Shown here in pieces: positions 1 through 34,761 of a DNA stretch of 34,761 nucleotides. Position 1 is the first letter of the stretch. The number at the start of each line of letters is the position of its first letter. Source of the stretch: Candidatus Kaiserbacteria bacterium (GTDB lineage Bacteria > Patescibacteriota > Minisyncoccia > Phycocordibacterales > UBA918); the NCBI GenBank assembly GCA_020428905.1, contig JAGQLY010000007.1:1-34761 (forward strand), read 5' to 3'. Under the pieces are notes generated by a model. It saw nothing but the letters and a program-made list of their open reading frames with translations. It was not told the origin of the DNA and ran no database searches. Both the position numbers and the translations under genes were made by a program.

Positions 1-261
1 AATCCCGAGCACATCCGCAGTGTCGGAACGTACGCCGAATAATACTTCAAACGTATATTCCTTATCGAGAGTGTGATACTGCTCCTGTTTTTTGCATTCA
101 TCACCAATCAATACTAGCAATTTCCCCGAAGCCATCGGATCGAGCCTTCCTGCATAGGCGAGGGGTATATCGGCCGAAAGCCCAAGAGTTACACGCAGTC
201 GTTCGGCTGCCTCAAGTGGTGTCTCACCAATCCGTTTTTCTATCGTCGCGTATCGCTGCAT
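1..261 (-). CDS. truB: tRNA pseudouridine(55) synthase TruB, N-terminal 87 residues (cut by window edge)
   Basis: The minus strand opens with an ATG at 261 and stays open to the window edge, so the 3' end is missing. TruB isomerises U55 in the T-loop of tRNAs. The visible part contains AYAGRLDPMASGKLLVL (residues about 31-47), the TruB active-site motif with the catalytic Asp in RLDP. It is followed by KEYTFEVLFGVRSDTADVLG, which matches the family strand that carries a substrate-binding Tyr and the turn after it. The usual GHTGTLDP reads AYAGRLDP here, and the N-terminal segment before it is short, so this is a divergent form. It is divergently transcribed from the giant surface protein, with about 90-110 nt between the starts. 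The family call is fairly sure; the full length is unknown. Confidence 0.8.
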   Translation of the reverse strand, partial: MQRYATIEKRIGETPLEAAERLRVTLGLSADIPLAYAGRLDPMASGKLLVLIGDECKKQEQYHTLDKEYTFEVLFGVRSDTADVLGI

Positions 262-369
262 AGGCGTTATTGTATCAGGTGACAGGGTAGGATAATTCAA
301 TTACGGGGCGTTTGTCGGTGGTATTATAGAGGTGACGCCTGCACCTTAGTGCACCGGCACTTTGTCTGT

Positions 370-3300
370 ATGTCAACATTCAACGACAAACAGTATATGC
401 TCCATGTTTCTGATGCGCGCAGGGAGTACTATTTGCGTGTCTCACAGAAATCAAGGGCTCACCAAACTGCACATGGCTTCGTGTGGTTTTTGAAGCTCAT
501 TACGCCGGATTTCATTATCCCGCATCCGTCACTTTCTGAAAACACGCATATAGTACGACGCCATCCGGTGTTCCATTTTTTTAGAAGGGCCTTCACCGTG
601 TGGCTCATTTTTGCTCTCGCCTTTAGCGGGTTCTTTATGTACACAAAGGTGATAGAAGCGGCGCCGGGTACCTCTGGAGTAAAGAACACACAAACAAGTG
701 ACGATACCACGGACACAAACACTGAAGGTGCTGCCAACGCAGCACATGCCAACAAGCTAGACCCAAACACAGGAGGAATAGGTGACAGCACGGAGACACT
801 CCATGTACGTATCGACAACGAATCAGACCCTGGTGCGACACTCCCTGTCGAGGTACGCCTTACTACGGCCGGCGGTGTCGTATCTGGTGGTTATACCCAC
901 AATGTGCGCACGCGCATCTATCAGTGTAGTTCAAGTTGTGGTTCCGCTGGCAACTGGTCGCAGGTAGGTTCCGATGTTACGACCCCGGTCTCCATAGCGC
1001 TTACTGAAACTGATAGTGGGTGGATCGATACTGGCAACACAATCGCTCTTGGCACTTCGGGTGATATTACCTACTACTCTGTGCTTGCTTGGTCTCAAGA
1101 CGCTCAGGGGGCAGACCAGTCTGATCCGGCAAGCGCCGACATGCGTGCGAACGCAAATTCAAACCAGTCTGGTTTGGTGTTCACGGTTGGTCCTATCACC
1201 GATGATACCGAGTATGAACCAACGAACGGGGCAACCACAGACCCCGTTACTGTAAGCGGTACGATTGGATATGAGTATGGCGCAGTACCGAGTGACTTTG
1301 GTGGTACTGGTGATGACGTAACGATAACTTTTTATGATCCTGATGGCGGTGTGGTGGGGACACTTACGCCGACCATTGAGGCAGACGGTGATTTCACTGA
1401 TACATTTACTCCGACAGAGGGCGATCAACAGAACGGCGAGTGGACGATTCAAGTAGATTTTGCTCATGACGGAGATACAGTGACCGACTCGGTGAATGTC
1501 GATATGTTGCTTGCGATTTCAAGTATCAACTACCAGCTCTTTACAGGAGACGATACAACGGCAGCAAAAGAATCTGCCGACTCCGGTGTCGCAAACCTCG
1601 GTGCGCCAGTGTTTATAGAAGTGACCCCGCATAACAATAGCGCGGGTACCAATCTCACCGGTCTTGAAGCGGTTTGGAATGTAACTTCGCCACCTGCAAA
1701 TGTACCGTTGATCTACGATAGCGCAAGCGGCTTACTTAGGGCGACGACCACCATTCCTGCCGGCGTAGCAAATGTCGGTGCGGGAAGTATTAGTGTGACC
1801 GGTATAGGCAGAGACAGCGTCACCGCAGCGACGAATATTTCTGGTTTTTCTTCTGATCAGTCCATCACGCTTTCAGATACGTATCAAATGTCCACTTCAA
1901 ATACAGTGATCAATGACGGTGTGACAACAGACCACGAATTGTACAACCAAGGCGAGACGGTTACGAGTGATGTGTATCTATACAACGTGCGTAATCAACT
2001 CATTACAGGCGAGCCGGCAAATTCACTGACACTCACGGTGTTAAGCGATGTGGGAGGCACCGAAGAGACGATTAATAACGAAGATATCGATAGTGGTGGA
2101 AATGTGGCATGGAGTTACGTGACCGCTGCCTCGGATAAGAACACTTCTGATCAAATAGGAAGTCCAAAACGTCTCAAGATTGATCAAAACGACGGCAATA
2201 CAGTCACTTCCGGTGATGAGTGGGGGCTTTCTGATTTGCTCCAAGTCTCTACTACGTCTCTCAGTATTGACGATGGGATTACCACCGATTATGACGTATA
2301 CAATCAGGGCGAGACAGTCGTGAGTGACCTCTATCTGTTTAATGCGCGAGATGAGATCCTGGCAAGCCAGACAAACGAGTACACACTTGTGGTACTTGAT
2401 GATGTGGGTGGTACGGAGGAAACCATCATCAACGAAGACACCGACGGTTCGGGAAATCTTGCGTGGAGCTACCTCACTGTCGCTGCTGATAAAGATACCA
2501 ACGACAATTCAGGAAGCCCGAAGCGGCTACACATCACAGACACCGCAAGCAACACAGTGACGACGGGGAGTGAGTGGGCGCTCTCAAGTTTGCTTACCGT
2601 TGACGACATCTTCCATGCGAAGTTCACCACGAGTGTCGATGAGTCCGAAAACTTCATCATTGGTGCCGACAATGTTGTGATCAAGACACACGTTATTGCG
2701 GTGCGTGGAGACACTAAAGTGGGCGCAAGTATTACCTCGGCACTCAAAAGCCCCGGCAATACGGTTGTTGATACATGGACGGGTACTACTGGTGGTGATG
2801 GGTATACTGCGTATGAATCCATATCACCGCAGACGCCGGCGGGTGCGTGGACACTCAATTCTGCCGCAACGGACGCAAACGGAAACTATGCTGCCACAAC
2901 TACCGAGCCGGTGTACTTCATTAGTCCGTACACCGCCAATCTTGGTCTGCGTACCGTGGGGTGGAATCAGGAGTACAGCCCAGGAGATACTGCAACCTTT
3001 ACGGTGCAGATTATTAAAAAAGACGCCGACGATGTGTGGAATCCACAAGCTCCCGATACCGGTACGACACCATTCTATGATGTCAATTATTGGTCGGGTA
3101 GTGCATGGGTTACGGCTCTTGCGAGCACCTCACTGTCTCTGGTGACTGGAACAGCAAGCAGTACATGGGAGGGGAGCTACGACATCCCTGACGATGTTGC
3201 TGAGATAGGAAAGCAGTACGCCGTCTCTTTCAACGCACGTATCACTGGTGCTCAAATGGCCACACTCAAAGAATTTGCGGTCATTGACGCCGCCGCAGGC

Positions 3301-6258
3301 GGCGTCGCTGGCGATCCGCTTACCGTGTCTGCATCTCCGGGAAGGGCGGCTGCTGGCGACACGGTACGACTTACTATTCGTGAATCAAACCTCGATGCAA
3401 CCGTACTTACTGGCAACACAGCAAGTACTTCGGTGTACATCTATGATGCGGACAACACCACTATCGTCAACGGGGATCAACCAACAGAAATAGGAAGTGG
3501 TGCATACTACTACGACTACGACCTCGGTTCTTCCCCCGAACTTGGCAACTGGCAGGCACTCATCGTGGTCTCTATTGACGGCAGTGACTACTCCGCTGCA
3601 ACGAATTTTCAGGTGGCAGATGCACTGGTGACACGTAGCGATCTTAACACCGCCACCTCAACCATTGTTGCTGAAATTAATGAAAACCAAACAAGTATCG
3701 GCACCGCCATCAGCGGTATTTCCGGCGTGAGTAGTGCCGTTAGTGGATTAGGGACTGCCATCAGTAGCAACGCGACAGCCATCAGCAACGCCTCAAGCAG
3801 TCTCTCATCTCAAATAGGTGTAAACCTTACCGCAATACAAAACGCTTCAAGCAGCCTTGGTGCGAAAATCGAAAATGCTTCTTCAAGTCTGGGCAGTAAG
3901 ATTGATGCGCTTGACGCAAAACTCGATAGTATTATCGCGACACTCGATACTGTCGATGCAAATATCGATGCACTGCAGACCACGGCCAATGATATGTGGT
4001 CGGCACAACAAGAACAGTACCAAATTACGGTGTCAGATGTATCGCAGATTCAGTCGGGTGAAGAGTACTGGGTGAAGCTTACTATCGAAGATTTTCAAAC
4101 AGACCCGGTTGATGCAGACTCAACGCCACAGGTGATTATCTACGATCCGGTGCGTGCTGTTGAGGTGGCGACCACCTCACTGACATGGATTGGCCAAGGA
4201 CAGTATCAGTATTCATACACCACCGCCACTTCAAGTCCGGCGGGGTTGTATGAAGCCCTTATTATGGTTGATGTTGGTGGAGACATGTTGCGACGAAGTG
4301 ACTTCTTCCAGGTTACCGGATCGCCGGCGCAGGTAATCATCAATGGCCTAACACTCCCATTCAATCTTCCGGGAAGTATGACCGCGAACGTGTCTATACA
4401 GAATGAGGGCAACGCAGACTTTGAGTATCAGTATGAGTGGTGTGTGGTCTCAAGCGAGACCAATGCCTGTGGCGGAGGTGATGATGTACATTATGGTAGT
4501 GCTGCGAAACTGATCGCTGTCGGTGACACCTTCACCACCAACCTTCCGGCAAATCTTACCGCTTCGGGTGATTATTACTTCAAACTGGTTGTCTATTACG
4601 GCACTGAATCAAGTGGTGCGTCAGAGAGTTTTACTGTTGTCGGAAGTGGTGGTGGAGGAAGCGGGGGCGGCTCATCGGGTGGGGGATCTATAAGCAACCG
4701 TGATATCTATGACGCTATCAGTACACTGCGCGGCGAGCTTAGTCTTGAATCAATCAAGATACAGCGCGTCATTGATCTCATCGGCAACGTTGATCCGTAC
4801 GCACCCGGATTTCGTTCAGTGCTTACTATTGGTGAAGAGAATACTGAGGATCTCCATGATATTCAAAACAAACTCGCAGACCTTGCGGCAGTTTCGAACC
4901 TAGTGCGTCGTCTTGCAGAAAGTGGTGCAGAAGAAACACTTGTTGAGCAATTTATGAAGTTCAACTCGGTTGAAATACATTTCTTAGCATCAAACCCAAC
5001 CGATGAACGGACCACCACAATGCTACGCTCAGTCTTGCCAAGAGAAGTGAAGCCGGAACACATCATGAAGAAGAATGGCTTTACGATTGAGTTCGAGCCG
5101 GCGGAAGACGCATACGTTGCTTACAAAGAAGTGACTATTCCTCCTCACGAAAGTGTGACGCACTATCTCGAACTTAAAGACATTTGGGTATTTGAGGAAA
5201 AGGAGCTCGAGGGGATGGTGTTAAAGGCAGAGCAATTCGAAAGTTTGCTCGTTGACACTCAGTACGGAGCGCAGGCGGGGATTTTGTTGGCCGATATTGA
5301 TGAGCGAGTACGGGCTATTTCACGAACCCAGTTTGATAGTTATACGTCGCCGCAGGAACACATCCTCGTCTATCGTGAAAATGCGCACTTGGTAGAGGAA
5401 ATACAAAAGAACATTGATAAGCTGGAACAGTTCACCATAGATGCAGGTGTCGGGAAGGGTCTCTTGGGAAGAATTGGCGGTATTCAGACTATCGGTACGT
5501 GGGGAATAATTCTTGCGGTGGTATGCGGGATCGCACTCCTCGCATTTCTTGCTGTGCGTCTCTGGCAGTATCAGATCAATTTCATAGCGGAGCAAATTGG
5601 TGGACCGAAACTTGCTGTCGCTGGTGTGGGTGGGGGAGTGGTGCCGGCCACACAGGGTTCATCGGGTACGTTGAAGGCAAGGAAGAAATCTCCTTCGGTG
5701 GCGCAAGAATCGGCCGAGGAACTACCAGTTATTGAGTATGGTGATGGCGAGAGCGATGCGGAAGAACTCCCACCGCCGGTGCAGCCGCAGGTCCCTTCGA
5801 CGGAAGAGGAGATTGTTGATATCTCTGATGTACCAGAGCGTGCAGGACTGTTTATGTCCTCGAGGATAACGTTGGTACTTCTTGGGCTGGTTGCGCTTGG
5901 AGTCGTGCTTCTCGCGCACCGTTTCTTTGGAGATCGTTCGGTTGAGGTGTACACAGCACCGACTGTTTCAGAAGAACAGCGCAGCACGCCATCATTGGTA
6001 GATACAGAGGTGATCGTGACAGATGCAGCAAATACAGCCCCGCAGGTACGCACGCTTGTTGTGCAGGATACTGAAACGGGTTGGCTTCGGGTGCGTATTG
6101 AGCCGCGCATCACTGCAGATGAAATCACTCGGCTCACTTCGGGTGCAGTCGTTGAGTACGTACTGGAGCACGATGGTTGGTACAACGTGATACTTGAAGG
6201 CGGTACTACCGGATGGGTGTCAGGGGAATATGTAACCGTAATCGATAGGGAAGAGTAG
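370..6258 (+). CDS. Giant multi-domain surface protein, membrane-anchored, with coiled coil and C-terminal SH3 domain
   Basis: About 1,960 residues (positions below count from the in-frame GTG at 349). An N-terminal hydrophobic segment (about 84-104) follows a basic run and is probably a signal anchor. After it come long Thr/Ser/Asp/Gly-rich beta-type regions typical of Ig-like extracellular repeats, including a tandem pair of ~121-aa repeats (about 510-752). An Asn/Ser/Ile-rich coiled coil lies at about 1095-1215, another beta domain after it, then a Gly/Ser linker (about 1432-1448) and a helical region. TM segments are at about 1718-1737 and 1840-1860 with an acidic, Pro-rich loop between them. 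The C-terminal ~60 residues resemble a bacterial SH3 domain (GWLRVRIEP..., GWVSGEYV), a known wall-binding fold. A -10-like TATTAT is at 322-327. ATG 370 is preferred, but GTG 349 is possible (AGAGGTGA lies about 13 nt before it). It probably works at the cell surface or in attachment. No named family is recognised. Confidence 0.75.
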   Translation: MSTFNDKQYMLHVSDARREYYLRVSQKSRAHQTAHGFVWFLKLITPDFIIPHPSLSENTHIVRRHPVFHFFRRAFTVWLIFALAFSGFFMYTKVIEAAPGTSGVKNTQTSDDTTDTNTEGAANAAHANKLDPNTGGIGDSTETLHVRIDNESDPGATLPVEVRLTTAGGVVSGGYTHNVRTRIYQCSSSCGSAGNWSQVGSDVTTPVSIALTETDSGWIDTGNTIALGTSGDITYYSVLAWSQDAQGADQSDPASADMRANANSNQSGLVFTVGPITDDTEYEPTNGATTDPVTVSGTIGYEYGAVPSDFGGTGDDVTITFYDPDGGVVGTLTPTIEADGDFTDTFTPTEGDQQNGEWTIQVDFAHDGDTVTDSVNVDMLLAISSINYQLFTGDDTTAAKESADSGVANLGAPVFIEVTPHNNSAGTNLTGLEAVWNVTSPPANVPLIYDSASGLLRATTTIPAGVANVGAGSISVTGIGRDSVTAATNISGFSSDQSITLSDTYQMSTSNTVINDGVTTDHELYNQGETVTSDVYLYNVRNQLITGEPANSLTLTVLSDVGGTEETINNEDIDSGGNVAWSYVTAASDKNTSDQIGSPKRLKIDQNDGNTVTSGDEWGLSDLLQVSTTSLSIDDGITTDYDVYNQGETVVSDLYLFNARDEILASQTNEYTLVVLDDVGGTEETIINEDTDGSGNLAWSYLTVAADKDTNDNSGSPKRLHITDTASNTVTTGSEWALSSLLTVDDIFHAKFTTSVDESENFIIGADNVVIKTHVIAVRGDTKVGASITSALKSPGNTVVDTWTGTTGGDGYTAYESISPQTPAGAWTLNSAATDANGNYAATTTEPVYFISPYTANLGLRTVGWNQEYSPGDTATFTVQIIKKDADDVWNPQAPDTGTTPFYDVNYWSGSAWVTALASTSLSLVTGTASSTWEGSYDIPDDVAEIGKQYAVSFNARITGAQMATLKEFAVIDAAAGGVAGDPLTVSASPGRAAAGDTVRLTIRESNLDATVLTGNTASTSVYIYDADNTTIVNGDQPTEIGSGAYYYDYDLGSSPELGNWQALIVVSIDGSDYSAATNFQVADALVTRSDLNTATSTIVAEINENQTSIGTAISGISGVSSAVSGLGTAISSNATAISNASSSLSSQIGVNLTAIQNASSSLGAKIENASSSLGSKIDALDAKLDSIIATLDTVDANIDALQTTANDMWSAQQEQYQITVSDVSQIQSGEEYWVKLTIEDFQTDPVDADSTPQVIIYDPVRAVEVATTSLTWIGQGQYQYSYTTATSSPAGLYEALIMVDVGGDMLRRSDFFQVTGSPAQVIINGLTLPFNLPGSMTANVSIQNEGNADFEYQYEWCVVSSETNACGGGDDVHYGSAAKLIAVGDTFTTNLPANLTASGDYYFKLVVYYGTESSGASESFTVVGSGGGGSGGGSSGGGSISNRDIYDAISTLRGELSLESIKIQRVIDLIGNVDPYAPGFRSVLTIGEENTEDLHDIQNKLADLAAVSNLVRRLAESGAEETLVEQFMKFNSVEIHFLASNPTDERTTTMLRSVLPREVKPEHIMKKNGFTIEFEPAEDAYVAYKEVTIPPHESVTHYLELKDIWVFEEKELEGMVLKAEQFESLLVDTQYGAQAGILLADIDERVRAISRTQFDSYTSPQEHILVYRENAHLVEEIQKNIDKLEQFTIDAGVGKGLLGRIGGIQTIGTWGIILAVVCGIALLAFLAVRLWQYQINFIAEQIGGPKLAVAGVGGGVVPATQGSSGTLKARKKSPSVAQESAEELPVIEYGDGESDAEELPPPVQPQVPSTEEEIVDISDVPERAGLFMSSRITLVLLGLVALGVVLLAHRFFGDRSVEVYTAPTVSEEQRSTPSLVDTEVIVTDAANTAPQVRTLVVQDTETGWLRVRIEPRITADEITRLTSGAVVEYVLEHDGWYNVILEGGTTGWVSGEYVTVIDREE
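1876..2604 (+). repeat. Tandem duplicated ~121-residue module inside the giant surface protein
   Basis: Unit 1 is about 1876-2238 and unit 2 about 2239-2604. Both encode the same order of landmarks: DG(V/I)TTD, YNQGETV, SD(V/L)YL(Y/F)N, DVGGTEETI, a NED-type turn, AWSY, GSPKRL and EW(G/A)LS. The DNA has diverged more than the protein, so the duplication is old and the fold has been kept. Residues differ mainly in the loop after the second strand. This looks like a domain-repeat array of a surface beta-sandwich protein, not a recent slippage event. Confidence 0.8.
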
Positions 6259-6260
6259 CT

Positions 6261-6686
6261 ATGCAAATGCTCAAACTCCCGACATACTTGGCAAGTGTTG
6301 CACTCGGATTTGTTGCACCGCTTCTGATTTTGCCGGTGACGACCTTTACAGAACATACGCTCTTCTTTGAAGAGGTTGTGAAACTCGGAATGATCTACTG
6401 TATATGGCGAACACTCGGGGTACGAGGTACAAAAGACCTCTGCGTGGCGGCGTTCCTTTTGGGGGTTGCGTTTGGTGTATCGGAAACGCTTCTCCTGAGC
6501 CAAAATCTCTTTCTACTCGGAAGTGGAGTGGTTGTACTACTTCGAACGTTGCTCACCATCCCCATGCACGCAGCAACGGCCATTGGCATGGCGTTTGCGT
6601 TCACGCGTTCCCGACCACTTCTCGGCTTTGTTGGGGCGCTTTTGCTACACGGTGTTTTCAATGCCCTTGTCCTCGGGTGGATGTAA
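6261..6686 (+). CDS. Small PrsW-like intramembrane protease
   Basis: 141 residues, almost wholly hydrophobic, with four or five membrane helices. It carries the spaced motifs of the PrsW/M82 intramembrane protease family: EEVVK (E37, E38, K41), FGVSE (F71, E75), a His in IPMHAATAIG (H103) and a last His in LLHGVFNAL (H130). PrsW proteins cleave membrane-anchored substrates such as anti-sigma factors. This one is shorter than typical PrsW and appears to be the core domain only. It starts 2 nt after the stop of the giant surface protein with no separate promoter visible, so the two are almost certainly cotranscribed. That makes the surface protein, with its three TM segments, an obvious candidate substrate (inference). 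The fold and motif assignment are fairly firm; the substrate is unknown. Confidence 0.7.
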   Translation: MQMLKLPTYLASVALGFVAPLLILPVTTFTEHTLFFEEVVKLGMIYCIWRTLGVRGTKDLCVAAFLLGVAFGVSETLLLSQNLFLLGSGVVVLLRTLLTIPMHAATAIGMAFAFTRSRPLLGFVGALLLHGVFNALVLGWM

Positions 6687-6863
6687 TTAGCGTTTCCAGT
6701 CTTCAATGATAAGACGAGAACCGACCTTATTGACGACGACTTTTTGCTTCTCGCGCCACTTGAGTGCGCGTACGAATTCAATCGGAAGCGTGACCGATAT
6801 GCTACCAGCACCGGTTTTCGTGAGTTTACGTACCGTACGGTTTTTAAGAGACCTTCGTGCCAT
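6687..6863 (-). CDS. AbrB/SpoVT-like small DNA-binding protein
   Basis: 58 residues, too short for many ORF callers. The protein has a basic N-terminus, then TGAGSISVTLPIEFVRALKW, then KVVVNKVGSRLIIEDWKR. This is the swapped-hairpin AbrB pattern (GS.SVTLP..f...l.w..gd.v.v...g..l.i). Such proteins bind DNA as dimers and are either global regulators or antitoxins. No toxin gene lies next to it: it is convergent with the PrsW-like gene (its stop directly abuts that stop) and downstream of the gene ending at 6967. A perfect 34-bp palindrome lies about 65 nt upstream of its start and may be its operator (inference). Confidence 0.7.
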   Translation of the reverse strand: MARRSLKNRTVRKLTKTGAGSISVTLPIEFVRALKWREKQKVVVNKVGSRLIIEDWKR

Positions 6864-6926
6864 ATGGTTTCATAGTATCAAATTTTTTCCCACACCTATG
6901 TGTGGTATGTCTATAACCGGTGTTTA

Positions 6927-6960
6927 TTTCAGTAATTAATTCATGAATTAATTACTGAAA
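6927..6960. promoter_or_regulatory. Perfect 34-bp palindrome, candidate operator
   Basis: The two 17-nt halves (6927-6943 and 6944-6960) are exact reverse complements with no spacer. It is AT-rich and centred on TTCATGAA. It lies between the end of the minus-strand gene at 6967 and the start of the AbrB-like gene at 6863. A terminator is less likely because no T-run follows the dyad on either strand and a hairpin without a loop folds poorly. Confidence 0.6.
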
Positions 6961-6966
6961 TACTCA

Positions 6967-7491
6967 CTACACCTTTCGTGTATCGTAGGCCCAGTGGAGG
7001 AGTGTCTGGCGTTGGCGGGGGCGGCAGAGGATGTCTCCGGATCGGCAGTTGTTTGCTATCTGCATAAGGTGACGGCGCATATTGACCCAACGTTTAATTT
7101 GCCGCTCGTCGTCTTGATGCCTTCGACCCATATAGTAACGACAGTACCACTGAAACCAACCTCGTGGGTCATCACGATGGATCCACCCTTTCTGTCGCCA
7201 CACTGCAAGTGATTGACTTGCAAGTACACCGAAGAAATTGAGGTGTTTATCTTGGGTGCTGACATCGTCGGGTTGCAGTTTGGCATGCGCAAACCAGTCT
7301 TTAGGGAATTCGTCTTTTGAGTCGCGTAGATAGACGCCACCAAAGACCCCAAGCGCAAGCATCTCTTTAGGAGTGAGCTGCGGTTTGAAGCGTGGGTCAA
7401 AATGTTTCCCTATGGGTTCGGTGAGGGTATAACGGTACTTTTTTTGGAGGTCGTTACTCGCGACAACTGTTTTCGGTCGTTGCATCGACAT
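6967..7491 (-). CDS. Conserved protein of unknown function (DPRGWFQWYCRYYMGRR family)
   Basis: 174 residues, soluble, rich in Arg, Trp and Tyr. Landmarks in order are LTPKEMLALGVFGGVYLRD, EFPKDWF, ASQSLAVWRQKGWI, DPRGWFQWYCRYYMGRR, DERQIKRW, and a Cys/Arg-rich tail ending RQRQTLLHWAYDTRKV. From memory, proteins with these same landmarks occur across bacteria, fungi and plants and remain uncharacterised. The dense conserved aromatic and basic residues suggest a nucleic-acid or RNP role, but that is a guess. A -10-like TATAGT (7495-7500) is so close to ATG 7491 that the ATG at 7485 may be the real, leaderless start. The 34-bp palindrome lies just after the stop. Confidence 0.75.
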   Translation of the reverse strand: MSMQRPKTVVASNDLQKKYRYTLTEPIGKHFDPRFKPQLTPKEMLALGVFGGVYLRDSKDEFPKDWFAHAKLQPDDVSTQDKHLNFFGVLASQSLAVWRQKGWIHRDDPRGWFQWYCRYYMGRRHQDDERQIKRWVNMRRHLMQIANNCRSGDILCRPRQRQTLLHWAYDTRKV

Positions 7492-7509
7492 ACCACTATA
7501 GTACCAAAA

Positions 7510-7532
7510 CGAAAGGCCCCTGGGTGGGGCCT
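7510..7532 (-). terminator. Intrinsic terminator of the 84-aa gene
   Basis: Stem AGGCCCC (7514-7520) and GGGGCCT (7526-7532) with a 5-nt loop. On the minus strand it is followed by TTCGTTTT. It lies 17 nt after the stop of the 84-aa gene and just upstream of the next gene's -10 box. Confidence 0.75.
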
Positions 7533-7548
7533 CTGTGGCTGGGGGAGT

Positions 7549-7803
7549 TCATGTGTGCAGGCCGGACTGTCGTTGCTCTTCCGCGAAGATGTCCGCGATT
7601 TGTTCAGCTGTCAGATATCCGACCTGTTCTGTGTCAATATCGGACAAAAATGGCCACGTGAGGTAGTAGTTCACGCCATCGCGATGTTCCATTGTGGCTT
7701 CGGTCCACACGTTCTGCATGAACGTCCACACGTTATCCTTACCGTCGCGGACGACACAGGTAGTTCTGTACCCAGCTGCTTCGATGGTGCGGATTCTTGC
7801 CAT
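7549..7803 (-). CDS. Small soluble protein of unknown function, independent transcription unit
   Basis: 84 residues beginning MARIRTIEAAGYRTTCVVRDG and ending in a short acidic helix (LTAEQIADIFAEEQRQ). No family is recognised and there is no signal peptide or TM segment. The start is well supported: GAGGAGGT lies 5-6 nt before the ATG at 7803. The gene has a complete set of signals, with a TTGACT-N17-TATAAG promoter (7839-7867) and a GC-rich terminator (7510-7532). The strong Shine-Dalgarno contrasts with the leaderless neighbours and resembles the accessory genes further right, so it may be an acquired cassette. Confidence 0.7.
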   Translation of the reverse strand: MARIRTIEAAGYRTTCVVRDGKDNVWTFMQNVWTEATMEHRDGVNYYLTWPFLSDIDTEQVGYLTAEQIADIFAEEQRQSGLHT

Positions 7804-7838
7804 GGGTTACCTCCTCGGTTTTGGCACTTCCAATTTAT

Positions 7839-7867
7839 CTTATACTACCAGAAGAAACGCTAGTCAA
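7839..7867 (-). promoter_or_regulatory. Sigma70-type promoter of the 84-aa gene
   Basis: Read on the minus strand: -35 TTGACT (7862-7867), 17-nt spacer, -10 TATAAG (7839-7844). It leaves a leader of about 30 nt containing GAGGAGGT before the ATG at 7803. Confidence 0.7.
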
Positions 7868-7884
7868 TATGTACTCCGCACCAA

Positions 7885-8919
7885 TCACAACACCGGTTCG
7901 CGTCCGTTCTTTTTGAAAAAGTACCCCTCGAGTGAGTAGCGGTCGTATCCGTAAAAGATAAATGCAATTGGAATACCGATGAGAATAAGATGTGGCCACA
8001 CCGCTTCACCAAAGTACCATAGCGAAAGTGAGAGCCAAAAGAGCATGAAGAGGGCGGTGAAGCGTATTTCCACACCCAGGATAAAGAAGAGGCCTATGAG
8101 TATCTCGATAATAGCAGCACCGAGTACCAAGAAGTGGGCTTCAAATCCAAAGAAGGTGAGGAGATCGGGATATTCTGTGGTCACTGCAAGTGCGAGTTCA
8201 TTGTGAAATACTTTTGCGTAGAGTGATGCAAAGATGAGTGATACACCAAATGCAATGCGTAGTATGAGAAATGCGTATGGTGCGAGGACTGTCTTGAGTC
8301 TAAGAAACCAGTGTGGTGCACGCGCAGCGTCGTGACCTTTGTGGTGAAAGGCGAGATGGTGCGCACCCAGAAGACCGATGAGGACGAGCTCGCCAGCGTA
8401 ATTGAGATAGGTGAGCATGTACCAACCGTGTGTCGTAATTTCTGCAATAAAAAGCATGAGTGCTCCGAGTGTGGCAATGCGCGCGTACACGCCAAGCATC
8501 GTCATGATACCAACGACGACAAGGAGTCCGGTGACTAGGGGTGAGAATGCACCAAAAGTGTCGTCAAGGGGGAGTTCTGGTCCAAAGAGTGCGCCGTAGT
8601 ATGCACTTGCAAGAAATGAAGCGCCGATAGCAATACGGCTCGCTACCGGTGCGTACGGCGGTAGCTTTGCAAGGAACGGATCAAGTTTGTGCTCCAGGAA
8701 TCGAGAAATAGATGCAAAGAAAACCAAAAAGACGACCAAGAATGCAACGAAACCCCACAGAAGAAAGTCAGTGAGGTTTGCTTGTATGACTTCGAGAAAA
8801 GAAAAGCTCGGTGCTTGGAGCGCCGCTTCGCGTACGTCCTCCGGGAGGACGTACACCTCGTGTGCAAACGCAAGGTTTGGCACGAATGAAAAAAGAACAA
8901 ACAAAAAACGACGCAGCAT
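7885..8919 (-). CDS. DoxX-like integral membrane protein with internal duplication
   Basis: 344 residues from ATG 8919. The start was chosen because MLRRFLFVLFSFVPNLAFAHE is a clean signal peptide; the upstream in-frame ATG at 8952 lies before the -10-like TACACT (8930-8935). About 8-9 further hydrophobic segments follow. Two halves look alike: each has a (L/A)PYA...RIA(I/F)G.S...AS.Y entry followed by helices ending in a Tyr/His-containing loop (WYMLTYLNYAGE and LWYFGEAVWPH), so the protein looks like two DoxX/TQO-type four-helix modules in tandem. DoxX-like proteins are linked to quinone or thiol redox chemistry, but the substrate is unknown. It is divergent from the repeat protein at 8998. 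Confidence 0.6.
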   Translation of the reverse strand: MLRRFLFVLFSFVPNLAFAHEVYVLPEDVREAALQAPSFSFLEVIQANLTDFLLWGFVAFLVVFLVFFASISRFLEHKLDPFLAKLPPYAPVASRIAIGASFLASAYYGALFGPELPLDDTFGAFSPLVTGLLVVVGIMTMLGVYARIATLGALMLFIAEITTHGWYMLTYLNYAGELVLIGLLGAHHLAFHHKGHDAARAPHWFLRLKTVLAPYAFLILRIAFGVSLIFASLYAKVFHNELALAVTTEYPDLLTFFGFEAHFLVLGAAIIEILIGLFFILGVEIRFTALFMLFWLSLSLWYFGEAVWPHLILIGIPIAFIFYGYDRYSLEGYFFKKNGREPVL

Positions 8920-8997
8920 AGGTATTTTTAGTGTACCACACACGCTGTGCATTAACGTACCGTGTGCAGAAGCTTGAATGATACAATCGTAGTATCG

Positions 8998-10020
8998 ATG
9001 ATGCGTCGGTTCTTCACAACCTTCAACGTTTTTCTTTTTTGTTCTCTAGTTTGTGCGGGGGGTGTGCTTGTGTTGTTGCAAGCACGTGCAGATACTGAAG
9101 TAACGCTCCCGGTCGTTGAATTTGTTGATGGCCACACAGTGACTCCAACAGATGTATATTATCTCGCTGTTGCGGTCGATGAGGCACTCGTTACTCTCCA
9201 CAACTTACATACTGAATTTACCAAACCAAGAATTAGCGACACGATACGACCGCCAGACGTGTTTGAGCGCGTGGTGTTGTTGGCTGAAGAATTTAATACG
9301 GTGCACCGAGGTGTTCTTGGTCAAACAGCGATTGATCCAGAGGTGCTGGTGGCATTTAAGGATGTGCCACTCTACGCAGAGCCACAACCAAAACACGTCT
9401 ATTCTGTCTTGAATCTGATGCGTACCGCCCTTGAAGATCGGGGGGTGTTTGTAGAATACGACGGCATACGTTCGCCGAAACAGCCGTCGGACGTGTTTCA
9501 GGTGTTGCGAGAAATATCTGCGCACCATGTTGAAATTCTCGATCGAGGCATAGCCATTCCGTGGAATCAACCCAAACGCGTGTACGAAACAAATCTCTTT
9601 GAGATGTACACTATTTTGAAATACTACGCCGACAGAGAGGGTGTGACAGTGCCCGATTTCACGTTCCCAGAGGAGCCGGAGCCAAATATACAACCTCGTC
9701 ACGTGTACCAAGTACAGCTCGAGCTCTATGAAGGCCTCACCGCGCTTATTGTACGGGACAATCCTGAGTATCAGCCGGTCATATTTCATTCAGTAGAAGA
9801 GCTTGGGACCATTGAGCCAGGCGACGTCTTCGATCTCACCCGCATCATTCTCAGTGAGCTCAAACGATTTGTTGGTGAAGCGCCACCGCCGAGCAGTGAG
9901 CTGGTTGATAAGTATTTGAACTGGGAATTTGGTCGCAACGCTGTTGTACCGGGGGATGTGTACAAATTGGTCAGTTTTAATTCAACTATTGTCGAGGCAC
10001 TTCTTACCCACGCACGTTAA
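8998..10020 (+). CDS. Exported repeat protein with eight Px(D/H/R)V(Y/F) helical repeats
   Basis: About 340 residues. The N-terminus MMRRFFTTFNVFLFCSLVCAGG... is a signal peptide ending near ARADTE, so the mature protein is extracytoplasmic. It consists of eight units of about 35-50 residues, each opening with a Pro, a short turn and V(Y/F): TPTDVYY, RPPDVFE, QPKHVYS, QPSDVFQ, QPKRVYE, QPRHVYQ, EPGDVFD, VPGDVYK. Each is followed by an amphipathic helix, so a solenoid of helical hairpins is likely. ATG 8998 or 9001 is preferred because a TACAAT -10 (8982-8987) is 10 nt upstream. The hybrid histidine kinase starts 2 nt after its stop, so it probably supplies or modifies the signal for that kinase (inference). 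I know no name for the family. Confidence 0.65.
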   Translation: MMRRFFTTFNVFLFCSLVCAGGVLVLLQARADTEVTLPVVEFVDGHTVTPTDVYYLAVAVDEALVTLHNLHTEFTKPRISDTIRPPDVFERVVLLAEEFNTVHRGVLGQTAIDPEVLVAFKDVPLYAEPQPKHVYSVLNLMRTALEDRGVFVEYDGIRSPKQPSDVFQVLREISAHHVEILDRGIAIPWNQPKRVYETNLFEMYTILKYYADREGVTVPDFTFPEEPEPNIQPRHVYQVQLELYEGLTALIVRDNPEYQPVIFHSVEELGTIEPGDVFDLTRIILSELKRFVGEAPPPSSELVDKYLNWEFGRNAVVPGDVYKLVSFNSTIVEALLTHAR

Positions 10021-10022
10021 AT

Positions 10023-12365
10023 ATGGAACAACGACACGTAACAACATACGCACCACACATTGTTCGCCTCATGCTTGTTGGTGGGAACCTCGCGCTGTGG
10101 GCAGCAGCACTCTGCCAGGTGGGGTGGTTAGGCACTAAGGAGATACATGGCATGGTGGAACTTGCTGCTGCTTTCACCGCACTCTCAGTGGGTATTATGG
10201 CGCTCATTCGATACTATGCGCAGGCATCAGTACCGCTGTTGCTCATCGGATGTGGCTTTTTGGCAGTCTTCTTTCTCGACTTAGCGAACGCGCTTATTGT
10301 TAATCCGTCCTTCAATACCTTCTTTACACGCGGCACCAACGCGCTCTTACCGTGGAGCTGGTTTGCATCACGAATTGTCCTTGGCGCACTCCTCCTTGTT
10401 GCAATGGTCTACCTCGTAAAGCATCGCACGGTAACGCGGGTCCGACCGATAGTGTGGTATTTCGTCACCATCGTACTCACTGTCTTCGTGTTGAGCTACT
10501 ACACACTACTCCCAATCCCGCGCGCATACTATCCTGACTTCTTTATCTTCCGGCCGTGGGAGCTGCTTCCGGGGGTGCTCTTTGTGGGAGCGTTTGTGCT
10601 TTTGATGCGGAGCGATGCTTGGAAAGCAGATCGCTTCTACCAGTGGCTTTCGGTAGCGCTTCTGGTCAACGTTGGAGTGCAGTTCTTCCTTATGCCGTTC
10701 TCGTCTGTACTTTTTGATGCACCATTTATTGCGGCGAAAGTCGCCAAGCTACTTTCGTACGTGTTCGTACTTACCGGTTTCTTGAGCAGTATCACCGAGC
10801 TCTATGAAAAGACAAAAATCCAAGCGGACGATTTGCGCAAATTTAAACTCGCCCTCGACCAAACATCCGACCAGGTCATGATTACCGATATTGATGGCAA
10901 GGTATTGTATGCAAACCAAGGCGTCGCGCGCCTTACCGGATACGATCTCTCCGAAGTGCTGCAACATACGGTATGGAACGGTGAGCTCTGGGAGTCGCCG
11001 ATGGATCGTGCGTTTTATACAAACCTATGGAAAACAATCAAGAAAAAGAAGCAAACGTTCACAGGGGAAGTCACTAACAAACGAAAAGACGGGACCGAGT
11101 ATATCACCGCACTCACGATATCGCCGGTGTCTTCAGGGGGTGACGACGAGCAGTACTTCATTGGTATCGAACGCGATATCACTGAGGAGAAGCAAATAGA
11201 TAAAGCAAAGACGGAGTTTGTTTCGCTCGCGTCACATCAGCTGCGCACACCGCTCTCTTCGATCAACTGGTATACTGAAATGTTGCTTGATGGCGATGCG
11301 GGGAAGATCAATAAGGAACAGCGAGAGTTTCTCACAGAGGTGAAAGAGGGGAGTCGGCGCATGGTTGATTTGGTCAATAGTCTTCTCAATGTCTCGCGAC
11401 TTGAGCTTGGTACCTTTATGATTGAGCCAGAAGCCACTGACATTGTTGCGCTTGCGGAATCAGTTGTTGACGAACAGCGACCACGCATCACAGAAAAGGG
11501 GCACACCTTCACCACTAAGTTTGCCAAGCGAATACCAGCCATGAATGTTGATACGAAGCTGTTGCGTATGGTATTCCAAAACTTGGTTTCAAACGCAGTG
11601 AAATACACGCCAAACAACGGCCAACTCACCTTTGAAATAAAGAAAGATACTAAGAATAAACGAGTCGCTATTACCATAGCGGACAACGGTATCGGTATTC
11701 CAACAGAGCAACAGAAGCAGATATTTGGAAAGCTGTTTCGTGCTGACAACGCAGTCGCATCCGAGACTGACGGTAACGGTCTTGGGCTCTATATTGTGAA
11801 GTCGGTCATCGAAGAATCGGGTGGCACCATTCGGTTTGAGTCAGAAGAAGGGAAGGGGACATCATTCTTTATTACTCTTCCCGAAAAGGGTATGATACAC
11901 CGCGCCGGATCGAAGATGCTTGATGCAACACCCGGCTATGAGACAAAGGCAAAGCAGATCACAAAGAAAAAAAAGGTAGTGGCACCATCACCACTCAAAG
12001 GGCGAACGATACTGGTAATAGAGGACGAACCAACACAGCGCACGACACTGCGCCGACGACTATCGAAAGAGGGTGCAAAAGTGCTCAAAGCAAAAGACGG
12101 GGCAGAAGGGCTCACACTTGCGCTTGCGAAACATCCTGAACTTATTTTCCTCGACATCGTCATGCCAAACATGAATGGACTCGAAATGGAAGAGGTGCTG
12201 CGGAAAGATGTCTGGGGCAAGGAGGTGCCGGTGATTGCGCTGACCAATATTGACGACACGACCAAAATAAAACAACTAGAAAATCGTAAGAGCTTCAAAT
12301 ATCTCCTCAAAAGCAATGTTGCCCTCGACGATATTGTTGCTGCCGCGAAAGATGTATTGGGGTAG
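10023..12365 (+). CDS. Hybrid sensor histidine kinase with 7-TM input, PAS and C-terminal receiver
   Basis: 780 residues. Residues about 10-260 form seven or so TM helices, a MASE-like or 7TM sensor of unrecognised type. A linker leads to a PAS domain (about 273-388, ending in IERDITEE). HisKA follows with SLASHQLRTPLSSINW, phospho-acceptor His405. HATPase_c has the N box NLVSNAVKYTPN (Asn524), G1 DNGIGIP and G2 GNGLGLYIVKS. After a Lys-rich linker, a receiver (about 660-780) has VIEDEPTQ and the acceptor Asp711 in LIFLDIVMPNMNG. There is no output domain and no separate DNA-binding regulator nearby, so the phosphate must pass to a partner elsewhere or the receiver acts by protein contact. 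It is translationally coupled to the exported repeat protein. The kinase call is secure; the signal is unknown. Confidence 0.93.
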   Translation: MEQRHVTTYAPHIVRLMLVGGNLALWAAALCQVGWLGTKEIHGMVELAAAFTALSVGIMALIRYYAQASVPLLLIGCGFLAVFFLDLANALIVNPSFNTFFTRGTNALLPWSWFASRIVLGALLLVAMVYLVKHRTVTRVRPIVWYFVTIVLTVFVLSYYTLLPIPRAYYPDFFIFRPWELLPGVLFVGAFVLLMRSDAWKADRFYQWLSVALLVNVGVQFFLMPFSSVLFDAPFIAAKVAKLLSYVFVLTGFLSSITELYEKTKIQADDLRKFKLALDQTSDQVMITDIDGKVLYANQGVARLTGYDLSEVLQHTVWNGELWESPMDRAFYTNLWKTIKKKKQTFTGEVTNKRKDGTEYITALTISPVSSGGDDEQYFIGIERDITEEKQIDKAKTEFVSLASHQLRTPLSSINWYTEMLLDGDAGKINKEQREFLTEVKEGSRRMVDLVNSLLNVSRLELGTFMIEPEATDIVALAESVVDEQRPRITEKGHTFTTKFAKRIPAMNVDTKLLRMVFQNLVSNAVKYTPNNGQLTFEIKKDTKNKRVAITIADNGIGIPTEQQKQIFGKLFRADNAVASETDGNGLGLYIVKSVIEESGGTIRFESEEGKGTSFFITLPEKGMIHRAGSKMLDATPGYETKAKQITKKKKVVAPSPLKGRTILVIEDEPTQRTTLRRRLSKEGAKVLKAKDGAEGLTLALAKHPELIFLDIVMPNMNGLEMEEVLRKDVWGKEVPVIALTNIDDTTKIKQLENRKSFKYLLKSNVALDDIVAAAKDVLG

Positions 12366-12418
12366 GGACTAATCTGTCCTCACATCCTGAAACTGGTACT
12401 TTCGAACACTATCACTAA

Positions 12419-12565
12419 TGTCAAAGGGTTTCCTGTTTTGCTCCGCTGGACGAGTTTGATCTAATTTTCAAGGAGTGGAGCGACTATGAAAATGGAAATA
12501 CTCTTGTGGTGCGAACCTTGGATTGGTTGAGTATTGAAAAAGAGTTGGCTATTTTGAATCTATAA
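12419..12565 (+). pseudogene. Possible 3' remnant of a lost gene
   Basis: This frame is open for 48 codons after a stop at 12416 and reads ...LDEFDLIFKEWSDYE.. and ..LVVRTLDWLSIEKELAIL.., ending at TAA 12563-12565. It has protein-like composition but no usable start. It could be the tail of a gene whose front was removed when the island inserted. The alternative is chance. The rest of 12366-12571 holds nothing I can name. Confidence 0.2.
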
Positions 12566-12571
12566 AAGAAA

Positions 12572-12600
12572 TGGGCCCCGCGAGAGTGTCGCGGAGCCCA
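12572..12600 (-). terminator. Intrinsic terminator of the MSHF-type gene
   Basis: An 11-bp stem with one mismatch (12573-12583 against 12590-12600), GAGTG-type loop, rich in GC. Read on the minus strand it is followed by ATTTCTTTTATA. It lies just beyond the stop at 12606. Confidence 0.7.
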
Positions 12601-12605
12601 AGAGT

Positions 12606-13139
12606 TTAGAAGTGGAGGTCAGCCAGAAATGCGGCAGCATTGTCATGTTCGAGGAAGAGTTCTTGAACTTTCCGCTCCCATTCATCTGCTTTACGCTGGC
12701 TCTCAGGGTCAGACGTGCTGTAAAGCCACGGCCCATCTACCCACTCCCCATCAGGAGTTACAACTGCCCGACAGACCTTCTCTTCAATACCAGAGAGGAA
12801 CATATGCTCCCATCGGTTCCGAGGTATCAGGTCAACTAAATTGCCATAATCAAAGTGGCCATCGGGGTTTTGTGTCGAAAGAGCATACAGCCCTTCTTCG
12901 TCGACACCTCCCGCATCACCGTTCCAGTCCTCTAGCTTGGTAGCCAATTCTTGAAGATCGGTGGTTTTGTAGTGTTTCGATATTCTCTCAACCTCATCCG
13001 CATCAAAGCGTCGCTTATATTCCGGCACATCTCGATTGAGGTCGAACTTGGTCATCACGTCAGCGGCCTTGTCTGCCAACTGATGGTCTGACTCATCGTT
13101 TTCACGGTTTACTAGGATACAAACGTTGAAGTGTGACAT
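12606..13139 (-). CDS. MSHF-type phage-like protein of unknown function
   Basis: 177 residues from ATG 13139. AAGGAGAA sits 7-8 nt upstream, which decides this start over the in-frame ATG at 13175. The protein begins MSHFNVCILVNRE and later has NPDGHFDYGNLVDLIPRNRW and CRAVVTPDGEWVDG. These parallel a family common in phages and plasmids that starts MSHFTVLV and has an NP..KWDWY..GGRW turn and a TPDGEW motif. The function of that family is unknown. It is soluble and acidic. It is driven by a promoter that is duplicated upstream of the kinase gene at 16118, and it has its own terminator. The resemblance is from memory and moderate. Confidence 0.65.
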   Translation of the reverse strand: MSHFNVCILVNRENDESDHQLADKAADVMTKFDLNRDVPEYKRRFDADEVERISKHYKTTDLQELATKLEDWNGDAGGVDEEGLYALSTQNPDGHFDYGNLVDLIPRNRWEHMFLSGIEEKVCRAVVTPDGEWVDGPWLYSTSDPESQRKADEWERKVQELFLEHDNAAAFLADLHF

Positions 13140-13372
13140 AGTCTTTTCTCCTTTATGGAGCGTGATTGCTCGCAAGGAGATTCATATACCCGCTTACCTC
13201 TTTCGAGGGGGAGAAGGGTGGAGAACTGTACTTCCTCAAAACCTTGATTACCCAAAGGGGTCAGGAGGACGTCCCGAAGGACTTTTCGAGTCGTTGTACC
13301 AGTAAAATTCCCGATACAACCTAGCTCCAATGCTGTGTTGATTTAATTACTTGCGTATTTAAAATCAAACTC
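13140..13372 (-). other. Long untranslated leader between shared promoter and MSHF-type gene
   Basis: About 230 nt separate the TTGACG-N17-TATTAT promoter (13373-13401) from the ATG at 13139. I see no convincing ORF: an open frame from TTG 13330 overlaps the gene start and lacks a ribosome site. A GTCC-TTCG-GGAC hairpin occurs inside. The length suggests leader-level control or a lost gene. Confidence 0.35.
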
Positions 13373-13410
13373 ATAATAACGCAGTATTTACACTGCGTCA
13401 AGTAATGCTC
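13373..13410 (-). promoter_or_regulatory. Promoter with embedded dyad, copy 1
   Basis: On the minus strand: -35 TTGACG (13396-13401), 17-nt spacer, -10 TATTAT (13373-13378). The spacer contains CAGTGTAAATACTG, a CAGT-N6-ACTG dyad. The same block, with three substitutions and a 1-nt indel over about 38 nt, recurs at 16150-16188 before the kinase gene. A dyad sitting between -35 and -10 is a classic repressor position. Confidence 0.65.
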
Positions 13411-13499
13411 CGATTATTTAACTCTGTTAGAACATGGTTTATGCAAAATGATGTCAAAGTGACAATACCAAACTGGCGAAGTGATGGCGTTTTGATGTA

Positions 13500-13733
13500 T
13501 CAGGAATGACTGCGGTCGCACGCACCAAGTTCTTCTCGAGAAAGTTGTTCAACAAAATCTATGTCACCGTTTGAATCGTAGGTGATTTTATCAACACACC
13601 GTCTGTGGTGTTTGCCATTACATTCAACCACCTCCTCAATACTTTCACCTGTAGGGAGTGTTTCTTTTACTATTTTTTCAATAGTTCGAAATCGTGCTGG
13701 CTTCTCACCTTCGAAACTTGGTATTTTTTCCAT
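13500..13733 (-). CDS. Small acidic protein of unknown function
   Basis: 77 residues starting MEKIPSFEGEKPARFRTIEK and containing a Cys-Asn-Gly-Lys-His-His-Arg-Arg-Cys stretch near residues 39-46. It is not recognised. It is soluble and charged, and two Cys flanking a His pair could bind metal (guess). Support for expression is a TAGAAT -10 box (13740-13745) exactly 6 nt before the ATG, the same leaderless geometry seen in core genes of this window. It lies on the left flank of the large palindrome. It could still be a chance ORF. Confidence 0.45.
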   Translation of the reverse strand: MEKIPSFEGEKPARFRTIEKIVKETLPTGESIEEVVECNGKHHRRCVDKITYDSNGDIDFVEQLSREELGACDRSHS

Positions 13734-13794
13734 ACAAAAATTCTATCACTGAATCATCCGTGTGACATCATAAAGATAGCAATATGCTGTATTT

Positions 13795-14227
13795 GCTCCG
13801 TCTATATGATGAAATCCGAACTTACTTTCAGTCGCGAAGCGACTAACGCTGGCCGCGCGGAGCGCGTGGTGACGCGATACTTCCGCGTACGCATTGGCGT
13901 TCGCGGTAGTGCCCACAACGGCGCAAAGCAATCCCATTGCTTCGCGCCCTTCCGCCTCGTCACCTCGGCGGTACGCCCTCCAGAAAAATCCTTTGCAGTA
14001 TTCCTTTTTCTTTTTTGGCGGGGGATACTTTTTTGGATATGGAAAAGGATTTTTCTGGAGGGCGTACCGCCGGAACGACAGTGGAGGCGGAAGGAGGCGC
14101 GTATCGCATCACCACGCAATCGGAGCGTACGCGGAAGTATCGCGTCACCACGCGCTCCGCGCGTGACCACTTTGATCAATCGCTTCGCGACTGAAAGTAA
14201 GTTCGGATTTCATCATATAGACGGAGC
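13795..14227. repeat. 433-bp interrupted palindrome with three perfect inverted-repeat blocks
   Basis: Three nested exact inverted repeats share one centre near 14011: 48 bp (13795-13842 with 14180-14227), 39 bp (13854-13892 with 14125-14163) and 29 bp (13966-13994 with 14044-14072). The stretches between blocks pair only partly. The right arm also holds two imperfect direct copies of a TATCGC(A/G)TCACCACGC unit. The centre is T-rich. A transcript across it could fold into one very long hairpin. It carries no gene: long open frames over it on both strands come from the symmetry. It could be a MITE-like element, a fold-back element or a recombination target. Confidence 0.85.
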
Positions 14228-14253
14228 CAAACAGAACACCCATCAAATTCTCG

Positions 14254-14380
14254 GTCGCCTACGGCGACAGGGAGCGGAAAATCAGCAAGGATTTTCCACG
14301 GGTTTTGCCAAGAAACGGCAAGCGCCCGATCCCGCAAAAGCGGGTTCAATGTTCTCCGAACATTCTCTGCATTTGCAGAG
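14254..14380. repeat. String of six consecutive perfect hairpins
   Basis: Stem-loops in order: GTCGCC-TAC-GGCGAC (14254-14268); an 8-bp stem at 14276-14283/14290-14297; TTGCC/GGCAA (14305-14321); CCCGC-AAAA-GCGGG (14331-14344); AATGTTC-TCC-GAACATT (14348-14364); CTCTGCA-TT-TGCAGAG (14365-14380). All have short loops and they sit nearly end to end. None has a proper T-run. They lie between the palindrome and a serine recombinase start, so they may be a structured leader RNA or recombination-site DNA. Confidence 0.7.
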
Positions 14381-14441
14381 TGAGCCAATCTTTTTTCTTT
14401 TACTTCGCAAAAGTGAAGCGATAATTTAACCCAAAAGCGAT

Positions 14442-14594
14442 ATGAAAAAATTCTTTCTCTACATTCGCAAATCTACAGACGAGGACAATCGCCAAGTGCT
14501 TTCGCTCGAAGCACAAGAATTTGAATTGAATTTTACTCAAATCCGTGTTATCATAGAATACTTGTTCTTTTCATTAAAATCACTGCAAAAATGA
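14442..14594 (+). pseudogene. Serine recombinase, N-terminal fragment only
   Basis: A 50-codon ORF starting MKKFFLYIRKSTDEDNRQ and continuing VLSLEAQEF. This is the start of the resolvase/invertase catalytic domain: the (Y)IRKST serine nucleophile region and the S.E.Q helix. Full enzymes of this kind have several hundred residues. Homology stops after about 30 residues (near 14530) and the frame ends at 14594. The break coincides with the promoter of the next gene, so the recombinase was cut by the arrival of the 277-aa gene cassette or by deletion. It cannot be catalytically active. Confidence 0.75.
14526..14554 (+). promoter_or_regulatory. Promoter of the 277-aa gene
   Basis: -35 TTGAAT (14526-14531), 17-nt spacer, -10 TATCAT (14549-14554); an alternative -10 TAGAAT overlaps at 14554-14559. 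It lies at the point where the recombinase homology ends. Confidence 0.5.
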
Positions 14595-14645
14595 GACAAA
14601 CACCCTGTCTTCCACCAAATGGAATATAGCGTGTTTGTCTCATTT
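14589..14645 (+). promoter_or_regulatory. Two-tier hairpin in the leader of the 277-aa gene
   Basis: A perfect 15-bp outer stem (14589-14603 with 14631-14645) encloses a 5-bp inner stem TTCCA/TGGAA (14610-14614, 14620-14624). It lies in the 5' leader about 55 nt before the ATG and has no T-run after it, so it is not a simple terminator. It could be an RNA control element, an operator dyad or a transposon-end relic. Confidence 0.6.
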
Positions 14646-14700
14646 CGAGCACAGACCGCAATTGTCAGAGCGAGATCTGATACATACGAGGAGAGTCATT

Positions 14701-15534
14701 ATGACGAGCCTACTGACTGAAACGCCAGGGAGCGAACTGCATGCGACCTGGGAAGTGCTTTCTGCGGCTGGTGCAAATCGCGCTGGCTTGAAAAACATCA
14801 GGACCAGCCCCGCGGTGGCCGCGGCTGTCGTCAAAGCGATGAGTGTGCACCAACGGCGTGCCGGACACGTCTATCCGCCCGAATACAAACCGCTTGGCAT
14901 CGTCGAGCAGGTCAAGGTATTGCAGAAGGTTCCGGCATTCGCCGAACTGGACGCGGCCTGGGCGCTCAACGAAGCGCCGGCATGGTATGACGACCTTGAC
15001 TTGCCTGACTGGATCGAGAACCCTCTCGTCTACGTCTGGCACGAATCGCTCGGTGGCTACCACAATGCTCTCGATCTGATCCTCAAGGCCATCGCCAAGG
15101 AACGCAAGTTCTACAACTACCGTGACGGTCAGCTGACGCCGGAACGTCTGCGTCAGAGCGAAGCAACGCGCGAAGCAGAGCTGAAGCTCAAAGCCGACCA
15201 GCCCGGTGACTTCCTGATCGTCCCGAGCCAAGTGGGCGACCGCTGGGGTAACTACCCCGTCAAGGAAGTTCGTGAGTCGTATGACGAAGGCGAATTCGGT
15301 CACGGTTCGGTGGCTGGCGGATGTCTGATCCTGTCTCATCCGAACCGCATCGTGCGTTTCGATGAACTGGACATGGACTTCCCGGGCGACGAGTTCGATG
15401 ACCCGGATGCCGATGATCCCTTTGGCCGCGCCCCGGACTTCTTGTTCTACGACGGCGGGGTCAAGTTCGGCGCGCGCCACGTTGGCAATGCCCACGGCCA
15501 CTTTGGCTCTGTGTCTGGCTTCTTTCCGCAGTGA
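14701..15534 (+). CDS. Foreign-looking soluble protein of unknown function
   Basis: 277 residues from ATG 14701. GAGGAGAG lies 6-8 nt upstream, so the longer in-frame opening at 14635 is rejected. No family is recognised. The N-terminal half is helical (LHATWEVLSAAGANRAGLKN). The middle has Trp/Tyr-rich segments. The C-terminus is acidic (about 240-258) and ends with GARHVGNAHGHFGSVSGFFPQ. There is no signal peptide or TM. Codon use is unlike the neighbours, with Leu mostly CTG and many GAC, GGC and CGT codons, which suggests recent transfer. It has its own promoter, a hairpin leader and a GC-rich terminator, so it is a self-contained cassette wedged between a beheaded recombinase and an IS200-type remnant. 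Confidence 0.8.
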   Translation: MTSLLTETPGSELHATWEVLSAAGANRAGLKNIRTSPAVAAAVVKAMSVHQRRAGHVYPPEYKPLGIVEQVKVLQKVPAFAELDAAWALNEAPAWYDDLDLPDWIENPLVYVWHESLGGYHNALDLILKAIAKERKFYNYRDGQLTPERLRQSEATREAELKLKADQPGDFLIVPSQVGDRWGNYPVKEVRESYDEGEFGHGSVAGGCLILSHPNRIVRFDELDMDFPGDEFDDPDADDPFGRAPDFLFYDGGVKFGARHVGNAHGHFGSVSGFFPQ

Positions 15535-15591
15535 TCTTTGAGGATTGAAGGTTTGACCTTGTTGAACCTTTGATTTTTGAATCCCCACATT

Positions 15592-15615
15592 CCCCGCGGC
15601 TCTGCCGCGGGGTTT
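15592..15615 (+). terminator. Intrinsic terminator after the 277-aa gene
   Basis: A perfect 9-bp stem CCCCGCGGC (15592-15600) and GCCGCGGGG (15604-15612) with loop TCT, followed by TTT. A second small hairpin TTTCCG-CTT-CGGAAA (15613-15627) follows at once. Confidence 0.8.
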
Positions 15616-15629
15616 CCGCTTCGGAAAGC

Positions 15630-15650
15630 TTGAAAACCTAAGGTTTTCAA
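15630..15650. mobile_element. Probable IS200/IS605 left-end hairpin
   Basis: A perfect 9-bp stem TTGAAAACC/GGTTTTCAA with a TAA loop, 14 nt upstream of a TnpA-like start. Subterminal hairpins just before tnpA are the recognition structure of the IS200/IS605 Y1 transposases. No matching right end is present. Confidence 0.6.
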
Positions 15651-15663
15651 ATATGCTTGGGGT

Positions 15664-15837
15664 ATGAGCATAGTTAAAAGTAACCACTGCGTATACGATA
15701 CCCACTATCACACAGTCTTTCCCGTCAAATATCGTAAAGCGCTATTAGAACCACATATCACGAAAGCAATTAGAGAAATTGCTAGCGAGATCACAGAACG
15801 TTACGACATCTGGTTTGAACAACTAGGTACCATATAG
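15664..15837 (+). pseudogene. tnpA: IS200-type TnpA transposase, N-terminal fragment
   Basis: 57 codons beginning MSIVKSNHCVYDTHYHTVF with PVKYRKALL and ending WFEQLGTI. This matches the first third of Y1 HUH transposases (H.VF..KYR motif, then the E.lGt segment that normally runs into the DHVHFL HUH motif). The frame leaves homology after EQLGT and stops two codons later, so the HUH His pair and the catalytic Tyr are both missing. The break point (near 15828) is also where the opposing kinase gene loses its C-terminus. The element is dead. Confidence 0.8.
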
Positions 15838-16118
15838 CCAGCTTTCTCAGCAGACTCGACATACCGCTTGAAGTGCCACGGCTGGGTATTGGTGTTGTCG
15901 CAAATGACAACCTCAAATCCAGCAATGACGCTCTCACAGAATGCTTTATGGTTTGCGTCGTGATGTTCACGCAATTTTTCAGGGTCAAAGCGATATTCGC
16001 CATCGACCATGAAGTAATCATCTGTGGAGTGGATGACACCGTTCTCGCCAGCAAGCCGACGAGCAATAGTGCTTTTCCCACTTCCAGGGACGCCACGCAT
16101 GATGTAGGCGATTTTCAT
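15801..16118 (-). pseudogene. P-loop kinase/ATPase (N4BP2-like), 3' end replaced by transposase DNA
   Basis: From ATG 16118, preceded by GGAGGT 4-6 nt upstream (the TTG at 16130 is not needed). MKIAYIMRGVPGSGKSTIA holds a Walker A at residues 9-17. IHSTDDYFMVDGEYRFDP and CDNTNTQPWHFKRYVESA are the substrate-side motifs of the AAA_33/polynucleotide-kinase-like family that resembles the N4BP2 N-terminal ATPase. After EKAGYMV (near 15832) the frame runs antisense through the IS200 fragment and ends in PSCSNQMS. The loss is probably the last few tens of residues, so some activity might survive, but it is best read as a broken gene. Transcription comes from promoter copy 2 at 16150-16179. Confidence 0.75.
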
Positions 16119-16149
16119 TTTGACCTCCAAGGAACATTGATTTGAAAAT

Positions 16150-16188
16150 ATAATAACAACAGTATTTTAACTGCGTCAAGTAATGCTC
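16150..16188 (-). promoter_or_regulatory. Promoter with embedded dyad, copy 2
   Basis: Minus strand: -35 TTGACG (16174-16179), 18-nt spacer, -10 TATTAT (16150-16155). The spacer holds CAGTTAAAATACTG. It is a near copy of 13373-13410; the 19 nt at 13392-13410 are identical to 16170-16188. It lies 32 nt before the kinase start, with the Shine-Dalgarno between. Confidence 0.65.
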
Positions 16189-16260
16189 AGCCATCTGGAT
16201 GCATTTCGAACAATGAATTGGAAGGAAGTTGAGTATCTTCTTAATATGAGTGAATTAACA

Positions 16261-17136
16261 CTAGCTAGATTTAGTTGAAACTAACTTTCTTATTGCTGGT
16301 TCCTGCATAAAAGCATGGCTTGCCCCGAAAACAATAAATGGGCGTTTATAGGTCTCTAGCACCTCTGACAATCTCTGAATCATGTGTTGGTCCCTAAATC
16401 GACTACATGCCCTAGACACACGATTGATAACTCCTTGCAAGTCTTTAGCTTCCTCCCATGGTATGGGGTCTGTTTTGTCGTGGTAGTAACCTTCATTTTC
16501 AAGATTTATATCTTCTCCCCACAACTCTTCACCAATCTTTACTGCATGATCAAATGAAAAGTCATAGTCATCCCATCCTGAATCTTCAGCAAGGCCTCGT
16601 AGATGTGGTTCTACATAATCCTTTATGTCTGGTTTGTTTGGTTGTCTATGCCACTGGGGTATGAGTCGATAAAAGTAATAAGCAAATATTTCATCTCTGC
16701 TGAATCCCTGTGATTCAAGAGCGTCGATTTCATCTTTCGGTTTTGGCTCTGGGGAGATGAAATCAATTTTCTCATCAGCGGCAAGTTTCAATACAAAACC
16801 AGATTCTCCAGACATATCAATAGCATCTTCTTTGGAGTGATCACGAAGCCGCTGTGCCTTTTGCTCCTTTCTCTCCTCAAGAGAGCCCATCCCTTCAACT
16901 AGCACAATATCTGCATTGAATGATTTAAATCTTTCCTCGATTTCATCAAACATTGGGTCTTCGGGTGTGCTGGAATGGTTTGCTCCAAAGTACAGAATAT
17001 CTACATCTCCTTCGGAAACCTCGTAAACGTAAGGAGTATCATGTCTTGATTCTGCATATTCTTCTGCAGTCATAACTAAATCTGCAGGATTTTGAATATT
17101 TTCTTTTGACTGATTGCCAACTTCTATACCTTTCAT
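16261..17136 (-). CDS. TraB/ChaN-superfamily-like protein
   Basis: 291 residues, soluble, acidic. YFGANHSSTPEDPMFDEIE near residue 50 and DIVLVEGMGS follow the pattern G..H....D....I......PD.vlvEg. The C-terminus has a RDQHMI segment and PFIVFGASHAFM, the closing R.D..M and G..H motifs of the TraB/PrgY/GumN/ChaN (EreA-related) fold, which includes metal- or haem-linked hydrolases and pheromone-shutdown proteins. The middle third is lineage-specific. A TATACT -10 (17144-17149) is 7 nt before the ATG, so it is leaderless. It lies between the accessory island and tRNA-Asn. The superfamily call is moderate; the substrate is unknown. Confidence 0.6.
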   Translation of the reverse strand: MKGIEVGNQSKENIQNPADLVMTAEEYAESRHDTPYVYEVSEGDVDILYFGANHSSTPEDPMFDEIEERFKSFNADIVLVEGMGSLEERKEQKAQRLRDHSKEDAIDMSGESGFVLKLAADEKIDFISPEPKPKDEIDALESQGFSRDEIFAYYFYRLIPQWHRQPNKPDIKDYVEPHLRGLAEDSGWDDYDFSFDHAVKIGEELWGEDINLENEGYYHDKTDPIPWEEAKDLQGVINRVSRACSRFRDQHMIQRLSEVLETYKRPFIVFGASHAFMQEPAIRKLVSTKSS

Positions 17137-17197
17137 GATTAGAAGTATATCAAAAGAAAAGCCAAGCGATTTCTCACTTGACTATTCTTTACAAAAG

Positions 17198-17270
17198 CTC
17201 CGCGGACAGGACTCGAACCTGTGACCAATCGATTAACAGTCGACCGCTCTACCAACTGAGCTACCGCGGA
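17198..17270 (-). tRNA. tRNA-Asn (anticodon GTT)
   Basis: A 73-nt cloverleaf on the minus strand. The acceptor stem TCCGCGG pairs with CCGCGGA, discriminator G. The D arm is GCTC..GAGC, the anticodon stem-loop is CGACTGTTAATCG with GTT, and the T arm is CACAGGTTCGAGTCCTGTC-like with TTCGAGT. CCA is not encoded. All invariant positions appear intact. Confidence 0.95.
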
Positions 17271-17409
17271 ATGGTGTTTTTATTCCCAGTATTTCAATAG
17301 ATGGTGTGAGATCTTCTGTGAGCGGCCGACGAGTCGACCTCCCTACAGGAGCTGTCAGCTCATTGGGTCTTTTGTTTTGTAAACTCACAAAAGTCCTCAC
17401 TGAGCCTTG

Positions 17410-17463
17410 CAAAAGCTACGCGCCCTCGCTTTCTCACTCCACCAACTGAGCTACCGCGGAATG
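17410..17463 (-). pseudogene. Decayed tRNA-Asn copy with internal deletion
   Basis: On the plus strand 17437-17463 repeats the 5' half of the intact tRNA-Asn (acceptor strand and D arm) plus flank over 27 nt with one mismatch. Downstream on the minus strand, GCGTAGCTTTTGCAAGG resembles the 3' end and flank of the intact gene (GCGGAGCTTTTGTAAAG). Anticodon and T arms are missing. It looks like a tandem tRNA duplicate that lost its middle. The ~140 nt between the copies holds only a GAGCTG-T-CAGCTC dyad at 17349-17361. Confidence 0.6.
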
Positions 17464-17518
17464 TGAGAGCATTGTACAGAAAAATCAGGGTTTTTCAACG
17501 TGGTATACTGCATATACT

Positions 17519-18112
17519 ATGAGAAATGCCTATGCGCTTCTTGGGGCCATATTCCTTCTTGTTTTTGCTGGGGCATATGTGGCGTTTGATCGAGCACACG
17601 CACCGACGACTGAAGGGGACTTACCAGACACTAACACGCACACAATTATGACTCTTACTTCGCCCGCATTTGAAGAGGGGGGCATCATTCCATCAAAATA
17701 CACCTGTGACGGCGACAACGTGAACCCGGAACTACATGTTGCCGGTGTGCCCGAGGGTGCTGCATCACTTGTGTTGGTTATGGATGATCCGGATATTCCT
17801 GATGCAGTCAAAGAACGTTTGGGTACAGAAAAATTTGACCACTGGGTGCTCTATAACATCCCGGCGGACACGAGTGTTATTGCAGAAAATACGTCAGTGG
17901 GGAATGAGGGTCTCACATCACGCGGCGAGACGGGGTACGTCGGTTCGTGTCCGCCGGATGGAGAACACCGGTACATCTTTCGCCTCTATGCACTCTCGGG
18001 CACACTCAACTTCCTTGTGGCACCGACGCTTGATGAGGTCGAGACTGCAGCAGCCAGTATGGCACTAGAGAGCACGACACTCACCGGCCGTTATAGTAGG
18101 GTGCAGGAGTAG
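17519..18112 (+). CDS. YbhB/YbcL-like (PEBP, Raf-kinase-inhibitor-like) exported protein
   Basis: 197 residues. The first ~27 (MRNAYALLGAIFLLVFAGAY) form a signal peptide or anchor. The rest is a PEBP domain: LTSPAFEEGGIIPSKYTCDG, NPELHVAGVPEGAASLVLVMDDPD, FDHWVLYNIPAD, then GYVGSCPPDGEHRYIFRLYAL. The ligand-pocket residues D-P-D, H (DHW) and the PP.G.HRY motif are all present. The family binds phospholipids or anions; its bacterial role is unclear. TATACT at 17504-17509 lies 9 nt before the ATG with no Shine-Dalgarno. It forms an operon with the DUF167 gene 2 nt downstream and probably hpf. Confidence 0.9.
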   Translation: MRNAYALLGAIFLLVFAGAYVAFDRAHAPTTEGDLPDTNTHTIMTLTSPAFEEGGIIPSKYTCDGDNVNPELHVAGVPEGAASLVLVMDDPDIPDAVKERLGTEKFDHWVLYNIPADTSVIAENTSVGNEGLTSRGETGYVGSCPPDGEHRYIFRLYALSGTLNFLVAPTLDEVETAAASMALESTTLTGRYSRVQE

Positions 18113-18114
18113 GT

Positions 18115-18342
18115 ATGTTTGTCCGTGTCCATGTTACTCCTGGTGCACGCAAGGAACGTTTTCTGAAGGTTTCCAACACAGAGTACCACGTAGCGGTGAG
18201 AGAGCCGGCCGAGCGCAATCTTGCTAATATGCGAGTGCGAATATTGCTCGCGGAGATATTTTCTGTTAGCGTGTCCAATGTACGCCTACTGACAGGACAT
18301 CGATCTTCCTCTAAAATGTTCAGTATTGATATATCAGTATAA
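18115..18342 (+). CDS. DUF167 (YggU-like) protein
   Basis: 75 residues. VHVTPGARKERF, then V.V.EPAERNLAN..V...LAE.FSV, then VRLLTGHRSSSKMFSID give the complete small alpha/beta pattern of DUF167 (VTPgAr.....G....V.v.apPveGkAN..l...La..l.v....v.i..G..sr.K). The fold is known from YggU; the function is not. It starts 2 nt after the PEBP stop. The -10 box of hpf overlaps its stop codon. Confidence 0.85.
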   Translation: MFVRVHVTPGARKERFLKVSNTEYHVAVREPAERNLANMRVRILLAEIFSVSVSNVRLLTGHRSSSKMFSIDISV

Positions 18343-18343
18343 T
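18338..18343 (+). promoter_or_regulatory. -10 box of hpf
   Basis: A perfect TATAAT overlapping the DUF167 stop codon, 12 nt before the hpf ATG at 18356. No good -35 is seen. Confidence 0.5.
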
Positions 18344-18355
18344 TTATGTGCACGT

Positions 18356-18727
18356 ATGGCATTTCCATCAATCAGTCTCAAATCAACTAATATCGAACTC
18401 ACCCCCGATCAACGTGCGTTGGTCGATGAAAAGCTTTCACACCTCGATAAATTTTTGCCGGAAGGTGAGACAGATGTGCGTTGTGATGTTGAGGTAGAGA
18501 AGATTGCAGAACATCAGTCGGGTAAAATTTACCGTGTGGAAGTCAATCTCTTCATCGCTGGAAAATTGTATCGTGCAGAAGCGACCGAAGAGCAGGTCGA
18601 GAAGGCAATTGATGTGGTGCGCAACGAAGTGAAGCGCGAAGTGAAGCGTGCGCACAACAAAGCACAGAGCCTCTTTCGTCGTGGCGGACAGAAGATCAAG
18701 GAGATGCTCCGCTTTGAGAGGGAATAG
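18356..18727 (+). CDS. hpf: Ribosome hibernation promoting factor (short HPF/RaiA type)
   Basis: 123 residues from ATG 18356; the earlier in-frame start at 18326 precedes the TATAAT box and is rejected. The protein reads ISLKSTNIELTPDQRALVDEKL.HLDKFL, then DVRCDVEVEKI..H..GKIYRVEVNL.I.GK..RAEA, then AIDVVRNEVKREVKR. This is the S30AE domain that occupies the 30S decoding channel in resting ribosomes. It lacks the C-terminal dimerisation domain of long HPF, so it would act like short HPF or RaiA. The basic C-terminal tail is typical. A very strong terminator follows at 18735. Confidence 0.9.
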   Translation: MAFPSISLKSTNIELTPDQRALVDEKLSHLDKFLPEGETDVRCDVEVEKIAEHQSGKIYRVEVNLFIAGKLYRAEATEEQVEKAIDVVRNEVKREVKRAHNKAQSLFRRGGQKIKEMLRFERE

Positions 18728-18734
18728 TTGATAC

Positions 18735-18774
18735 GGAAAGCCCGCGCGCCAAGGGCGCGCGGGCTTTCCTTTTT
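18735..18774 (+). terminator. Strong intrinsic terminator after hpf
   Basis: A perfect 16-bp stem (18735-18750 with 18754-18769), 3-nt loop AAG, followed by TTTTT. It is the longest perfect terminator stem in the window and separates hpf from pyk. Confidence 0.95.
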
Positions 18775-18795
18775 GCAAACACAGTAACACACACT

Positions 18796-20229
18796 ATGGA
18801 TACGAAAAAGAAAACAAAAATAGTCGCAACCATCGGCCCGGCAAGTAGTAGTTCGGATACACTCGTACGTCTTATTAAGAGTGGTATGAATGTTGCACGG
18901 GTAAACTTTTCTCACGGCGATCATACAGAACATCAATCAAAAATACACACTATCCGTAGTGCTGCACGTCGCGTCGGGGCACCAGTAGCACTCCTTGCTG
19001 ACCTTGCGGGCCCTAAGATTCGTACTGGTGATTTTAAAACAGGTCATGTCACTCTCAAGAAAGGCAAGAGGGTGGTCCTCACTACCGCCAAGTGTCTGGG
19101 GACAGCCGAGCGTATGTACGTAAACTATCCTAAATTTGCTGATGAAGTGAAGAAAGGTAACCATATCTTGCTTGATGACGGAAAGGTGCGGCTTGAGGTC
19201 GTAGCAGTATCGGGGGCAGATGTCACATGTATGGTGCGTATTGGTGGCACAATTGCGTCACGGAGAGGAGTGAATGTTCCGGGAGCGTATCTCTCCATTC
19301 CGTCACTTACTGCAAAGGATAAAAAGGATCTTGACTTCATCGCACAAAACAATTTCGCCTATGTGGCACTTTCATTTGTGCGCCGTGCACAAGATATCGA
19401 ACGGTTGCGCCGAGAGCTCGAGGCGCGCAAGTCACGTGCACATATTGTTGCCAAAATAGAGACCCTCGAAGCGGTTGAGAACCTTCCCGCAATCGTAGAG
19501 GCGACAGACGCAGTCATGGTGGCGCGCGGTGACCTTGCCATTGAGGTTAATCATGAAGATGTGCCGCTTCTCCAGAAGCGTATTACTCGTATGTGTAACG
19601 CGTCGGGGAAGCCGGTTATTATTGCGACCCAGATGTTGGAGTCCATGATTACCGCAGCGGTTCCAACACGCGCCGAGGTGAGCGATGTTGCCAATGCTAT
19701 CTATGACGGTGCTGACGCGGTGATGCTTTCGGGAGAAACCGCACTCGGTGAATATCCGGTGGAGGCGGTTGAGTACATGACCCGTGTCGCACAAAAGATA
19801 GAGAACGAATGCACTCATAAAAATCTTGGTGCTGTACTGCAGCCGCGGTCCGAGAGTATTGATATTTATCACACCGTTGATGCAGTGAGTACATCGGTAG
19901 TGAAGATTGCCGAAATGGTAGATGCGAAGGCGATTATTGCCCTCACCGAATCGGGCTTTACGGCGCGTATGGTGTCGCGTTGGCGACCTGAGCAGCCGGT
20001 GTTGGTGATGACGCACGACGATACGGTAGTGCTACAGTCCGCATTGCTCTTTGGTTGTCGTCCAGAAAAGATTCGAAAGTTCACCCACCTGTATCAGGTA
20101 GTTGATACGGTGAAGAAGACGGTACGTGATCTTAAGCTTGCCAAGAAAGATGATAAGGTGGTGATTGCTGCCGGTATTCCGTTTGGGAAGGTGGGTGGCA
20201 CGAACATGGTGCATGTGTTGAAGTTGTAG
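18796..20229 (+). CDS. pyk: Pyruvate kinase
   Basis: 477 residues, the normal length. It transfers phosphate from PEP to ADP in the last step of glycolysis. TKIVATIGPAS and ARVNFSHG are the N-terminal substrate motifs. DLAGPKIRTG contributes to the active site. HIVAKIETLEAVENL carries the K.E catalytic and metal residues, followed by VMVARGDLAIEV and GKPVIIATQMLESMI. The C-terminal regulatory domain (about 355-477) is complete. It begins 22 nt after the hpf terminator with no clear Shine-Dalgarno. Its 3' side faces two minus-strand RNA candidates. The first plus-strand hairpin with a T-run is at 20472-20500, so pyk mRNA may run antisense through RNA 2. Confidence 0.97.
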   Translation: MDTKKKTKIVATIGPASSSSDTLVRLIKSGMNVARVNFSHGDHTEHQSKIHTIRSAARRVGAPVALLADLAGPKIRTGDFKTGHVTLKKGKRVVLTTAKCLGTAERMYVNYPKFADEVKKGNHILLDDGKVRLEVVAVSGADVTCMVRIGGTIASRRGVNVPGAYLSIPSLTAKDKKDLDFIAQNNFAYVALSFVRRAQDIERLRRELEARKSRAHIVAKIETLEAVENLPAIVEATDAVMVARGDLAIEVNHEDVPLLQKRITRMCNASGKPVIIATQMLESMITAAVPTRAEVSDVANAIYDGADAVMLSGETALGEYPVEAVEYMTRVAQKIENECTHKNLGAVLQPRSESIDIYHTVDAVSTSVVKIAEMVDAKAIIALTESGFTARMVSRWRPEQPVLVMTHDDTVVLQSALLFGCRPEKIRKFTHLYQVVDTVKKTVRDLKLAKKDDKVVIAAGIPFGKVGGTNMVHVLKL

Positions 20230-20245
20230 TATTGATACTGGCATG

Positions 20246-20281
20246 AAAAAAGCCCGCGAACACATCCGTGTCTCGGGGCTT
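20246..20281 (-). terminator. Terminator of RNA candidate 2
   Basis: Read on the minus strand: AAGCCC..CGA..ACAC-GGAT-GTGT..TCG..GGGCTT, about 13 bp with two bulges, then TTTTTT and C. On the plus strand the T-run is poor, so it serves the minus strand. Confidence 0.8.
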
Positions 20282-20430
20282 CTGGTTTCGCACACAATCC
20301 CTGTGTGGTAGGCGTGGTGGCCACGATTTCCAAGGTGGTGTCAGGCTTGCACCTTGGAATGTGTGGTGGGTCGTCGGTGAAGGACCTCGGACGACCCACC
20401 ACCAGACGATAATACGACCACCACGCCGAT
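20247..20430 (-). ncRNA. Candidate structured RNA 2 (~184 nt)
   Basis: No ORF on the minus strand fits between a TTGCTA-N17-TATAGT promoter and a T6 terminator. A perfect 10-bp stem (20418-20427 with 20311-20320) encloses two perfect hairpins: 12 bp (20390-20401 with 20364-20375) and 10 bp (20350-20359 with 20328-20337). A CACACA/TGTGTG hairpin (20291-20307) and the terminator follow. This is a three-way-junction architecture. It does not match the layouts of 6S RNA, SRP RNA, RNase P RNA or tmRNA that I can recall. It lies directly downstream of RNA candidate 1, on the same strand. Confidence 0.65.
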
Positions 20431-20434
20431 ACAG

Positions 20435-20463
20435 ACTATAGCACGCACCGGAAAATCTAGCAA
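20435..20463 (-). promoter_or_regulatory. Promoter of RNA candidate 2
   Basis: Minus strand: -35 TTGCTA (20458-20463), 17-nt spacer, -10 TATAGT (20435-20440). The first base of the closing stem (20427) is about 8 nt beyond the -10, where transcription should begin. Confidence 0.7.
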
Positions 20464-20470
20464 TAGGCAT

Positions 20471-20662
20471 AAAAAACCCGCGCGGAAGGCGGGTTTTTGT
20501 TTTGACGGCTGTGCGCCGGAGTGGTTTCTTCGAGACATTCCGGGCGCTGATACCCGGAGTTGTTTGGCAGTTCACCACAACCACTCCGGCGCTGCCGGTA
20601 ACGCCCCCCAAGAGACACGGTGGTACTCTACAGCCAGTTCCCATCGGGAGGGGGAGCGTTAC
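20471..20662 (-). ncRNA. Candidate structured RNA 1 (~190 nt)
   Basis: Minus strand, downstream of fmt. A 12-bp stem with one bulge (20650-20662 with 20598-20609) forms the 5' domain. A perfect 14-bp stem (20579-20592 with 20513-20526) forms the 3' domain and encloses a TCCGGG/CCCGGA hairpin (20539-20558). A 10-bp terminator stem with T6 ends it. The 5' domain starts at the expected start site of a TTGACG-N16-TAGCAT promoter. No ORF is convincing. No known RNA family is recognised. It could also be a structured 3' UTR of fmt, but the promoter overlapping the fmt stop argues for a separate unit. Confidence 0.6.
20472..20500. terminator. Bidirectional terminator between the two RNA candidates
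   Basis: A 10-bp stem AAAAACCCGC (20472-20481) and GCGGGTTTTT (20489-20498). It has T-runs on both strands (TTTTTGTTTT on plus, TTTTTT on minus). It ends RNA 1 and probably also pyk transcripts. Confidence 0.85.
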
Positions 20663-20668
20663 AAACCA

Positions 20669-20696
20669 ATGCTACCACCGCCACATCTGGCGTCAA
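20669..20696 (-). promoter_or_regulatory. Promoter of RNA candidate 1, overlapping the fmt stop
   Basis: Minus strand: -35 TTGACG (20691-20696), 16-nt spacer, -10 TAGCAT (20669-20674). The -35 sits on the last codons of fmt. The -10 is only a fair match. Confidence 0.5.
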
Positions 20697-21574
20697 GTGC
20701 TCTTGGGACGAGCCCAGTCTGTGTAGTCCATTTCCTTTTTTCCTTCGGGGATGACTCGGAGAATCTGAAGTGAGCCATCTGTAGCGAGCTCTGCGTTGGT
20801 AATTTTGATGCGTACTTGCCGGGAACCTTTTTCTGTAAAGAAAAAGGTTCCCGGCCATCCGTCGTACGCACGAATCTTAAGAAGATTCTGGTAGGGGTCA
20901 TCGTCCAAATTGATTTCACCGTCAGCACGGGTGATTTTGGCACAGTATGTCGCAGCACCGTGGTCTTGTTCTTGTGGCGCTATGTCGCCACCTATCCAGA
21001 GCGGAATCGTGCGTGCGAGGAGTGCACCGCCGTGGCGTGCAAGGTGTTCGTCGAGTACATTTCCTGGAATGGGCCATTCTGTTTCGGCTATCGCGGCATG
21101 CTCTTGTGCGAGAATGGGTCCATGGTCCATCTCTTCGTCCATAAGCATGATGGTGACGCCGGTGTCCCGGTCGTCGTTAAGGATTGCCGAACGTATCGGA
21201 CTTGCGCCGCGATAGTGGGGGAGGAGGGAGGGGTGCACATTGAGAACACCGTGCGTCGGAATATCTAAAAATGTTTTGGGGACGATCTTGCCATAGGCGG
21301 CAACAATGAACAGATTAAAACCTTCTATGGAGAGACGTTCGGCGAGGCCCGAATCGCGAAGCGATTCGGGCTGCAGTACCGGAATATGTCGCTCTTCTCC
21401 CCACACCTTCACCGGCGGCGGGGTAAGGACATTTTTGCGTCCTTGTGGTGCGTCAGGGTTGGTAACGAGAAGTGCTGGTACAATGCCTGCGTGTTCTAGC
21501 TCCTCAAGTACCCACACAGCTATCTGTGGCGTACCAAAAAACGCTACCTTCAGTGGCTTATGTGTTGTGTTCAT
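20693..21574 (-). CDS. fmt: Methionyl-tRNA formyltransferase
   Basis: 293 residues, slightly shorter than the usual ~310. It formylates initiator Met-tRNA using 10-formyl-THF. KVAFFGTPQIAVWVLEEL opens the Rossmann core. AAYGKIVP and NVHPSLLPHYRGASPI carry the catalytic Asn and His, and TGVTIMLMDEEMDHGPIL the catalytic Asp. A reduced C-terminal OB-like domain with YDGWPGTFF follows. The ATG overlaps the def stop by 4 nt (ATGA), so the two are translationally coupled. Formylation here implies that leaderless mRNAs are started with fMet in the normal way. A perfect 11-bp hairpin lies inside the coding sequence at 21347-21371. Confidence 0.97.
   Translation of the reverse strand: MNTTHKPLKVAFFGTPQIAVWVLEELEHAGIVPALLVTNPDAPQGRKNVLTPPPVKVWGEERHIPVLQPESLRDSGLAERLSIEGFNLFIVAAYGKIVPKTFLDIPTHGVLNVHPSLLPHYRGASPIRSAILNDDRDTGVTIMLMDEEMDHGPILAQEHAAIAETEWPIPGNVLDEHLARHGGALLARTIPLWIGGDIAPQEQDHGAATYCAKITRADGEINLDDDPYQNLLKIRAYDGWPGTFFFTEKGSRQVRIKITNAELATDGSLQILRVIPEGKKEMDYTDWARPKST
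21347..21371. repeat. Perfect 11-bp hairpin inside fmt
   Basis: GCCCGAATCGC (21347-21357), loop GAA, GCGATTCGGGC (21361-21371). Its core TCGCGAAGCGA also occurs in the outer arms of the large palindrome (13832-13842). It encodes part of the SLRDSGLAERLS segment, so it may be a dispersed palindromic motif tolerated in a surface loop. Confidence 0.5.
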
Positions 21575-22107
21575 TCTGCTTCGCGAAGATTATGTTGTTC
21601 GATTTCGTCGTGTCGCCACAGCTTGACGGCACGATCGACAAAGAGTGTGCCATCAAGGTGATCAACCTCATGTTGGAAAATTTGTGCAAGCAGTCCTCCG
21701 GCACCGCGTTCGTATTCATTTCCGTGTTCGTCATACGCACGGATAGTTGCATTCTTCGCACGCTCAACGGCGCCATAACGTTCGGGTACCGAGAGGCATC
21801 CTTCGCCGACGACCGCATGCTTCTTGGAGAGTTTGATGATTTGCGGATTGATTGCAACAATATCGGGTAGCGCGTCTTTTGGATCACGCGTAGTGCTGGT
21901 ATCGTGTACTAAAAAGATACGAAGCGCTACGCCTATTTGCGGCGCAGCAATAGCGACACCAGTGAACCCATCGACTTCGTATGACAAAAGCGCCTGGCGC
22001 ATATCCTTAAGCACCTTCTGTATTTTGGGTGAGGTAATATCTTCGATCGGCACCTCCTCGGCTATTTGGTGGAGCGCTGGGTGTTTTTCTTCGACGAGCT
22101 TTGCCAT
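21571..22107 (-). CDS. def: Peptide deformylase
   Basis: 178 residues, normal length. It is a metal-dependent enzyme that removes the formyl group from nascent N-termini. All three motifs are present: GVAIAAPQIG (motif 1, G.G.AAPQ type with Val-Ala), GEGCLSVPE (motif 2, Cys ligand) and QHEVDHLDG (motif 3, two His ligands and catalytic Glu). A TATAGT box (22120-22125) lies 12 nt before the ATG with no Shine-Dalgarno. It is followed by fmt with a 4-nt overlap, the classical priA-def-fmt order. Confidence 0.97.
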   Translation of the reverse strand: MAKLVEEKHPALHQIAEEVPIEDITSPKIQKVLKDMRQALLSYEVDGFTGVAIAAPQIGVALRIFLVHDTSTTRDPKDALPDIVAINPQIIKLSKKHAVVGEGCLSVPERYGAVERAKNATIRAYDEHGNEYERGAGGLLAQIFQHEVDHLDGTLFVDRAVKLWRHDEIEQHNLREAE

Positions 22108-22161
22108 AGGTATAAAGTCACTATAGCGCAGCTCACCTAAAAAATGAATAGCGTGAGAACC

Positions 22162-24051
22162 CTATACAATCCGGTCCGGGTTTATCATGATGCGCACCGA
22201 TGGCGGCAACAATCGTAGTGTGGCGGAAAGTGATGGCTTGGGCCATATTCCCTCAGGTACCCGAATGAGCCCGTACATGATTTTAGTATCGGGATGCGAC
22301 GGTGGTGCGGTGTAGTACGTTGCGTCAACCTCTTTGAGTATTTCGGTTACGAAGGAGGCGATACGATCGGCCTCTTTGGGTGTACCTTGCCAGGTGAGGT
22401 GTATGAAGGTGCTGTACGGAGGATACAGGAATTTCTTTCGTAGGGTGAGTTCTTCGTCATAGAACAACTGTATCGAGCCCTTCTTGGCGTGTTGTAGTAG
22501 TGCCTCTTCGTCGGTACGTGTTTGCACATAGAGTTTGCCGACAGTGAGTTCGCGAAGCGTAAGGAGCAAGCCCAGATTGTCCTCTTGGAGTCGCCAGGTG
22601 GGGGTGGCATAGAGCGCATCCATATTGATAACAGCACTTGTTTCGACTGGTGTATGCAGATATGGAAGACACATACGCGTTCCCAAAAGAACCGAGTTCT
22701 TGTTTTTATAGAAAGTGTCGCGAAGAAAACACGCCTTCTTGTGAGTGCTTGCGGTTGTGTGATCGAAGACGACCAGTGGTATATGCGGAAATTGTTTCGT
22801 AAATTCTTCTTGTATTGCCTGTATTCCAATGCCGCGCTCACGAAGTCGCCACGAACCGCAATCCGGGCAAGTATCGGCTGCTCTCTCGCGGTGGCCGGAA
22901 CTACTACATACAAACCATCGTTCTTCAGTGTTGCCGCGCTTGAGCGAAAGTAGTGAATATGGTGCGCCTGTTTCGGGAGAGCGGAAGATGTGTCCACAAT
23001 CAATACACGCTACTGCCGGAGCAAGTCCGCGGCGCGGTGCGAAGAGTAGGGTGCGCCGCCGCCGTCTTCGAGTGTCTCTAATTGCGTCGATAGTCTGTTC
23101 CGAAAAAAGTGCAAATGGGATCATACCATCGGGGCGGTCCTTCTGATGCACGATAGTGAGATCTCCTGGCAGAGCGATGCGTCGATGCGCTTCCCCATAG
23201 GTATGGTAGCGTTCGGTGCGTCGCCCTTCTTCGTCTTCAGTACGAAGCATCAGGTCTCCGAGTAACACTCGCTGGCCTTTCTTCTTCGCGTATTGCATGA
23301 GTGCGTCACGCCAGTCGAGGTACGGTCGTGTACGCATTTTGTAGTGTGGGGATCGTGCGTATTCGAGTATGGTTATGGTGATATCGTGCCGTTCTATACA
23401 TGCGTATATCGGCGTGGCCACAATAAGTTTTGGTTTACGATAATCCTCGAGTGCTTCGTACGCCTCGGCCTGTTGTCGTTTGGTGCGCGCACTGCTCAGG
23501 AGGATCACCCGGTCTTCAATACCTGGTGAGAGTGCTTTTTCAATTTCTTCGATTTCAGCACTGCTTGGCACTACGCACAGCACCGAACCGCTGTGCGCAA
23601 AGGTCTCGCGCACGAGTGAACGGTAGGCGCGGTGTCGTTCCTCTTTGGTGTCTTGGAGCACTTCGGGCGCATGAGTCTCGGCAGGTGTAGTGTGGTGTGT
23701 GTGTGGTGGTGCGCACTCGCCGTTCCTTAGTTCTGGAGAAAGAAGCGTGAAGAGTATCGCTCCTACTGTTGCGGCGTGCTGTTCGGCGAGTGCGCGCGCT
23801 GTCTCTATGAGTGCTGGTGAGAGTGACTGGATGTTTTTTTGTTCGGGGAGCTTTTTGAGTGAGAAAGTAGCAGCACGCAACGCGGCTTTGGCACGAGTTA
23901 CCTCGTGTGATTCCACGACGATTCCGAGAATGGTGTTTGTTCGTACCGGTATGGTGAGAATACTTCCGGGCGGGTACGCGGTACGAGAGAAATAGGAGAG
24001 AGTATCAATACGGACACCTTTTTTGAGCGGAATAACCTCAATGACGTGCAT
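22162..24051 (-). CDS. priA: PriA-like primosomal protein lacking ATPase motifs
   Basis: 629 residues. The 3'-DNA-binding N-terminal domain (VIEVIPLKKGVRIDTLSYF..., IPVRTNTILGIVVES) is clear. Where PriA has G.TGSGKTE (Walker A), this protein has FAHSGSVLCVVPSSAEIE (about 151-168). Where DEEH belongs it has ILEYARSPHYK (about 228-238). The zinc-module remnants CIDC (349-352), C382 and CPDC (395-398) remain, fewer than the usual eight Cys. The C-terminal domain (LYVQTRTDEEALLQHAKKG..., FLYPPYSTFIHL...) is intact. It probably keeps a fork-binding or loader role without helicase activity (inference). A TACAAT box (24058-24063) is 6 nt before the ATG, so it is leaderless. Confidence 0.85.
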   Translation of the reverse strand: MHVIEVIPLKKGVRIDTLSYFSRTAYPPGSILTIPVRTNTILGIVVESHEVTRAKAALRAATFSLKKLPEQKNIQSLSPALIETARALAEQHAATVGAILFTLLSPELRNGECAPPHTHHTTPAETHAPEVLQDTKEERHRAYRSLVRETFAHSGSVLCVVPSSAEIEEIEKALSPGIEDRVILLSSARTKRQQAEAYEALEDYRKPKLIVATPIYACIERHDITITILEYARSPHYKMRTRPYLDWRDALMQYAKKKGQRVLLGDLMLRTEDEEGRRTERYHTYGEAHRRIALPGDLTIVHQKDRPDGMIPFALFSEQTIDAIRDTRRRRRRTLLFAPRRGLAPAVACIDCGHIFRSPETGAPYSLLSLKRGNTEERWFVCSSSGHRERAADTCPDCGSWRLRERGIGIQAIQEEFTKQFPHIPLVVFDHTTASTHKKACFLRDTFYKNKNSVLLGTRMCLPYLHTPVETSAVINMDALYATPTWRLQEDNLGLLLTLRELTVGKLYVQTRTDEEALLQHAKKGSIQLFYDEELTLRKKFLYPPYSTFIHLTWQGTPKEADRIASFVTEILKEVDATYYTAPPSHPDTKIMYGLIRVPEGIWPKPSLSATLRLLPPSVRIMINPDRIV

Positions 24052-24127
24052 CGAGGTATTGTAGCAGATGCCTATTCTCGGTTATTCGACCACACACTAC
24101 GCTTCAACAGCCAGCGTATCAAATACA

Positions 24128-24151
24128 GTATGATATACTGGTATATCATAC
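24128..24151. promoter_or_regulatory. 24-bp inverted repeat upstream of priA
   Basis: GTATGATATAC (24128-24138), 2-nt centre, GTATATCATAC (24141-24151), a perfect 11-bp dyad. It lies 77-100 nt upstream of the priA start and after the murA stop. It is AT-rich with no T-run, so an operator is more likely than a terminator. Confidence 0.45.
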
Positions 24152-24212
24152 GGTACGGTATTGGCTCGTGTGGGGTAGTTGTTTTGGTGTACTGTAACCA
24201 CTATGGCGATAC

Positions 24213-25712
24213 CTAAAACTCTTCAAGGTAAGTAATCTCGGCACCAAGGGATGAGAGGCGTTCAACGAGCTTTTCGTACCCGCGGTTGATGCTGTAGATA
24301 TTGCGTAGTACCGACGCACCCTTGGCTCCGAGCATCGCAATGAGGAGAATGGTCGCTGGACGGAGTGCGGGGGGAGAAATAAGTTCCGTAGCGCGCAGTG
24401 CTGTTGGACCATGTACATAGATGCGGTGTGGATCAGCAAGAACGGTTTCTGCACCCAGCTTATCGAGTTCGGTAAAGTACAGAGCGCGCTTCTCATACAT
24501 CCAGTCATGAATAAGCGTCTGACCCTTTGCTTGGGTAGCAATGACCGCGAAGAACGGTAGGTTGTCTGCGTTTATACCCGGATAGGGGAGCGAGTGTATT
24601 TTGTCGGCAGGAGCGCTGAGTGTCGATGTTTCGGTGGTGATATCGACAAGTTTCACTCGACCGTTTTCACCAAGATAGACTTTGGACTGTTTGTATTTGA
24701 GACCCATCTTTTTCAAAACGAGAAGCTCGAGCTCGAGAAACTCGATCGGGCAACGTGTGATAGTGATGCGTGAGTGAGTCACAATCGCGGCAGCAAGGAA
24801 GAACATACTGTCGGTTGGGTCCTCCGAGAGGGTGTAGGTAACGTCCTGGTGGATGGTGGAAACCCCGGTTACAGTGAGCGTTGTTGTACCGATGCCCTTG
24901 ATAGTAACCCCAAGTATCTCGAGGAAAGCGCAGAGTTCTTGCACCATGTAGTTTGCAGACGCGTACTTGATGGTCGTGATACCCGGTGAGAGTGCTGCTG
25001 CCATAAGCGCATTTTCGGTGACGGTGTCTCCAGATTCATACAGGATTATTTCGGTTGGCTTCTTGAGATGTTGTGTACGTACCTTAAAAGAATCTGCAGT
25101 AGCGGTGATGGTCGTACCGAAATTCTCAAGCGCATAAAAGTGCGGACGCACGGTGCGGCTTCCGAGTTTGCAGCCGCCTGACTGTGGTAGGGCAAATGTT
25201 TTGAGTTGGTGTATCATTGGACCGATGAACATGATAATGCTCCGTGTTTTGCGTGCCGACTCAATATCTATGTTCGCAAGGGACAGTTTCTTTGGTGGGG
25301 TGATGCGTAGGTCGCTTCCGTCCCAATCCACGCGTACACCGATACTTTCGAGTACTTCCACGAGGCGGTGTACTTCCTCTATACGGGGCACTCTCCTCAG
25401 TGTAGTAGTGCCGCGATTAAGTAATGACGCGCAGAGAAGACCGACGGCACCGTTTTTCGAGGTGTTTGTGGTGACGGTTCCGTGGAGTTTCTTGCCACCA
25501 TTGATAGAGAGATTGAGAGTCCCGGGGGAGAGTGTTACCAGGTTTCTGCCGAGGGCCCGACCAAGTTTTTTCAACATATCAGAACTCACATTTTGCTTGC
25601 CGCTCTCCATGCGCGCCACGGCACTTTGAGTGGTGCCGAGCTTTTTGGCGAGCTCTGACTGGGTGAGGCCTTGTGTTTCGCGGAGGTCTGTAATGCGTGT
25701 GCCGATGTGCAT
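24213..25712 (-). CDS. murA: UDP-GlcNAc 1-carboxyvinyltransferase fused to an N-terminal XRE-type HTH
   Basis: 499 residues from ATG 25712; the in-frame GTG at 25736 is possible but less likely. Residues about 1-65 are an HTH domain (ITDLRETQGLTQSELAKKLGTTQSAVARMESGK...). The rest is the EPSP-synthase-like MurA fold that transfers enolpyruvate from PEP to UDP-GlcNAc, the first step of peptidoglycan synthesis. The catalytic Cys lies in SGGCKLGSRTVRPH. LPYPGINADNLPFFAVIA and NIYSINRGYEKLVERLSSLGAEI match the C-terminal motifs. The fusion suggests a moonlighting regulator. A dyad overlaps its own promoter (25745-25760), so autoregulation is plausible (inference). It is divergent from mreB. Confidence 0.92.
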   Translation of the reverse strand: MHIGTRITDLRETQGLTQSELAKKLGTTQSAVARMESGKQNVSSDMLKKLGRALGRNLVTLSPGTLNLSINGGKKLHGTVTTNTSKNGAVGLLCASLLNRGTTTLRRVPRIEEVHRLVEVLESIGVRVDWDGSDLRITPPKKLSLANIDIESARKTRSIIMFIGPMIHQLKTFALPQSGGCKLGSRTVRPHFYALENFGTTITATADSFKVRTQHLKKPTEIILYESGDTVTENALMAAALSPGITTIKYASANYMVQELCAFLEILGVTIKGIGTTTLTVTGVSTIHQDVTYTLSEDPTDSMFFLAAAIVTHSRITITRCPIEFLELELLVLKKMGLKYKQSKVYLGENGRVKLVDITTETSTLSAPADKIHSLPYPGINADNLPFFAVIATQAKGQTLIHDWMYEKRALYFTELDKLGAETVLADPHRIYVHGPTALRATELISPPALRPATILLIAMLGAKGASVLRNIYSINRGYEKLVERLSSLGAEITYLEEF

Positions 25713-25741
25713 AGAATTGTGATGATAGAATAACACTATGT

Positions 25742-25769
25742 ATTATAGCATATGTGCTATGTGTCGCAA
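25742..25769 (-). promoter_or_regulatory. murA promoter with overlapping dyad
   Basis: Minus strand: -35 TTGCGA (25764-25769), 16-nt spacer, -10 TATAAT (25742-25747). ATAGCA-N4-TGCTAT (25745-25760) overlaps the -10 and spacer, a repressor-type position. The mreB promoter on the other strand has the same -35 and spacing. Confidence 0.65.
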
Positions 25770-25802
25770 TTTGGAAAGGTGGACACAGTGAGTGGCGGTT
25801 TA

Positions 25803-25830
25803 TTGCGAATTTTGTGAAGTTGGGTACCAT
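25803..25830 (+). promoter_or_regulatory. mreB promoter
   Basis: -35 TTGCGA (25803-25808), 16-nt spacer, -10 TACCAT (25825-25830), 9 nt before the ATG at 25840. No Shine-Dalgarno fits. Confidence 0.55.
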
Positions 25831-25839
25831 TGAGGCACT

Positions 25840-26853
25840 ATGTTTGAACGCTTCACACCAAAGGTGGGTATCGACCTCGGCACAACCAACGTTCTTGTAT
25901 ACATTCCCGGGAAGGGTATTGTGGCAAACGAGCCGTCGGTGGTGGCGGTATCGGATTCCAACCAGATACTCGCGGTTGGAAGTGAAGCAAAACAAATGAT
26001 CGGTCGTACACCCGAAAATATTCGTGCATACAAACCAATGAAGGATGGCGTCATTGCTGATTATCGTGTGACAGAAGCGATGCTCCGCTACTTCCTTAAA
26101 AAGGGTCTCGGTCCGTGGAATATTTTTAAACCGGACGTCATGGTGTCGGTTCCTGCCGGTGTCACCTCGACAGAGAAGCGTGCGGTGGTAGAGGCGACAC
26201 TAAAGGCGGGTGCGAAGAATGCGTACGTGGTGAAGGAGCCAATACTCGCGGCAATCGGTGCCGGGCTGCCCATCTATGAACCACAGGGACATATGATCGT
26301 TGATATTGGCGGTGGTACCACCGATGTCGCGGTCATTTCGATTGGAGGTATTGTTGCCTCAAACTCAGTGAAGTGCGCCGGAAACAAAATAGATGGTGCA
26401 CTTATGGACTACGTAAAGAAGAACCATAACATCGCTATTGGTGAGAAGGCGGCAGAAGATATGAAGATACACATTGGCTCTGCGCTTCCGCTTGAGGAAG
26501 AGCTGAGGCTCATGGTTAAGGGACGCGATCTTGTGACCGGTTTGCCGCGCAGCACTGAAATTAAGACCAACGAAGTCGTACGTGCGATCTCGCGCGAGCT
26601 TCGTGAAATGATCAAAGCGATTAAGGACGTGTTTCAAAATACGCCGCCGGAACTCGCAGCGGATATTATCGACCACGGCATCATCATGACTGGTGGCACA
26701 TCGCAACTGCGCAATTTTCCAGAACTGATTAAACGGCGCACCGGAGTGAAAGCAGTATTGGCTGATCAGGCACTTTTTTGTGTCGCGAAAGGGACGGGTA
26801 TTGCACTGGAGCACCTCGATACCTACAAGCGCACCATAACAGCAAAGCGGTGA
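25840..26853 (+). CDS. mreB: Rod-shape determining protein MreB
   Basis: 337 residues, normal length. Actin-fold ATPase that forms membrane-bound filaments guiding wall synthesis. VGIDLGTTNVLVY (phosphate 1), MIVDIGGGTTDVAVIS (phosphate 2), MTGGTSQLRNFPELI (adenosine motif) and VPAGVTSTEKRAVVEA are all present. The N-terminus MFERFTPK is short and could be the membrane-touching end. It is divergent from HTH-murA over a 127-nt intergenic region in which both promoters have TTGCGA-N16, suggesting joint control of wall precursor supply and shape. No mreC or mreD follows, which is common in reduced genomes. Confidence 0.95.
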   Translation: MFERFTPKVGIDLGTTNVLVYIPGKGIVANEPSVVAVSDSNQILAVGSEAKQMIGRTPENIRAYKPMKDGVIADYRVTEAMLRYFLKKGLGPWNIFKPDVMVSVPAGVTSTEKRAVVEATLKAGAKNAYVVKEPILAAIGAGLPIYEPQGHMIVDIGGGTTDVAVISIGGIVASNSVKCAGNKIDGALMDYVKKNHNIAIGEKAAEDMKIHIGSALPLEEELRLMVKGRDLVTGLPRSTEIKTNEVVRAISRELREMIKAIKDVFQNTPPELAADIIDHGIIMTGGTSQLRNFPELIKRRTGVKAVLADQALFCVAKGTGIALEHLDTYKRTITAKR

Positions 26854-26927
26854 GGTTGTCTTAGGGCACAAACACTTTTCAACGTTAGGTGTGATACTTT
26901 CCTTCAACTCTTCGCTATACTAGAGGT

Positions 26928-29648
26928 ATGGAACAATTCCATACAGAAACATTTTCCTCACCAGAGGAGGAGATTGCATATTTGCGTGCGCGTATTGCCG
27001 AACGTGAGCAAGAGCTTGGTACCGAAAACTCAGAGGTGTCACCGGAAGCGGCAGGTACTGAAGTGTTGCGACAGTACCAGGCAGTACCAGCCGAAACAGT
27101 GCTTCCACCTGAGCAGGCGATGCAAGAAGCAGAGGTGGTCGCCTCTGTTGAGCAGCTCTCTGGTTCACAGAACAAAATCGAGGAAGTTCTCTCACTTGCG
27201 CGTGAGCGGGGCATTAAAAACTCACTTTCTGTACTTGAGAAGCTCGATGATGCCTTTATTACCGACGAAGTGCACCGCAAATTGGTAGAGGACATTAGGA
27301 CGGCGCACACCATCGCTGACCTTAAGGAGGGCGCGCCGCTGTGGCGTGTGCTCGACATGACCCTTTTTGAGATTGCGCTGCCTGAACACGGTACCGACGA
27401 TGCTGAAGCCGACCTCCATACACTTCTTTCTGCTATGGACCAGTTTTACGCCGGCATGCAGACTATCAGTCAGGGCAAAGAAAATCTCTACTACACCATC
27501 GAGATCGCGGTCTCCGATAAACGAGATGACATTATTTTCTATGTCGCGGTACCAACTGCGTTTATTGCGCTCTTTGAGAAGCAAATACTCTCACTCTTTC
27601 CGCGCGCAATGCTCACTGTCCAACAAAATGATTACAACATCTTTGTTGATGGCGGAGAAAGTGGTGTTGCAGTTGGTGCACTCGACAAACACTTCATCTT
27701 TCCGCTCCATACGTACGAATCATTTAAAAATGATCCCATTAACGTTATCCTCAACGCATTCTCACGTATCGAGAAGGAGGGTGGCGGCGCGGCAGTACAA
27801 CTCATTGTTGGTGGTGATGCACGCAAACACAAGAGTACGGTGGTCTCCATTATTAATCGCCTTGAAAAGGGTGATAAAAAAGACATTGCGATTCGCAAAA
27901 GCACCATCGGGGGTGAGCTCTTTGAGTCTGCGCGCGATCTTTTTATGGGAAGTAAGAAATCCAAGGAAGGTGAGTCAGCGCCAACACTCGAAATCGATAC
28001 CGACACCATCGAGCGTTGCAAAGAAAAAATGGCGACTCCAATACTTTCGACCAATATACGACTCGTGGTGTCGGCAACGAACGCTTCTCGCGTGGGACAG
28101 ATTTTGACCGAGCTTGAATCAGGCTTTCACCAGTTTGAGAATACCCAAGGTAACCAGTTTAAGTTTAAGCGTCTCTCTGGCTCGCAGAAACGCCAAGAGC
28201 TCAAGGCGTTCTCGTTTCGTGAGATGCTCAAGAGTCGTGTGTTACCTCTCTCTATTGCAGAGCTCTCGACCATCTTGCACTTCCCGGCGGCGGGGCTTGA
28301 GTCGTCGCCACAGTTTAAGCAGTCGCACGCGAAGGTGGCACCGGCACCACTCTCGCTTCCAACGGAAGGAACGCTCCTTGGTGAAAACCACTTCCAAAAC
28401 AAAGTAACACCAGTTCGTCTTTCTGCCGAAGATCGTTTACGTCACTTCTATGTCATTGGACAGACCGGTACTGGTAAGACGACTCTGCTTAAGAATATGA
28501 TTGTGCAGGATATCAAGGAAGGCGCGGGCGTCTGTTTTATTGACCCTCACGGTTCAGATATTCAAGACGTACTTGCGGCGGTGCCACGTGAACGTTGGGA
28601 TGATGTTATTTACTTTGATCCTGCGCGTACTGATATGGTCATGGGGCTTAATATGTTGGAGTACGACTCGGCATTTCCTGAGCAGAAGACATTTGTGGTC
28701 AATGAACTTTTTTCTATATTCCAAAAGCTCTATGGCGGCAACCCAGAGAGCATGGGGCCGATCTTCGAGCAGTACTTTAGAAACTCGACACAGTTGGTGC
28801 TCGAAGATCCAGACAGTGGTAACACACTTCTCGATGTATCCCGGGTGATGGCTGATGCGGAGTATCGCGCACTCAAGCTTGAGCGTGCGCGCAACCCGGT
28901 GGTGGTGCAGTTTTGGCGTGATATTGCAACCAAGGCAGGAGGGGAGGCGGCGCTTGAAAATATTGTTCCGTACATCACTTCAAAGTTCGATGTCTTTACT
29001 GCCAATGACTACATGCGGCCGATTATTGGACAACAGCAGTCATCATTCCAGCTTCGTTCAGTTATGGATACCAAGAAGATTCTTTTGGTGAATCTCTCTA
29101 AAGGACGGTTGGGTGAAATCAACGCAAACCTCATCGGTATGATCTTGGTGGGTAAGATTCTTATGGCAGCTCTTTCACGTGTTGATGATCCTTCGCGCGG
29201 TTTCCCACCCTTCTATCTCTATATGGACGAGTTCCAGAACGTCACTACCGACTCAATTGCCGCAATTCTTTCCGAAGCACGAAAGTACAAACTAGGACTC
29301 ACTATAGCGCACCAGTTTATTGCGCAAATTGATGAGCGTATTCGTGATGCGGTCTTCGGTAACGTCGGTTCACTTGCAGTGTTCCGTGTTGGTCCAGAAG
29401 ACGCGCAGTTCTTGGAACAGCAGTTTGAGCCGATTTTTAGTGCAAGCAATCTTATGAATATTGAAAATCGCAACGCATGTGTGCGTATTTTGAGCGACGG
29501 TACTCCGACACAGCCGTTTAGTATCCGTACACTCGCGCCCGAACCGGCAGACCCGGCCGCAACAGCAGAAATAATTGATCATGCATACCAACGATACGCA
29601 CGACCACGTGCTGAAGTCGAAGAAAAGATCATTGCGCGGTATCAGTAA
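26928..29648 (+). CDS. TraG/VirB4-type conjugation ATPase with N-terminal extension
   Basis: 906 residues. The N-terminal third has an acidic, Glu-rich helix and an alpha/beta region (about 110-400) without TM helices. The C-terminal motor has FYVIGQTGTGKTTLLKN (Walker A 511-518), CFIDPHGSDIQDVLA, FYLYMDEFQNVTTDSIAAIL (Walker B D767/E768) and GLTIAHQFIAQI. This is the type IV secretion/coupling ATPase pattern seen across CPR genomes, where it may drive DNA transfer or pilus-related transport. TATACT (26916-26921) is 6 nt before the ATG; the intervening AGAGGT could act as a weak ribosome site. It is followed by the proline-rich protein, a likely partner. The ATPase is certain; the machine is inferred. 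Confidence 0.85.
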   Translation: MEQFHTETFSSPEEEIAYLRARIAEREQELGTENSEVSPEAAGTEVLRQYQAVPAETVLPPEQAMQEAEVVASVEQLSGSQNKIEEVLSLARERGIKNSLSVLEKLDDAFITDEVHRKLVEDIRTAHTIADLKEGAPLWRVLDMTLFEIALPEHGTDDAEADLHTLLSAMDQFYAGMQTISQGKENLYYTIEIAVSDKRDDIIFYVAVPTAFIALFEKQILSLFPRAMLTVQQNDYNIFVDGGESGVAVGALDKHFIFPLHTYESFKNDPINVILNAFSRIEKEGGGAAVQLIVGGDARKHKSTVVSIINRLEKGDKKDIAIRKSTIGGELFESARDLFMGSKKSKEGESAPTLEIDTDTIERCKEKMATPILSTNIRLVVSATNASRVGQILTELESGFHQFENTQGNQFKFKRLSGSQKRQELKAFSFREMLKSRVLPLSIAELSTILHFPAAGLESSPQFKQSHAKVAPAPLSLPTEGTLLGENHFQNKVTPVRLSAEDRLRHFYVIGQTGTGKTTLLKNMIVQDIKEGAGVCFIDPHGSDIQDVLAAVPRERWDDVIYFDPARTDMVMGLNMLEYDSAFPEQKTFVVNELFSIFQKLYGGNPESMGPIFEQYFRNSTQLVLEDPDSGNTLLDVSRVMADAEYRALKLERARNPVVVQFWRDIATKAGGEAALENIVPYITSKFDVFTANDYMRPIIGQQQSSFQLRSVMDTKKILLVNLSKGRLGEINANLIGMILVGKILMAALSRVDDPSRGFPPFYLYMDEFQNVTTDSIAAILSEARKYKLGLTIAHQFIAQIDERIRDAVFGNVGSLAVFRVGPEDAQFLEQQFEPIFSASNLMNIENRNACVRILSDGTPTQPFSIRTLAPEPADPAATAEIIDHAYQRYARPRAEVEEKIIARYQ

Positions 29649-29680
29649 TAGCGCGTGCAGTTTATCAACGTATGCTGTCG

Positions 29681-29708
29681 TTGCGAGCACACTTTTGAAC
29701 GATACTAG
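29681..29708 (+). promoter_or_regulatory. Possible promoter of the proline-rich protein
   Basis: -35 TTGCGA (29681-29686), 16-nt spacer, weak -10 TACTAG (29703-29708). A TAAAAT further on may be the true -10. The -35 and spacing repeat those of murA and mreB. Confidence 0.3.
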
Positions 29709-29730
29709 TGATAAAATAAACAGGTAGATT

Positions 29731-31716
29731 ATGGGATCTGCCAAGAGTACATCAGCACATTCTGTTGCCGACCACGGCACAGGAAAGGGCGGTCACGCAC
29801 TCGACCTTACGAGTTGGAGGGGTTTGACCGAAGTTCTCAAAACTGCACGAGCTGCAGGGCTTGATGATGCTGCGTATGCGACCTTTCGTGATACGGTGCT
29901 TACGTACGCACAAAGTGGAGGAGATTCCGCACTCAAAAAACAGATTGCAGACACGCTCGCCACGCTCAAGGTTACGCCAAAGGCAGACGCCGCTCCGGCT
30001 CCAGTAGTACCACCCTTGGAAGAGTCGTTTTCTGGGGCACCGACCGAAAACGGGCCGGTGCACACCGATCTGCGTACAGAACGTAGTGTGCCAATTTTCG
30101 GAGCGTCTACTAGCGGAGGCAGTGTACCGGTAGTAAAAGAGGAGAAACAAGAAGCGTCTGCAGGTGTGCCGAAAGATCGTCCATCAAAGACCGCGCCACC
30201 CCCAGACGATTTGTTTGTTGCGGAAGAGACACCGCTTCAGGTTGCTGATGAGGTGGTTCCTGTGGCACCCCCACCCCCACCGAAACCAACCCCTGCTCCA
30301 AAACCACAGGCGGTGCCGCCACCCCCGTCGCCTAAGCCAGTTGCGCCACCGCCACCGCCACCAAAGCCCGAACCAATACTGGAGACGATGGAAGATGTGT
30401 CGTCTCTCCCGTCTAAATCGGTTGCACCACCTCCGCAACCAGCGGCACCAGAGCCCGCTCCAGCAGCGACGCCAATACGAAGTGTCGAAGAACACAAGCG
30501 ACGTATTGCGGAAATAAAACATATTATCAATACCAAAGTCGGCAATCCGATCACGCTCATCGATGCGGATAATAAAATTGGTCGAGAGTACATGAACGCA
30601 CTTCTTGGTGCGATGAAGGCGGCAGGTGGGGGGTTTGCTGGCAATCTCGATCTTGCTATGACTCGCCTTGAGGAAGCATTCACTACGGTAATGGATCACG
30701 TTGCTTCTGGTGGTCTTACACATCCAGAAGAAGCACCTGCTGAAAAGATGCCTTCTGCACCCCAACCGAAACTAACCCCTGCTCCAAAACCACAGGCGGT
30801 GCCGCCACCTCCGTCGCCTAAGCCAGTTGCGCCACCGCCACCCCCACCGAAGCATAAACCAATATTGCCTAAGTCAGTGTCAGAGACAGTGAAAGAGGCG
30901 TCGTCGTCAAAACCGATATTCAAACCGACCCCACTTCCGCCATCCCCTAAGCCCAAACAAGTGCCTGTGGCTCCGCTGCCGCCACGCGAGGAAGATGGGC
31001 TGCGCATGCCAACCTCGAAAGCAGCAAAGCTCCCGTCACTTGCCGATATGATCAAAGAGCGGGAAGTAGCAGAAAAAGTACAACCAAAAGTTGTTCCACC
31101 ATCTCCACCACTACCTCAAAAGCCACCACCACCTCCGACAGATACGAAAGAAACTCCAGAAGAGCATGCTAAGCAGCATGTGGTTCGTCAGACAGGTGCG
31201 CAGGCGGAAAAGCAACAAGAATTCGCGCCAGCTCCTGATGTAATGAAAAATGTCGTGTCGACTCCTTCAGCAACGGTGCCACCACCACCACCTCCGACTC
31301 TGACAGAGCCAAAAGCAGCTGCTTTTGCGAAGAACACCTATGACCCTACACTCGAAAAGCCCTCACAAGATGCAGTGAACCGTTCGCTGTCGGCAGAAGA
31401 TGAGTTCCATTCGCCACAGGTTACCGAAGCGCTCCATCAGCTACTTAATGAGTGGAGTCTTTTCAAGCGAAGTGGTTTCTTAGGTACCGGTCCTGCAGGA
31501 GCCGAACACAAGCTCTATCAAAAACTCGCACCGTTACCAATGGCGTCGGTGCTCGGTGGTCGCTTCGAAAAATCCGAACCAGAACTGCTGCGTACTCTTA
31601 AGGATTATGTCAACGCGTGGCGATATGAGCAGGGAGTTACATATCGTCAAGAAGAGACATTTGAACACTATCTCCGTCGTGTCGTAGCGCGTATTCTTAA
31701 GCGGCAAAGTCTGTAG
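29731..31716 (+). CDS. Proline-rich modular protein of unknown function
   Basis: 661 residues, no TM or signal peptide. An N-terminal helical domain (about 25-80) is followed by Ala/Pro-rich linkers with PPPPPP and PKP runs. A middle helical domain lies at about 250-330 (VEEHKRRIAEIKHIIN...GREYMNALLGAMKAAGGG...). A second Pro-rich linker (about 346-530) comes next, and a C-terminal helical domain (about 545-661, SAEDEFHSPQVTEALHQLLNEW...FEHYLRRVVARILKRQ). Folded helical beads on polyproline strings suggest a scaffold, perhaps for the ATPase upstream (inference). Two 97-bp linker segments are near-identical repeats. It is unrelated to any family I can name. Confidence 0.7.
   Translation: MGSAKSTSAHSVADHGTGKGGHALDLTSWRGLTEVLKTARAAGLDDAAYATFRDTVLTYAQSGGDSALKKQIADTLATLKVTPKADAAPAPVVPPLEESFSGAPTENGPVHTDLRTERSVPIFGASTSGGSVPVVKEEKQEASAGVPKDRPSKTAPPPDDLFVAEETPLQVADEVVPVAPPPPPKPTPAPKPQAVPPPPSPKPVAPPPPPPKPEPILETMEDVSSLPSKSVAPPPQPAAPEPAPAATPIRSVEEHKRRIAEIKHIINTKVGNPITLIDADNKIGREYMNALLGAMKAAGGGFAGNLDLAMTRLEEAFTTVMDHVASGGLTHPEEAPAEKMPSAPQPKLTPAPKPQAVPPPPSPKPVAPPPPPPKHKPILPKSVSETVKEASSSKPIFKPTPLPPSPKPKQVPVAPLPPREEDGLRMPTSKAAKLPSLADMIKEREVAEKVQPKVVPPSPPLPQKPPPPPTDTKETPEEHAKQHVVRQTGAQAEKQQEFAPAPDVMKNVVSTPSATVPPPPPPTLTEPKAAAFAKNTYDPTLEKPSQDAVNRSLSAEDEFHSPQVTEALHQLLNEWSLFKRSGFLGTGPAGAEHKLYQKLAPLPMASVLGGRFEKSEPELLRTLKDYVNAWRYEQGVTYRQEETFEHYLRRVVARILKRQSL
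30281..30377 (+). repeat. 97-bp direct repeat, copy 1, in the proline-rich gene
   Basis: It encodes KPTPAPKPQAVPPPPSPKP and following prolines (from about residue 184). It recurs exactly 486 bp (162 codons) downstream with only a few substitutions, so it is a recent in-frame duplication or gene-conversion tract. Confidence 0.85.
30767..30863 (+). repeat. 97-bp direct repeat, copy 2, in the proline-rich gene
   Basis: Partner of 30281-30377; from about residue 346. Recombination between copies would delete the middle helical domain exactly in frame. Confidence 0.85.
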
Positions 31717-31736
31717 AAGAGTGCTAGTATAGACGC

Positions 31737-32372
31737 ATGTCTCATGCGGTACTACACATTGGCACCCGATCCGACGCATTCGGTGCGCTCGGAGGTATTT
31801 CAGAAACAGAGACTGACCCTGATGTGATAGTGCGTGAATACGCAACCTTTGGTATCGATGACGCGCGCGCATTACGACACGAAGCAAACTTGCGGCCGGT
31901 GGTGCGTGACGAACGCGTGTTTGTGTTGATACTCACCACCGTCACTGTGGAAGCACAAAACGCACTCCTAAAGATTTTTGAAGAACCGCTCGCATCACAA
32001 TTCCATATAATCGTCTCATCAGAAGATACGCTCATCCCGACACTCCGTTCTCGGATGCGCGTCGAGCGATACGCGACGGGTATTGATCCGAACGCACAGG
32101 CACTCGCACAGGCATTTCTTGCCGCGCCGTACACAGAACGACTCGCCGATGTTGCTGCGGGTGCAAAAAATAAAGATGACGCGTGGTTCAGAGGAGTGCT
32201 CCGTGGTCTTGAAGAGGGGTACACAAAAACGCTTCCGCCTGATGCACTTACGGCAGTGGTCTTCGTACACATGTACATCGAACATCGTGGTGCATCGAAG
32301 AAGATGTTGTTTGAGTACCTCGCACTATCGCTTCCTGTCATCTCACACACGAAACAAAATTTAGGGGTTTAA
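31737..32372 (+). CDS. holB: DNA polymerase III delta-prime-like clamp-loader subunit
   Basis: 211 residues, much shorter than usual HolB (~330). It keeps the central AAA+ part: TTVTVEAQNALLKIFEEPLASQFHIIVSSED and LIPTLRSRM, the family's LLK.LEEP...F.l.t and SR(c/m) signature, the last carrying the arginine-finger neighbourhood. The N-terminal Walker A is missing, as in non-hydrolysing delta-prime subunits, and there is no zinc module. TAGTAT (31725-31730) is 6 nt before the ATG, so it is leaderless. It lies between the proline-rich gene and frr. Confidence 0.75.
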   Translation: MSHAVLHIGTRSDAFGALGGISETETDPDVIVREYATFGIDDARALRHEANLRPVVRDERVFVLILTTVTVEAQNALLKIFEEPLASQFHIIVSSEDTLIPTLRSRMRVERYATGIDPNAQALAQAFLAAPYTERLADVAAGAKNKDDAWFRGVLRGLEEGYTKTLPPDALTAVVFVHMYIEHRGASKKMLFEYLALSLPVISHTKQNLGV

Positions 32373-32380
32373 CCCCTAAA
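32360..32380. terminator. Hairpin overlapping the holB stop
   Basis: TTTAGGGGTT (32360-32369), one base, AACCCCTAAA (32371-32380). A perfect 10-bp dyad over the stop codon. No T-run follows, so it is a weak or protein-assisted terminator. The rest of 32381-32536 holds an ACCCCG/CGGGGT hairpin near 32459-32483 and no gene. Confidence 0.45.
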
Positions 32381-32536
32381 TAGATGCTCTGGTCAGACTG
32401 AAAGAAGACAAACCCATGGCACTTTAACGGGTAGCACTATATTCGATATATTCCACCCTTACCCCGTATGCTCTGCATCGGGGTAGTTCATTGGGTATAT
32501 TTCACCACTGATCTACAGTATCTCGGTCTACACAGT

Positions 32537-32565
32537 TTGGAGAGGTACTCCAAGTGGGGTATTAT
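32537..32565 (+). promoter_or_regulatory. frr promoter
   Basis: -35 TTGGAG (32537-32542), 17-nt spacer, -10 TATTAT (32560-32565), 8-11 nt before the start. The -35 and spacer also form TTGGAG-AGGTA-CTCCAA, a hairpin or operator dyad. Confidence 0.55.
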
Positions 32566-32573
32566 GTTTCCAT

Positions 32574-33125
32574 ATGATGTTTAATTTCAAAGAATTTGAT
32601 GAACGCGCAACTGATGTGGTTGAGTGGCTTACACGGGAATTTTCTGCCGTCCGTACCGGCCGAGCGACGCCTGCATTGCTTGATTCAGTGAAGGTTGATT
32701 CATATGGTTCAAAAATGCCGATCAATCAGGTTGGTTCGGTTGGAACAGAAGATGCGCGCACACTTCGGGTGAGTGTCTGGGATGCGAGTAATGTGCATGC
32801 GGTAGAGCAGGCGATAGTGGATGCCGACCTCGGCGTGTCAGTCGTTGTAGATGGCGGTGGTATTCGTGTCATTTTTCCCGAACTCACCAGCGAACGTCGC
32901 ATACAACTCCTTAAGGTTGCTAAGGCAAAGCTCGAGGAGGCGCGCGTATCGCTCCGTAGTGCGCGTGACGACGCAGGAAAAGAAATGGATGCCGAACAGA
33001 AGAGTGGCACCATGAGCGAAGATGAACGGTTTGCCGGAAAGGAGCAGTTACAAAAGCGTATCGATGAAAAGAACAAAGCGCTTGATGCGTTGTATGAGCG
33101 TAAGGAAAAAGAAATAAACGAGTAG
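32574..33125 (+). CDS. frr: Ribosome recycling factor
   Basis: 183 residues, normal length (tandem ATGs at 32574 and 32577). With EF-G it splits post-termination ribosomes. FSAVRTGRATPALLDSVKVDSYGSKMPINQVGSV is the family signature. The IRVIFPELTSERRIQLLKVAKAKLEEARVSLRSARDDAGKEM segment and the closing KRIDEKNKALDALYERKEKEI helix complete domain I. rseP starts 1 nt after its stop, so the two form an operon; the usual uppS-cdsA-dxr genes between them are absent. Confidence 0.97.
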   Translation: MMFNFKEFDERATDVVEWLTREFSAVRTGRATPALLDSVKVDSYGSKMPINQVGSVGTEDARTLRVSVWDASNVHAVEQAIVDADLGVSVVVDGGGIRVIFPELTSERRIQLLKVAKAKLEEARVSLRSARDDAGKEMDAEQKSGTMSEDERFAGKEQLQKRIDEKNKALDALYERKEKEINE

Positions 33126-33126
33126 T

Positions 33127-34230
33127 ATGGCGATTTTGGTGTTTCTTCTTATTCTGTTCGTACTCGTGCTGGTGCATGAGTGGGGGCACTTTATTGTTGC
33201 AAAGAAGTCAGGTATTCGTGTCGATGAATTTGGAATCGGATTCCCGCCGAAACTTTTTGGAGTACGAAAGGGAGAGACTGAGTACACACTCAATCTCCTG
33301 CCAATCGGAGGATTTGTGCGGATCTATGGTGAAAACGCCGAAGATGCAGTGATGGATGCAAAAGAGGGGAAGGACATCAGCCGATCATTTGTCGCTAAGG
33401 GTAAGTGGCAGCAGGCGGCAGTGCTGGTGGCGGGTGTCACCATGAATATCCTTTTTGCGTGGTTGCTCTTTGCGGTTGCGCTTGGGGTAGGAATGAAGAC
33501 TGTTGTTGAGGAATCAGCAGCGACAGACAGTGCGGTGATGATTGTTACTGATGTGTTGCATCAGTCACCGGCAGAAGCCGCCGGTCTTACACCGGGGGCA
33601 GAGATCATTGCTGTTTCTGTTGGAGAAGCAGCACTTACCACTGTTACCCCCACAGCGTTCAGTGCGTTCATTGGTGCGCATGGCAACGAGGAGGTTATGC
33701 TTACGTACCGCGCGGGAGGAGAAACACACACCACTACCGTCATACCAACTCAGGGCATTATTACTGACGCGCCAACCCAGACGGCGATCGGTACGCGCCT
33801 TGTACTTACGGAAGTGGTTTCGCAGTCGTTTATGAATGCAATTATTGAGAGTGCGGTACTTACTGCAACATCGTTGCGGGATATCATTGTGGGTCTTGGT
33901 TCACTGCTTGCTGACGCACTACATCATGAAGCCGACTTTTCTCAGATTGCTGGTCCGGTGGGCATTGTTGGTCTGGTAGGGGAGGCATCTGCGTTTGGAC
34001 TCGCGTCACTCCTTATGTTTACCGCATTCATTTCACTCAACCTGGCAGTCATCAATCTTCTCCCGTTTCCAGCACTCGATGGCGGGCGGCTGCTGTTTGT
34101 GGCCATTGAGGCGATTAAAGGTTCGCCCATTAATCCGGTCTGGGCGGCACGCCTCAATATCATCGGTTTCTTCATTCTCATCCTCCTTATGGTGGCAGTG
34201 ACGTATAACGATATTATCCGGATGTTGTAA
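33127..34230 (+). CDS. rseP: RseP-type site-2 intramembrane zinc protease
   Basis: 367 residues. HEWGH (H17, E18, H21) in the first TM helix is the zinc motif. EYTLNLLPIGGFVRIYG follows. A single PDZ domain spans about 130-215 (HQSPAEAAGLTPGAEIIAV). NLLPFPALDGGRL carries the third ligand D318. The C-terminal helix ends in TYNDIIRML. Family members cut anti-sigma factors or signal-peptide remnants within the membrane. It is cotranscribed with frr. Together with the PrsW-like protein it gives this cell two unrelated intramembrane proteases in one window. Confidence 0.95.
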   Translation: MAILVFLLILFVLVLVHEWGHFIVAKKSGIRVDEFGIGFPPKLFGVRKGETEYTLNLLPIGGFVRIYGENAEDAVMDAKEGKDISRSFVAKGKWQQAAVLVAGVTMNILFAWLLFAVALGVGMKTVVEESAATDSAVMIVTDVLHQSPAEAAGLTPGAEIIAVSVGEAALTTVTPTAFSAFIGAHGNEEVMLTYRAGGETHTTTVIPTQGIITDAPTQTAIGTRLVLTEVVSQSFMNAIIESAVLTATSLRDIIVGLGSLLADALHHEADFSQIAGPVGIVGLVGEASAFGLASLLMFTAFISLNLAVINLLPFPALDGGRLLFVAIEAIKGSPINPVWAARLNIIGFFILILLMVAVTYNDIIRML

Positions 34231-34245
34231 ACATATTGAAATAGA

Positions 34246-34275
34246 AAAAAGCCACGCATGTGCGGGGCTTTCGTT
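34246..34275 (-). terminator. Terminator, mainly for the minus-strand exported protein
   Basis: AAAGCC-A-CGCA-TG-TGCG-G-GGCTTT (34248-34271). On the minus strand TTTTTTC follows; on the plus strand the run after the stem is weak. It lies between the rseP stop and the stop at 34281. Confidence 0.75.
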
Positions 34276-34280
34276 GGCAC

Positions 34281-34607
34281 CTACCACTCGTTGGTGTCAC
34301 CAGGTGCCTGCAACAAGATCTTGGTCTTCTTGAGGCATAGGAAGACCTCAACCGGCAGCGCGTCACCAAGATAGTTTGGGGGTGGTGGAGAGATCCCCTG
34401 CATGACCACCGGGAGCGAGCCGTCAGAGCAGCCGAACTGCGGTTTTGTGATTCCGTCCTTAAACCACAGCGTCCCGCTTGCGTGATACCCCAAGATGTTT
34501 GGATATGAGGACCAAACGCTGTAACCTGAACCGGTGATACCAGGCACTTCGGCGGCAGCGTTTTGAATCCAGAAGATCAGGATGCAGGAAAACAGGATTT
34601 TCCTCAT
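34281..34607 (-). CDS. Small exported protein of unknown function
   Basis: 108 residues from ATG 34607, chosen because GGAAGGA lies about 7 nt upstream and the first 20 residues (MRKILFSCILIFWIQNAAAE) are a textbook signal peptide; the longer frame to 34649 is rejected. The mature part (~88 aa) is Gly/Ser/Tyr-rich at the start, has two Cys (in FGCSDG and FLCLKK) that could form a disulfide, and a PPPPNYLG turn. Codon use (CTG for Leu, GCC for Ala) differs from rseP next door. With its Shine-Dalgarno, own terminator and an IS30-type element beside it, it looks acquired. No family is recognised. Confidence 0.65.
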   Translation of the reverse strand: MRKILFSCILIFWIQNAAAEVPGITGSGYSVWSSYPNILGYHASGTLWFKDGITKPQFGCSDGSLPVVMQGISPPPPNYLGDALPVEVFLCLKKTKILLQAPGDTNEW

Positions 34608-34658
34608 GTCTAATCCTTCCGAGTCAGCAGGACAACGTAGATTCCACAATCTATTAGG

Positions 34659-34680
34659 ACACTCAGTTAAACTTGAGTGT
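34659..34680. mobile_element. Inverted repeat at the presumed left end of an IS30-type element
   Basis: ACACTCA (34659-34665) and TGAGTGT (34674-34680) around an 8-nt centre, ending 1 nt before the transposase ATG. The true element boundary is not visible. Confidence 0.4.
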
Positions 34681-34681
34681 T

Positions 34682-34761
34682 ATGAAGAAAGGAGATTTAC
34701 GAAAAGCGGAGCGTTTGGAAATAAAGATATTGTTAGACAAAGGATATTCCCTGAGAGCGAT
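34682..34761 (+). CDS. IS30-family transposase, N-terminus only (cut by window edge)
   Basis: It starts MKKGDLRKAERLEIKILLDK and continues GYSLRA up to the window end. This is the N-terminal HTH of IS30-type transposases (L...ER.EI..LL.kGyS.r.IA..L.rs..TvSrEi). AGAAAGGAG occurs inside the first codons, so the start could lie slightly later. The DDE domain is outside the window. Intactness cannot be judged. Confidence 0.65.
   Translation, partial: MKKGDLRKAERLEIKILLDKGYSLRA

Follow-up and report, generated by a model that had tools for sequence, protein, structure and literature searches.

Identification of a candidate small RNA gene between pyk and fmt

The gap that separates the genes for pyruvate kinase (pyk) and methionyl-tRNA formyltransferase (fmt) may well contain, on its minus strand at positions 20430-20247, an independent small RNA gene that is specific to this lineage, and we give this reading an even chance. 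A promoter, a strongly folded three-way junction and an intrinsic terminator follow each other here in the proper order and on the same strand, and the convergent pyk gene lacks a terminator of its own ahead of this region; all of these elements can be read from the sequence. Small RNAs of the reduced and uncultured Paceibacterota are little known, and a literature search yielded nothing that bears on them directly. A candidate that adjoins a central energy gene, pyruvate kinase, and that has exact promoter and terminator bounds therefore offers a testable starting point.

All coordinates refer to the window, the whole stretch of 34,761 nucleotides that was analysed, which represents one contig (C32) of a genome of 668,765 bp that is 94% complete. 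This genome was retrieved as stretches, of which adjacent ones share ~300 bases, and long ORFs were taken as gene calls. The candidate is located in a 463-bp gap between pyk (18796-20229, plus strand) and the convergent fmt gene (20693-21574, minus strand), which has def (21571-22107) upstream of it. With this length the gap ranks fourth among the 107 convergent gaps of the genome, the median being 60 bp, and of the six longest ones the second contains the tmRNA (L148) and the sixth a tRNA (L137). The closest pyruvate kinases, including one from a Candidatus Paceibacterota MAG, show ~52% identity to the protein encoded here. Perfect hairpins of 17 and 11 bp are present within the fmt coding sequence (20818-20855 and 21347-21371), and an ORF at 13605-14429 that has no Pfam match contains an inverted repeat (13966-14072) whose arms match perfectly over 29 bp and enclose a loop of 49 bases.

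Promoter, predicted start site and terminators

The first-pass annotation of this DNA had placed a TTGCTA-N17-TATAGT promoter ahead of the structured region. This promoter is indeed present on the minus strand at 20463-20435, with the -35 hexamer at 20458-20463, the -10 hexamer at 20435-20440 and a TG just upstream of the latter (extended -10), and it scores 11.8 bits with a generic sigma-70 matrix entered from general knowledge. Sites reaching at least 11 to 11.5 bits are found at a frequency of 0.11 to 0.16 per kb per strand (0.11 for at least 11.5 bits), and the best scores in the regions upstream of the tRNA, 5S and tmRNA genes of this genome have a median of 7.9 and a 90th percentile of 12.0. 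Transcription is predicted to start 5 to 8 bases past the -10 hexamer, at 20427-20430, where the closing stem of the junction begins with its first pair, as had been proposed. Across the genome, stems located at promoter start sites were not enriched (3, versus 7 to 11 at shifted offsets).

The T6 terminator that was expected at the other end of the unit was located on the minus strand at 20283-20247, where a bulged hairpin (-17.6 kcal/mol; z -4.4) precedes the T tract. It ends 18 bases beyond the pyk stop codon. The only plus-strand intrinsic terminator found in the pyk-fmt gap is the bidirectional one at 20472-20498, which is common to pyk on the plus strand and to the fmt side on the minus strand, in agreement with the earlier view that pyk has no good terminator before 20498. 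As no plus-strand terminator occurs earlier in the gap, read-through from pyk to 20498, and thus a pyk mRNA that crosses the candidate, is to be expected.

Fold of the candidate RNA

The minus-strand segment 20247-20430 has a calculated folding energy of -91.9 kcal/mol (z -6.5), which was matched by none of 200 shuffled sequences. At its core is a three-way junction of 117 nt (20311-20427), whose closing stem, formed by GGCGTGGTGG (20311-20320) and CCACCACGCC (20418-20427), is perfect over 10 bp, exactly as first described. On the minus strand this stem reaches 13 bp by addition of U-G, C-G and G-U pairs, two of them being G-U pairs. Arm 1 (20363-20402) consists of 13 perfect base pairs (20363-20375/20390-20402) rather than the 12 originally reported, whereas the 10 bp given for arm 2 (20328-20359) are correct (20328-20337/20350-20359, with a 12-base loop). 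A small hairpin of 6 bp (20291-20307) lies between the junction and the terminator. Pair probabilities were near 1.0 over most of the length of the three junction stems. The junction alone has z values of -5.9 on the minus strand and -6.1 on the plus strand; its stems fold equally well on both strands, and folding is therefore silent on which strand would be transcribed. The idea of a self-contained minus-strand RNA unit finds support in the agreement of promoter, structure and terminator in strand and position.

A sister unit, designated candidate 1, precedes the candidate on the same strand (20662-20471). Its layout is the same: a TTGACG-N16-TAGCAT promoter (20696-20669) is followed by a 12-bp stem, whose first base is the predicted start, and then by another three-way junction and the shared bidirectional terminator. 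The fold of this unit has a z value of -4.7. A further minus-strand unit that starts beyond the terminator at 20472 would account for the presence of another terminator downstream on this strand. No convincing sequence homology between the candidate and the sister unit was found, and when the covariance model of the candidate was searched against its own genome, the best other match was a weak one (E 1.4) to the sister junction on the opposite strand. It is highly unlikely that the two tandem units (20662-20471 and 20430-20247) are relatives within a new class of three-way-junction RNAs that is limited to this Paceibacterota lineage and in which each RNA starts exactly at its closing stem.

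Genome-wide frequency of comparable structures and units

Perfect three-way junctions with stems of at least 10 bp throughout were found twice in the genome and never in three shuffled genomes. The other one (L133:19394-19553) is larger and intergenic, has stems of 17, 16 and 15 bp and is situated near a contig end. At looser limits, 14 nested junctions were counted, versus 0.7 in shuffles. Perfect inverted repeats are in general abundant. Convergent gaps contain 4.3 of them per kb, which is 90 times the number expected by chance, and tandem gaps 2.2, divergent gaps 1.35 and genes 0.24, compared with 0.05 in shuffled sequence; loci taken from relatives are overall about as rich in such repeats. 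One palindrome, CATCATGAAGTTGRACCTATAGGTYCAACTTCATGATGG, occurs in two copies on different contigs (approximately L118:150-190 and L128:380-425). In a GC-corrected scan of 703 intergenic windows the candidate ranked 46th, 45 windows folding more strongly. Together with the abundance of inverted repeats, this makes strong folding by itself weak evidence for an RNA gene, and the surplus of perfect nested repeats in this genome advises the same caution for these bacteria more widely.

As a positive control, we screened the genome for units in which a promoter of at least 9 bits is followed at a distance of 60-350 nt by a terminator, on one strand and within a single intergenic gap. This screen returned 20 units, 7 of which contain tRNAs that were independently found by Rfam, and in the ranking by promoter score the candidate took the 4th and the sister unit, delimited there as 20662-20476, the 7th place. 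This result and the unusual length of the gap raise the probability that the candidate is an RNA gene. Beyond the candidate, the screen supplied a few more orphan RNA candidates, namely the intergenic units without Rfam match at L144:18242-18326 (+), L144:5922-5766 (-) and L149:7971-7871 (-).

Conservation and related sequences

The candidate was not matched by any covariance model of Rfam (release 15) at the gathering score, and the weak sub-threshold matches fell on the terminator at 20472-20498, on the sister unit or on the opposite strand. A 241-bp DNA query matched only itself among 99 genomes. Likewise, a covariance model of the junction, which is insensitive to distant relatives because it was built from one sequence, recovered only the candidate itself in 49 genomes of the family and 397 genomes of the order. 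Homologues with co-varying stems were thus absent from the genomes covered by either search, and the conservation that the first-pass annotation had suggested looking for with such a model was not seen. When the whole gap was compared with the 397 genomes by BLAST, matches were obtained in 40 other genomes and were almost exclusively to the common terminator hairpin at 20472-20498, the remainder being stretches of 20-24 bases outside the candidate junction or matches at chance level. The suggested inspection of synteny was equally negative: in relatives, no conserved RNA lies beside pyk or fmt, the content of the gap differs, and fmt or pyk is followed by a short gap, often with one long terminator hairpin. 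The nearest relatives share only ~50-60% of the pyk and fmt residues. At such distances a fast-evolving RNA would be unrecognisable, and the lack of detectable homologues does not disprove its existence.

Several other readings of the site were considered and rejected. The ORFs at 20644-20132 and 20402-20094 have no Pfam match. RNase P RNA, SRP RNA and tmRNA were dismissed because neither a family match nor signature motifs were found, the tmRNA being located elsewhere. The candidate is single-copy in the genome, unlike a mobile or dispersed repeat of the REP or MITE type; no match pointed to a phage or plasmid origin, and the tandem repeats of CRISPR- or TIGR-like arrays do not occur at the site. 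As a separate observation, RNase P RNA (RF00010) was detected in 19 of 21 genomes searched, this genome not being among them, and SRP RNA (RF00169) was above the cut-off in none of the 21.

Alternative explanations

A possible, though less probable, explanation is that the stems belong to the pyk 3' UTR as part of the hairpin-rich 3' ends that convergent genes possess here, where they would protect RNA ends or serve as back-up terminators, and that the promoter match is fortuitous. This would fit with the concentration of inverted repeats in convergent compared to divergent gaps and shuffled sequence, with the long bidirectional terminators that follow fmt or pyk in relatives, and with the fact that the plus strand folds equally well. 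However, what is found in the relatives is one short terminator hairpin and not a gap of 463 bp, and the junction is bounded on the minus strand by a strong promoter at one end and a separate T6 terminator at the other. We regard it as unlikely that the structure is simply a mutational product, made of nested inverted duplications that arose, for example, by template switching during replication, and devoid of any RNA function. Template switching in replication has been reported to generate perfect RNA hairpins (PMC8794818). The sequence GTGGTGG(G)TCGT recurs, nearly unchanged, in the 5' arm of the closing stem and in the 5' strand of arm 1, so that the junction looks as if it had been assembled by copying one short unit in inverted and direct orientation. 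Moreover, nested repeats are frequent in this genome (see the counts above), some of them lie inside genes such as fmt and the ORF at 13605-14429, and those at L137:10841-11063, beside a tRNA gene, copy the 3' end of that tRNA (GATTCTTCTCACCCGCACAG). Yet a mutational product leaves the strong and correctly placed promoter and terminator unexplained. It also does not account for the fact that convergent gaps contain the repeats at a much higher density than do divergent gaps or genes, an unevenness which indicates that their placement is not random. Template switching could nonetheless explain how the stems arose, and such an origin is compatible with their later use in an RNA gene.

It appears extremely unlikely that the candidate binds to RNA polymerase as a diverged form of 6S RNA. 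Its length of ~180 nt, the closing stem, an open strand (UAUUAUCGUC), the hairpins and the presence of its own promoter are in line with such a role. In addition, Rfam 6S RNA was above the cut-off neither in this genome nor in 40 relatives, which implies that the role is either vacant or filled by an unrecognised RNA. Nevertheless, RF00013 gave the candidate no score even at lax thresholds, the 3' side of the junction forms a 10-bp hairpin instead of an open bubble, and the candidate is absent from all relatives searched.

Possible effect on pyk

If the candidate is indeed a small RNA gene, its extended -10 promoter would initiate transcription at ~20428, the closing stem of the three-way junction would sequester the RNA 5' end, and transcription would stop at the 20247 intrinsic terminator, giving rise to a stable RNA of ~180 nt. 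With pyk transcription continuing to 20498, this RNA would be complementary to the pyk mRNA tail along its whole length. That the unit is transcribed, that its product is stable, and that it would pair with pyk mRNA or act on pyk in any way are inferences. The most likely effect would be a local one, in which either the transcription complexes collide or loop-to-loop pairing is followed by RNase III cleavage, so that the pyk mRNA tail would be trimmed or destabilised. RNase III is encoded in the genome and no match to Hfq was found in it, which suits a cis mode of action rather than an Hfq-dependent one. An action in trans was also considered and rejected, seed and loop matches to mRNA start regions being no better than those of shuffled or random seeds. 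The earlier suggestion that the RNA may be antisense to the pyk 3' UTR agrees with the overlap that is expected from the missing pyk terminator, and regulation in cis would be a further step. Altogether, we consider it unlikely that the candidate RNA affects pyk.

Comparison with known systems

Like 6S RNA (Rfam RF00013), the candidate would have a length near 180 nt and a 5' end that is engaged in a long closing stem. In place of the bubble and one apical stem of 6S RNA, however, it has a three-way junction from which two long and perfectly paired arms extend. With bidirectional intrinsic terminators it shares the convergent setting and the perfect GC-rich hairpins, and one such terminator is in fact present at 20472-20498. 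In contrast to these elements, the junction hairpins have no T tails; only the hairpin at 20283-20247 is followed by one, on the minus strand.

Antisense RNAs that are encoded in cis to the 3' UTR of a convergent neighbouring gene form a general class. The candidate departs from this class in that it stops short of the pyk coding region and lacks conservation. On the other hand, the independent promoter on the opposite strand by which cis-antisense RNAs are recognised has a sequence match here. Like these RNAs, the candidate combines a predicted promoter and terminator of its own with a position on the opposite strand and strong stem-loops, and it would be fully complementary to the expected mRNA tail of its neighbour.
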